Shown here: piece after piece, positions 1 to 64,000 of the stretch
Numbering within the stretch: position 1 is the stretch's first letter
Layout: every line of letters starts with the position of its first letter
Assembly: GCA_021234155.1 (NCBI GenBank)
Contig: JAJEKV010000011.1
Location: forward strand, 20,042,677 to 20,106,676
Length of the DNA stretch: 64,000 nt
Direction of reading: 5' to 3'
Source: Isoetes taiwanensis
Lineage: Eukaryota; Streptophyta; Lycopodiopsida; Isoetales; Isoetaceae
Made by a program: the position numbers and the translations under genes
The notes under the pieces: model-generated
The model's database searches: none
The model's input: the letters and a program-made list of their open reading frames with translations, nothing else
Told to the model about the DNA's origin: nothing

Positions 1-368
1 AAGAACCTGCATAACAACACCTAACAATTAAACAACCACCAAAGAAACCTGCAACCTCCAAGTAACCTACTAGCACTAACTATAAACAATAAATACCTGA
101 GGCAGAAGGCTTGTCAGTCAAACATTTTGCAGAACGTGAACCAAGCAATATATTTTCTTTATTCTTGATCATCTCGTTAAGTACATCAGAGTACAAACGC
201 AAGCTGCCATCATCATTATATGGTTTGCTGTTGATACCCATCGCAAAGATTAACTTGAATTTCTTTATCATGATCATACCTAGACAAGAACCAAAGATGT
301 GAAAAAAAAACTATAAATTCAATATAAACATAACAAAACATTTCACTTACCCGATAAGATTACGTTAC

Positions 369-1745
369 ATGCCCCGTAATAAGCTTTCCAACTTCCTACG
401 GAACAGGCCATTGACATTCGTGTTTACGGTAGAAAACACGGCCATCTTGTTCGATATTTCCACATCAATGATTGCTCCCATATTACGAATCCACTTTGAT
501 ATATTATTACGACCAACCCTCGCCTTTTTGAAACCAAATCTAACAAAACAAACAATTGATTAGAGTTACCAAATAAAATAAATACAATTAAACAATAGAG
601 AAATCGACTGAGATTTATAATTTGAAATTGCTTGTAGGAAGAAAGGTCTTGGCGCAGAATTTTCTTTTGGAGGTAGATGCCTCAAATCTTTGTTTGTATG
701 TCGAACAAAGTTTTCTTCAAAACTCCAAATTGGAGGAGGCGAAAATGGCTTGGATCAAATTTCATCATTTGTAGTGCCCCACGCCTTACTTGTCCTTTCA
801 TTATAAAGAACATACTTTCGGAAAGTCCATCGGAGTCTCAAGTGTCAAATCTACATCTTTCACTTCATACAACTCACTTGCACCCCTAATTGCAAACCTA
901 GTGCAAAGATAGAAACAAAGACGTTTCTGAAGACCCTTAGGAGTGTTTATCTGAAAGTCTATGTCTTCTAACAGGTCTTTTTCAGAATTAAATGGAATTG
1001 CACTGCTTTTTTCTGGCCGACGCCAACTCCTAGCTTTCTAGACCTATCACCGCAAAACAAAGGCAGCCCCTAGCCCTAACATATGCGGGATCACGTAAGA
1101 TATTAAACCTAGCTGTTCTTTTGCATGCTGAAGGAGTCTTTGATTCCTGGTTCTTCCTAAGAATCTTTCCTATTGCTTTCAGCAAAGAAATTAAACTACA
1201 ACAAAAATACAGAAACATTAGAACCCTAACAGAACTTAAACAAAAATAAAAAAAAGTTACCTGCCAGCAGGAAACATGCTCCCATCCTTCTTCCTAACTT
1301 GTATCATAAATCGAACAAGCATCTTGTTCAGCTGATCATCAGGTATGTCCTCAATTGGAATACTCAAGTCAATTGGAAAAGGTAAGTCAGAAGTTTTTTT
1401 AGCAAATCTCCTCCATCCATCAAACTTTGCCCTTGCCCAATTTGTTTGCTTCTTAGACTTGTCCTTTCCCCCCGTATCAACATCTCTAAGCATCTCAACA
1501 TCAATACCAGCATATTCTTTTGTATCCTTCTCCACTTCTTTATCCACAAAACCCTCACTAAACCATGGCTCCTTCTCTATATCTCTCAACAGATTTTCTA
1601 CCTCTAACGGATGCGTCTCAAAGAACAAAGCATTCTCGTCTTCTTCCAAACCATTATCATCCAACAGATGATCCTCGACAAGTGTAAATGAGAAATTGCA
1701 ACATGAATCAGAAACCCCTCTAGCAACATTAACAACTAAAAACAC
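369..1745 (-). pseudogene. Crypton-type tyrosine recombinase (DUF3504-like) remnant
   Basis: Reading the minus strand, an open exon (1745-1261) ends in a segment with RFMIQVRKKDGS. A 65-bp GT-AG intron (1260-1196) joins it in frame to LLKAIGKILRKNQ and then FNILRDPAYVRAR. After frameshifts near 1040 and 990, GLQKRLCFYLC and FAIRGASELYEV follow (about 920-840), then YNERTSKAWG and PRPFFLQAI (about 800-620). This order matches the core of the DUF3504 / ZMYM / Crypton tyrosine-recombinase family: N-terminal core-binding helices, the first catalytic Arg in an RGxxEL box, and the ER.SK strand. A weak C-terminal block (VGRNNISKWIRNMG) lies near 545-480, after another gap. I do not see a convincing second Arg or the catalytic Tyr. 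Frameshifts and stops make it a pseudogene or a badly fragmented gene. No ATG is visible for the first exon, so an upstream exon may exist. Family assignment is fairly secure; activity is unlikely. Confidence 0.72.
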
Positions 1746-1890
1746 TTCAATAAACCTTGCTTCCCCATTTACGCAAAAGAAGAAATGCGAACAAGAAAAA
1801 CTTGTTAGATAATAGAAACCTAACCTAAAAACAGAACCTAAAATAGAACCTAAAAACAGAACCTAAAATAGAACTTACACTTCAAGGAAG

Positions 1891-2035
1891 CTCCCTATCT
1901 TGCTCGTAAAACTCGCCTATGTGCTAGGGAACCCAAAAAACTCCAAAAACTCCAAAAACTCCCTATCTTGCTCGCAAAAACTCGCCTATGAGCTATCAGA
2001 AACTCCAAAATCTTGTGTCAAGAACTGAAAACTCG
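1891..2035. repeat. Short tandem duplication
   Basis: A block starting ctccctatcttgctcg at 1891 recurs at 1959, so the period is about 68 bp. It contains smaller repeats of actccaaaa. Just upstream, 1816-1876 holds short repeats of an aacctaaaa unit. It looks like simple local slippage upstream of the recombinase remnant. Confidence 0.7.
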
Positions 2036-2060
2036 CGTATCTACCTCAAGAACGCGACCA

Positions 2061-3728
2061 GAACCTAAAAAAACAGAGGAAACATTAGTAACTTCTCAGA
2101 TTAAATCAAAACTAGAAATAAAACTAACTATTTACCTTACTTCGGCAGCGGCGCCTTCACCTAGAACAAAGAAAGAAGAAAAGATTAGAAAGAAAAAAAA
2201 AAAAGAATGAAAAATCAGGAAGAAAACATCACTGACGTCGCCAGGGCATGCCTCCTTACCATTCCTGCACAAATGGCGCCCAGCGCCAACACCTACGACA
2301 AGATCGCCGCACTCCGCCATCGCGAAGAGGAGAGAGAAAAAAAAATGGTGCACGGAATTTCCAGGGGACAGTGGATTACGGCTGGGAGCCGCGAGCGGCG
2401 GCGCCGCTGCCGGTTTCCAGCCGGAAACCACGAAAAGGTGGCAGTTCCCTAGCACCTATAGGTTAGGTTCAGAAGAGCACACTTAATAGTTTAGGCCCAA
2501 AAGTTTCTCGAACCAATAATGGGGGCACACTTAAGGGGCAAATCGATCTAGTGGCATGGAGGGATTGATCAAACTTGAAACTAATAGATGCCCGACGAGT
2601 CAAAGACTCTACCCACAAAATCTGCCATCAAGTCCCTTATCGGAGCATTGGAGGACATGCTCAACCCGTTGGAGGACACACTTCAACCATCTAAAAGATA
2701 CCAAAACATCTATTGAAGGGGTTGTGCCTGAAAATTTTAGCCTAAACCTTAAACTAAGATTTAGGGCTTTTATCGTTGTTTTGCATGACAAGTTGCAATA
2801 AAATTGACCAAACACCAACATCAATGTGAACATCCGTTCTTGTTTGTCCATCTAAATATTTTTTTAACAAACAATAATGAATGGCCTCTGCTTAGGAAGT
2901 CTAGCCTTACCCTAATTAGTGAGAAAATATTAGGATAATTAAGAGTGGCAACAAACAATATAACGGTTCAAGGAAATAGAACGAGTCTTAAGCAAGGGTA
3001 TTTTAGAGCTGCAATTTATGTGAATATGGTCGTAAATCCGTCCTCCATGGATTGCATCCATCAATTGCAATGACGCTCACATCATTTATAAGAAAATCGA
3101 GACTTGGTAAAGATATTCATTGCTTGCAAAATTTCAGCTTTACATTTTACTTTTCAATAATACTTCCAATTTTTTTGCTTGACAACCGGATGGATCATTC
3201 ATGCATGACTTGGAATTGAATTCAGTGTGGTGTAAGATGAGAAATGAAGACAATTTTGGGAAGGATAAAACAACCATTGAGCATGGTAAGCTGCCTTCTC
3301 AACTTTTGAAATGGTAAGCCCTACTGAAACAAAATGCTAGCTCTTCATAGAGGAAAGAAGGCATGATCCACTTTCCACCATCCACTGAATGTTATGTTGA
3401 AAGGATTTTAAATCCTCTGGAAGGTCCCTTCCATCATGTGCCCGAATGATATAACGTGCTTCCATTTCATTCATCACTCTTTAGGTAGGCTTCCAAACAC
3501 CAAACCCAGCACATGCATGCCATAAGTGAGAATAAAGTGGATCATAAATTGTAGGAGAAATGCGATGGTACACCGATTGATATTGATATTGACTTTACAA
3601 GGATTCTAAGTCCTTTGGCTATTTGATTACTCTGGTTTGGTGCAAGAAGACGATAGGATTTTACGTTCTTTGCCAAGCCAGACTTTTATAGTTCTCGAGG
3701 TATTTCAGCAATGAGAATCTCCATCAAT
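2061..3728. other. No supported gene
   Basis: This stretch contains an A-rich and GC-rich patch (2160-2440) with overlapping short open frames on both strands and no recognisable domain. AT-rich sequence follows, without coding signal, to the Tat element's target duplication. The minus-strand frame at 2455-2132 is low complexity (phenylalanine-rich from a poly-A tract) and is not called. Confidence 0.5.
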
Positions 3729-3733
3729 ATTGT
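3729..3733. repeat. Left target-site duplication of Tat-like element
   Basis: ATTGT directly precedes the TG of the 5' LTR and is repeated directly after the 3' LTR. Confidence 0.9.
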
Positions 3734-6217
3734 TGCTGCCACTCATGGCAGCATAGAAGAGCCTTAGACATATCTGACATTTGGCTCATTGAATGCATGA
3801 GGAAATATGAAGACCATTGGCTTCCAGAAGCACTTGAAGACTCAGTCAAACAGCAAAAGGAACAAATGTTTAGAAGAACCAAAGAAGGACATTCACTTGG
3901 TTATCTCAAAATTGGAGGATGGACAAGGTTTTTGATTATCATCCAAGGTACTAGAGATCACTCCTACAAGATTTGAAGTCACTTGTTGAAGAATTGCGAG
4001 ACATGAGCATGGTATGAAGTCTATTTCATGATTTGAGCATTTGAAGTTTGGATTCTTGATGTTGTAAGAGTTTTGCCTAGCCAATTTCCCATTTTAATTG
4101 CCATTTGACTCATATTCCACCTTCCTATTTCTTGTCATCTCTACACTTCATACTATCATTTCCCATACATCTATATTTCATCATACCATACCTTGGGATT
4201 GTTCAATTCACTTTTTCCTAGTCAAAATGACCCACACACTCATGATCCATCCATACATTCATAAGTTTACCAAAAGAAACTAAAAAAATGTTGAGGCATT
4301 ACCCTACTTTCTCTCACTCCAAAAAACCTAAGGTTAAAATGATCACTAGGTTGAGGAAAGGTTGTCACCTATGTCTAGTTGGCAAAGGGAATTGTTTATG
4401 CCCACATCATCACTCACAAGTCCACATCACCCTTCATTACACACGTGTCAATCCACATCATTTTCATTCCATATCCACCTCATAAAAACATTTTGACTAG
4501 GGAAAAGTTTTTGTCATCCAATGGTACCACATCAGCAGTACATTTGCCACCTCACCAAAATTTATGTCCAGTCACCCCCCTTCACTCTTTTGACAAAAAA
4601 TCAAAGTGCTCCAAATCATCTTTTGACAAAACCACCTGGTAGCCCTTGTGAAAATATGCCACCTGGCACAAAAAAAATTTTCAAATTGAGTTTATTTGGA
4701 CCTCCTTAAGCTACTTCTTGGGAAACGTGCCTTCTTTGGAAAAATGGCAAAACCTACCTACATCTACCCCCATCTATCTACCCTCTCATTTTTCCGCCAA
4801 GTGGCGTCCCCTGGCGTGCGCGTGTCGAATCACGAGCCGACGCTGGCGTGGGAGGAGACCACGCAATCAGTTAAAATGGCTTCAGAAGTCTATTTATATC
4901 CTTGTTTAACTTTTTGCTCTTGGCCTGTGGGATATATCTGCTGAAGGAAGCCAAGAACCCTTAATTTTTGCCAACCAAGAAACGGAATTTTTGGCCGTAT
5001 CCGACCACAAATTCTCATCATTACCTTCCGAATCCACCTCTGCAACATCAAGAAAACCAAATCGAAGCTAAAAGACAAAGGATCTGGCCGTAGATTCAAG
5101 AATTTCAACAGAACAGGGCCTTTTTAAAGAGGGCAAATCTCTATCACGAATTCGGGGGCTTTTACGCTAAATTGAAGATTGCTGGTGTGAAGTACATGCA
5201 AAAGTGATCTCTAGCTGCGGATTCGACCCTCCTTGCCGCTCAAATTGATCATTGATCAAGAAAAGTGACCATAAACCCGTCCGTTTTTCGGAAATATGCT
5301 TTGCTCATTAACTGTGGGCATCGAAAATGATGTGATTCCTCCAATTTGATATATCAAGTGAATGAAAATCCAATTTGGTAATATCTTTCCCTTTGAAATT
5401 TTTGAAATTCCAAAAAAAAAAAAAAGCTCTGAAATAGCTTCTATATTGCATAAAGGCTAAAGAAAATTCAAAAAATAGATTATTTCGTTTCTTTCAACTA
5501 GTATGCATATCAATCAACACTGTTCTATGGTTAATAAGGAAAAAACTCTACTCACCATAATGCCATTCCGTATCTCATCACCTTAGCTGCACCATTGCAT
5601 ACTCTATAGTTGAACTCCTGAAGCTCTAGTGATTTTAATAGCAAGGGTTGATTTAGGATATCTCTACTGTTCCTTTTACATAGTTTTCCTACCTAAATAT
5701 CGATAAAATTTGAAAAAAGCATTCTCTGTGGCAAAAGACATAGTCTGTCAGTTCATAAAATCCCATAGTTCCAAAATATCTTTATCTCTAGACTGTATTA
5801 GTGTTTCCACGTGACCCTTTAGACCCTTTAACACCTCCCCAGGTGGTTTCATTCAAAAAAGATATTCCTAAAGAATTCTGCAAAAAGGAGCTCTCTGCCG
5901 AGGGCATTGACCAAATTTTGACCTAGTCAGTTGTGTGATTTTAAAGTGCCAAATGATATCTGACTTCAGAATATATTTTGCACATATATCACATCAATTG
6001 TCTAGTATACTATTGCATTGATTTCAGAAGAAAATTCAATTTATATTGCTCAGAATCTAAAGGTTAGTACTGTGCATTTTCTTCCAATTTGGGAAACTGG
6101 TTCTAACAGACTCCTTGAAGGTTGTTTCTGCAAATTTTGAGCATAGAGTGGTTGCCTAAAGCAATCTGGAGGTCCTATACCATTCCAGTTGAGGGATTGC
6201 CAGGAATACCCTCAACA
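3734..6217 (+). repeat. 5' LTR of Tat-like element
   Basis: The 2484-bp LTR begins TGCTGCCACTC and ends CCCTCAACA. Its first bases form a perfect 7-bp inverted repeat, GCTGCCA ctca TGGCAGC (3735-3752). A TATTTATA box lies at 4891-4898, in a region that could be the U3 promoter. There is no long coding frame; the short frames match those in the 3' LTR and are shared repeat sequence, not genes. Differences from the 3' copy are scattered single bases and 1-4 bp changes in homopolymers. Confidence 0.95.
4891..4898 (+). promoter_or_regulatory. Candidate TATA box in Tat 5' LTR
   Basis: TATTTATA lies between a GC-rich block (CGAATCACGAGCCGACGCTG) and a T-rich leader. The same arrangement is found in the 3' LTR near 13614-13621. 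The assignment rests on position and motif only. Confidence 0.4.
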
Positions 6218-6220
6218 TCT

Positions 6221-6238
6221 TGGAGGCTCCTACCGAGA
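6221..6238 (+). other. Candidate primer binding site, unidentified tRNA
   Basis: TGGAGGCTCCTACCGAGA begins 3 bp after the 5' LTR, the usual spacing for a primer binding site, and starts with the expected TGG. It is not the initiator-Met site (TGGTATCAGAG) used by the chromovirus in this window. The related minus-strand element has TGTAGGTCCTACCGAGATC at the same place (47205-47187), so the block is conserved. I could not match it to a tRNA 3' end from memory. Confidence 0.45.
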
Positions 6239-6449
6239 TCCACCCTGGTTCTTGGGAACTATGGCTCCTAGACGAAATCTTTGAGACATCCGAACATCTT
6301 TGAGGGTACAAGATAATGCAGAGGTACAAGCTACACCCCAAGGTATGTCTCGTACATCTCAACAAATCTGTGAATCTAAACACCACCGTGCACGCTCAAT
6401 ACTTTGAACCGAATGTTCCCATTCCTCGTTTCCTACATTTGACTCTACT

Positions 6450-7383
6450 ATGAGTGCTAACAATTTTCTCAAGGTTTTTGATGAGTATTATCAAGAATAT
6501 GGCCACAAGAAAGGTACCAAGTTCACTGAATTCAAGAAGTGCTTCAAAAATGATGAAGTAAGAGCTTGGTTGGAATATGTGATAAGTGATGGAACTAACA
6601 CATGGGATGAGATTATCAAAAGATTCCTAGCAAGGTTTGGAAAGGTTTATGATCCTCAAGATCTTGTTTTTGAGTTACAAACTTTCCATATTAGAAATGG
6701 TGAGACTATTCATCAATATGTAGAAAGATTTCATGTGTATCTCACCAAATGTCAAACTAATCAAGTGCCTCACCATACCTTGCATCTTGTTGCATCTTTT
6801 ATAAGAGGTTTGACCGGGCCAGAGTACACAGGAAAATGCTTAAGATTTACAAGCGGGGAGGGATTTGCTACCATTCACAAGGCTTTTAACAAGGCTATTG
6901 AAATTGCTTTGATGTGCTTTCTTCCTTGCCAGATGATGTTTATGCCACTAATGATCCTTTCTTCCCAGATTTTGAACAAGAGCATATGGGTCCGGATGCC
7001 ATACCGGTTTATGCTATTCGAGAAAGACAAGAAGAAATTCAAGACAACCTAAGAATCGATAGCGGCTGCTAATACCAAAACAGATGTTGACAAGGTTCTT
7101 TGAGGCCCTACTTGAAGTGACCAAACAACTCCAGGAATTGAAGGCTTCAAGACCAGAAAGAAGAACTTATCCTCCATGTGCACATTGCATGAGAGACACT
7201 CATTCTTCTGAGATTTGTTGGTACAGGCTTTGTCTTAAATGCAATAAGAGAGGCCATTATGGTAAAGAGTGCCCTGTCTGTATTTTTTGCAAAGCCACAG
7301 GACACTATGAAGATAGATGTAGTGTTAAAGAGTATTTTGCTAGACAAGAAAAAGCAAAGATCAACTTTGAAACCACCGCTTGA
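6450..7383 (+). pseudogene. Tat-like gag (capsid and zinc knuckles), frameshifted
   Basis: The frame starts at 6450 with an ATG, MSANNFLKVFDEYYQEYG, and carries a retrotransposon gag capsid-like region (RAWLEYV, TWDEIIKRFLARFG, ETIHQYVERFHVYL). A frameshift near 6905 moves the linker (PDDVYATNDPFFPDF, AIPVYAIRERQEE) to another frame. The C-terminal part (7084-7383) has two CX2CX4HX4C zinc knuckles, CLKCNKRGHYGKEC and CIFCKATGHYEDRC, preceded by a further Cys/His pair. Gag packages element RNA into particles. The minus-strand frame at 47003-46044 is an intact homologue of the same architecture, which supports the assignment and shows that the break is specific to this copy. Confidence 0.88.
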
Positions 7384-7420
7384 TTAAATATTTGTCGAAA
7401 CTTCTTACCCTATAAGGTTT

Positions 7421-8134
7421 GTGCAGGAATCTGAAGAGCAGGAAGAAATTATGGCTGTGCACACCAGAGCTATGATGAAAGACAAGGAGGCAATTCGAGA
7501 AGAAACAGAAACAAGTGCTCTAGAAGGTAGAGGGAATAAAAACAAACCTGCAGAAGAAGGTAAACAACTGATACCCCCTCTGCCTTGTCAAAAGTTCCCG
7601 AGAAAAGATAAAGACAATGATGAATTTGAGACTCTTATGAAAAGTTCAAAAATCAGTGTAGACCTACTCACATTGTTGAGAATTGCTCCTACTTACAGAA
7701 AAAAGATGCTTAGTTTGACTCAGGAGGAACAAGTTAACCTCACACAAGAGGAGCAGATTGCTTTTACAAACCACATTGAAGAACAAATGCTGATACAAGA
7801 TGAGCATGATCCAGGTGCCTTCACTTGTGCTGCCAACATTGGTAAAAGAGCCTTGTCCAAGGTATTACTAGATGGTGGTTCACCTTTAAATGTCATGCCA
7901 CATCATGTGATGAGACAATGTGGCTTAGAGATTGACAAAAAAGCCCCAATGGTACTTAAATCTTTCTCCAATTCGAAAATAAACCCCATAGGAATTGTAA
8001 GCAAGGTACCTATAGATATTGAGGGGATTGTAGTGGCTGCTAATTTTGTAGTGGTTGCTTTTGAAGGTATGAATGAGAAATCAGATATTTATGACCTTCT
8101 TTTAGGAAGGAGATGGTCATCCACAAGATGCTAG
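7421..8134 (+). pseudogene. Tat-like aspartic protease region of pol
   Basis: The frame contains the retropepsin-like active-site segment KVLLDGGSPLNVM, in which the usual DTG/DSG is DGG, a variant common in Tat/Athila elements. The flap and C-terminal strand follow, ending in YDLLLGRRW just before a frameshift near 8120. The upstream part (HTRAMMKDKE, then PRKDKDNDEFETLMKSSKISV) is a linker also seen in the minus-strand relative. The expected role is maturation of the gag-pol polyprotein. It is separated from gag by a stop and short gap (7381-7420), so expression would need readthrough or a frame change, if the copy is expressed at all. Confidence 0.8.
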
Positions 8135-8153
8135 GCCTATATATGGTCAAGAG

Positions 8154-8746
8154 GTGAGTGTACCATTACATCGATGGCAAAAAAGGACAGTCACTATTTA
8201 CAACAAGTTTGGGGAATTTGAATCTTTTAACTATATTGAAGAAGATTTGTTGATGTCTAACCAACCTGGTGAGTATGAAGTAATTATGGCTCAGCTTGAT
8301 ATAGCAAAGAGACCATCTGACAAGTGCGAGACACTCAAGGAAAGTAGTAGTGCTTACTTATGGTTTGATGGTGGTGTTTCTAAGAAACTAAGCATAGCAT
8401 CATCTGCTGCTATTCTCAAAGATAAGTCCAGTAAATTAATGGCAAAAGTAGGCGTAATCCATTTGAATTCCACTTCTAACATGGCTGAGTATAAAGCATT
8501 GATTGCGGTGGATTGCGGGAGGCTAAGCACCTTGGTATTATTGACATTATTGTGTTTGGTGACTCCCAACTTGTGTGTAGACAGATCCTAGGAGATTATC
8601 GGACCAAGAACAAGGATATGCTCATACTTAGAGATCAAGCTTTAGAAGAATTATCGGGATTTTTCAACTTGGGAGCTGCATCATATAACCGAGAGTTCAA
8701 TGAGGAGGCAGATGCTTATGCAAGAGTGTCTTGCTTGAACATCTAG
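8154..8746 (+). pseudogene. Archaeal-type RNase H module, upstream of RT
   Basis: Two frames joined across a shift near 8500 give a ribonuclease H fold of the archaeal/plant type. A catalytic Asp lies in YLWFDGGVSKK, a Glu in NMAEYKALIA, an Asp in VFGDSQLVCRQILGDY and a C-terminal Asp in NEEADAYARV. The set D-E-D-D is therefore present. Members of this family cut RNA in RNA-DNA hybrids. Tat elements are known to carry such an extra RNase H besides the gypsy one. The odd point is its place: here it follows the protease and precedes the RT (8731 on). The decayed gypsy RNase H remains in the usual position after RT. Confidence in the fold is high; the frame break makes function in this copy doubtful. 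Confidence 0.8.
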
Positions 8747-10101
8747 CAGAAGGTGCTATTAAAGAAGAAGAGCTTGAAGAAGAGGAACTCAAACAACTTC
8801 ATCCTATTCTGGTAATCAATGCTAGTACTGAAAAACAAGTAAGAGAAATCCAAATAGAGAAAAATGGTCAGAATAGAGTCTTGTATGTTGGAGATATGTT
8901 TAGAGAAGAAGATGAATGCACATTAACTAAATTTTTTAATGAATGGAAGGATGTGTTTGCTTGGGACTATGATGAATTAGTTGGTGTTGATAAGAACATT
9001 TGTGAGTTTGAGATAAAGGTTAAGGAGGGTATCAAACCTGTGATGCAAAAACTCAGAAGAATAAATGTATCCTTGCTTGACTTAATCAGGGAAGAATTAC
9101 TTAGAATGAAAGATGCAGGTGTGATCACTGAAATATCAAATCCAGAATGGTTGTCATGCATTGTGCCTGTTGAAAAAATAAATAAAACTATTAGAATCTG
9201 CATTGACTATAGGGATCTGAATAAAGCCACTGTTAAAGATTGCTATCCTTTGCCTTTTTTGGAAGAAGTTTTACATGCAGTTGCAGGGAAGGAGATCTAC
9301 TCTTTCTTAGATGGATTCTCAGGGTTTAATCAGATCTCTGTCAAGCTAGAAGACCAGCCAAAGACAGCTTTCATTACACCATGGGGAACTTTTGCCATGA
9401 AAAGAATGCCTTTTGGTTTGATGAATGCTCCAGCAACTTTTCAAAGAACAATGGACGCTATCTTCAAGGACATGCCTTCAACTGCATTCAGGGTTTTTCT
9501 TGATGATCTTTGCTTGGGATCAGCCTTAAAGGATCATTTTAATTATCTAACTAAAATATGTGTTATGTGCAGAAAAGGGGGTGTAAGTTTAAATCCCAAA
9601 AAATGCGTGTTTCTCTGCTCCAAGGGAGGATTGCTAGGCCATGAAGTATCTTCCAAAGGGATTCAAGTAGCTGAAAGTAAGGTGGATGCCCTGAAAAAAC
9701 TAGCACCACCTAAAACTGTTAGGGAAGCAAAAAGTTTTTTGGGGATGGTAAGTTTTCTGAGGATGTATGTTCCACATTTCTCTAATACTGTGGCTCCTAT
9801 ATCTGATCTCACCAAGGTTGGCAAGTATACCAAACATGAGAGCAAGTTAATTATGGTTGAATGGACTCAGACATGCCAGCTTGCTTTTGATAATATTATA
9901 CAAGCCATCTCCAATTCTGCATTACTTAAACCTCCTGATACATCCAAACCCTTTGAGGCTTATATCAGTATAACCAAAAGGGCTGTAGGATTAGTTCTGC
10001 TGCAAGAAGAAGAGGTGGTAACCTTTGCCAAAAAATTTGGTCTAACACTTGAAATGAGATATCCAAGACTTGAAAAAGTGCAAAGACCCTTATGTTCTTG
10101 A
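8731..10101 (+). CDS. Tat-like reverse transcriptase (pol fragment)
   Basis: A 456-codon open frame runs through all RT blocks: WLSCIVPVEKINKTIRICID, DYRDLNKATVKDCYPLP, SFLDGFSGFNQI, TAFITPWGTFAMKRMPFGL, NAPATFQR, and the catalytic VFLDDLCLGS, where the family YVDD/YLDD box reads FLDD. The thumb (GHEVSSKGIQV, KSFLGMVSFLRMYVPHFS) follows. The start of the gypsy RNase H (AYISITKRAVGLVLLQEEEVV, MRYPRLEK) then appears before a frameshift and stop at 10101. It is the longest intact piece of this element. The frame overlaps the end of the upstream RNase H module by 16 bp in another frame, another sign of indels. The enzyme would copy element RNA inside particles. Confidence 0.92.
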   Translation: MLEHLAEGAIKEEELEEEELKQLHPILVINASTEKQVREIQIEKNGQNRVLYVGDMFREEDECTLTKFFNEWKDVFAWDYDELVGVDKNICEFEIKVKEGIKPVMQKLRRINVSLLDLIREELLRMKDAGVITEISNPEWLSCIVPVEKINKTIRICIDYRDLNKATVKDCYPLPFLEEVLHAVAGKEIYSFLDGFSGFNQISVKLEDQPKTAFITPWGTFAMKRMPFGLMNAPATFQRTMDAIFKDMPSTAFRVFLDDLCLGSALKDHFNYLTKICVMCRKGGVSLNPKKCVFLCSKGGLLGHEVSSKGIQVAESKVDALKKLAPPKTVREAKSFLGMVSFLRMYVPHFSNTVAPISDLTKVGKYTKHESKLIMVEWTQTCQLAFDNIIQAISNSALLKPPDTSKPFEAYISITKRAVGLVLLQEEEVVTFAKKFGLTLEMRYPRLEKVQRPLCS

Positions 10102-10491
10102 TTGATGAAGCGGGGACATCTCATTCAAAAAGCCATACTCAAGTGTACATGAAACAAAATCCTTTATCCTTGATGTTCTCAAAAAAAGCGACCTAAGGCT
10201 AAGATATGTAGATGGGCTTGCAAAATTCAAGCTTATGATATTGTTGTCAAAGTGATCACTTTAGTTAATGATCCTAGTTCATACTTGACTAATATCTTGT
10301 TCGAGCAGGGAAGATGAAGAAGGTTTGGCTAATGATGTTCAAGAAGATGCGATATATAGATGTAAGTCTTGTGCGGGGAGGAAGATTGGCAAGAAGAGAT
10401 AAGAAGGTTTACTGGAGCTGAATGAAATACGGAAGGGTTCAATTCTAGCCAAAAAGAAGGTTCAAAGAAAAATGCAACAAATATAGACTAA
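10102..10491 (+). pseudogene. Decayed gypsy RNase H and linker
   Basis: In shifted frames, NPLSLMFSK, SDLRLRYV and ACKIQAYDIVVKV can be read. These match the C-terminal half of a gypsy-type RNase H and its link to integrase. Stops and frame changes are dense, so this is dead sequence between the RT frame and the integrase frames. Confidence 0.55.
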
Positions 10492-11668
10492 TTGGAAATG
10501 TGTTATGCGGGGTATGACAAGGAAGGCATCATTCTAAGGTGTGTTGACAAAGAAGAAGCTAGATTAGTGGTGAAAGCATGCCATGAAGGGGTATGTGGTG
10601 GACACTTTGCAGCGAGATACCACAAAAGCAAAGAAGATTTTGAGGTCCGGTTATTATTGGCCAACTCTTTTCAAGGACCGTTATGAGACAATCAAGCAAC
10701 ATGTCATAAATGTCGGGTTTTTGGCGGAAGGATTCTTCGGCCCATTTGCATTAATTGCCATAACTTCCCGGGACCCTTCCGGACTTGGGGGCTTGATTTT
10801 ATAGGACACTGTAGATCCTCCTTCTTACGCACAACATCGGTTACATCCTTGTGGCCCACGATTACTTTACAAAATGGGCTGGGCTGTTCCCCCGAGACAA
10901 GCCAATGCATATACTACTGCCAGATTTATCCATGAGAATATATGTGCCAGGTTTGGCATACCTTTCAAACTCATATCTGATAGGGGTAGTCAGTTTTTAA
11001 ACGATGTCATAGCCATATTGCTAGCAACTCTCAAAGTGAGACACTCCAAGAGCTCGTCTTATTATCCTCAAGGTAATGGCCAAGCAGAATCTACAAACAA
11101 AGTGCTCAAGACTATTCTCAAGAAGACTATTAGTGTTTCAAAAAAAGATTGGCACATGAAGTTACATGATGCCTTATGGCTTATAGAGTTACCACCAAAA
11201 TCTCAACCAAGCATACACCTTTTAGCCTGGTTTATGGAGTAGAATCTATTGTCCCAATAGAATTAGAACTTCCCTCCCTGAGAATGGCCTTGAAACTAAA
11301 TTTGGAAATGGAGGAAGCACTCAAAGAAAGATGTATCGACTTATGCGGTTGGAAAACCACGACATGAAGCCGAGAATGCAATATTATTAAAAAAAGCCAA
11401 AGATCTGGCAGCATTCAAGGCTGCACATAAATTACAAGGTACATTGAGAGATGGAGAATTGGTTTTAAAATGGAATAAAGCAAAGGAGGATTGTGCCAGC
11501 AAATTTAAAGAGCTGTGGGAAGGTCCTTTTGAGGTTGCAGGAACAGCAGGCCAGGATTCTTACTGGCTAAGGTCCATATCAGAAGGGAGGGTCTTACCAA
11601 ATCCTATCAATATTCTGCATTTGAAGAGGTACTGGCAACAACATGTTGCTCTTAGTTTGTTTGAATAA
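10492..11668 (+). pseudogene. Tat-like integrase, frameshifted
   Basis: Pieces in several frames give an integrase. The N-terminal zinc-binding region (CHEGVCGGHFAA, then GYYWPTLFKDRYE) lies at 10570-10700. The first catalytic Asp is in VAHDYFTKW (about 10850-10870), the second in LISDRGSQFLND (about 10970), and the Glu in YYPQGNGQAEST (about 11090), so the DDE triad survives. The C-terminal part includes HTPFSLVYGVESIVPIE (11210-11260) and LVLKWNKAKEDCASKFKELW (11450-11510), ending at a stop in 11668. At least four frame changes occur. The enzyme would insert the cDNA. No chromodomain follows, which separates this element from the chromoviruses nearby. Confidence 0.85.
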
Positions 11669-12456
11669 GAATTAATAGCTATATTTAGAGTATGAGTTAT
11701 TAGAGTAGAAACAAAGTCATGAAATATTTCAAAAGACAAAAAACAAGTTGCATTTCATTAGATAAAAATTGTCCTGAAGATTAGTAAGTTAGAGCTTGAA
11801 TTATTTATAAGTCTTAAAAAAAAATATATATATATAAAGAATGTGTGAAGTATGTCATGAGAAGTTAAATTTTCAAGTTAGATAAGTAAGTTGTAGGATT
11901 GCACCTTGTTGTCATAACCTTTTGCAGAGATAACTATTCCATGAGCTAGACGATTCTTGAAGAACAGGTATGTGGTGCTAATGATTAATTCAGTTTCCAT
12001 TCAGGAACATCCTACTGGCCATACATCATTCATTTCATCTTTTCACTCTCCATTATCTTCACCTCACATATGTGTGCTGCTATCATCCTCACCATCCAGC
12101 AAGCACACTCAGCTAACATGTTTGTTATATACTGTATGCAGGTGCAGGTTCATCCTTGACTCATTCGCTCCATCTGCTCATTCATTCACTTCAACTCACA
12201 TATGTGTGCTGCCATCATCTTTACCACCCAGCAAGCACACTCAGCTAACATGCTTTTACATACTGTATGCAGGTTCACCCTCAATATCATTCATCATCAT
12301 CTGCTCCATGTCTGGCCTGATCTCCATGAAGAACTCTGTTTCTCAAACATATGCTCCACATCCACATTGCCATTCATTTTTCCATCATGGCAATCTTCTG
12401 CACTTTGAAGTCATCAGGGGTCTGGCAAACCAGTCTCCCTCTTTTTTTTAGCATGA
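11669..12456 (+). other. Tat 3' internal region with 132-bp tandem duplication
   Basis: No pol domain is present. A unit beginning ctcacatatgtgtgctgc at 12063 recurs at 12195 (offset 132 bp). Both copies end with actgtatgcagg and differ at scattered positions. The open frame across it is low complexity and repeat-driven. The last bases before the 3' LTR are pyrimidine-rich (ctccctctttttttta) rather than the polypurine tract expected on the plus strand. Confidence 0.6.
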
Positions 12457-14940
12457 TGCTGCCACTCATGGCAGCATAGAAGAGCCTTAGACATATCTGA
12501 CATTTGGCTCATTGAATGCATGAGGAAATATGAAGACCATTGGCTTCCAGAAGCACTTGAAGACTCAGTCAAACAGCAAAAGGAACAAATGTTTAGAAGA
12601 ACCAAAGAAGGACATTCACTTGGTTATCTCAAAATTGGAGGATGGACAAGGTTTTTGATTATCATCCAAGGTACTAGAGATCACTCCTACAAGATTTGAA
12701 GTCACTTGTTGAAGAATTGCGAGACATGAGCATGGTATGAAGTCTATTTCATGATTTGAGCATTTGAAGTTTGGATTCTTGATGTTGTAAGAGTTTTGCC
12801 TAGCCAATTTCCCATTTTAATTGCCATTTGACTCATATTCCACCTTCCTATTTCTTGTCATCTCTACACTTCATACTATCATTTCCCATACATCTATATT
12901 TCATCATACCATACCTTGGGATTGTTCAATTCACTTTTTCTAGTCAAAATGACCCACACACTCATGATCCATCCATACATTCATAAGTTTACCAAAAGAA
13001 ACTAAAAAAATGTTGAGGCATTACCCTACTTTCTCTCACTCCAAAAAACCTAAGGTTAAAATGATCACTAGGTTGAGGAAAGGTTGTCACCTATGTCTAG
13101 TTGGCAAAGGGAATTTTTTATGCCCACATCATCACTCACAAGTCCACATCACCCTTCATTACACACGTGTCAATCCACATCATTTTCATTCCATATCCAC
13201 CTCATAAAAACATTTTGACTAGGGAAAAGTTTTTGTCATCCAATGGTACCACATCAGCAGTACATTTGCCACCTCACCAAAATTTATGTCCAGTCACCCC
13301 CCTTCACTCTTTTGACAAAAAATCAAAGTGCTCCAAATCATCTTTTGACAAAACCACCTGGTAGCCCTTGTGAAATATGCCACCTGGCACAAAAAAAATT
13401 TTCAAATTGAGTTTATTTGGACCTCCTTAAGCTACTTCTTGGGAAACGTGCCTTCTTTGGAAAAATGGCAAAACCTACCTACATCTACCCCCCCCATCTA
13501 TCTACCCTCTCATTTTCCGCCAAGTGGCGTCCCCCCTGGCGTGCCAGGTCGAATCACGAGCCGACGCTGGCGTGGGAGGAGACCACGCAATCAGTTAAAA
13601 CGGCTTCAGAAGTCTATTTATATCCTTGTTTAACTTTTTGCTCTTGGCCTGTGGGATATATCTGCTGAAGGAAGCCAAGAACCCTTAATTTTTGCCAACC
13701 AAGAAACGGAATTTTTGGCCGTATCCGACCACAAATTCTCATCATTACCTTCCGAATCCACCTCTGCAACATCAAGAAAACAAATCGAAGCTAAAAGACA
13801 AAGGATCTGGCCGTAGATTCAAGAATTTCAACAGAACAGGGCCTTTTTAAAGAGGGCAAATCTCTATGCGGAATTCAGGGGCTTTTACGCTAAATTGAAG
13901 ATTGCTGGTGTGAAGTACATGCAAAAGTGATCTCCTGCTGCGGATTCGACCCTCCTTGCTGTTCAAATTGATCATTGATCAGTAAAGCTGACCATAAAAC
14001 TGTCCGTTTTTCGGAAATATGCTTTGCTCATTAACTGTGGGCATCGAAAATGATGTGATTCCTCCAATTTGATATATCAAGTGAATGAAAATCCAATTTG
14101 GTAATATCTTTCCCTTTGAAATTTTTGAAATTCCAAAAAAAAAAATAGCTCTGAAATAGCTTCTATATTGCATAAAGGCTAAAGAAAATTCAAAAAATAG
14201 ATTATTTCGTTTCTTTCAACTAGTATGCATATCAATCAACACTGTTCTATGGTTAATAAGGAAAAAACTCTACTCACCATAATGCCATTCCGTATCTCAT
14301 CACCTTAACTACACCATTGCATACTCTATAGTTGAACTCCTGAAGCTCTAGTGATTTTAATAGCAAGGGTTGATTTAGGATATCTCTACTGTTCCTTTTA
14401 CATAGTTTTCCTACCTAAATATCGATAAAATTTGAAAAAAGCATTCTCTGTGGCAAAAGACATAGTCTGTCAGTTCATAAAATCCCATAGTTCCAAAATA
14501 TCTTTATCTCTAGACTGTATTAGTGTTTGCACGTGACCCTTTAGACCCTTTAACACCTCCCCAGGTGGTTTCATTCAAAAAAGATATTCCTAAAGAATTC
14601 TGCAAAAAGGAGCTCTCTGCCGAGGGCATTGACCAAATTTTGACCTAGTCAGTTGTGTGATTTTAAAGTGCCAAATGATATCTGACTTCAGAATATATTT
14701 TGCACATATATCACATCAATTGTCTAGTATACTATTGCATTGATTTCAGAAGAAAATTCAATTTATATTGCTCAGAATCTAAAGGTTAGTATTGTGCATT
14801 TTCTTCCAATTTGGGAAACTGGTCCTAACAGACTCCTTGAAGGTTGTTTCTGCAAATTTTGAGCATAGAGTGGTTGCCTAAAGCAACCTGGAGGTCCTAT
14901 ACCATTCCAGTTGAGGGATTGCCAGGAATACCCTCAACAA
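12457..14940 (+). repeat. 3' LTR of Tat-like element
   Basis: It is 2484 bp long, the same length as the 5' LTR, with identical TG start, CA end and terminal hairpin. Scattered differences include a C-run expansion near 13490 and one-base indels near 12938 and 13374. Confidence 0.95.
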
Positions 14941-14945
14941 TTGTG
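14941..14945. repeat. Right target-site duplication of Tat-like element
   Basis: ATTGT follows the terminal CA of the 3' LTR and matches the left copy at 3729-3733. Confidence 0.9.
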
Positions 14946-15099
14946 CAAAGGAAGAGACACATCCACAACAATTTGTTTTGTCTTAACTAATCTGCCTTGT
15001 TTCATAAAACAAATGATGCAGGCAAATGATGACAAATTGAAGTAAAATTAGCTGCCAAACTCATTGCTACATGTAAACCATGCCACATTGCACTATATA

Positions 15100-17907
15100 T
15101 CACGATAGAAGAGAGGCCAATGTTGCTCTCTATCTCATCAGTCGTTTCCGGGTGGGCACAGACAGTCGGGATGAGGAGGTCGACTCAGATCACCTCCCAC
15201 TTTATTTGGACCTGGTTTGGCGAGCCGCCAGAACCCCCACTATGCCAGCCCCCTCGTAGTCCCTCGGTTGAGACTTCGATTATGAGCGGTGAGGACTTCT
15301 GCCCAAGATGCTCATGGGCGCCCTCCCGGTAATTACTGACCTCCACACTAGAGCGGCGTGACGGACCGGTGACCGCTATTACGGGATCACGGTGGGCCGG
15401 AGTGCTTTAGCGGAACCCCCGCGTCGCCGCTTCGAGGTCGACAACATTCAGCGTAACCGATGGTTTGATCGCGGTTTGAAGAAAAGCATAGCGGCAGCTT
15501 CCACGATACGGATCCGGTACACGCTGCGAGCCACCACCACCGATCGCGCCCATCCCGGAAGGACACAAAGGCGCCTTACCTTCCTAAGCATCGGGGGGAG
15601 ATGTTAGGCTGCTTGGACACTCATCCTCCCGAACCTTTTGGCGGGTGCTTGAAGGCCAGCCCAGCCTCTGAGGGGACATCACACCCGGGCGGTGGGAGCG
15701 AGTACTTGCGGCGGCTCTATGACCCGCCCGGGGGCAGCGTCGCCCATACCCCCCGGGATGGCCCCCATTGGTTCTCGTGGGCGAGGATGTTGAGGAGGGC
15801 ACTGCAGCGACTAGCTAATGGGAAGGCACCGACCTCGATGGTATCTGGGCCGAGTTACTCAAGTGGGCGAGGGGCCCGCTTGTCTTGGGTCCTCACTACC
15901 CCTGTTCAACAGAGCATTGCGGGAGGGTTTCCCCGACAATGGACCCTACAAGGGTTGTTCCCATTCACAAAGGCGACCCGACCCACCTTTGTCCGGCCAA
16001 TTCAGGACGATCATGGTCGATTCGATTTGCCAAAGCGTTGGTGGCATTCTCGGCGGCCCGATTGACCCGCCCGGGCGGCGGCGGATGTCGCGAAACCCTC
16101 ACCGCAGGCGGGCTTTTCGACCCGCCACTCAGCGATTGACCATATCTTTCTGCTGCGGACGCGATTGAAAACGCCGGAATCATCGGTGGACTTGTATTGC
16201 TGCTTTGTGGACTTCGCAAAAGGCTTTTGTCTGGTCCCGGGAAAAAGCGTAGGCTAAGGCTAAGTCAAGCTGGGGCTCCCGCTGCTGTGCGAGAATGCCA
16301 TATCTGAGTTGTATGAGAGTTGTTTTGGCGGGATGCAGCCGGCGGGCCAAGCATTCACCCGGTAGTATCGGGGTCCGGCGGGGGTTGCCCCCCTCGCCAA
16401 CACTTTTGGCCTCTACATTGATCGGTTAGAGCCACGGCTTCTGCGAGCATGGGGGATGGCATACGACTTTTGCACGGGTCATCCGCCCGGCTCATCTATC
16501 GCGGGCGATGTTGGCCTGGCCCCACACCCCCGCTATGCGTCTCACACGGATGCCCTAGACACATTTTGTCGAGACTCTGACATCTTGGCGTCAATCTGGC
16601 CAAGACCGGGGTGGTTCTCATATCCTCTTCCGCGTCACCCCATGCCTCCTGCACTCACATATCGGGGGCGGCACTGTGGGCGTCCACGCCCACCTACAAG
16701 TACCTAGGGGTGGAGTTCCCCCTCCTCACTCTCTGGCGGGGCGCCTATCCACTTAAGGTGTGACAAAGAGGCCGAAAGCGCTTTATGCCATCTTGCAACA
16801 ACGATCACCGAGGCGAGCTATATGATTGGGGACATCACCACATCCTGTTAGGGCAGGTCGAAATTTGCCCTTCATGCGGGCCGAGGTTTGGGGCCCGGTC
16901 GTCTTTGGCACTGGAATGACTTGGAGCAGTGCGAGATAGCATTTTTGGCACGGGCACTTGGGGTGAAACCTTCAGCCCCCATCGGTTCTCGCTGCAGGAA
17001 ACTGGATTCTTGCCGCTTCAGCGAGCAGCCCTTGATAGACACATCGTCTATTTTCAGAAAGTGGTTACTATGGGTGATGCTCGGCTCCGCTTTGGGCTTA
17101 CTTCGCGGGCATGAGTCCGCCGGCTTAGGGCCTGTTGGAGGGGTAAGAGAGATCGCTGGTTCGCCAGATGGAACGTCGCGAGGGGAGCAGATGCGCATAT
17201 TTGGGCGCGCGCGGCCCGATCGTGACAGCCTGCGGGAGTACCTAGATGCTTGTTTCCTTGGCAAGCTCTGGGACCCCATTGCTCTAGAGCAGGTCAAAAT
17301 GGCCCATTACAAGGAGCACATCAACCCCGTGTTAGCCCGGGGCCCACAGCTCTACCTGCGTTCCCAGCTGCCCCTGAAAAAGCGCAGACTCATTGCCTCC
17401 ATTCGCACAGGTGCCTACCATCTTCGCATCGAGACGGGCAGGTGGATTGGGGAGCCCCGCCAGGACAGGCTCTGTCAGTGCTGTCAAACGGGTGCCATTG
17501 AGGATGAGTCTCACACTTTCCAGAGTTGCCCAGCGTTCAGTCAGGTCCGGGCCAGATACGCTCCCTTAGTATGCGGCGGGCGTGCCCTTGCATTTGCGAT
17601 GAACACACCGTCAAGATGCGTGCCACGGGGTCATACATCCGGGAGGTACTTGGACTGCTTGAGTCACCTTTGCCCCGCTTTGTCTGTCCGTGACTAGGCA
17701 CTACGGGGGTGGTGCATGACTGTATATATTGGGATGTTTCTGCATTTTATATGATTAGCACAGTTTGTCAGCAGGCTGATTGCTGCCACGGTTTTTCCCT
17801 CGAAAACCCTTCGGGGCGGGGGGTTTTTTAATCCGGGCAGTAATCCGCTTGCTGCGTTTTTGTATTGGGTCCCATAGACCGATTGGTCTCCGTGGACGAT
17901 AAAAGTA
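15100..17907 (+). mobile_element. 5'-truncated LINE (GC-rich family)
   Basis: Broken frames on the plus strand read in LINE ORF2 order. The end of the endonuclease (a DHLPLYLDL block near 15190) and NRWFDRGLKKSIA (15450) come first. RT pieces follow (LLRTRLKTPESSVDLYCCF, FVDFAKAF near 16200; GLYIDRLEPRLL near 16410; a YLGVEF block near 16705), then the C-terminal region (16888-17697). The GC content is clearly above that of the neighbours. The 3' untranslated part runs to a CCTT microsatellite at 17908. The catalytic YADD is not readable in any single frame, and several indels make it inactive. The 5' end sits about 160 bp downstream of the Tat element. Compare the minus-strand relative at 41.0-41.6 kb. 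Confidence 0.8.
16888..17697 (+). pseudogene. LINE ORF2 C-terminal region with CCHC knuckle
   Basis: A 269-codon open frame at the 3' end of the LINE carries QLYLRSQLPLKKRRLIASIR, then AYHLRIETGRWIGEPRQDRL and a Cys/His cluster, CQCCQTGAIEDESHTFQSC. The same order (LYLKANISKIQRRLIARY, CKLCRAGQVEDERHVFLVC) occurs in the 41-kb minus-strand LINE, which defines a shared family. Such C-terminal knuckles in LINE ORF2 bind nucleic acid during target-primed reverse transcription. The upstream half of the frame has no domain I recognise. The frame ends in a stop at 17695-17697. Confidence 0.75.
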
Positions 17908-17931
17908 CCTTCCTTCCTTCCTTCCTTCCTT
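17908..17931. repeat. CCTT microsatellite tail of LINE
   Basis: Six CCTT units follow the LINE 3' untranslated region, in the place where a poly(A) or simple-repeat tail is expected. Confidence 0.8.
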
Positions 17932-18132
17932 ACAAGGTATACAATTTCTTGATTCTTTAAGACTTAAATTTTCAGCCTTGTGACCAAGAAGTCTTTGTCT
18001 GCTTGTTCTTGAATGCTTTGCGCTGCTTAATACACTGTAGTTTGTGTTCAACATTTTGTCTTATCCTTCAAATTATCTTTTTGTATTAGCATTATCATTC
18101 TTGTTTACCTTTGGACTTCCTGTCCTTTTTGT

Positions 18133-18195
18133 TGTTTGGGGCCCATGACCAATTTGGTATCTGTGGATGTTGAAAACCTATCTATTTATCTATCT
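18133..18195 (+). mobile_element. Second LINE 3' end with TATC-type tail
   Basis: The segment gttgtttggggcccatgacc onward aligns to 17864-17907, the 3' terminal part of the first LINE (both read ttgt..ttggg.ccca, then a gaccaattggt-like block, then tgtggacgat/gaaaa). It is followed by ctatctatttatctatct instead of CCTT repeats. So it is the end of a second, diverged copy with a different tail, severely 5'-truncated. Confidence 0.6.
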
Positions 18196-19958
18196 TCAAG
18201 CTTCACACATCTCTCCAACGAACTAACACATATCAAAACTCTGTATATCCTTAACCTGGAGACCTTTTCACACAAAATATTTTAGAAATTTATTGCAACT
18301 TAATCTATTTGCACAGTCTAAGAGTCCACTTATATAGACAGACAAACAAACATACTTGCATTCATGTTCAATTCTCAGATTGAAAGATCCCAATCATACA
18401 AGAGACAAACTTTTAAGAATATACGAGTATGGGAACATAGCAAGTTTATTGAGACCCCCCCCCTTGCCTCAAATACGAATCAGATTTTTAAAGGAGATAT
18501 ATCTCGGCAACTTAAAAAATCCATGCTGAAAATGCAACCCTAGTGCTGCATTTCCACTCGCCCTTAAGCTGTGGAATGCTATCAACGAGCTACTCTGAGG
18601 CAACCGCACCATGGCTGTCTCTATTTTTCACAACCACTTGAATTAAAAAAAAAAAAACCCCTGCTAGTCCAAGCAACAACCCTGCTAGCAGTTCAAGCCG
18701 CATTGATCAATCCCGCAATAGCCTTATCATTCCATACAATGATCGAGCAGATTACAGATGGTGCATCATACAACAGTGTTCGAAAATAATTTGAGGCATA
18801 ACCAAAAAATTTGCCGGTGTTTGTAAGTGTATACCGGATACCTATATACTAAAACTCAAAAATACTGGATTTTATATGTAAACTCTATTTCTGCAACTTT
18901 TTTCCCCCACCGGCAAAAGTGTCAACCAGAAAATAAGAACTCCAACTGGTAATCCTCGAGCCTAACCCCTATCTTTTTTATCCCTGTCATACAATGGCCA
19001 AGAAGTTAATTAACTTTAGAATTTATTCAAAAGACAATGGTCCAATAATCTATATATCCTGTATGTTCCACCAAAAAAACCACTACATGGTCTACCATCA
19101 AATTGCCATATAGTTTCTATGTAAAGCCATGTTATTCCATTGTGGCATGCATTTTCATGCATAACATGCCCTTGTGCATGTGCTTCACTTTAAACTTCTG
19201 AATATTTAATCTTTAAAGACATCATCTAAATCTTAACACAAGTTTTCATTTCGCTTTGCAGAGATATTTGTTTCAGAAATCTGTATTTTCCATGTTGCAT
19301 AACTCATTTTTTCAGTTAATAAGGGTTCCACTCTTGCTCGCATTTTCTGACACTTTGAATTTTTTATACCTCATTATCCCAAAGGTGCATCTTTTTCTTA
19401 TATCTATTTTTTAAATTTGGAAAACTTTTTGGATTTTTTTTTCAGGTTGAATTTCAAAAGTTGTGAGGGCTTTTCTCGCCTGTAAAAACATTCAGGTTCT
19501 CCAAAAATCGGGCATGGGGATTTGTGTACAATTTTCAATTGCAAAAAAAATGGAGGATGCGCATGTTGGATGGATTGATGGCAGACGCATGGTTAAGGTG
19601 GCATCCTCGGCACATGTTTAAGATCAAATTCCATTTCTGATTCCAAATTTGATATGGCAGGGAATCATCAAGGAAAATCTTTGTGTGATATCTAATCTGT
19701 AATGCTTGAAGATGAAATCCTCCATTGAGATTCCAGTGAGCATTGATTTCTTTTTTACAGGCTGAGGTCTTATTTTAGTTATGTCCATGTTAAAAGTTTT
19801 TGGCCATGCATTGCTCAGATCAAGCTATTAACATGGTAGCTATCATTTTGGCTTTCAAAAATGCCCTGCTATGAAGTATCTCTTTTTGTGTTCTTTTGAG
19901 CATACGATTTCATGTTTATGCTTATTTACCCGAACTTATGCTTATCTGAAACGGCTGA
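18196..19958. other. No supported gene
   Basis: AT-rich DNA contains a C-run (18457-18465), short A and T tracts and only short frames. I see no domain, repeat pair or RNA gene before the chromovirus target duplication. Confidence 0.5.
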
Positions 19959-19963
19959 CCATT
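19959..19963. repeat. Left target-site duplication of chromovirus
   Basis: CCATT immediately precedes TGTGACGG and is repeated after the 3' LTR. Confidence 0.92.
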
Positions 19964-21611
19964 TGTGACGGTCCAAGGGAATATACGCCATAAATACGTA
20001 TATTCCTGGATCCGTCACCATACAAGTCTATCTTTATAGCCTTGTATACCATAGATTGTGGCACTAGGGGGCATGGCTAAGTTATTCTCATAACTTAGCC
20101 AACCATAGGTTAAGCCATTATCCACGTGGCCTTAACCTATTGGGGCACCGCCACACAGGACTCACCCGATTGGTGCCACGTGGCATCCTAGGTGGACCTA
20201 ACTTATATAGGCATAAACCCCTAACCCTAGACCTCTTTTTCAGCCCTAGCACCCCCGAGACTCACCTACATGTTCGAAACCCCGTTTTGAACATCGCTCG
20301 TTAATGGCATAGGGCCGGTGCAAGAGCCCAATGAGGGTAGACCCGCTCTTGGGTAGGAACAGCAGCTTGTGAGTCGAAGACCATGGAGCCTCGGATCCGG
20401 AGGGGAGAGCATCGAGGAGCAGGTATGTAGGATAGTAGTTGTGATAGCTCATCTGGGCTTAGCATTCCAGGTGTGCTAGTATTTTGTGTCTAGAGTAGAG
20501 CCATCCTAGACCCCATATTCAACATCTTGAACCCTAATCAAGGAACCCTAACTGTTAGTTAGTTGTATGATTAGGTTAAGATGTTCCTCTTATGATTATT
20601 CTCATGATGTGATGATTATATGATGTTGGTTGATCATGTTTGCTCCTCTTGTATCGGGAAGGGGGGTAGAGACCTAGGGCCATATGTAGTATGTTCCTAG
20701 AGTAGATCCCTTAGTTCCTATTAGTTGCGGCCTGTGCATAGGAGCCCACCAGGCTATTGAGGCTATGATATGACTCAGCACCAGATAACGAGGCTAGAGG
20801 GAAAGTGGAGGGAGGATCCCCCACGGGAGTGGGGGCTTCGGGGATCCCATAGTGGGCTAGGCTTATGGTGGGTCACTTAGGTGTGGGCCGAGCATGGGTC
20901 CGGACACCTCTCACGGGGCAATGGTGTTGCCCCGCCTCTCGGAGCTGCAAGTGTTGGCTTGGCTCTCGTTTTGGGGTTCGGTCAGTGCAGAATGGGTGTG
21001 TGTCGCCACGATTCTCTAGCCGCCACCTCCTCTAGACCCCAGGAAGGGGAGATGCAACCCTTCCCCGCCTCATCGGACCGAGGAGATGCAACACGGGAGT
21101 AGTCCCGATGGGTGATGCCATGGGATTGCGTCCCAGGAAGGCTAGAGTCCCGTCGAGCCTGATCTAGCCCATCCGCAAAGTATGCACAGGGAGGGGCGGA
21201 TGGAGTGGTCAACCCTAGCCATTGTTCTATGCCAGCCCTGCGCCATCGCCATGACTTCGGTGCTGCTCTATCTTGAGGCCTAGCGGTCGGTCACCCTCCT
21301 TACGAAGTCCGGCGGGGTAGGAGCTCTCTGTTTTATGGTTTGTGATTATCATCTATGCATTGGTTTATGTGCGATGCACTACCCTCCGAGGTAGTATTTG
21401 TATATGTTTTATGCTAGTTACGACGTGTTATAAACTTCATTTGTTATAGGAGCCCATAGGGGAAGGGCGCGCAAGACACCTTCGTGTTCCCTTCCCGCAC
21501 TAGGAGTTCTCTCGAGTCACGGGGTAGACGAAGGGCCCATGCGGTTGATGAGCCGGATGGGGATTTCTGCCGAGGGCGGTACGGGCGTTTGTTTAGCGAG
21601 GGAGCGTCACA
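19964..21611 (+). repeat. 5' LTR of chromovirus
   Basis: The 1648-bp LTR has 7-bp terminal inverted repeats, TGTGACG and CGTCACA. A TATATAGG box at 20204-20211 is followed by an ACCCTAGACCTC leader. Related LTRs occur at 41579-43141 and 59581-61249 on the opposite strand. Short frames inside are not genes. Confidence 0.95.
20203..20211 (+). promoter_or_regulatory. Candidate TATA box of chromovirus LTR
   Basis: TTATATAGG occurs after a CACGTGG-containing block (G-box-like, near 20143 and 20177). Both motifs are kept in the 3' LTR at about 31739. Transcription would start a few tens of bases downstream. Confidence 0.5.
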
Positions 21612-21612
21612 A

Positions 21613-21624
21613 TGGTATCAGAGG
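21613..21624 (+). other. Primer binding site, initiator Met tRNA
   Basis: TGGTATCAGAGG starts one base after the 5' LTR and matches the plant initiator-Met primer site TGGTATCAGAGC except in its last base. Confidence 0.88.
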
Positions 21625-22191
21625 CGATGTTCTTGGTTGACCAAGAACTAGCACTGACCATAACCATGAAGTAGTCTAACAGGCCTATAGGGGTGTGGAA
21701 TAAACATTTCCACCATCGAATCACAGGAAAAATGGGGAAAAAAAAAAATTTTCTCCTAGGTAGTGGGTCAGGAATTAGGCTAAGTGTTAGACGAAGATTT
21801 GAGGGAGGCAAACGAATCTTCTAGTAAATTTGGAGTGAAAATTATGCATCTGCATCAAATTTCACCTAAAATGGGTCGAAGAATCATGCCAATCGGAGGC
21901 CCAGTGAAAAATGGCGCAAAATTCATAAATTGCACTTGAACCATTAGGAAAATTCGAAAATTTAAAGATAATATCAATTAATGTAGGTTAATATATACAT
22001 TAATAGTTAAATAATTAATTAAATATCTTGTAATTAATAAGGGGGGGCTAATAAATAGGGGTAATTATGGTAGGAGAATATTCCCAGGGACCCTCCTTTT
22101 TAAATATCGACACCTCATTTTCTCTCTCAACCCTTCACCTCCAACCTTCTCTTGCCCGACCCTTAGTCACCAAGCTTACGAACCATAAGAT

Positions 22192-23280
22192 ATGGCTCGC
22201 ACCAAACAAACTTACGTGAAGCCTCGAACAAGACCGACCCTCTCCATGGCGCAGTGCCAGGCTTACATGTCAAGAAGATCCCGAGCACCTCCTCACCCAA
22301 GAAAGGGGAAGAGGAGCTTCCCCACCAAGAAGCAGCAGCTAGCAAGCAAATGGGCCTCATACCATGACGCCGAGGAGAGTCCCAAGAAGAGTCTCTCCCT
22401 GCAGGCACCTGTGAGGACCCCATGAAGTCTCGGGCATTTCCCCTGACACCGAGGTGGAAGAAGAAGGGGGAGGAGCAGGCAAAGCAGCAAGTGGAGGAAG
22501 CGGGCCTTCAAGGCCCAAGAAGAAGGGAAAGGAAAAAGTAGCAGAGTGGCTCGGAGGAGAGGGCCGCCAGAAGAAGCTGAGCCGGAGAGGGGAGCCGAGG
22601 GAGGAGGAGAGGCGACGAAGAGAAGGAACGACGGCCTCGGGCCGACCCGGGTTTATTCAAGAGCCCCGCCGTAAGAGGAGCCGCAGTGGAAGAGGAAGAG
22701 GAGGAGGAGGGGCAGCAGGATCCCGACGCGAGGCCACCCTACCCCAGTGGCGGAAACCACCCAAGGTGGTGAAGAAACAAAAGGTAGGGGAGCGGGCATT
22801 TACAAGCAAAACAGACCGAGTTCAAAAGGAAGATGGTGGCATACAAGGAGTACCTTCGCCGCCGGGCGAGGTACAATGAGTGGTATTGCCGCCCGGGGTG
22901 TGCAAATTGGCGTCGTGGTGGGCGGCGGGCCAAAGAAGAACCAGCCCAAGCCACCCCCACCTAGGCCGGAAAAACCCAAGAGGGTTCACCACGGGCGACA
23001 AAGACATAATGGGGTGTTTAGGGAGATTCGGCACTTTCGGATGTGCACGAATCTCCCTCGATAAGGAAGGCCTTCGAAAGCCGCCTCCTTAGGGAGGTTT
23101 TTTTCGGCGAGCTCCGACGGACATGTGGTAACCCCTCTAATGACCCGCTCGCAAGAGGCCTCGGCGAGGCCGGTGCGTGCTCTTCGAGGAGGGAAACCTT
23201 CTCATATCCATGCTAAGCGGGTAACCCTTATGCCTAAGGATATCCACTTAGCACGGAGAATCCGCAGGGAGAGGCCCTAG
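22192..23280 (+). pseudogene. Histone H3-like protein carried in chromovirus leader
   Basis: The ATG at 22192 begins MARTKQT, identical to the H3 tail start, and KKQQLASKWAS near codon 47 resembles the H3 KQLATKAARKS block. A long basic, low-complexity tail follows in shifting frames (to about 22980). The histone fold then reads GVFREIRHFR (alpha-N), TNLP, and in a shifted frame IRKAFESRLLREV (the H3 LIRKLPFQRLVRE region with the same spacing). It continues as RSQEAS (alpha-2) and ends in HIHAKRVTLMPKDIHLARR plus IRRERP and stop at 23278-23280. About 20 of the last 24 residues equal H3. A +2 shift near 23058 is cancelled by a -2 shift near 23110, so the fold keeps its H3 length. The tail is far longer than in canonical H3, as in some CENH3 variants, and IRHF..TNL also recalls plant CENH3. 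Frame breaks mean decay or base errors. H3 homology is secure; subtype and function are not. Confidence 0.87.
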
Positions 23281-23966
23281 GCCTCAAATTTTGTAAATTT
23301 TGTAGAAGAACTAAAATTTTCATGTAATTATGTTTCTCATTAATATAAAAGTTAATTTCCCTCTGTAAAATTAGAAAAATGTTCTATGCTTGAAATGTAG
23401 AAAATAGAACCCAATTGTGGTAGAATTCTTCATAGCATGTCTAGAAACACCCCAGAAATCATGACTACAACAAAATTTTGGCAAAAAAATCATCAAAAAT
23501 GCAAAAATTGGGGCCAGTCGGGTGAGACCGCGCCAATGGCCTCTGCGTCCCCGACGCGGGCGCGTTTCGCGCGGATTCACCCGCCTACCCCCAAAATCTT
23601 GCTTTTAGATGTCAGTTTTGCTCAAAATAAGTTGCTAGTTAGGTTAGAATTGGCCGAATTAGCCATATTAGCATCTTCAAATTCCCTAAAATGACCAAAA
23701 ATTGGCCCAAAACAGGCCAACCGGGTGAGACTGCGCAAACGATCTCGTCCGCGGCCATGACGCCAGGCCATCCGCCATTCACCGGGTCAGCCCATCTTTG
23801 GCCCAAATTAGCCAAATTTGATCCAACAAATTGCCATGTAGTGTTTCTTGCTTTGTTTTGCTTAAGTTTGCACTTCATGGTAGTTCATTTGGACACCCAG
23901 AGCCATAGAACCAAGGTCGTCTTAGGTAAGCACCTTTTTGCACAAACCCCGAGGTCACCCATAGTC
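23281..23966 (+). other. Spacer between leader ORFs, internal repeat
   Basis: AT-rich DNA follows the histone stop. From 23500 a segment aaaattgg.gccagtcgggtgagaccgcg is echoed about 197 bp downstream (23697 on: aaaattggcc...ccgggtgagactgcgc), so there is a diverged tandem duplication. The short frames seen here have no domain. Confidence 0.5.
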
Positions 23967-23976
23967 TATAAAAATA
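23967..23976 (+). promoter_or_regulatory. Candidate internal TATA box before accessory ORF
   Basis: TATAAAAATA, followed by a pyrimidine-rich leader, lies 109 bp upstream of the ATG at 24085. This is the spacing of a plant core promoter, and it suggests that the accessory frame may have its own transcript. No experimental support is visible in sequence. Confidence 0.45.
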
Positions 23977-24084
23977 GGTCTCATTTGCCATTTTTCTTCC
24001 TACAGAACTGCTCCAAGCCCCTTAGGCGATTTTCTGACCCTCCACTGATCTTTGCAAGCCATTTTTTACACCCTTTCCTGCTCA

Positions 24085-25616
24085 ATGGCGCCCAGCAACT
24101 TTGAGAGATGGTACAATGCTGCCAGCCATATCCATGTGCTTCCAGTAGATCAAGCCTTCTCTGTGTTTGATCACTTGTTTGATCTTCACGCAACTTTGAC
24201 TAGAACACCCTACTACACAGACATTATGTGCCAATATGACCAGCAGGTCCTGCCTTGGGAAGTTAGACTGCCTCCTAGGGGAGGGAATTGGGTTTCCCTT
24301 GAGACACTTACCCAAGCCTTAGGTCGAGAGTCGGCGGGGATCCGAGAGGCAAGAAGCAGCTATGGGATAGGACTAGGACCATGCCCGATTACATGACCTG
24401 CAGACATAATAGGCATAGGTACCTTTCAGCTCAGACAGCCCTTGCCCTCTTCATGCATTATAAGTCAATTAACAAAGTAGGGGAACCCTCTGTTCAGCCC
24501 TTAGACTTAGCACCACTCGATACCCGTAGGGCCCAGGATCAAATCCTGAATATAGAGTCCTCCGCCTACGAATATTACGGCACGACGTCGGGCGCACCAT
24601 CCCTACAGATCCATGAAGACTACGAGCAGCTGGGGGAGCAGAACCCAGAGTGGGAGAGCAGGGAGGCAACAAGAATGCGGAGATATGCGTCGAGGCATGA
24701 CGACGACGCGAGAACAGCTACCGATCCACCAATCGGCATCACGGCCTTGTCGCCGATAGTCATCGACGGGGAGGAGTACATTTTTGCAAATGACATCCTC
24801 AATTTGTCCTACTGTCAGGAACAGGGTCTTCGAATCGACGAGCTCTTGGGTATGATAGCACACGGGAAGAGCACAGACATCATCGACTACTCATACCAAG
24901 AGATCCCAAGGGAGCTGGCGGAGAGACACTCTTATGCTGGGGAGACAATGTCGGATATAGCAGCCTATCAGCAGATAAGGGAGATCTATCGACAGCAGGA
25001 GCCTATCATCTCAGAGGAGGAGTTCCAGCAGATACAGAGCACACTCTACAAACCAGGGAAGGGCCCAAGCTCAAGCCGACCAGTTCGAGCCAGGAGCATG
25101 AGGGAAGGGTCCAGCAGCATTAACTTGGACAATGCAACCAGCATGTGGAGGGATCATGAAGACCTTATGGCGGTGGATGCCTACGGCGAAGCAGCTCAAA
25201 GGAAGGGCACTGGATCGCGAGGCGTAGGGAAGGGTGCAGCACTTCGCTACTATCTTCCAGCCCTCAGCCAGGGGCAAATGATAGTCTTCCACAAGGAGTT
25301 CAGCCCAAGGGGGGAAGAATCCGTGGCACTTCTCATAGCGCTTTCGGGCTTCGGGCAGCACTCGAAGATATACGCCCATGCTGATCACATCATTCTTTTC
25401 AACAGGGCAGTCGCGCTCCATTGCCTCGACTTTGCGAGAGGGCACCTGAGGGATGCAACACTCTCAGTGGTAGCAGCAACAGCACCAGAACTCCCGGAAC
25501 CAGAGATGGCCCGAGCACTTGAAGGAAGATCAACGAGGAACATCTTGCGCAACCTCGGCAAAGGCCTCCGATTCAGGGATGTCAAGAACTTCTTCAGGCT
25601 TTCGGGAGGCCACTAA
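24085..25616 (+). pseudogene. Unknown ~510-aa accessory protein of chromovirus
   Basis: The start chosen is the ATG at 24085 (MAPSNFERWYNAASHIHVLP). This frame runs to about 24350, where one indel moves the reading to the frame that continues as LWDRTRTMPDYMTCRHNRH and stays open for 411 codons to a stop at 25614-25616. One correction would therefore give about 510 residues. It is soluble-looking, without signal peptide or membrane segments. It has an acidic, Glu/Gln-rich middle (EEEFQQIQ), a Ser/Arg patch (PSSSRPVRARSMREGSSS) and a C-terminal region that looks globular (YYLPALSQGQMIVFHKEFS, IYAHADHIILFNRAVALHCL). I recognise no domain; it is not gag, protease, envelope or chromodomain. It lies between the H3-like frame and gag, after a TATA box. 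Base composition resembles the neighbouring gag. The long open frame suggests recent selection. Confidence 0.7.
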
Positions 25617-25833
25617 ATAGTTGTAAAATTTCTTAAGTTGTGCTAAATGTTTCTTGTACCCATTGTGCTAAGATATATCTACTTTATCATGTAATCCTTA
25701 TGTATTAATGACTATTAACTGGTTTGTCAATATAAGGCTTTGTATGATTTCTTATAACTAAAGATAATTCAATTTGCAAGTAAAATTGATCAACATCTAA
25801 CCCAAATAAAATGTATTGATGATCAATCCTTGC

Positions 25834-25835
25834 AG
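25834..25835 (+). promoter_or_regulatory. Candidate 3' splice site before gag
   Basis: A T/A-rich stretch ends in gatcaatccttgcag before CAAGGAACT. Gag is open from this point but has no ATG nearby; the first in-frame ATG comes about 84 bp later. A spliced leader could supply the start codon. The donor was not identified. Confidence 0.4.
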
Positions 25836-26931
25836 CAAGGAACTCAAGTGCAGGATCTCAAGATCAGCACCGACCACGCAATTGGGTACCAAGGAATTTG
25901 TTTGGCAGGGAACAAGAAGATGTTGAGCGTGATATGTCACCGAGGCATCAAACGCAAGGTTGGTGCGGATGAGGAATCGATGCAACACCTCATCAACCTG
26001 GCGACACCTCTCATGAATGCAGAGGAAGATGGTCACCCACCTCCACCTTGTTTTCCGGGTGGTGACGAAGTCCCTCAGCAGGAAGGGGAGGGCAACCAGG
26101 GGAACGTCAGGGATAGAAGAAGGAAGAGGAGAACCAGGAGCCCATCATCATCTAGCTCCAGCTCATCAGACAGCTCTTCCAGTGAGGACAGCTCTAGCTC
26201 CGACAGTCAGTCTGACACACCTAAAGCAAGGAAAAGAGCAAGAAAGACAGGTGATTATCAGAAAAAGGTGGATAGTGCTATGAGCAATGTATGGAAGACA
26301 AGGAAGCTCGGCCAGTTCTCGAGGAAAGACGATCCGCATGGAGGTCGGAGCATGGCTTGATGAAATGGAAGAGTTTGGCAACTCATACGGTATGAAAGAC
26401 AAGGACATAGGGAAAGTTGCTACAGCTAACCTTATTGGACCGGCAAGGATCTGGTGGAAGGGATATGCTAAATCCAACAAGCTGAAGAGGAACAACTGCA
26501 GGTTTAAGACCTTCAGCAAGGCTTTCCGCAAGCACTATGTGCCAAGGTCTCATACTAGTAGACAGATCCAGCAGTTTTACAGGTTGAATCAGGGTAGCTT
26601 ATCAGTGGCTAAGTATACCGAAGAATTTATGAGGCTCAGGCTGAATGTTCCTGGAGTCTCAGAGAGGCAAGCCGTGGATACTTACATTGAGGGGTTGAAC
26701 AGCAATATCAAGAGGCTTGTTAGAGCAATCAACCCGAAGTCAGTCGCGCAGGCCGAAGATAAAGCTATAAGTTTGGAGGAGGCACCAGCAACTCCAGCAG
26801 AGAAGCAGTCAACCTTCAGGGGTAAGAGTTCAGGGCAGTATCAGGGACAATATCAGGGTAAGCAATCAGCAGCTACACCATCGTGGAGTCGGCGGCAAGG
26901 TAAGGGTCGGCAAAGCTTTTGGGGACCGTAA
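25836..26931 (+). pseudogene. Chromovirus gag
   Basis: The N-terminal part has a serine-rich run between basic blocks (RRKRRTRSPSSS, then KARKRARK; 26115-26240). After a frameshift near 26320 the capsid-type gag domain follows: GAWLDEMEEFGNSYG, GPARIWWKGY, FSKAFRKHYVPRSH, QQFYRLNQGSLSVAKYTEEF and VDTYIEGLNSNIKRLV. This is the retrotransposon gag fold typical of Ty3/gypsy. It should form the particle and bind RNA. A linker with QYQGQYQG repeats leads to the zinc knuckle in the next frame. The start is uncertain because the open frame begins at a splice-acceptor-like site without ATG. Confidence 0.85.
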
Positions 26932-27356
26932 GCCAACGCATCGTGGGCAGCGCTCTTAAGCGTCTCCTAGACAGTCTGCCGAAGGAAAAGAGACAGGAAT
27001 GCATTGAGAAGAAGTTATGCTTCAGGTGCTTCCAGCCAGGGCACCGGACACATGATTGTCCATTCGTCATGCAGTCAGCTTTGGCAGAACTCTTGGATTG
27101 GGACTCCCCAACAGAAGCGGACGAGGACGATGACCAGCAGGAGGGCCACGACTTCATAGATGGTGAGTGTCACATATGTGCAAACATTGAGTCAGATGAG
27201 ATAGAGAATCAGTCAACTGTCATCGCGGCTGATGGGATCATAGATAGTAATCCTTATGTAGTCCTCATAGATACAGGTAGCTCTCATAATTTTGCATCTC
27301 CTAGATTGGCTGCTCTAATGAAGAATAAGGTATTGAAGTCTAAGCCAAGGCCGTAG
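26919..27356 (+). pseudogene. Chromovirus zinc knuckle and aspartic protease
   Basis: The frame holds one CX2CX4HX4C knuckle, CFRCFQPGHRTHDC (about 27020-27062), an acidic linker and the retropepsin active site VVLIDTGSSHNFASPRL (27258-27305). The active-site triad is DTG, as expected. A frame change and stop at 27356 split the protease. Its second half (MGAEVMDIGRYDLIVGMEFL) continues in the next frame. Confidence 0.87.
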
Positions 27357-27360
27357 AGTT

Positions 27361-28864
27361 ATGGCCAAATCCGGCGCCATTCGGCACACTAAGGGGAGGA
27401 GGATCACCTTTGACATAGACCTTAGTGGGGCTAAGTGGCCGATGGGAGCAGAAGTCATGGACATCGGAAGATATGATTTGATAGTGGGGATGGAATTTTT
27501 GAAGCCAGCCAAAGCCATGATTGATTGCGACCGGAATGAAGTCACCATGACGGCACCAGACGGCAGCAAGTTGATAGTGAAAGGTAAGAAGCTAGATTCT
27601 CCTATGCAGTGTATTTCTTTGAAGCAGCTAAGGAAGAGTATAGAAAGGAATAAGGTGGATTACATCTTGAGGATGGAATCAGTTGAGCCAGGCAAGCAGG
27701 ATGGAAGTGACACAAAGGGAAATCAGCTGCCCAGGCAGATAGCAAGGCTTATTTCAGAGTTCAAGGATGTATTTCCGGATGAAATCCGGCGTACCCACCC
27801 TTATAGGGGTGTGGAATGCGAGATCACATTGGCTCGGATCACGAAGCCTACCAAGAAGGCGCCATATAGAATGAGCATCACGAAATTGGCCGAGCTCAAG
27901 AAACAAATGCGAGGAATTGCTCGAGCTTGGATTTATAAGAGCAAGTGTGTCTCCTTTCGGAGCACCTATACTCTTTGTCAAGAAGAAAGATGGAAGCTTA
28001 AGAATGTGCATAGACTATCGCCAGCTTAATAAGCAGACGATAAAGAATAAGTATGCATTGCCAAGGGCGGATGACCTAATGGATCAGCTACAAGGAGCAA
28101 AGGTATTCTCTAAGATTGATTTGAGATCAGGATACCATCAGATAAGAATAAAAGAAGAGGACATCCATAAGACTGCTTTCAGAACGCGGTATGGTCATTT
28201 TGAGTTTACAGTAATGCCCTTTGGATTGTCGAACGCTCCCGCAACATTTATGCGCCTTATGAATGACATCTTCAGAGACTTCTTGGATGAGTTTGTTATT
28301 GTCTTCTTCGACGACATCCTAATCTACAGCAAGTCCCTTGAAGAGCATTGTCAGCATCTCAGGAAAGTGTTGGAGAAGTTGAGACGTCATCGGTTGTATG
28401 GGAAGCTCTCTAAGTGCCACTTCGCAACAGGCCGGGTGGAGTACTTGGGGCATGTAGTAACATCCGAGGGAATTTCCACAGATCCATCTAAGATTGAGGC
28501 AATAGTTGATTGGCCAGCTCCAAGGAATGTGGCAGAAGTAAAAGCTTTCTGGTTGGCGGGATACTACAGAAAGTTCGTGAAGGACTTTGCTAAGTGGGCG
28601 TCCCCTCTGTCGGACCTCACTAAGGCCAAGAAGATTAAGGATTGGGCTAGCCATTGGCTAGAGAAAGTCCAAGCTTCTTTTGAGAAGCTTAAAGAGGCCT
28701 TAACAACAGCACCAGTGCTTGTTCTCCCGGATCCGAGTAAGGATAAGTTGGTAGCAACAGATGCAAGCAAGATAGCAACAAGGCGCCTTGATGCAAGAAG
28801 GAAGGGTAGTCGCCTACGACTCAAAGAAGATGAACGACGCCGAGCAACGCTACCCAACCCATGA
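27361..28864 (+). pseudogene. Chromovirus protease end and reverse transcriptase
   Basis: The first frame (27361-28029) ends the protease and begins RT ([28 protein letters not shown]). After a shift near 27920, the second frame (27917-28864) runs through [72 protein letters not shown] and the catalytic [12 protein letters not shown], then [15 protein letters not shown] and the thumb. The FFDD box is normal for chromoviruses. The small deletion in the [12 protein letters not shown] motif (here [11 protein letters not shown]) and a shift near 28790 mark damage. RNase H follows directly. Confidence 0.93.
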
Positions 28865-29117
28865 TCAGGAGCTGCTAGCCATTGTCAGGGCATTGAGGAT
28901 ATGGAGGCATTATCTGCTGGGAAGGAAGTTTCAGTTGGATACTGATCACCAGAGCCTTCAGTATCTTTTCACCCAGCCACTCCTCAACTTAAGGCAAAGG
29001 AGGTGGATGGAATTCCTTGAGGAATATGATTTTGATATTATATATAAGCCTGGTAAGCTTAATGTTGTAGCGGATGCCCTCTCCGTGAGACCATTTCGAA
29101 CAAAGGACGCATTGTAA
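28700..29117 (+). pseudogene. Chromovirus RNase H
   Basis: [13 protein letters not shown] begins the RNase H (first catalytic Asp at about 28758). It continues after a frame change as [39 protein letters not shown] (Glu), [14 protein letters not shown] (Asp) and [13 protein letters not shown] (final Asp), so the catalytic set is complete. The domain sits in the usual Ty3 place between RT and integrase and would degrade the RNA strand of the hybrid. Unlike the Tat element in this window, there is no second RNase H. Confidence 0.9.
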
Positions 29118-29196
29118 TCGCGATTTCCACTCTTTCGAGTGAGTTTGGCAAGAAGATTGAGGAGTCCTTGCCAACCGATGTGGACTTCAAGGAGGT

Positions 29197-30427
29197 ATGG
29201 GAAAGCCTTTCCAAGGAAGCGAAACGGATAAGGAGCGGGAAGCCTTCAAGCATTATAAGAAGGAAGGCAACCTGTTGTATCACAAGCATAAGTTGTGTGT
29301 GCCCGAATCATCAGGGGTAAGGAAGCTAATTCTTCATGACACACATAACAGCCCAATAGCAGGGCATGCTGGCTTCATGAAGACCTATTTCAAGATTCGG
29401 CGTAGCTACTTCGCCGTGAATGAAGAGGCGATAGCTGCATATATTCGGGATTGCCGCTTATGTCGCCAGATCAAAGGCGAGCAACTTCGATTCCGGTGCT
29501 TTGGAGCCATTGGGGGTGCCAAATGCAAAGTGGGAGGTCATAAGCATGGATTTCATCACAGGTCTCCCTAGAACTCTTCGAGGCAAGGATGCATTGATGG
29601 TGGTCATAGATAAGTTATCTAAGATGGCACATTTTGTGCCTTGCAAGACTACCGACACCGCATTAGATACTGCCAAGTTATTCGTAAAGGGAGATTTTCG
29701 ACTCCATGGCATGCCTCGGGGAGATAATATCTGATAGGGATTCCAAGTTTATGAGTGCCTTCTGGCAGGACCTCTTCAGCACCATTTCGACGAAGCTCTC
29801 CATGAGTACGGCATATCATCCCCAAACAGATGGCTAGACGGAAAGGACGAATCGGATCATTGAAGACATGCTTCGAAGCTATGTGTGGAACAAGCAGTCC
29901 AAGTGGGATGAGTACATTCACTTGGTGGAATTCGGCCTAACAAGCAGCCAGCGTGAGTCATCTCGGATGTCTCCTTTCATGGTGAATTACGGGGTACCGA
30001 TTATTAACCCCGATACCGGCACAATCCGTGGTCCAAGGTAGAAGTGTCCCAGCCAGATGTTAGGGGATATCAAGCAGCCTAGTAGAGGAAGTAAGGGGTT
30101 ATTTATTGGCGGAAAAGAAGTCGGCGAAAGAGTGTAGCCGACGCAAACCTGACCGTAAGGGAGTTTAAGGTGGGCGTCTACCGCTTGGTTAAAGATCAAG
30201 GTGAAGCAAGCCAAGCCGGATTGGGAGTCGCAAGAAGCTCGGCCCCTAGGTGGGCCGGGCCGCTCAAGATTTTGGAGAGAGTGGGCTCTCAAGCCTACAA
30301 GTTGGATCTTCCAGCCCATCTTAAGGTCCACAAGGTCTTCCACGTAAGTTTATTAAAGAGGCACAATCCTAACCCTGAGGAGGTTTTGGATACTCCAACT
30401 TTGTTGGAAATGACGAGGAGCAAGTAG
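29197..30427 (+). pseudogene. Chromovirus integrase
   Basis: Broken frames give FKHYKKEGNLLYHKHKLCVP, then the HHCC zinc-binding part (HDTHNSPIAGHAGFMKTYF, DCRLCRQIKGEQL). The catalytic core begins with EVISMDFITGLPR and VVIDKLSKMAHFVP (first Asp) and continues through an ISDR-type segment near 29730 (second Asp) and AYHPQTDG (Glu region near 29815). The C-terminal GPY/F-type region (AGPLKILERVGSQAYKLDLP, HVSLLKRHNP) ends near 30390. At least three frame changes are present. The homologous minus-strand copy at 44.4-45.4 kb helps to define the order. It inserts element cDNA; the chromodomain that follows would bias target choice. Confidence 0.88.
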
Positions 30428-30442
30428 AAATAGTGCCCCGAA

Positions 30443-30640
30443 TTGCTTCTTGATAAGTCATTCAAGAAGACTAGGAGGTCCCAGTTCCTCCAATATTTGG
30501 TTAAGTGGAAGCACTTACCCGTGGAAGATGCGACATGGGTACTGAAGCAAGACTTGGAGAAGCAATACCCAGAGTTTATGAAGGAGTTCGATGGGCGAGT
30601 CGTCTCCGACTTGGTCGACCCCGACTTGCCAGGTGGTTAG
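30443..30640 (+). CDS. Chromodomain of chromovirus integrase
   Basis: The frame reads LLDKSFKKTRRSQFLQYLVK, then WKHLPVEDATWVLKQDLEKQ and YPEFMKEF. This is a chromodomain: a variable first strand, then YLVKW, the acidic DATW turn and a C-terminal helix. The first aromatic cage residue is less clear (F in FKKTRR or an upstream residue), while Y/W positions of the YLVKW and DATW strands are kept. Chromodomains at Ty3 integrase ends direct insertion into chromatin with certain histone marks, mainly methylated H3. It is intact here and nearly identical in the minus-strand copy at 44.0-44.3 kb. A stop and shift separate it from the upstream integrase frame. Confidence 0.88.
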   Translation: MLLDKSFKKTRRSQFLQYLVKWKHLPVEDATWVLKQDLEKQYPEFMKEFDGRVVSDLVDPDLPGG

Positions 30641-31486
30641 CTAGTATGTTGTTAGTTAGCCTTAAGCCTGGCGCATGCATTCTAGTTAATAGGGTGCATG
30701 TGCCAGAACCTTGGATCGTGTGGGCGATGATGGGATACGCCTTTAGGGCATTCTCTAGGCCACACGCACCAAGAGGTGCGCATGACCATTAGGGTCATGT
30801 GAGTGAGGAGTGAGGCATGGTGGGCGATGATGGGACATCGATCGGATGATCTCTATGCCACGATGCGGGGTACGCACACCTGGCCGTAGGAGGGCCATGG
30901 TGAAGCTAGTGATCATGCGCGATGATGGGATCGTAAGACGTTCCCTAGCTGAAACCCTCGGGGCATGATGCACTGGGGTGTACTCGATCCGGGGGATCGT
31001 GTACAAGGTAGCACTCGATCATGGGCAATGATGGGAGCATCTTAAATGATCCCTAAGCTCAAATCCGAAAGGGCCATGATCTTGGGCAAGGTAGTAGGAC
31101 AACCTTGAGCCAGTAGTTCGGCTCAAGGAGGTAAGGGGGGTGGTCCCCTAAAACCACAAATTATTAACTAAACTAACGTAATGTGCTCCTTTTGCAGGCA
31201 AGTAGAAGGAGGACTTCAACTAGGAGCGCGTTACGAGAAGATACGGGGAGCCATAATTAGATTATGAACCCTAATAACTCTTATAATAGTATTTTCAATT
31301 ATTATAAGAAATAACGATGTTAAGGCTATATAATTTTGTATAAGTACAAATATGGCCTAAAATTTTGACTTGAACTAATAAAACTTGATTGCTAAACTAA
31401 ACTAAAGATTATGACATGTTGTTGATGTGTTGCAGGCATAAGGTAGGTTCGTCACCTTAGCGCAATGCTGAGGACAGCATTGTCCT
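30641..31486 (+). repeat. 3' internal region with ~100-bp periodic motif
   Basis: A motif GGGCGATGATGGGA recurs at 30722, 30822, 30917 (gcgcgatgatggga) and 31023 (gggcaatgatggga), spaced 95-106 bp. The intervening DNA is related but diverged (GATC and CATGG-rich). The rest, up to the polypurine tract, is AT-rich and without a gene. Confidence 0.7.
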
Positions 31487-31499
31487 AAGGGGGGGAGAA
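31487..31499 (+). other. Polypurine tract of chromovirus
   Basis: AAGGGGGGGAGAA abuts the TG of the 3' LTR. The minus-strand relative has GGTGGGGGGAGAA in the same place. Confidence 0.92.
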
Positions 31500-33145
31500 T
31501 GTGACGGTCCAAGGGAATATACGCCATAAATACGATATTCCCTCGATCCGCCACCATACAAGTCTATCTTTATAGCCTTGTATACCATAGATTGTGGCAC
31601 TAGGGGGCATGGCTAAGTTATTCTCATAACTTAGCCAACCATAGGTTAAGCCATTATCCACGTGGCCTTAACCTATTGGGGCACCGCCACACAGGACTCA
31701 CCCGATTGGTGCCACGTGGCATCCTAGGTGGACCTAACTTATATAGGCATAAACCCTAACCCTAGACCTCTTTCCAGCCCTAGCACCCCGAGACTCACCT
31801 ACATGTTCGAAACCCCGTTTCGAACATCGCTCGCTAGGCATAGGCATGGTGCAAAGCAGCTGGCCAGGTAGACCCGTTCTTGGAGTAGGAACAGCAGCTT
31901 GTGAGTCGAAGACCATGGAGGCGCCCGGATCTGGAGGGAGAGCATCAGGAGCAGGTATGTAGGATAGTAGTTGTGATAGCTCATCTGGGCTTAGCATTCC
32001 AGGTGTGCTAGTATTTTGTGTCTAGAGTAGAGCCATCCTAGACCCCATATTCAACATCTTGAACCCTAATCAAGGAACCCTAACTGTTAGTTAGTTGTAT
32101 GATTAGGTTAAGATGTTCCTCTTATGATTATTCTCATGATGTGATGATTATATGATGTTGGTTGATCATGTTTGCTCCTCTTGTATCGGGAAGGGGGGTA
32201 GAGACCTAGGGCCATATGTAGTATGTTCCTAGAGTAGATCCCTTAGTTCCTATTAGTTGCAGCCTCAGGCATAGGAGCCCACCAGCTGCTATTGAGGCTA
32301 TGATATGACTCAGCACTGATAACGGGGCTAGAGGGAAAGTGGAGGGAGGATCCCCCTCCGAAAGTGGGGGCTTCGGGGATCCCATAGTGGGCTAGGGCTT
32401 ATGGTCGGGTCACTTCGCGGTGGGGCGAGCATGGGTCCCACACCTCCCCGGGGCAATGGTGTTGCCCCCCTCTTCCCTGAGCTGCAAGTGTTGGCTTGGC
32501 TCTCGCTTTTAGGGGTTCGGGGGTACGAATCGTGTGTCGCCATCGATTCTCTCTCCCAGCCACGCACCTCTAGACCCCGGAAGGGGAGATGCAACCCTTC
32601 CCTCCTCATCCGGACCAGGGAGATGCAACCTGGAGTAGTCCCGATGGGTGATGCCATGGGATTGCGATCCCAAGGCTAGAGTCCCGCCGAGCCCCATCTA
32701 GCCCATCCGCAGTATGCACGGGAGGGGCGGATGGAGTGGTCAACCCTAGCCATTGTTCTATGCCAGCCCTGCGCCATCGCCATGACTCGGTGCTTATCTT
32801 GAGGCCTAGCCGGGTCAGTCACCCTCCTTACGAGTCCGAGCCGGGTAGGAGCTCTCCCCGCTTTATGGTTTGTGATTATCATCTATGCATTGGTTTATGT
32901 GCGATGCACTACCCTCCGAGGTAGTATTTGTATATGTTTTATGCTAGTTCTGACGTGTTATCGCTTCCGCTGTTATAGGAGCCCATAGGGGAAGGGCGCG
33001 CAAGACACCTTCGTGTTCCCTTCCCGCACTAGGAGTTCTCTCAGAGTGCGGGGTAGACGAAGGGCCCATGCGGTTGATGAGCCGGATGGGGGATTTCCTG
33101 CCGAGGGTACGGCCGGGCGCCGTATGTTTAGCAGGGAGCGTCACA
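31500..33145 (+). repeat. 3' LTR of chromovirus
   Basis: The LTR is 1646 bp, colinear with the 5' LTR. The most divergent part is 31796-31950, where small indels cluster in GC-rich runs. Terminal TGTGACG and CGTCACA are intact. Confidence 0.95.
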
Positions 33146-33150
33146 CCATT
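33146..33150. repeat. Right target-site duplication of chromovirus
   Basis: CCATT follows the terminal CGTCACA and matches 19959-19963. Confidence 0.92.
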
Positions 33151-33361
33151 CTGTTGATAGTGAGTGCACTGCTTTGATGTTTGCGCGGTGCCACTGCATC
33201 GCTTGGACAACATCTGCATGCCTCACTACATCTTGGAGGATATGCTTGAAATAGATGGATTATATCCTTATTTGCTCTTGGATTCTCATATCTTCTACTT
33301 CAGTTTTTTCAGGTCCAAACCTTGGGCTCCAAATATTCAAGGAAAAATCTATCCTGTCTGT

Positions 33362-33880
33362 CTATGCATACTATGATTGCTCAATCTCTGCGTTTTAATG
33401 TGGCGAAGAGCTTTAACCAGGTAATACAAAAAAACTTCACCAGATCATGTATTACTCAAGTCCTATGATTACAGGAGCTCTTATCGGGATTGTTTTGTCA
33501 GTAGTTGTGGTAGCAGATTGGCTAGGGATGAAGCCAGAATGGGCAGGTAAGTGGCCTTCAGCATGATCCAATCATTGTTGTAAAGTTTTGTTCTTAGATT
33601 ACCATGTCTATTATTTTCTTTTGTTTAATTGAACAAGCTCAGCCTCCCTGTATGTTTGCCATGCATACCATGATTGCTCAGACTCTATATTTTTGCGTGC
33701 AGACATATACCATGATTCTTAGACTCTGTATTTTTCTGTGTAGAAGAACTTTAATCAGTAAAAACAAAATAATCTCTAGAAGACATGCATTACTTAAGCC
33801 CTAGTAGATCAATTGCTATATTCTTACAAAAGCTCTTATTGGACTTGTTTGCTATTAGTTGTGGTAGCAGCTTGGCTGTG
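33362..33880. repeat. Diverged local duplication
   Basis: The block at about 33362-33530 (tatgcatactatgattgctca ... ggtagcagattggcta) is repeated with many changes at about 33660-33880 (catgcataccatgattgctca ... ggtagcagcttggctg). No coding signal is shared. Confidence 0.65.
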
Positions 33881-34788
33881 GATGGATATCAATGGGGATG
33901 CCTATCACTTAGAGAAACTAGTTGCATATGATGTTTGTATAGACCCCTTTAGATTTGATATTATATAGACAGAGTATGGTTGATTGCACATTTGTGTGAA
34001 TTACTGCTATTGAGAGTCCATCACTATGCCTCTATCATCATTCTGGCCCAAATCGATTCTACAGAAGTGGTAAATCATCTAAGTTGCATTTCAAAAAATT
34101 AAAGTCGCGCCCTTGCATTTGCATTTGTTTTTTACTAAAGCATTTTTTAGACTATGCTGGAGGTTTCATGTTAGCTACAGAAAGCCAAATACTTTTGATC
34201 AAAGGAGGTACTGGGAAAAAAATAATTGGTAGCTGGTTCTTTCTGCATGTGATTTTCTTTTAGCAAAGTGATGCCTATTTGGGCATGCATGAAGGTTGTA
34301 GAGGTATATAAAAAGCAAATATGGCAGAAGCTTATCATTCTTAGCCAGCTACAAAACCAAAGAAAGTAGAAAGTTGTCTAATGCAGGTTTTACATGATGG
34401 AATTTTTGCAATAAAAAAGATTAGATAGGAAAAGATGAGCACTTGGTGGTTTCAAAGTTCTTTTACAGAGCTCTTGAGGTTAAAGCTTGCTTGCCCTCCT
34501 TTTTATCTTGTTTTCTATAAGATTTCTTATACATAGTTCTTACATAATAGTTTGAACTTGGATAATCTGCGTTGTTGTCATGCTTGAGGTGAGGTAAAGT
34601 TTTGATATTCTTGCGATGTGGTAGTTTATAATAAACATTCAACTGAATTTTCCTCCCCCTCTAGAGGGCTAGAGTGCAAACATTCTTCCTCCTTTCTTTT
34701 GCAGCATTTGATGCTTTTTTTCTGTATCTAGCAAAAGAGGCTACATCTTTAAAGGTCATGAAGGTAATAAGTATTTCTATCTGCATCA

Positions 34789-35045
34789 AGTTGTTTGCCA
34801 TAATCGTTGACTACATTGGAGGTTTAGATTGCAATCCAATATACATGTAGATATATTGATGACTTTTACCATTGTTTGGGCATTGTTTGTAGACAAGTGT
34901 AGAGCATGGATCATTATTGCTCAAATTGTTTGCCATAATCCTTGACTACCTTGGAGACTTAGAGTGCAATCCAGTATACATGTAGATATATTGACGACTT
35001 TTACCGTTGTTTGTAGAAAAGTTTAGAGCATGGATCATTACTGCT
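34789..35045. repeat. 135-bp tandem duplication
   Basis: ttgtttgccataatc starts at 34791 and again at 34926. Both copies run through atacatgtagatatattga to gcatggatcatta, with a small internal deletion in copy two. Confidence 0.8.
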
Positions 35046-36216
35046 ATGTGGTCTCTTCCCGATGGCTAATGATGTTTTATTATGCAAAAAGTACTTTTTG
35101 CTATACTTTGGAAATCGTAGTGACTTATTGAATTAAGGGAAAGGTATGGAAGAGAGGATATAGTTATGACGACATGAATTCAACAATGTAGATTGATTAC
35201 TTTCTCGACAAGTTTCAATGCAAGGCAATATTCTACATTTTTTAGTGGAAGTGCATTTGTTCATTTGCTAAAGTGTTTTTGTTTGTATGTTGAAGTGAAT
35301 AGATCATTGTGTCTTATGAACTTTTTTGTATTTGGTGGTCTCAATGCATTCTTACTATAGCCACGAATGCTTTAGACAAAAGAAATGGTAAAAATGCCAC
35401 TTGCTCCTTTGAGTTTTGACAGAATGCACGAGCTTATACTTGGTATGTTGTTTTGTGCTCTAGTTGAAAAGCCTCTTGGTCTCATTTTCTAATGCTTATA
35501 CTTCCATTAGTTTGTATAATAATCTACAACAAGTGGGTTCAGTAGATTTATTGTAGGTTTGATAGTAGCTTATTGGCAATGGACGCCTCCATACCTCTAC
35601 AAAATATTGATAAAGTCTCAAACTTCTAATAATCTTCTGAATGGACATTTTTGGTAGGTTGCATTTGAGAAGAAAACATTTCATTTTCTATGTTAGAAGC
35701 AAAAACTAAGCATTTTCAAATCACCTTCTACTTTATATGCCTGCCTCAATATTTCAATCATTGTTGAATGGGTAGCTAATGATTGTCATTGTAGCATTCA
35801 AAATCATGTAGAAGTCTAGATGCACAAAAAGCATTGCAATCTTGAAATGTCCTTCATGAAGAGTTAACAGTTAAAATATGTAGCAAGATCTAGCCAAGAG
35901 ATAAATAGTATAACATTAACAAACTCGATGTCGTGTTTGTGGCCTCTAAATAAGTTGCACCTATAAGCAGTCCCAAGTAGGTCAACTAAAACCTACCCAC
36001 ACCTGATAAACTACAAAGACAGACAGAATAAGAATCTAATGGAGAATTGTATTGATGAATATATGATCAGTGGACAAGCCCCAATGTAGCTATGGGAATA
36101 GACAAAAAATGAACGGTTACTACTGTAACATGGTGACTCTTTAAACCTGTGTTTGCCAGATCATCAATCCGGGAAAGATGTCAAATCATCCTTTCCAACA
36201 ATAACCACCTTTTTAG

Positions 36217-36395
36217 CATCATGTCAAATACAAAATTGCAAATCCAAACATTTATACCATATGCAACAAGACAAATGTAAGGAATCAAGTTCAATTCTCA
36301 CAATTGTTTCAATACTGAACCCTCCTCTCCCCCCATCAAATAAACAAAAAAGAAGGAAAAAAAATCTATATACCACTACTAAAAACTTCTAAAGA
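36217..36395 (+). repeat. Dispersed repeat, copy 1
   Basis: Starts catcatgtcaaata and ends actactaaaaacttct. It aligns in the same orientation with 40535-40738, including accatatg.. acaagacaa.tgtaaggaatcaa and a pyrimidine-rich middle. The pair is 4.3 kb apart and is of unknown type. Confidence 0.65.
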
Positions 36396-37150
36396 AACAA
36401 GGTGCTGCGCACGAGGGGTTGCCCTTCGATGGCGTGAAAGTGTGTTTTCATGGTTTCTGTTTTTCCAAGTTCTTAAGATTAATGTTGTTTACTCTTCGTA
36501 TTTTAGCTTGTTACTATCGAAAGAATTATATGTTCCCCATTATGATATTTTGAATGCCACAATTTTTCAATAAAATACAAGCTTATATGGCATTGCCATG
36601 ATATCAGATTGTTCCTATCAATGCAAGGTGTTAATTTCATTGAAGAAGAAAAACTAATTGTATGTGCAAGAGAGTCCACCGAAATTTTCGGTGTTACATC
36701 ATGTGTTCTTGGAACAATAATGAAAAAGTCTCATTACATTTCGAGAGCAAACAACAAAGAACATTGAATGCTCCCTTGCAACTGACCATACTCCAATTGA
36801 CTTGATGGTTATCACACTTATGGTGATGATTTATATCACATTTTCAATGTGTAAAATCTCAATTGGAAAGCCATTATTAAAATTGTATCCTTTTCAATGA
36901 AGAGCTATTTCGTCTATAGACAGCAATGTCACGAGGGCTCAATAGCTGTGGGATAGCTGTGGGAACAACGAGTCGCCCTAGCAAAGGGCAAAAAAAAAAG
37001 GCAAGGTATAAACTACATGCATTGCAGAAAATTGTGAACACAACTCATTGGATAAAGCAAGTGTGTCCAAAATAGATTAATTACACAAGAGCCCTCCCAT
37101 ACAAGTTTATTTAATCCAACATCTATGTTCCATATAAATTACCTGGCACC

Positions 37151-37250
37151 CACCATTAACAAGTTCTTTTGGATCCATAATTGTATTTCATAGATATATG
37201 GAGCCACCCTTAACAAGTTTTTTTCAATCCAAGAATTGTGTTTCATAGAT
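37151..37250. repeat. Short tandem duplication (~55 bp)
   Basis: ccaccattaacaagttctttt ... ttgtatttcatagata is followed by ccacccttaacaagttttttt ... ttgtgtttcatagatt. Confidence 0.65.
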
Positions 37251-37914
37251 TATCTTGTATACAAATATCCCTGGCAGACGCCATTAGAGAGAGGCCGAAA
37301 ATGCAATTGCTTGCACAGTAAGGTTCAGTAAAATGCAATTTTAACGGACGGGTGAAAATCTCGTAACATTCTTAAAAAAAAATTGCCACTTTGGCATCAA
37401 AGGTCGCGAACCTGAAATGCATTTAACTAAACTTCAAATGTAAGAGCTTCCTGAGATTTTTTCCTCCCTCTTTTTGTATGAACACAATTTTGGGATAAGA
37501 AATTATATCCGAAATGGGAATGCTGAAAGTAAATTATTGGAACGCTTAATTATGAGTGCGAGACCACAGCTTTAGTCAAACTATAACTTTGTAGATTTAA
37601 TTTGTAATTGCCGCGATATGTCTCAACAACAAATGAGAATCAAATGACGTTTGGAAATAATACCGAGCTACAAATGACTGCAAGCTATTTCTCACAACTA
37701 TGACCGATGGATGCACAAAAGCAATTGTCCCTAGATGGACGAGCTTAGTTGTTTGTGCTAAAACACTTGGTATTTGTCAGTAATAAGCTGTGTCCTCACT
37801 GTAAACTTTACATCATCTCCATTCTGTATCTGGTTCACACTTGCAACCTGCAATGTACAGTAAAGCCATGTATAATATATTTGATACTAATATTGCCAGA
37901 ACATAATACAGTAC

Positions 37915-38822
37915 CTTTATATTGCAGAATGTTCTTGGAGAGGTGAACCTGACATCAACTGGGAAAAATATAGATGGATCTACATGATACCAACAATAAG
38001 ATATCAGAGTGGGGTAAAGATTAGGTTCATATGCAACCAATGATGCCTACATTCTGTTGGTACTATCAATAAGGTCAATTGACCATTCCAATATTGCCTT
38101 GGGCATATATTGAGACCATAATATTCCATGAGAACAAGTTTTTTGAGAGAAGCTACTGCTCAGCTTCCTACATATTTCAGCATGTACTGATCTAACTTTA
38201 TTCTGTTCTCGACCTATGCAACATCTAAGGGAGGGACGAGTGTAATGTAAATGTACAGTCCTATGTTGCGCATACGTTTGCACTCATCTTCAAATAGATT
38301 GGTAATGGCGAGTCTTGATCCGAACATTTGGGGATTTTCATATCTATCTGCACCTCCTGTTGCACAGATTCGATCTCGTCGTTGATCATGATAGCATAGG
38401 ACCTAAGTGCTTCATTCCCTGATGTAAAAGATATATGATCCCATTATCATTGATTAAGATGAGTCTTAAGCAAACCAAATCCATCTTTAGTGTCTGCTAT
38501 CAAAGTAGAACAATTGCCTTAAATGATTGTCTTGCCAAGACAAAAGAAACAGCCTGCTTTTTATCATAGACAAGCTAGCTTTAAGATTTAAGCAGAGAAT
38601 AAATCCAGCACTTACCATCAGATATCAGTTTTAATTCACGATCTGGTGTTTGTGGGCATCCAGCAATTTGAAATGAGCACTTGCTTCTAGTGCTGCATGT
38701 TTTTCTTGATGTCATATCATCTCCATATAATTCTGACAGTGCCTCAGTATTATTGCCCTCTTTTGAAGGCAAATTACCTGCATGCCAGTTCTTTCTTACT
38801 GCCACAATTGGGCCATCCATGG
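37915..38822 (-). pseudogene. Three-exon unknown gene segment
   Basis: Exon A (38822-38616) reads MDGPIVAVRKNWHAG ... RELKLISD and ends at a GTAAGT donor. Exon B (38418-38276) is preceded by ttttacatcag, joins in frame (GNEALRSYAIMINDEIE) and ends before GTATGC. Exon C (38202-37915) begins after aacag, keeps phase 0 (VRSVHAEICRKLSSSFSQKT), continues WSQYMPKAILEWSIDLIDST, then meets a TAG at 38049-38047 and goes on in the same frame (AYEPNLYPTLISYCWYHVD, PSIFFPVDVRFTSPRTF). Three consistent phases over two introns (197 and 73 bp) argue for a real gene. The TAG argues for recent loss, an unseen intron or an error. I recognise no family. Upstream exons probably lie at 39731-39934 and beyond. Confidence 0.5.
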
Positions 38823-39730
38823 CTGAAGTAAATATAATATATCCCTCTTGCTAGAATATCCAAAACAGGCAAGTTTTCTGGCTCTTTAGTCTTTTTCACA
38901 GACGAATCCCTTCAAATCACCAAAATTCTTTGCTTCTGTGCTTCCTTATATCCAACACATGTGAATATAATGATCCTGCTTTTTCATAGCGCAAAAGACA
39001 TAATTCTTGGCTTCGCTCCCTTGTACAGCACAATAGAATGAATAACGGAAAATTCTTTTAGGGATAGAAGAATCTATTCGACAATCTATTGCAAGCATGT
39101 GATTTCTTCTCCTATGTTGCTTTATACCTAGAAACATGGTATCAAATAACAGAGCAAGGATATAATATAGATTGTAAAGCCTGCGCATTTTCTCACATGC
39201 AGTCTAGGAAATAAAGTAGACAGCCAAAATCCGGCTGAAAGCTTCTGTTAGATTCAAATAAATGCCACAGGAAAGACTGCACCATTGATATACTATATTT
39301 CTAGAAAACAAAAACAACATGGGATATTTCTTATTTGCATGTCAGATATCCAGCCAGAAAAGCTAAAATCTTACAAGGTGTCATTAAAGGCATGGGGTCT
39401 CGAAAAATTCAAGCTGATAAAGATGCACGAAGAAACAAACAGGGGAAGGAAATGCAGGACTGCCGGAATGCGGACAGTAAATCTGACCACAGTAACTTAT
39501 GCATAGTCTGGTATGTAAAGAAAAGTTGCACTTTGACCTGCACATCATTACCATTTTCTCAGGTAAACATGATATAGCATACCATGCGCAATGCAAAAAT
39601 TACCTAATCATCATGTCATGGATGAGAATTTGTGGAGGCAAAACGAACCAGCTAAGGCACCAAATCGGTAAAACAGAGAAAAAGAAAGTATTAACGTAAG
39701 TTAAACTGGAAAACTATGCATCAAACGCAC

Positions 39731-39934
39731 CTTATGAGCAGAATGAGTAATAAATGTGACAGAATAATGTGACCGCGCCTTGGCAAGAGCAGCTGCTGCT
39801 ACCTGCACTGGCACTGAATTAACATAGTGCATACAAGAAGATTCGATTCTTAATCGAACATGAAGGAGTTGCTTCACCAAGCTTTGCAGCTCATCAAATA
39901 GCTTGCTCCTGGCTTCTAGATACTCTGTTTCTTG
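39731..39934 (-). CDS. Candidate upstream exon of unknown gene
   Basis: Between a TTTAATAG acceptor-like site and a GTGCGT donor, the frame reads ETEYLEARSKLFDELQSLVK, then LLHVRLRIESSCMHYVNS and AAAALAKARSHYSVTFITHS. It looks like real helical protein, with Leu heptads, and it is on the same strand as the exons at 37915-38822. A further possible exon (40099-39984, starting MMESRSPAGTSTEMGK and ending at a GTAATT donor) lies upstream, but its phase does not fit this acceptor, so the 5' structure is unresolved. No family is recognised. Confidence 0.42.
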
Positions 39935-40534
39935 CTATTAAATCTAATTTCTTGCTTGAATCCAAAACGCCCTGTAAAATTACCTTGTTCTGATCACCTG
40001 GGTCTTAAACCGAGCAATCCCTACCAGATTTCTTTCCCTGGTCATTTGGGTTTTTCCCATCTCTGTGCTTGTCCCTGCGGGACTTCTTGATTCCATCATC
40101 TGCGCCAAGCCAAAACTTTGCTCTTTTTCTACCATCTCTTAGAAGCCGAAGATCTGAAAAGCTTCTTGAATAAGAATGCGTTATAGCGAGGACCCAGCAC
40201 CGGTATGCCAGTTTCGAAAGTGGCTGCCACCAACAGCGGCCACCGCCAGTTTACCTCCGATATCAAGTTTTTAGCAGTCATTGGCATATTCCAGGCATAT
40301 ATTGGCACATACCTGGAATATGCCATAAACCCACATAAACAAGGGCTTGCCCCCCTAGGGGCAACCCAAAAAATAATTATACATTGTGTTAAAACATTTT
40401 CTACATAGTTATATTGATATTCAATGTTGCACAGATTTACAGGAATAATTTCTTAGTATATGTCTAAGTCCCACAAGTCAACCCTTATTTATGTTAATGC
40501 CCACCCTACATACTTATACCTCCCTTCCTTTTCA

Positions 40535-40738
40535 CCATCATGTCAAATATAAAAATTGCAAATTCAACTATTTATACCATATGTGACAAGACAATTGTAA
40601 GGAATCAACTTCAATTCTCACAGTTGTTTCAATCTGAAAACCAAGACCTCCTCTCCCGCACCCAAATATATATAAAAAATAAGAAAATCAAAACAAAAGA
40701 ACTGCATACCACTACTAAAACTTCTACACAAAAAGGAG
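40535..40738 (+). repeat. Dispersed repeat, copy 2
   Basis: Diverged direct copy of 36217-36395, with an added AT-rich insert near 40668. Confidence 0.65.
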
Positions 40739-40939
40739 TTATATACATGTAGCATCAAAACAACGATGTCGAAACATGCAATGGATTGGATCGCTTCTAG
40801 GTAAGGATGCATGTGTAGCACACATATTTAACAACTTTATGTCTACTCAGACTAGAATTGTATTTATGCCCGACAACGCCAGACACCCATTACTAGTAAT
40901 AGTGTTATTTTCAGCTACCCAGTGGTCTAAAAAACCTGC

Positions 40940-40940
<1 letters not shown>

Positions 40941-41025
<85 letters not shown>
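40941..41025. repeat. TTA microsatellite, tail of minus-strand LINE
   Basis: About 28 uninterrupted TTA units. On the minus strand this is a TAA run directly after the 3' end of the LINE at 41026-41578, so it is most likely the LINE's simple-repeat tail, perhaps expanded. The poly-Asn and poly-Leu frames across it are artefacts. Confidence 0.85.
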
Positions 41026-41578
41026 GTCTATTGCTCACTTGGGCTTCGAGAGGCCATGGAGCACATGAACAACTGTTTACAATTTTAGCATCAAGGCACG
41101 GTGTGCATCCACCGCCCTTATATAAGGACCTAATGCCATTGGTGGTAAAGAATAAAAATAATACGCGTCTCTTTGCTTTTGTATCCCAAAGTTTTGTCTA
41201 ATATGTGCATATTCAGAGCATACTAAGAAAACATGGCGCTCATCTTCAACTTGTCCTGCTCTGCACAATTTACATGTACGATCTTCCACTGGAATTTTTG
41301 CCCATCTGCCAATTTCAATTTCCGCCTGTGTGACCCATGTCCGTACCTGGCAATAAGTCTCCTTTGTATCTTAGATATATTCGCCTTCAGATATAACTGG
41401 CTCTCATATGTGATCATATGGTTAACATTTGTCTGATATTCCAATATCCTTTTCCCCGGAATAGCCCATAGCTTATCCACTGCTGCCTTTTCGAGCATGG
41501 CCCGGACCTCTTGTTTTTCAAGTGGCCATGTACTGCCAATGCCCCCATCTGATTGCCCACGCCTGCAGGCCTCTACAC
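41026..41578 (-). pseudogene. LINE ORF2 C-terminal fragment
   Basis: The minus strand reads LEKQEVRAMLEKAAVDKLW, SQLYLKANISKIQRRLIARY, KLADGQKFQWKI and, after a frameshift near 41285, VEDRTCKLCRAGQVEDERH with VFLVC. This Cys/His cluster and its order match the LINE at 16888-17697, so both belong to one family with microsatellite tails. The LINE is cut at 41579 by the LTR of a minus-strand chromovirus. Upstream LINE sequence was not found on the far side, so either the other flank was lost or the element was truncated. Confidence 0.75.
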
Positions 41579-43141
41579 TGTGACGTCCCCTACTCGTATA
41601 TGGTGCACCCACCGTATACAAACAGGAGTTCTTCCCCCACACCAGCTCCATGCGATCTGGGGGCCCTCCACATATCACTGCACCCGTAACGAGTCCCAGT
41701 GGGAAGAGTGAAGGTGTCATTCTACCCCGTCTCCCTCAGGGCCTACCTAGCTGCGGAAGCGTAAACATACATGTCAGTAGCACATACATCAACATCCTGT
41801 GACCATCTCGAAGGATGGTCCTCCTCATATCTGCATAGACAAAGATCAGCACATCACATAGGGGATCCTACCCAAGGCTCGGACTCAAAGGATGGTGGCG
41901 GCTTGGGTCTCCGAGTTAAGTTGCGGGCGGAATTCATGGCAATGGAGTTGGGCTGGCATAAGAACATGGCATAGGGTTGTCCACTCCATCCGCCCCTCCT
42001 GTGCATACTTTGCGAGTAGGCTGAAAAGTGTCGGGACTGGCCAGTAGCCATGGGATGCATAGCCAAGGGGCTATTCACGGTCTCATCCTCCCGGTTCCGA
42101 TGGGGCGGTAGGGATCACTCCCTCCGAGAGATCTACATGCTGACTCAAGGTGACTAGAGGGCCCTTTGCCTCATGTCGACTGAACCCACTGGAAAGTGTA
42201 CACCACTTCCGCGGTGTCGAGCCCATGCCTTACCCACTTTCGGTGGTAAGCCATTGGACCTAGTCACAATGATCCCCTTGGGCTTTACACACCCGGGGGA
42301 ATCGTTCAGAGTCGAGAACATGAACCTCCTTCTTAGCCCGCCCGCCCCTTCACCCACAACCGGTGTGGCTCTTGTACCTGAGGCGAATCTACAAGTGTGC
42401 TAGAGAGGCTACTCTAGGAGCATCAACTACAAGCTTTAGGGCCTCTACCCCCTTCCCAATACAAGGAGTTCACAGAGATACATCATCCAAATACATCCTG
42501 AGGAAGAAGAACTAAAGAACTAGATCTAATCATAGGGTTAGGTTCTTTTAGTTAGTGTCCGAGATCTACGATCTAGATAGTTGCTATGGGCAATTTAATA
42601 GTCTAAACCTACTGATTCTATGACTAGAAGTCGGTTTAAGCTATTAAATTGACCAAATACCGATCCTTGAGTGGCTCCTCCCCACTGAGTTTCAACCATC
42701 CTGTTGAAATGAGCAAATTCGGGGAACCGATGGTGCAATTAAGCTAGGCGTCACGGGAGGCGGTTTTGGCTCTGGGGCAGCCAAAACCGAGCTCTAAAAC
42801 CCTAAGGACGAAAAACTAGCAAGCTAGGGTTTTCCTACCCTAAATAGACATGGGGTTTAGGCTAGGGTTTCCAATTACCCAATTTGGCATGTGGGATAAT
42901 TGGAAAGGCCCCACTTGCCTTTAATGGCTAGGTGGCAAAATATGCCAACATGGAAAGGTGTGCCCTCATTCATGTGCACATGTGCACATTAATAATATAT
43001 GAACACTCCTAGCAAGTTGCCCCTAGGGCTACTTACCTGGCTATCCGTTGGCGTACACGTCGGTCGGAGTGGCGGTAATGCAGCGTGTGGCGATCAAATA
43101 ATCGTCCCGGGACCGTTATCTTTGTCTTTGGAAACGTCACA
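41579..43141 (-). repeat. 3' LTR of minus-strand chromovirus relative
   Basis: On the minus strand it starts TGTGACG (43141) and ends CGTCACA... at 41579. It is 1563 bp and related to the LTRs at 19964 and 59581: the shared block ctccatccgcccctcc...gcatactttgcg lies near 41975-42015. A polypurine tract precedes it. It inserted into the LINE; the 5 bp to its left are TACAC, but no second copy was found. Confidence 0.88.
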
Positions 43142-43157
43142 TTCTCCCCCCACCTTG
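43142..43157 (-). other. Polypurine tract of minus-strand chromovirus
   Basis: Minus-strand CAAGGTGGGGGGAGAA abuts the LTR start, like AAGGGGGGGAGAA in the complete element. Confidence 0.85.
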
Positions 43158-43280
43158 AAATGATGTTTGTCGCGGCATGATCGTGGGTCTCCCCACCTTG
43201 GGATCTTCCTAATCTGCAATCACAATCAACGTGATGCATACAATATAATAGTTATACATTTACGGGATTACCCTTAAGGT

Positions 43281-43282
<2 letters not shown>

Positions 43283-43312
<30 letters not shown>
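43283..43312. repeat. Poly-T tract (30 bp)
   Basis: An uninterrupted T run (A on the minus strand) inside the 3' region of the minus-strand chromovirus. It could be a collapsed retroposon tail or slippage. Confidence 0.8.
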
Positions 43313-43314
<2 letters not shown>

Positions 43315-44021
43315 CACGTCATCATACTATGGAATACTTAACAATTCACAACATCATTAAACAAGGTATTCACTATCTTAAGTTAGACAAAATTTCAACA
43401 TTTCATATCTATAATTATTGTCCGAGGTACTCTTCATTCCTTGCAACACATTCCAACAAAACTTGTGTTGCAAGTCTTAAATCTTCGACCTCCTTGCCCC
43501 TCCCGAGGGCTCTCTTGGCCTGTGGTCGACACTACGTTAGTACCGCTTTAATTATTTAATAAATTTTGGTTATATGGTGACCACCCCACCTATCTACATG
43601 AATGCATGGCTAATCTCCCTGGGAAGAGGATGAATCTTCCATAATGGCCGTGGAGACAGTACCTATATGCCTATATGCAACATGCCTACACCTCTAGTTG
43701 CCCAGCGTGGAGGATATCCTTCTCGCGTGGGGGGCGTGAAGGATGGATTCCTCCTATCAAAGCATATATGGGGCTAAAGGTGCTTTCCCTATCAATGCAT
43801 TCCTTAATGACCTCTTTTCTCTCGAGGTCGTCTCCTTCCGTGGGACAGAAGTAGACTTTCTAATCTACCTTCCACTCGCCCAAGCGGAAACGCGGTCATG
43901 CCTACATTGACATTACACCACGCCCTAGAGATCACCGTAGTGGTCTCATCATCGGTAATAACGCATGTGACCCATACTAAGCATAGGTTGCATGCGTAGA
44001 TTAATCTATACAAGAATTAAC

Positions 44022-44324
44022 CTACACAAATCGACATGCACGAGCCGATTTCTTGGAGGAGATGACCTTGCCGTCCCATTGCTCCATAAACTGTGGGTAC
44101 TGCTTTACTAAATCCTTCTTAAGTACCCACGTCGCGTCTTCCACTGGCAAGTGTTTCCACTTGACCAAGTATTGGAGGAATTCCGACCTCCTTGTCTTCT
44201 TGAAAGCTTTATCAAGAATCATTTTACGAACTATTTCCAAATTTGCTCCTCCGTCATTTCCAACAACGTTGGAGTGTCCAAGACTTCGATGCGGATTTGG
44301 AGTATGCTTCTTCAACAAACTCAC
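44022..44324 (-). CDS. Chromodomain (minus-strand chromovirus)
   Basis: Reads MSLLKKHTPNPHRSLGHSN, then MILDKAFKKTRRSEFLQYLV and KWKHLPVEDATWVLKKDLVK. It is almost the same as the chromodomain at 30443-30640, including the DATW turn, and has a somewhat longer tail (SSKKSARACRFV). It forms the C-terminus of integrase. Being open, and close to the plus copy, it allows comparison of which residues are conserved in the family. Confidence 0.87.
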   Translation of the reverse strand: MSLLKKHTPNPHRSLGHSNVVGNDGGANLEIVRKMILDKAFKKTRRSEFLQYLVKWKHLPVEDATWVLKKDLVKQYPQFMEQWDGKVISSKKSARACRFV

Positions 44325-44329
44325 GTGGA

Positions 44330-45440
44330 AGACCTTATGAATCTTTAGGTGTCTTTGGCAATTCCAACTTGTAGGATTGATTACCTACTCTCTTGATTAT
44401 TACGAAGGGTCCAGCCCACCTTGGAGCAAGCTTCTTGCAATTGCCAATCCTGAAGCTTCACTGCTTCACCTTTATCTTGAGCCATACATCATCTCCAACT
44501 TTGAACTCTCCTCGATCAGACGATGCTTGTCCATTGATGCTCTTGGACGACTTCTTGCTTGCTAGCGAGATAACCTCGAACTTCTTCCACGAGCTCGGCT
44601 GCATATCGGCCAACATCTGCTGCGAAACTTCTACTTTTGACGGGGTTGTGCCAAGTGTCCGCGGGTTAAACATCGATAGCCATAATTGATCATAAATGGC
44701 GACATTTGGGGCGATTCTGCTTGGTGCTATTGTATGCAAACTCCACCAAGTGAATAAATTCTTCCCACATACTTTGCTTATTCGGACATAGTTTCGTAGC
44801 ATGTCTTCTAAGATCTGTTGGTCCGCTCTGTCGGCCATCCGTCTCGAGGATGATACCGTGCTCATGGATAGCTTGGTCTGAATCGTCGCCAAGAGGTCTT
44901 GCCAAAAGGCACTCATGAACCGGATCCCCTGTTTCGGAGATAATCTCCCTTGGCATGCCATGAAGCCTGAAGATCTCTTTGGTGAAGAGCTTTGCTGTAT
45001 CCATAGCTGTATCTGTGGTCCTGCAAGGCACAAAATGTGCCATCTTCGACAACTTGTCGACCACTACCATCAAGGCATCCTTGCCTCTCGCTGTTCTTGG
45101 GAGTCCTGTGATGAAGTCCATGCTGATTACCTCCCACTTAGCGTTTGGCACCGCTAATGGCTCTAATGCCCCTGGAATTCGAAGCTGCTCCGCCCGCCTT
45201 CTTTGGGCATGGCTGACATTCCTTGATGTAGCGAGCTATTTGCTTCTTCATTCCTGGCCAATAATAGCTGCTGCGCACTTTGAAATATGTTTTCATGAAT
45301 CCCGCATGACCAGCTATTGGGCTGTTGTGCGTGTCATGGAGGATCAACTTCCTTACACCTGATGATTCGGGTACGCACAACTTGTTCTTATGGTATAACA
45401 GGTTGCCTTCCTTCTTATAATGCTTGAAGGCCTCTCTTCT
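44330..45440 (-). pseudogene. Integrase of minus-strand chromovirus
   Basis: The minus strand gives, from 45440 down, FKHYKKEGNLLYHKNKLCVP, the zinc-binding region AGHAGFMKTYFKVRSSYYWP with CQPC, then (frame change near 45140) EVISMDFITGLPRTARGKD, VVDKLSKMAHFVPCRTTD, MPREIISE and a shifted core end (FVHLVEFAY-like at about 44740). The C-terminal segment GEFKVGDDVWLKIKVKQ lies near 44470-44520. All parts align with the plus-strand element. Several frameshifts make it dead. No RT or RNase H of the chromovirus precedes it; upstream of 45440 the sequence is foreign. Confidence 0.82.
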
Positions 45441-45775
45441 AGTGTTGGGGTGGTAAGAATGGGATAGCCTCTCTTCTAGTGTTGGGGTGAAAAGAAGTCC
45501 TAGGTATGGTGGGATCCCATTCCGTAAAGGAAGCCTTGCTTGATCTTGTGCTTGATCTTTTGGTTGTGCCGATGGTTGATGGTTGTGTTTCCTCTCTCGA
45601 GTTTGGTTTTGATTTTTAGGCGGGGGTTTGGGTGGGTTGGTGTATAGGGTGGTTGTGCATTCATTCTTTTTCATGTTAGGCCCTTCCCCCCTCTCCCTTC
45701 CCCTCCCCCTTTTTGGCTTTCTGATGGTGTCATGGTGGTGACCTTGTGGCATTGATCCGATCTTGTAGTACCCTT
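45431..45775 (-). other. Junction segment between chromovirus and Tat-like halves
   Basis: About 330 bp related to neither element. It holds a 41-bp duplication (cctctcttctagtgttggggtg at 45431 and 45471) and a low-complexity basic/proline coding region (TNPPKPPPKNQNQTRERK). One open frame (45950-45138) crosses from Tat linker through this segment into chromovirus integrase. Confidence 0.6.
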
Positions 45776-47003
45776 TTCCCACACTCACCTTGGAATTTTT
45801 AAGCAAAACATCAACCTCATCAAGGTCTTGATCTTTCTTACCATATTTTTTTTTGAGGGGTGGGGCTATGATTTGAGCGGTGATTCCACTACAATGGTGA
45901 AGACACAGCGAGAGAATGCCTACTTGGTTCAGCATGTACATGAGCTTCATTCATGCTTCTAGTTTGCACCACCATGACTTCTTCAGATTTAGGAGCTTCT
46001 GTAGCTTGAATAAATCTTATAGAGGTGCTTGGTTCAACAAATCTCACAGGAGGTTTAGGCTCACGATCTCTTTTCTTTTTTCCTTAGCAAAATATTCCTT
46101 AACAGCACACCTAGCATCAGTATGGCCATCTTCTTTACAAAAAGAACAAACATGACATTCCTTTCCAAAGTGGCCTTTTCTATTACATTTGGGACACACT
46201 TGCCAATAGCAAATTTCTGATGGATGAGAATTCCTATTGCAATGAATACATTCAGGGTAAGTTTTACCTGTTATTGCAGCCTTGAGTTCCACCAATTGTT
46301 TGGTTATTTCTGCTAAAGATTCAGTAACCTTAGATAGATCTGACTTCACCTCTGCAACTTGAGAATTTGCTTCCTCCTCTTTAGATTTCTTCTTTTCTTT
46401 CTGTATGGCATAAACTGGAATAGAAGGGTGATGATCATAATGTGCATCAAGAGCATCGAGGGGGTAAAACGGGTCATGGCTATGGTGAGGAACATGGTGC
46501 TTGTCAGACAAAGTAGAGAGCATCTGAGTTAAGTCAGTAGTTTTGGCAAAAACTTTGTATATAGAATCAAATCCTTCAGCAGCTTGGATCTTGAGCAACG
46601 TCCTTTGGATATCTGGTCTTCTTTCCAGACCATTAATAAAAGCAGTAACTAAAAACAGAGTTGGGATGGTGACTTGTGCTCTTTGACACCTGCTCATAAA
46701 TGTACTAAACCTCTCCTTGTACTGATTCACACTTTCTCCTGCATGTATAGAGAAACCTTGCAACTCATTAACCAAATCTTTTGGAGCAGCTAACTTACCA
46801 AATCTATCCAGAAACTTCTTGACAAGTTCGTCCCATGAAGTGGTACCCATTAGCTTTTCATAAGTTAACCAAGCACCAGCTTCACTTTCTTCTTTGAAAC
46901 ATTTTTCAAATTCTGAGAGCTTGCAGCCCTTCTTGAACCCATAATCCCTGTAATAATCCTCAAATATTCTCAAAAAGTTGTTAGCATTCATCTTTGGAAT
47001 CAA
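45776..47003 (-). CDS. Tat-like gag, intact, plus start of pol linker
   Basis: The frame 47003-46044 (319 aa, ATG start MIPKMNANNFLRIFEDYYRD) is a full Tat-type gag. The capsid part has CKLSEFEKCFKEESEAGAWL, SWDELVKKFLDRFGK, ESVNQYKERFSTFMSRCQ and FINGLERRPDIQRTLLKIQ. An acidic/basic linker follows, and then the knuckles CPKCNRKGHFGKEC and CSFCKEDGHTDARC. It is the same arrangement as the broken gag at 6450-7383, but here it is uninterrupted. Beyond the stop, shifted frames give VVQTRSMNE and KKDQDLDEVDVLLKNSKVSV, the linker before protease, and homology ends at about 45776, where the junction begins. Protease, RT and integrase are absent. Confidence 0.88.
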
Positions 47004-47186
47004 AAAGTAGGCAAAGGAACAGGAACATTCAGCTCAAATTGGTATGGCATGTTTTGGAGCAGGCTAGTTGAGGAACTTGAATTCAATGGCCTTTCTCTAC
47101 AATGATCTGATGCATCAATATCTTCTAATGGTTCTTGTTCTGCTGGAAATTTTTGCTTTGGAGCCATGAGTTCTGAAATCCAGGAA

Positions 47187-47205
47187 GATCTCGGTAGGAC
47201 CTACA
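47187..47205 (-). other. Candidate primer binding site of minus Tat-like element
   Basis: Minus-strand TGTAGGTCCTACCGAGATC starts 3 bp after the LTR end CAACA, the same spacing and core as at 6221 in the complete element. Confidence 0.45.
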
Positions 47206-47208
47206 AGA

Positions 47209-49100
47209 TGTTGACCCCCAACCTGGCTAGAGAGTCAAACACAAGAAGCCAACTTGAGTTTTTACTCAAGTTGGGGTTAGAACCTCCAGATCACTTAAGG
47301 TGATCAGTCTACACAAGAATTTCTCAAAGGAAAAGCTCAGTTACCAAGTATTCATACCTTTCCCAATTCTAGAATATGGAGCCCTTACTCAAACCGATGT
47401 AGCTCTCATAGGCAGATTGATTTCCAAGGTCAAATGATTGTGACTTGTACATAAAAGTTATAGGCAAGCAAGGGTGAAAACCTTGACCAAGTCTGAATTT
47501 TAATCTGCAAGATATTCGATCTCAAAGTTGGGTCAAATTTTGGTCAATATCAGTCAAAACTACAAACAGATCTCAGAGTTTTGTAACTTGAGTTGCATAT
47601 AGAATTTTGAAGAGATTCCAAAACTAAGGTGCAGTATAGGTCCCAAAGGTGAGGGGCATGCAATCAAATCATAATTTGGATCACTAAAACTATTCTTTTT
47701 GGCACTGTTTTATGAATATCAGTCTAAAATTGTATCAGACAGAATGCAAAAAATGGTAACTTGAGTTTGGAATGGATTTCTTTCGAAATTTTTGTGCAGA
47801 CAGGTGCAAATATGATGAGAAAGGAAGTGCAAATAGTCATATGCAAGAAAAAATGAAGGGATACTTCAATGTAAAAATGTTTGTGATGCAAAAATCCTAA
47901 AGGATCATGACAGTCAACTTTTTAAATACTTGGCAGGCAATTTTCATTGATATGAAGGTAGTACAAGGTGAATAAGAGTCTCAGGATCATAGATCAATCA
48001 TCAAGATCGCTTAGGAGGTCAATAAATAATATCAAATCAAGAGTATAAGTCCAATTTTCTCAAATCGAACTGTGGAACACTCAGATACTTCATGAACGTC
48101 TTCAGATCATGCTCAACATGTATCAATGTTGAGGTTTGATGCGTCTGGGCCTTCAAAAATCTTCTGTCATTGTTTTCCCAGTATATATGTTTAGGTTTAA
48201 CGGTTCCAGCATCTTAGTGCTTAAATTTAGGCTTGATAGGATGCTTAAGGGTGGGAATACAGAAATAGATAGTTTTCAGAGCTTAATGATTCCATTCCGG
48301 CGTGATTCGAGCAGGTTCCGAAATTAGGGTTCTTCGAGGGTATTTTTCCAGGAATTTCGCGATACGATGGCCGTATTTTTTGGGGTATAAACTGAGAATA
48401 TGCTCTATTTATCGATTTTGAGAAGCTAGGCCATGGTTCCAAAGGTACCCAAAAAATAATTATAAGCTTCTACTCATTTGGGTCTATGGTAACCCTAATT
48501 TCTTGGGGAATATTCTAGGTAGGTATCATAAATGGAATATTCCATGGGGAATATTTGGGTGGCATGGGTACTTAGGGCTCAATGGTAAAAGAAGCAAGGA
48601 GGTATAAGAGCTTGTAAAAAAGAATTAGGCTAAGGGCATTTGCAAAGGTGTGATATGGGAAATGAAAATAAGGCAAAGAGACATGAAATGGGTAGGACAT
48701 CCCATGGGGGAAATAAAATGTATTAAGAAAGGACTTAGGCAAGGCAAAATATGATTTGCAAAAGGCGAGCAAGGAAGAATATAAGTGTGAGGGAAAATGG
48801 CTGGGGGAAATCCAAAAAGGAAGGTGAGAATATGGTATGGGGGGTAGGCAAAAAATGGTTAAGGGATGGAACCAAATACCATGGGATCTTCCAAACTCTA
48901 ACTTCCAATCTTCAAAAAGCATCTTCCAATCTTCTTTAACCCAGCACCTCTTTGATTAGCTTTGACCTCAAATGAAGTATTCCTTGACCTTGAAGATAAA
49001 TATCCTTTAACCTTCATACCAATGTTGACTACCAAGTCCTCTTTTGACTTAGCTTTCCTAACTTTAACAAATGAATTAGAATTCCTAACTTGAGTTAAGT
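47209..49100 (-). repeat. 5' LTR of minus Tat-like element, right edge uncertain
   Basis: The LTR end on the minus strand (GGGGGTCAACA) at 47209 is adjacent to the primer site. The last 100 bp resemble the end of the complete Tat LTR (atctggaggt.cta, then ccaggttgggggtcaaca against ccaggaataccctcaaca). A perfect hairpin arm, aacttgagtttttactcaagtt, lies at 47263-47284. I could not locate the other end or a target duplication; 49.1 kb is where a plus-strand zinc-knuckle frame begins. Confidence 0.55.
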
Positions 49101-49139
49101 ATTAGAATTTCCTAACTTTAGCCAAGTATTAGAATTCCA

Positions 49140-49860
49140 TAACTTGAAAGCAGCTAAAGTTGAAGCTTGCAGCTATTGCAATTTAATAGGGCACAAAGTC
49201 GGTGAATGCCAAGTACTAGAGTACTGTAAGTTGCATAATTTATGCACCTACTGCAAGATGCAGGGTCATTCAATATAAGAGTGTTAGCAGTCCAATGATT
49301 TTCACAGGGATTTTCATGAGCATCAGAAGCACATATTAGTTTCAGATATTAATATAAGATGTGAAGAAGTGTTAAGGCTAGAACTAGCAACAGTTGCACA
49401 TGAAGTATGTTTTGAACAAGACTCGCTAGCTGATACTCATTTGATGCAAGAATATAATTTCTCAGACCTTTTAGCAAGTGATTTACAGACTAAAGGAGCC
49501 AAAGTGGGAGATGTTAAATAGAAGCAGCATGAAGCACATTATGTTGAGGAAGATATACAGCTCTATACTGCTCCAATAGAAACTTCTCAATTATTGCCCT
49601 TTTTGCAAATTGACCTATTAGAATTAAGAAAGAATTATGCAGAATTCAATATGTGCAGAAGAATCAGAGGTAAACTTTGATCTTGAATGTTTGTTTGAAG
49701 AAGTAATACAGGAAAAGGAAAGCATTCTATTAGTGAAGGAAGATTTTAAGCAACAAACAGAGTTTGGATATAAGGCTTGTGAAAAAGAAATCTTGCATGT
49801 AAGCTGGATGCTACAAATAAGTTCAAAAAGTCAGTAAAGAGATTGGAAAACATGGTTCCA
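49140..49860 (+). pseudogene. Gag-like double zinc-knuckle fragment
   Basis: The plus strand reads CSYCNLIGHKVGEC and CTYCKMQGHSI*EC, two CX2CX4HX4C knuckles 14 residues apart, with a stop inside the second. An acidic region follows (CEEVLRLELATVAHEVC, EDIQLYTAPIETSQLLPF) with a second stop, and the frame is lost near 49676. It could be the end of a retrotransposon gag or a LINE ORF1. The knuckle spacing differs from both gags in this window. The downstream region 50015-50613 has long open frames with hydrophobic, proline-rich composition and no recognised domain, so I leave it uncalled. Confidence 0.55.
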
Positions 49861-51082
49861 GAGGAGGAAGAAATAAAGCAAAACATTATGCCTGCGCAGG
49901 TGGAATGTGAAGAACCGAAGGTACTGTTACATTTTGGCTTTGCAATTTTCTTTCAAGATGCACTGGATAGGAAACACATGAATTTTGTAGCAGAAAAGAA
50001 GTGCATATAAGCCATTGATCTACCTTATCCCAGTTCTCCGAATATTTCTAACACCATTCCTAGTCCTTTATCTTCTGCCATCTTCTTTGCAAACACCATA
50101 TCCATACCTGAACCATTATCTTCTGCTAAAGCCAACTCTGAATTCATTGCTGCCAACAATTACTTTTCTCTCGCCATTTTATTACCTGGCCATAAGTTAC
50201 CAAGATTTAATCTATTGTCCAGTTATGCAATCATTGAGCATTTTTCCATGTCTCCTGATCAACCCGTTGTTTTATCAGCCGATTCACCTTTTATCCCTAT
50301 GCAAAAACAACCTCCTCCTTCTGCTAAAACAAACCCTTATTCTGAACATATTTTTTCTATCCCAGTCATTAGCTATTGCCCATCAAAGCCCATGCTCTGC
50401 CTCAAAATCATTTTTACTGAACAAAGTTTTGGGTTATTGTTCGATCCTTCGCCTGCTACAGAAATTTCTGTCACATCATTAAAAGATTACCCTGAGGCCT
50501 TGCTTTCATTCCAAATTTGTCTGCAAACATTGCTCTTGCATTTCATCCAAGCTAGTACTTCGTTTTTGCTTCTGTATGCTCTATACACCATCTCTAATAC
50601 TGGAATTGGATGATCTGATAAACCTAATTGTTGGCTGAGGGGACCAGCCTGTGTTTGTTTGGGCCTATGTTGGCCGCTGGCCAACATTCTGAATTCATTT
50701 AGTTTCTTTCCTTTTTTCTATATCTAATGTCCCGTTGTCAACATTAGTCCACATTCTCTATTTAAACCTTCTAAAGATTTTGCCTTGCTATTGCTTTTCG
50801 ACATGAAATTTATTGTCCTATGTTGTTCCCATATTTGCCCTTGTGCTCCTTTTCCAATGGCTTATCATGTTGACGTGCACCGTCCAATTTTGTGATGCCA
50901 AGAAAAGAAGGAAATTTATGAAGATTTGAAAGTCGGTGAAGCGCTGTGATTGGACCGAGGTAGAAAGATTTCGGTGCAAGGCAAGCATAAAAAGGAGATT
51001 TTTGCAAGTAGAAAAAACACAGGCCGTTTGCAAGACAGTCGCTTGCACAGCTTTGTCATGATGCCAGAAATTCTTATTGTAT

Positions 51083-52250
51083 TTATAGATTTTTTTTGAA
51101 GAACGTATTTTACTTCATATTATACACTCAAAATATTACAAAGTACTTCCAGAAGTAAGAAATGTCCCTGAAGCATCAATCACTTTTAGATGATCACTCC
51201 ATATTGGAAGTTTAATACGCTCAGGCCAATTAGAGATCTGAAAGCAATTATACAACTTCTTACAAATTTCTTGAAGCACCATCTGAGAAGAAATATGCTT
51301 ATCATAAAAGACCTTTCTTCGCCTTCGCTTCCATACACTCTATATTAGCCAAGACTTTGCCATGTGAAATGCAATCCTTTTAGAAGCAGTCCACTGATTT
51401 GGATAAATACTCAAAAGAAAGTGCTGACTATCCAAAGATACTCCAAAAAGAGAATGCAGCCAGGGCCTAAGACTACTCAGCTCTGCACACAAATATAAAC
51501 AGTGCTCCAATGTTTCAATGCACCGCTCACACATTGGGCAAAGTGGGCTTACTCCCGGCTTAGAGCGATGAACCATCTCATTAACTCTCAAAGAGCGACG
51601 AATCACCTGCCAAAGTAGAACATTTACCTTTGGAGGATTATATTTAGACCAAACAAGGTTCCAGATGGATTGCCATTGAGAAGGCAAAGTCTGTAAGTGC
51701 CATTTTCGGGAAGGTGGTAAACTACTGGAGGAGATAAGCAATCTATAGCATGAACTTACTAGCTTCTTGCCTTCTTTAATACCTTGAACAAAGTTCCAGC
51801 ATCTCTTGTCACCAACCTTCTTAATTAAAGGAAGAGCACTTGCTACATAAGCCCATATACTGATATCTTTATCCAACAACCCATATTTCTCCTGAAACCA
51901 TTGCCAAGGAGCAATGTCAATACCAAAATACCACTGTTCAATAGAAATAATATCTGCTCTCCTCCACCTCGCTTGGGAATGCGCATGCATAAATTCTACA
52001 ACTGGGTGTAGTTGTCCATGAGTGTACAAAGGCAACCACAGAAAGGGGGAAGATGCCTGGAGACAAGCTTCCCAATCAAATGTAATCACCTTCTGGACTA
52101 CCTTCCAGGCCCGAAGCAAGCCTTTCAGTACTGGAGAGGCATGTGAATAAGCTTTCAATGGATATAACAATGCCCAAGGGAGCTCAATTCTCACACCTCG
52201 CTTATGGAAAACCATACACTTCTTTACTGATTGTTTAAGTAACTTCATAC
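51083..52250 (-). mobile_element. 5'-truncated LINE, RT C-terminal region
   Basis: The minus-strand frame 52248-51340 carries the plant LINE C-terminal region with the zinc-binding RT domain (zf-RVT): SIWNLVWSKYNPPKVNVLLW, then RSLRVNEMVHRS, CPMCERCIETLEHCLYLC. Upstream of it are SYRLLISSSS and the thumb-like ASALPLIKKVGDKRCWNF. After the stop there is a short 3' untranslated part ending TTCTTCAAAAAAAATC (51083-51100 on the plus strand as T8). The RT palm is missing, so it is 5'-truncated at about 52250. It differs from the two microsatellite-tailed LINEs in this window and has a poly(A)-type end shared with 57122. Confidence 0.8.
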
Positions 52251-52259
52251 CTGGTGAGA

Positions 52260-53454
52260 CTTAAAGAGATTTGTTTGCCCTTGTTATATTCCGATTGAAG
52301 TTGCCCTAGAACTTTTGTTGTATTTGTTAGATTGTCTATAATAGTTAGATTTGGTGGCTCAGAGACATCAAATTCACTAATATATTCTGCCAAAATAAAA
52401 ATCGTATGCTCCTGTCAAATCGTTTGTCACATTTCATTTGCATTTTTTACTGCTTTGCACAAGGGCTTGAATTGTGCCTTCAAACAATTTTGGAGGTTCT
52501 TACCATTATTTAGAACTCCAAATCGTGTGTTGGCCCAGAACCAGGCTGAGGCCAAACACATACCTGGTTGCTTAGTGGCAGGACTAAAAGGAAACGACTG
52601 TTGTGAGGCTCCTGTTTTTACAGAAGGGCCTTGCATTAAATTATGCTACAGAAATTAAGTGGCATTTGGGTTTGCATCAGCCGATTGAGCGGTTTTTTCA
52701 GTGTTGCTAGTCTAGGTTGTATTTCTACACATTCTATCTATGCCTACCAATCCCAGCTAGGTGAGTTCATGGGTAAGGAATGGTGTAACAACAGTGGAAG
52801 GATTTGGTCATGGAAGCCAGGGTACGGGAGAACTTTGCTCATTAGAGTTCTTGGAGGTGTCGTGGAGGTGCCAATGAGAATCTTGAAAGGTAGAGTATGT
52901 GGACAGGTGATCTATAGCAGTTCACGGGCTGAGAAGTTGAGTGCTGCAGGCCCCTATTGTAGGAAGAAGGTTAATACCTATAGTACTGCAGAAGATGGGG
53001 GCCAAGTTAACGCTTTGGCTATTCCTACTTTGTTCCAGTTTACTAGCTACTTTTGGATATGAGCTTTATGGGATCATATGTCTAGGGTTATCGACCTTTC
53101 TTTCAGCTAGGGTTGCATTATTTCTCCTCTGTGAGGTTAGGGCATTACAGATGCTAAAACTGTTTATATCTGGTGAGTTCTTATAATTAATTATCAGGCC
53201 TATTGTGGAGCCTCTGTAATAAGGTCATAGACCTACTATATAAAAATTTTGGTCTAGGAAATTAGTCCTCTCTCCTGTAGTATCCTATGGAGAAGAAGTT
53301 GAGAGAGGATCTATGAGTACTAGGCCCAGAATCTGGACTACTTTCCATGGATTAGAGAAGTGGTAGTAGCTCTGGATTCGATTGTATGTGTATGTAAATT
53401 TATTTATCTTTTGAATACAATACAGATCTATCTTGCTGGCAAAAAAAAAAAAAA
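52260..53454 (+). mobile_element. Retroposed sequence with poly(A) end
   Basis: The segment ends with an A14 tract at 53441-53454, preceded by AT-rich 3'-end sequence (aatttatttatcttttgaata). The frame 52643-53062 (139 aa, GEFMGKEWCNNSGRIWSWKP) has no domain I recognise. The 5' border is unclear; I placed it at the end of the LINE. It could be a processed transcript or the end of a further retroelement. Confidence 0.4.
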
Positions 53455-53469
53455 TTGTGTTTAATTCTA

Positions 53470-54370
53470 CAATCCAAGAACTTATCTCTTCTCTCCAAAT
53501 ACGTCACAAACTTGGCAATCTTTACCATCCTCAAGGTAATGGTCTAGCTGAAAGCACTAACGAGACTGCAATAAGCTTTGTGATACAACTGCAAAGAAAA
53601 ATTTAAGAGCTGGATACTTTTGGCCTAGTTTATTTAAGGATGTATATGAAGTAGTGAAAAGTTGAGTTGTCATAAGTGCCAAATATTTAGAAAAAAGTTT
53701 TATGTCCAGCACTATACCTGGAACGATGTTTTCATGAAAAGACCTTGCAGTTGTAAGAGTTCTTGCTTGTCTTAGTGGTACTGCTTCTGCCTACTTTGTA
53801 AAGTAGTTAGTTGCCACTAGTATATATTTGGTGTTCCCTTGAAGAAGTAGGGAAGATAGGTCCTATATAATCCAGACCCCATAGCTGAAAAGGGCCAGAA
53901 GAAGTTATAGCAGTGAATGGATGCCTCACGACGAGATTGGAAAACCAGATTGCCTATTGTCCGATGGGCATACAAAACTACTTATAAGGCCACGGGATAT
54001 ACGTCAATCAAGTTGGTAATGTAGGCAAGAAGCTATTTTACCATTTGAATTCATCCTCCCAAGAATTCAATTGACAACAACATGAAGTCGGTGGCACTTC
54101 AAGAATGTGTTCATCAATTACAACAATTAGATGATGTCCACAGAGATGCGTATCCGAGTTCTCGCCGAAAATTAAAAAACACGTTAAAAGATGGCATGAT
54201 CACAACATAAAAAAGAAACTTTTTCAAGATGGCGATCAAGTAGTTCTCTATGATTCTCGCTTCAAGCGATTTCATGGGAAAATAAAATTTCAATGGCATG
54301 GATTTTATGAGGTTACATAAATTATAAAACCAGGTGTCTTCTAGCTACAATGTCTGAAATGGCACATGTA
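53470..54370. pseudogene. Scrambled Ty3/gypsy integrase
   Basis: Four integrase pieces lie out of order. On plus: core end LYHPQGNGLAESTNE (53515-53565), followed directly by N-terminal zinc-region NLRAGYFWPSLFKDVYEVVK (53600-53660). On minus: core start LWGLDYIGPIFPTSS and YILVATNYFTK (53910-53780). On plus again: C-terminal part WAYKTTYKATGYTS (53965-54005) and QDGDQVVLYDSRFKRFHG (54225-54280). Residues match Tat-type integrases. Local inversion and shuffling of one decayed copy, or several insertions, are both possible. Confidence 0.65.
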
Positions 54371-55189
54371 ATGGACCCAGCCAGTTTGGGCATGCTAAAC
54401 TATGGGTTTATTCCAATTTTCAATGTTTGAGCATTGGGATATAGGTTAAATATCAGAGCACATATTTGTACGTAGTTAATATATACTTTATTGAAGAATA
54501 CATACTTTATATTGGCCTCATACTAAATTGTGCATTTTTAGAGCCATAAATAGCCTTTAGTTCAAGTTTAGACTGCTTTAAACTTAGATTGCTCTGAATT
54601 TAGTTTGCTTGAAGAATAGACTGTAGCTGTCTATAAAAGGCCCAAGAGTGGCCTTTTCCCTTTCTGCAAAGCAGAAATTGAGAGCAAAGGAGGAGCACCA
54701 GTCTCCCACAGCGGGAGGACAACATACTACCTTCTGAAGAACCCGAACTTGCAACTTCAACGACCGGGTGGCCTCTGGGATAACCCAGATCTATATTGCT
54801 CCTGCATTTCCGTAGGAACAATATCTGATGGGTCCAGGCTAGAGGAGTTTCTGATCGGGTCAAAAGAAAGAGACAAAAGTAGGTGAAGTAATTTAGGAAC
54901 AAACAATTACTCTTCCATTGTTTCCAACACATCTGAAATTCTAAGGAGAATATATTTTGGCTGACACCTGTGTGATATCCTGTGTGACACCTGTGTCATA
55001 TCCTCACAATTGATCAATCCAATGGGAATGGCAATCCGATCTCTCTTGGTTAATTTCGGTTCTAACTAAAGGTATTTTTCCACTGTTCTCATTCCCCCCT
55101 TTCTGTTGTTCAATTTTTTGCATCAACTTTTGTTGGTTCACCCTGAACTTTCTGCAAGGTCTCTAATTGTCCGAAAAACCCTAAACATT
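54371..55189 (+). other. Possible LTR remnant with TATA box
   Basis: A TATAAAAGG box (54632-54640) is followed by cccaagagtggcc, and downstream by a region that looks like a transcript leader. A direct repeat, tgtgatatcctgtgtgac / acctgtgtcatatcctc, sits at 54970-55003. It could be the LTR of the shuffled element or a LINE promoter. No gene is seen. Confidence 0.3.
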
Positions 55190-56215
55190 TAGCATTCCTT
55201 CACGCATTCGCCAATCTTCCGGCTCCGGAACGATCTTCTATCCTCCAAAATTTGCTGTCCTTTCAAGAAAATCATGCAGACACCATTCTCTTTGGAAATT
55301 TTGATAATCTGCTTCCCTCGTCTTTTGATATGGACCCCATTACTCATGAAGTGCCCTTCTGGGATAACCTTTCTACGGATTCTGACCATAGAGGCATTCA
55401 TCATCCTCTTAATCCGGCCACTCGGATTCCTTTTCCGGCCACTCGGAAATTCGATCGGATGTGGAGCTGGATGAGAGACTAAAGAGAACCAGGATACCTC
55501 ACCTCAGGAACGGAAAATGGCCATTTACAATGGTATTCCCTTGAATCTTCCAGTTGTTCATTCTAAAATTGATGCTCTATCTCATTCTGCTCTATCTCAT
55601 TGAGGGCCATTGGTAATTGCTTAGGGGAGGTTATCCATTCCCCAAACAGATTTCCCTTCTTTCTATATTATTAAGGAAATTGACTGGGTTAAGGGAAAAA
55701 CATATTGGCATCAAAATTGACTCTGACACCTTTTTAGACGTCAGCTTACTCCAAGACTCCTACTAGCAAGCCCAAAGATAAAGAAAAAATTGAAGTTCAT
55801 CCTAATATTGGGAATGACTACCATGCCCAAAAGTAATAGTGGGATCAGAATTGATGGGAATGATAAGGCTAAAGTGATTGGGGAATCCAGCTATGCTCAT
55901 ATAAATCATAATGATATTCCTAATCCAGATCAGCACTCCTGGTCTATGATTGTTGAACCCTTCAAGATGGGCAGAGTTAAGATTGTAAAAGATAGGGATG
56001 ACCAGGTCGAAGTTGAGATTATCGAAAATAAGGATGACTAGCCCGACAATATCATTATGGAATATAGTCACAATGAGGAAGAGTTCTGGGAAAACTTCAA
56101 TTATGAGAATGACTTATCCAACAATTTTGTCCCTAAGTATATTGAGTATGATGAGTTCCTGGGCAGAAAAGAGGATGATAACTGGAAGATGATCATCCAT
56201 CAAAACAAGAAATGA
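55190..56215 (+). pseudogene. LINE ORF1-like region
   Basis: Broken plus-strand frames give FDMDPITHEVPFWDNLSTDS, NGIPLNLPVVHSKIDALSH, and an acidic C-terminal part, RVKIVKDRDDQVEVEIIENK, FWENFNYENDLSNNF and EDDNWKMIIHQNKK. The tail shape (an acidic block, then a basic WKMI..QNKK end) and its place directly before an endonuclease domain suggest LINE ORF1. No RRM or zinc knuckle is found. Stops and frame changes are frequent. Confidence 0.45.
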
Positions 56216-56280
56216 GGTAAAGATAACAACCTTTAACCTACCAGAAAAAGTTCTAGGGTCTATAAAAAAGCTCTCTTTTA

Positions 56281-56870
56281 TGGATATTAACTTCAGATGC
56301 CTTTCTTGGAATATCCAAGTATCAACTCCAATGCAAAACATGACTGGCTCGATGTCTATCTTTCTTCCATAGCTTTTGATATTTTTTTTTCAAGAACACA
56401 AAATTTATGATGATAAATTTGAAAGGTTGCTATCTAATGGTCTTTCTTCAAATTTTAGGCTTTGGGCCATCAAAGCAAACAATACTTCTGCAGGTACCTT
56501 AATAGCTTGGAGGGACAATTTAAATCTGTCCAATATTCAGATGATGCATGACAATAGAGGTAGATGACAAATTCTTCATGGAGATGTTGGTAATATCAGA
56601 ATTGTCTTTGACAACATTCTTTTTTTTTTTTAATTGAAGGCATAAAGTCTTTGACAACATTCATGCCTTCAACCAGCCAGGTGATAGATTTCTTTTTTGG
56701 CATACTATCAGATTTAGTTTAAATAATTGTGTGATGGCTGGGGACTTTAATATGGTCACTTATGATTATATGAAGAGCACCAATTTTAGGCCTCTGTCCA
56801 ACCAAGAGTATAATTCCTAGTCTCATTTGATGTCTAGTTATAATTTTAAATTAGCGACAGTTGATATTTG
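56281..56870 (+). pseudogene. LINE ORF2 endonuclease domain
   Basis: MDINFRCLSWNIQ opens an endonuclease/exonuclease/phosphatase-like domain. FFFQEHKIYDDKFERLLS (catalytic Glu region), NTSAGTLIAWRDNLNL and MAGDFNMVTYDYMKS (catalytic Asp/Asn) follow in order. This is the apurinic-type endonuclease of plant LINEs that nicks the target. The domain is broken by frame changes and by a 43-bp duplication-insertion at 56604-56662. After it, RT is missing and the sequence passes straight to a 3' end with poly(A) (57013-57027), so most of ORF2 is deleted. Confidence 0.75.
56604..56662 (-). mobile_element. Tiny retroposon insertion with 16-bp target duplication
   Basis: GTCTTTGACAACATTC at 56604-56619 is perfectly repeated at 56647-56662. 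Between them lie only 27 bp, a T12 run followed by aattgaaggcataaa. On the minus strand this is a short body with a poly(A) tail, the signature of target-primed insertion with extreme 5' truncation. Confidence 0.8.
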
Positions 56871-57012
56871 AGTCCTATTTGAGTGTGTTGTCTTATGCAT
56901 AGGCTGGTGGTTCTACTTAGTGGATCATGATTATCCTCTGAGACTTTATTCCCGCCTCTGCATTTGTATTTTGCTTTTTGGCTTGGAGTTTCAATAAAGT
57001 TTGTCGTCCTTC

Positions 57013-57027
57013 AAAAAAAAAAAAAAA
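57013..57027. repeat. Poly(A) end of LINE
   Basis: An A15 tract follows ttgtcgtccttc, with AATAAA at 56994-56999 (tttcaataaagtttg) as a likely polyadenylation signal. Confidence 0.75.
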
Positions 57028-57121
57028 TAGCTTTCCTTGAAGCTTATCTACCTAAATATAAAATGAAATGTGTGCCATTGGTTTTAAATTGTACAAGAAA
57101 TTTATGGCGTGACCTTGGTTC

Positions 57122-57415
57122 TTTTTTTTTTGAAGAAGCTGTGTCAGCAATATATTAAAAGAATGGTAATGTTACAAAGCAAGTGAGGAGGAAGGAGAAC
57201 TGCCCCAAAGAGGCAGGTGATACCTCGACCTCCACAACAACTACAACTCTCTTTTTGGCAAGCAGCCATCACCATCTACCACACCAAGAAGTCCAGCCAA
57301 ATGGAAAACTTCCGCTCTACTAATCAGGAACACCAAAAAGCTTTGAAATAAAACTTGTGCACGAGTCGAGGAATGGAGAGGCTGCGGGCCTTAGCTCCCT
57401 TATGTTTATATTTAG
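57122..57415 (-). mobile_element. LINE 3' end on minus strand
   Basis: The minus strand ends ...cattcttttaatatattgctg ...cttcttcAAAAAAAAAA (T10 at 57122-57131). It resembles the end of the LINE at 51083 (ctttgtaa.att ... ttcttc plus A run). Only the 3' region is present, with no readable RT. Confidence 0.5.
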
Positions 57416-59575
57416 GTAAATGAGTTGGGTCAATATTTCACGTACCGAGGTGGAGACGGGATCGTGTTTGTTCATGTCTTTTGGAATGCATGTGTTGAAT
57501 TTGTTGTTTGGACTCACTTGTTGGTTAACATGTCAAAATTTTCCATTTTGGGGTGATTTAACATGTGGACACTTAGTAATAGACGACATTCTCAACTATG
57601 GAAAATTCGAATCGCGTTTGTGTTTGGTTTTGTGATCAAAAAACAAAATATCAAATTCTCAAATGAATATCACAACATAGCAGAACATTCATTAATCATT
57701 TAGTTATGTATATATACCACGACTTAATGCTCTGAGCTATAATGAAGTTTTTCCTGAATTTCACTTTCCAGTAAATATAATTCCACATCTCGCTAATATG
57801 CCAAAATTTTGATTGCATTCCAAATAAAGTAAAGCAAGAATAAGTAACACATTATTTCAAAACATAAAAAACTCTTAAAGAGTGTGTTGAAAAACCAATA
57901 ATTAACTAAAACTTCATGCTGCAACATAATGAGCTTGTTGTTCATACTAATAACCCCCTTGAGGGCAAGCTGCTAAGCCATCTGAAAGTAACACTTTGCA
58001 AGGAGGAAGGCCAGGTGTCTAAATTTGTAACGGATAGTCAAAAGTTCAGTGATAGTTGCCTGTGCCATGGCATGGACAATTAACACATCTATGTGGAAAG
58101 ATGTTAGTATTTGATTCAATTCAGTATCAATCAATACTTTAGCTTGAATTTATCCCTTTCAATACAAAGACCAAATGAATTTCAATGGTTCTTTCGACCT
58201 TAACTTCAATGGTTCCTAATATATTCAAATATCAATGCAAGGAAATACAAGCGGCTTTCGATCAAACAACTTCTTTTCCGCTTATGGACTGCCCCGATCT
58301 CCTCCGATGGTTTGAAGCTTCATAAGATCCTTGCTTTCTTTAAATCACCCATTAGCAGTCGGTTTCGGGCTTCAGTTGCGGATCGGCCGAAATTTTGCCT
58401 CCAAAAACATTTGATCTATATATCCCACATTCATATCTCGATAAATTGGCTCCTTGACCATTGGAATGTCAATTTCACATAACCTTAAGTGAATAATGCA
58501 ACATTAGGTCATAAGATTTCTTGCTCATCAACAAAGCAACCTTTGACCTAATTTTCTTCACAGACCTATATATGAGACTAACTGTTAATCTCACATATAT
58601 GATAATCACTGTTAACATTAACATTCCTCCTTTAAGCAAGACCAAGTTGCATGGTTAACACCTCTGCAACCTGATGAGAAAAGAAAATTCTGTCATTCTT
58701 GCCTATATTGTATCTGCTACATGGCTGAGAGGTTGCAATGCAATCTCTGCATTTCGCACCTCTGCAATCTCTGCATTTTGCAATGCAATCTCTGGAATTC
58801 TGCTCTGCATTGATATGTGCAAGCTTGTTTTAAAATAAAAATCCTACAAGGCATCACGGGTACACTCAACTCTTTGCACATGGATGTGGATATAACACAT
58901 CTCATGTAATGGAGAAAACAAAATATGTTGTTACGTAATTACTTGATTATCATGCATATGAAAGTTAGATTATGAAACATCAATTTGGCATTTCGATCAT
59001 ACTATAATCTTTGCGGTACATAATTTTTGAACCATGGAAGATAGATTTTGCATTTACGATCATATTGCAATGGTGCAGGCACCATTCAATGACTAGTAGG
59101 ATAAGATTTAAAAAGTGATGATACAAAGTGCATGGCAAAACAACTAAAACATCAATAACATCATGTAGAAAATCAAAGCGAAATTACCGGCACATCGCAA
59201 AAAAAATAAGGATGGGTGCCGAGATATATAAGCGCCCGGTTGAACAAAAGTGCGAAAAAGATACCATGCAATGCGTAAAAACTTAAATCGAAACCATGAT
59301 CAATGTTTAACCTCCTCAATGAATATGAAATAAGAGAATGGATTATTTATAAGTATGGGTGGGATAAAATAAGCAAAAAGAACACTGCACTAAATAGCAT
59401 GATAAGTGTCAATACTCTTGGTTTTGTGGTTTTCTGGGCAAAAGTTTAAGATGAGGCTACTTGAAAACATTAGCCATCTTTACATTTACCAGAGATCGTT
59501 GAAGTTGCATCATCTTTCTATATTTTGGATCTTTGAAAGGCACGAAAAAGACATGTTACGGAATTAAGAAGCTAG
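57416..59575. other. No supported gene; local repeat
   Basis: AT-rich DNA. At 58734-58810 a unit like tgcaatctctgcatt recurs several times in tandem, broken by gcaatgcaa. Short frames only, without domain. Confidence 0.5.
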
Positions 59576-59580
59576 CATGT
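59576..59580. repeat. Target-site duplication of solo LTR, left
   Basis: CATGT, repeated at 61250-61254. Confidence 0.85.
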
Positions 59581-61249
59581 TGTGGCGGCTCCCCGAATAT
59601 ATCACGACACCGGACGTATACATGCGGGGACTTTCCCCTCCATGGCGACCACCTGCGCCATGGCGGGAACCCCTCCGTCTATTCCGGCCACCCATATTAT
59701 GGTGCGAAAGAAGGACCACGAAGGGTCATTATTGCGCCTTCAATGGGACTCCCTCGTCGCGGAAGCATGAATACAAGGGTTAGCACCACGGCGCAAATCA
59801 CATATAAATAACCACCACGAAGGGTGGCGCGCATCCATCAAATACCAGCGGCAAAGAATATGCATCTAAAACTAAAAAGCACCCAAACCTCGGGTTCTAC
59901 CGGCTCGGACTCGGTGAGGATCGGCGGCGGTTGGGCCTCAAGAAGATCAGCGGGCCAGGAGTCTTGGCATGGCGTTAGGCGGCATAGAACATCGGCTAGG
60001 GTTGTCCCTCTCCATCCGCCCCTCCATGCACACTTTGCGGATGGGTCAATTCACGCTATGAAGCCCGTTATAGCCTTCGGAGCAGCGAGGCTCGAGGCAT
60101 CACCTGTTGAGCCTACTCCGGGGGTTCATGAAGCCCGGTCCCGATGAAGGCGGAGGTCGGGGAAGCGTCCCCTTCGAGAATCCACGATGGTTCCATGGGT
60201 GAACTAGAGAATACGTGCGCATCAGCGACCCCGCATCCGTGCCCGACTTACTCACCTAAATCTACTCAAAGTGCAAGGTGCCCCATACGGGTCACACCTC
60301 TACACCGGGGAGTGTCGGACCCATATCCGACCCCTCGTGGCCTGGCTATCGAGGCCTAGCCCTTGTAGGAGTCTCGGGGAGCCTTTTATGTTAGGCAGGA
60401 CCCACCCCCACTTCACCAACGTGTTCCTTATGCAGTGCTAAGCCGGTCCATGGCGTCTATGACCGGTGGGCTCTTGTACCACGAGGCGCGGTGTGGGGAA
60501 TTACAGGGGGTTCTATCTAGGAACATACTATAGGTATATGAGTTGAGAGGTCTCTACCCGCCCTTAATTCCCCATTTTGAGTGATACCATACAAAGAACT
60601 ATCAATCCATCCTTTTTAAGAACCAAACCCGAATCGAGGAATAAAAAGAACTTACCTTTACAATCAAGGGGTTAGTTCCTACAATTAAAACAAAGAGAGA
60701 ACGAGACAAAACAACACAACAAGTGCCCAGCGTAGCTAACCTAGAATTCACAAGCTAAACTAATACTAACCAGTGTTTGGCTGGAACCATTATAGGTGGG
60801 GTGCTTCCATCTTCTTTGTAGCTAAGGTGGCGGCGGCGACTAGTGGGTGTCTGGCGATTGGGGGTCAACAACAGTCCTTGGCTTTCGGCAAAAGCGTCCT
60901 TGGGTGCTTTCGACTTTGGTCCTTGAAGCCCGGCAGCTCCTCTCCTCCATCTCCAGCTGCTCCTAATTCGAATTGGGGCACAAAAGCCCTAATTTGAGTG
61001 TCCAAAATGGAAACCATGCCTTGCCCAATCGATTTGGGCCAAGTGGCAACCCCTTGTTGGTGCTAATTAACTAATTTAGCTTAATTAGGGTAATTAGGCT
61101 ATATACTTTATAATTATCCACAATGGATTTATTAACATAGCTAAATAAAACCATTGTGGTCGACTCCCACTTAGACAATTACCCCCTTATGTCCTAGTGA
61201 CGTGTCTCGGCGTGCATACGTATACTGTATAAATGCCTGGAACGTCACA
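59581..61249 (-). repeat. Solo LTR of the chromovirus family
   Basis: The 1669-bp unit starts TGTGGCGG and ends GAACGTCACA on the plus strand, with the 5-bp direct repeat CATGT at 59576-59580 and 61250-61254. It contains the family block ctccatccgcccctcc...cactttgcggatggg (60020-60052), in the same orientation as the minus-strand LTR at 41579, so it lies on the minus strand. No gag-pol is adjacent. Recombination between LTRs explains this. The frames inside are not genes. Confidence 0.88.
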
Positions 61250-61254
61250 CATGT
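61250..61254. repeat. Target-site duplication of solo LTR, right
   Basis: CATGT, matching 59576-59580. Confidence 0.85.
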
Positions 61255-61499
61255 AGCCTGCACTTTAGTCTTCACAATTTCGGATATTATACTACAGTGC
61301 AATTTGAGAATCTAAGAAGTTCATTATTGAGAGAAGTGTGATACAAAATGCTAGAAAGGAAACATAAAAGTATCATACCAAAAACACTTGTAACTTGCAT
61401 GCAGATTTGGGAAACCTGAGGCATTGCAATAATTTGCCAGAAACAGAATATGAATCAGTCACATGAAATGTAGAATCTTTCTAAAAGATTTTTGTAATA

Positions 61500-61630
61500 A
61501 TAAGTATCCACAGCGAGGTTCTAGCAGTTGACTCACAAATAAATAACCATCTTTTTCCACATAAGCAAGGTCCCCAGTGTGCAGCCAACCATCTTTATCC
61601 ACAGTTGCAAAATTGAAGTTGGCGGGACAA
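61500..61630 (-). pseudogene. 4CL-like adenylate-forming enzyme fragment
   Basis: The minus strand reads FNFATVDKDGWLHTGDLAYV, then EKDGYLFV and a GTGAGT donor. This is the GWLHTGD motif of acyl-CoA ligases such as 4-coumarate:CoA ligase, where the Asp contacts the ribose of AMP. Only one exon-sized block is present; the VDRLKE motif and the AMP-binding P-loop were not found. The flanks have no frame, so it is a fragment. Confidence 0.65.
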
Positions 61631-61954
61631 AGGCATAACCGCGAGACAAAGGATATGTCAACTCTAGAACTTAGGAATGGTGAAAGAAACTGTCTATTTT
61701 GGGACCCAACCACCCCATAGAAGCTCATAAACATTACACCATATGTACTTACTTTTATGCAGTACTTTTTTCTTTGTAATGTAAAAGCGGGCCAAATCTG
61801 ATCTCTTAGATGCTTGATATTCTCGGTCATACTTAAATTCAACTTCCAAAATTGTGTTAGTTAGTTTAACAAAAACTTCCACAATTCAAATCATATTATG
61901 AAGCCACCTAAACAAAGACATATGTAAATAGAGAGAGATTAAGAGCAGCTTACT

Positions 61955-62670
61955 AGTAATATCAATCTGACCATGATCCAAAGCTGGAATAGGCTCAAGC
62001 AACTCCTTGTCAGCCAAATGTATTGAACTAGCTGTAGAACTTCGCCAGAGAGCAGACTTGGTGGCAGTAGGATTATTTTCTTGGCTTTCTCCTCAAGTTT
62101 GTATTCATCATTGCAAACAACTTGGTTAGCATCCAGACCTCCTGTGTTAGATTCTGAAGGATCGCCAGACCTAAGAATAGTCTGATCATCAACGATCTTT
62201 GGTACCATCATGTCGAGGGATTCGATCACGGGCCTCCTTGAACTCCGTTGTGATGTTTGTTGATGTTATATAGGTATTATAGACATTGTTTTCTTCATCT
62301 CTTTGTACTTTATCCGATTCTGAGATATCAATAAGGCATTCATGAAATGAGGGACTGGTGTTTTCATCTTGAAGATTTACTGTATTAATTGGATTTTCAT
62401 CAGAATCATAGCCAGCATGCGAAGCTTCGGCTGCCAAAGAAACTGCAGGGGCCTTGTTCACTTCCTCATCAATCCCTTCCATAAAGGCATCGAATGGATC
62501 AACTTCCTCATGTCACCACCAGCATCCTCAGCATTATCATTTGTCAAGAAATAGAAATCTTCTTCAAGTGAGTCTACATACCTTCTTTCAATTTCCTCTA
62601 TTCGTAGAACTTCCAAAGATCTCTGTCTACTCTCCATTGAAATGGGATTGGGCCGGTGCATGTAACTTGA
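61955..62670 (-). pseudogene. DDX42/RH24-type DEAD-box helicase N-terminal fragment
   Basis: The minus strand reads MESRQRSLEVLRIEEIERRY, then EEDFYFLTNDNAEDAGGD, and after a one-base shift EEVDPFDAFMEGIDEEVNKA, LAAEASHAGYDSDENPIN, and further on ADKELLEPIPALDHGQIDIT followed by a GTAAGC donor at 61951-61956. DPLDAFM.GI, AGY.SDE.. and EPIPALDHS.IDY are the N-terminal signature of plant RH24 and animal DDX42, which act as RNA helicases linked to splicing. The helicase core itself is not in the window. A 4CL-like fragment lies just downstream on the same strand. The shift and the unrelated middle part suggest a pseudogene or a captured fragment. Confidence 0.68.
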
Positions 62671-64000
62671 TGATCTTGACTAAAGAAGAGGATCGAAATG
62701 GAAAATAGAGGAGGCAGTTTTTCGAGTTTTTGTTGCGGATCCGCGGCTCACTTGCAAAGAAAGAGTATGAAGAACTCTGCGAAATGAACTCTGCTATGGC
62801 GACGCTGGCGCCGCTCTGAAGAACCCTAAAGAAACCTAAGGGTGCCTCCCCATTAGCCCAAAAACCGACCTTCCCTTTGCCACGTGTGAAACCCAGTTCT
62901 AAAAATGCCATTCCCGTTAAGAACCCAAGTGCCTATTTTTTTTTTGACATGGCGAGGGCAACTGCTTTTTGGGAAGGAGCGAAGAACTTCCGAATACCCG
63001 GTTCGAACTCCATTTGTCTTCTAGTGGGGATCCGGCCGATTGGGATCACCCAGCTGGCCTCCCTCCCAGTAACAAAAGTTTGGCGCCAATAAAAATGGAA
63101 GCTCCATTTCGTCATTTTTCAAGCCAGGGTCCTCAATTTTCTTGGAGCCACAATGAGAGGAAATACAAGGCATTTACATGCGATCTTTGCCCAAATGCAC
63201 TGGCATCGGACAATTCTCATCGAGTAGAACAATTCAATCGGGTTAGATTTACGAATTTGTTTGCACAACTTTTCAATTTTATATGTTTTCAATCCACATT
63301 TTCATATTTTGTATCTGAGAGATCGTTCACTACCTTGATGCATGAATATGAAGAGGATTATGTCTTAGAAACTCAAGAACGAGGAAGCTTTTAGCCATTC
63401 GAATTCCATTCCACTTGGCCAAACGACCTCCACAAAGTCTGGTCAAGGCGTCCCAAAACTCCACAAATCTTATGTGCCCAATCAATGCGGGCCAACCAAA
63501 GAAGAGATTTGGGATTGATAAGAAAGATGGGAGATTATGCGCTTTGAATTGAGCACGAAAATTTGTCGAATAAGCGCCTTGATAGCCCTAGGATCAGAAA
63601 AGTATATTTTGTGATTATCTTTAATTGAAGTATCTTGTTCTCACGCTAATCGGCCCCTGCCATTCTAAAGAGCACTTAGAGTTTTCATGATCGACTCTGC
63701 GTTACCACTTTGTTTTAGAGCGAACCACTTTGTCACCAATCTTATTGGTTTTCCTTGCACTTTTCATTTGCCTCATCGGATCATATCTCTCATTTATACC
63801 ATTTGCGGATATCGTTCGCGGAATCACAAAACTTAGCATAAAGAACAAACTTAGCTCCTAAATCGGCCAGCAATTTTTGCCATAAGCCCGACCAAATGCT
63901 CTAGCCGTTGCATTTTAGGAGGTCGAATTCGATGAAGACACTCTATGATTTGTGAATTCCCGGTTTGGTTTTCAATTATTTACCATAGAGGCCGATAGAT
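62671..64000. other. Unresolved sequence
   Basis: A plus-strand frame at 62969-63394 (141 aa, with FTCDLCPNALASDN) has no recognisable domain. On the minus strand near 63870-63800, LYAKFCDSANDIRKWY can be read between stops. Neither is enough for a call. A T9 tract lies at 62937-62945. Confidence 0.35.

Follow-up and report, generated by a model that had tools for sequence, protein, structure and literature searches.

The window, that is, the whole stretch of 64,000 nucleotides of Isoetes taiwanensis contig JAJEKV010000011.1 that was analysed, contains a complete LTR retrotransposon on the + strand, with paired LTRs, a target duplication, a primer site, and the domains from gag through the integrase-chromodomain. 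The 5' LTR (19964..21611), which reads TGTGACG...CGTCACA, aligns by self-blastn to the 3' LTR (31500..33145) with 91.9% identity, and the target duplication CCATT (19959-19963 and 33146-33150) flanks both LTRs. Directly after the 5' LTR the sequence reads TGGTATCAGAGGCG (21613..21626), a primer binding site which we take to be of the initiator-Met tRNA type. An H3-like ORF that is broken in this copy (22192..23280) consists of a tail of about 265-280 aa beginning with MARTKQT and then an H3 histone fold, and between this ORF and gag there is a second ORF, ORF2 (24085..25616), which has no family assigned to it and has a frame break near 24303-24393. The gag capsid (26287..26931; Pfam Retrotrans_gag 1.7e-17, Ty3_capsid 1.1e-16) is followed by a zinc knuckle and aspartic protease (26919..28029; Pfam RVP_2 9.2e-5, with the zf-CCHC models only sub-cut-off), reverse transcriptase and RNase H (27917..29114; Pfam RVT_1 3.2e-40, RT_RNaseH 4.7e-28), the integrase from its H2C2 zinc domain to its SH3-like domain (29161..30424; Pfam Integrase_H2C2 5.5e-11, SH3_Tf2-1 4.5e-16), and a C-terminal chromodomain (30434..30637; Pfam Chromo, 46.6 bits against a cut-off of 25.1). 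Judged by its domain order and its chromodomain, the element is a chromovirus. It has in common with plant chromoviruses, which are Ty3/gypsy elements with a chromodomain ending the integrase, the LTRs, the Met-type primer site, and the order gag-protease-RT-RNase H-integrase-chromodomain, but it differs from them in having the H3-fold ORF and ORF2 ahead of the gag capsid. A first-pass annotation had placed the H3-like gene between the primer site and gag; it does lie in the 5' region of a chromovirus, but ORF2 intervenes before the gag capsid.

ORF2 has a 437-aa frame without a stop codon (24303-25613). The part from 24381 to 25613 had no homologue among 7,996 scored protein database candidates, and ORF2 matched no Pfam family above cut-off. 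No H3 match was present in the window outside 22192-23280. Remains of an integrase and chromodomain whose protein is 66-78% identical to that of the H3 element lie at 44055-45446 on the - strand. Another element has an LTR-like pair at 3731-6217 and 12454-14939 that is 98.5% identical, with homopolymer indels among the differences, and its RT (9160-9948) is 37% identical to that of the H3 element.

In the window copy the H3-like ORF starts with MARTKQT at 22192 and ends with IHAKRVTLMPKDIHLARRIRRERP up to the stop codon at 23278-23280; its last block aligns to H3 at 20 of 23 positions. The open piece from 23065 to 23277 matches histone H3 chains of solved structures (phmmer, best E 2e-7) and passes the Pfam Histone model with 29.4 bits against a cut-off of 26.4. 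The histone fold as a whole was placed at 22969..23277 by tblastn with P0026, the protein of an unbroken copy (E 9e-29), and by a frame-aware alignment in which 22969-23274 spans H3 residues 37-135 and 46 of 103 positions agree. When the C-terminal block is left out, the score is 47, whereas 60 dinucleotide shuffles averaged 30.9 and reached 43 at most; the signal outside that block is modest but exceeds chance. The MARTKQT start and the H3 C-terminus that the first-pass annotation had read are thus both confirmed. The same annotation had described a shift of frame by +2 and back by -2. The breaks do exist but their pattern is a different one, because the alignment uses frames 0, 2, 0, 1, 0 and hence changes frame more often.

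The frame breaks belong to the window copy or to its assembly since six other copies read in one frame, as described below. The differences between the two window LTRs are strongly clustered: 181 of 185 lie inside 22 patches that cover 432 columns, the longest identical run is 314, whereas none of 2,000 random scatterings gave one above 109, and 23 of 25 clusters of differences contain CG, compared with 67% of random spans. When the window H3 segment was compared with the unbroken copy L025, 199 of 225 differences fell in 18 patches covering 341 of 1,121 columns, and four pairs of unbroken copies had 1-3 patches each. Because the LTRs outside the garbled patches differ by only 1 substitution in 1,237 columns, the insertion looks young and old decay of the window copy is not favoured. 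The simplest reading is that the breaks are probably base-call or consensus errors in a young insertion. The Isoetes taiwanensis genome of 1658.30 Mb, in 204 scaffolds and 909 unplaced contigs, was built with Nanopore (v9.4.1 flow cell), Illumina, and Bionano data, according to the available text of the genome paper (PMC8566536).

The genome assembly (1,658,258,908 bases, 1,110 contigs) was searched for other copies of the element, here called group A. Of 1,260 candidate places 40 were scored, and every one of these, including that of the window itself, has the H3-like segment; in the remaining 39 the main stretch is 79-87% identical to the window segment. All ten copies retrieved through the positions of 5' LTRs or LTR pairs have both ends of the ORF as well, and at least four of these copies are also among the 40 places. 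The distance of the segment from the listed LTR start was 2,170-2,192 bases in 11 of 30 of the 40 places that were checked; the LTR listing holds 40 scored of 4,447 candidates and so the remaining 19, which are without a listed LTR, are uninformative. The first-pass annotation had named two findings that would count against it, namely, that other family copies lack the segment or that the segment is a nested host histone pseudogene. Neither refuted it: the other copies carry the segment, and a nested host pseudogene is ruled out by its occurrence at 40 of 40 places and by the fixed LTR distance where this was checked. The proposal that a chromovirus carries an H3 gene in its 5' region is supported.

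The whole frame is unbroken in 6 of the 40 copies and codes for 362-369 aa without introns. Of the 40 group A copies, 36 show MARTKQT and 34 show IHAKRVT.MPKDI, while the divergent copies L063 and L064 read MARTKQTARKF, which is the canonical tail start. P0026, the unbroken protein of L025, has a complete H3 fold by profile (Pfam Histone, 98.4 bits, residues 257-365) and matches H3 chains at E 7.8e-32. The residues R63, R72, R83, and R116, which we take to be DNA contacts of H3, and H113 and D123, presumably H3-H3' contacts, are all kept in the printed alignments. Group A differs from H3 in loop 1, at the start of alpha-2, and by the changes K56 to M and Y99 to E, in what we assume to be the H3 residue numbering; these changes could prevent ordinary deposition. 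The tail contains the basic blocks KKKGKEK, KKRERERE, and KRRNDG. Since the protein has neither the 136-aa length nor the tail of canonical H3, we file it as an H3-fold variant and not as canonical H3. That it is an H3-fold protein encoded by the element is almost certain. The structure model of the 369-aa protein was poor (mean pLDDT 48.7) and unsuited to a fold search.

The histone ORF has been kept by strong purifying selection. Over the 15 pairs among the six unbroken copies, with NG86 and with the limit that the copies are related and hence not independent events, mean dN was 0.0196, mean dS 0.278, and dN/dS 0.071 for the whole protein; the ratio is thus far below 1, which the first-pass annotation had proposed as a check. 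By block, the ratio of means was 0.060 for residues 1-44, 0.130 for 45-118, 0.033 for 119-200, 0.009 for 201-264, and 0.023 for the fold (265-369). Codon-position differences were mostly at third positions (e.g. 4/1/30 and 14/7/68). Isolated differences, which are substitutions flanked on both sides by six matching bases, numbered 389 synonymous and 122 nonsynonymous for 39 copies against L025, where about 22% synonymous would be expected if they were random. The synonymous bias was also present in broken copies (305 to 109 in 34 copies, the unbroken L058 being left out); L058 had 17 synonymous and 1 nonsynonymous, and the window copy alone (L019) had 5 of each. In L025, L026, L034, L035, and L047 the ORF dS of 0.097-0.368 exceeds the divergence of the noncoding leader (0.013-0.049) and spacer (0.071-0.116), an unexplained excess. 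The most constrained block of P0026, residues 201-264, is outside the histone fold and has no convincing solved relative; for residues 187-264 the best solved-structure match was at E 0.045. Because this block is under the strongest constraint, the main function may be one other than that of the histone part, and the constraint points to a second function in the tail itself.

A genome-wide Pfam Histone search, with 150 places scored of 8,705 candidates, uncovered a second group of elements, related to the first. Fifteen of the 150 score 164.1-165.4 bits, and L065, the one that was read, is a canonical H3 of 136 aa. The other 135 score 144.5-154.7 bits, below the canonical H3 group. Nine of these were examined, three chosen for long frames and six picked at spaced ranks, and all nine are of the element type (group B), with an H3 fold in which 75-80 of 91 residues (82-88%) are identical to host H3 and with a related N-terminal part ahead of the fold. 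In the three chosen for long frames the ORFs are 411-459 aa from the ATG used, with 320-368 aa before the 91-aa fold, and they do not begin with MARTKQT. The group B N-terminal part is not related to the group A tail, which had no tblastn match at E 1e-3 in the six spaced group B loci. Within group B the dN of the fold was 0.005-0.133 and dS was often saturated.

ORF2 homologues are present in both groups. In group B they lie downstream in 8 of the 8 loci with downstream sequence, two being matched with the window's ORF2 (E 1.7e-10 and 1.65e-11) and six with a group B ORF2. The stretch from gag to chromodomain was followed in one group B copy of the nine, C1018. Its LTRs are 95.3% identical, the primer site TGGTATCAGAGCC is found after the 5' LTR, its gag capsid is 62%, its integrase pieces up to 83%, and its chromodomain 58% identical to those of the window element, and a protease is present. 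In C1018 (L068, L069, L077, L078) neither RT nor RNase H was detected in the stretch from protease to integrase, which may be due to an internal deletion. A further shared open frame (DPGPPEQDYGQRYGEYPE...) lies after ORF2 in L069 (1692-2186) and L070 (1663-2274), and in L069 it is before gag. LTR retrotransposons of this genome carry a gene for an H3 variant that lies after the primer site and ahead of gag.

In a tree of the folds, group A forms one clade (support 100/99, and 100/100 without the CENH3 rows) and group B another (95/72, and 98/98 without these rows). For a single capture of both groups p-AU was 0.117, and 0.098 with the CENH3 rows, which neither establishes nor rejects it. An origin of group A from CENH3 was considered because of the motifs REIRHFQ..TNLLI and RVTLM. 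Group A joins the Arabidopsis CENH3 sequence used for comparison at a support of 49/40, with long branches and with host CENH3 absent from the tree. The group A fold is identical to the H3.3 used for comparison at 58 of 86 positions and to the Arabidopsis CENH3 at 44 of 84; it aligns to H3.3 without gaps but with a two-residue gap to CENH3 and CENP-A, and it does not have the longer loop 1 of the CENH3 type. By identity to these sequences group A is nearer to canonical H3 than to CENH3, although its place in the tree is not firm. With the H3 variants and CENH3 it has the H3 fold in common, and it also keeps MARTKQT and the canonical loop-1 length, whereas the long foreign tail is found in the element protein. 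In host H3 the motif AQEF takes the place of the AQDF of H3.3. Among the nine group B folds, six have AQEF as well, a hint of a host source and no more.

A protein database query with the unbroken protein, for which the candidates excluded proteins shorter than about 200 aa, gave 2,476 matches among 7,964 scored candidates. The best 120 of these cover 24-44% of the query, and there was no near-full-length relative among them; no viral contig was confirmed. P0019, P0012, P0024, and P0025 are 392-404 aa long; their start resembles ARTKQTARK, and besides about 290 aa of other sequence they have an H3 fold. P0019 represents 36 sequences, and P0012, P0019, and P0024 are one clade in the fold tree, in which P0025 was not included. 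Possibly, they are another long-tailed H3 family and perhaps mobile too. P0008, P0010, and P0020, at 221-223 aa, are H3 variants that have additional residues around loop 1 and are extended at the C-terminus.

The best explanation overall, to which we give a probability of about 50%, is that the elements captured an H3 which, with its tail swapped, would be under selection for acting on element chromatin. The capture would have been from host H3, by way of an mRNA or an intronless gene since the ORF has no introns. The H3-like protein would be made from element RNA, be brought into the nucleus by its basic tail, pair with host H4, and be laid on element DNA or the surrounding chromatin. As the fold is conserved while the tail is swapped, the fold would be the DNA anchor and the tail an element effector that evades the normal marking of H3 tails. 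By binding an element or host partner the tail would then keep the element expressed or guide the integrase complex. The specific role in chromatin, in which the protein would be deposited together with host H4 on element DNA or close to it and the tail would serve as effector, is favoured because the factor common to both groups is a fold whose ordinary tail has been replaced, and we put it forward tentatively, at somewhat less than even odds.

The first-pass annotation had offered chromatin targeting, packaging of the cDNA, or interference with silencing marks at H3K4 as functions. In packaging, the H3-like protein would condense reverse-transcribed DNA in the particle or en route to the nucleus, outside chromatin. 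The very basic tail blocks, the retained DNA-binding fold, and the position of the ORF next to ORF2 and gag are in keeping with this, but the H3-H4 pairing surfaces would not be needed and yet the fold is conserved throughout, and the group B folds are nearly canonical; we consider it rather unlikely. It is also possible that the variant histone in chromatin is a landing mark for the element's own integrase chromodomain. The window element has such a chromodomain, which in our own reading (WKHL) is without the third aromatic cage residue, and most plant group II chromodomains are likewise without this residue and have an interacting factor that was not found, according to the available part of PMC3350952. 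But no common tail mark is evident, given that the group A tail is without a tblastn match in the spaced group B loci, and this docking is distinctly unlikely. Improbable, too, is a decoy in which the ARTKQT.RK tail mimics H3 and titrates silencing readers or writers: MARTKQT is kept in most group A copies and ARTKQTARK in L063 and L064, but a conserved fold would be unnecessary for this. Moreover, the three group B ORFs read from the ATG start otherwise, by which the idea of interference at H3K4 is weakened as well. Finally, that the segment is foreign to the element, whether as a host H3 pseudogene inserted into a single copy or as an assembly artefact, is hardly credible, because the broken window copy and its error-prone assembly are set against the occurrence at every scored place, the LTR distance, the synonymous bias, and the unbroken copies.

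Retroelements are normally the objects of histone-based silencing. In a literature search we met with no earlier description of a core histone in a retroelement, but subscription papers and preprints were thinly covered and absence from print is unproven. Additional ORFs in plant LTR elements are known from a review whose available text is without the word 'histone' (PMC7264820). Captured domains are also known, as in the orchid m6A-demethylase elements, and section 12 of that report, on 121 angiosperm genomes, names no histone among the extra domains (PMC9289625). As in those elements, so far as these sources describe them, a host-type domain is here fixed in a Ty3/gypsy family, whereas the cargo here is a core histone and the host is a lycophyte (PMC7264820, PMC9289625). 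The main text of the Isoetes genome paper is without the word 'histone' (PMC8566536). Histones of giant DNA viruses and a bracovirus H4 have been reviewed in a text that, in the part available, has neither the word 'retrotransposon' nor 'retrovirus' (PMC9145170). There, as here, a selfish genome has its own core histone, but the viral histones of that text belong to DNA viruses and here a retroelement carries a tail-swapped H3 (PMC9145170).

The element H3 is thus a retroelement counterpart to the viral histones, and in at least two groups with different tails elements took over the core histone fold under strong selection. These two groups are a natural experiment that separates the roles of the H3 tail and the H3 fold. 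The element H3 is also a possible partner of the plant group II chromodomain, the ligand of which was not found in the work covered by the available part of PMC3350952. Since 135 of the 150 scored histone matches are below the canonical H3 group and nine of nine examined among them are of the element type, element genes may abound in the histone annotation of such plants. It is conceivable, although we hold it to be doubtful, that a retrotransposon lineage builds its own chromatin, in which element-tailed H3 together with host H4 on element DNA or on its targets would form nucleosomes that are self-marked and partly exempt from silencing.
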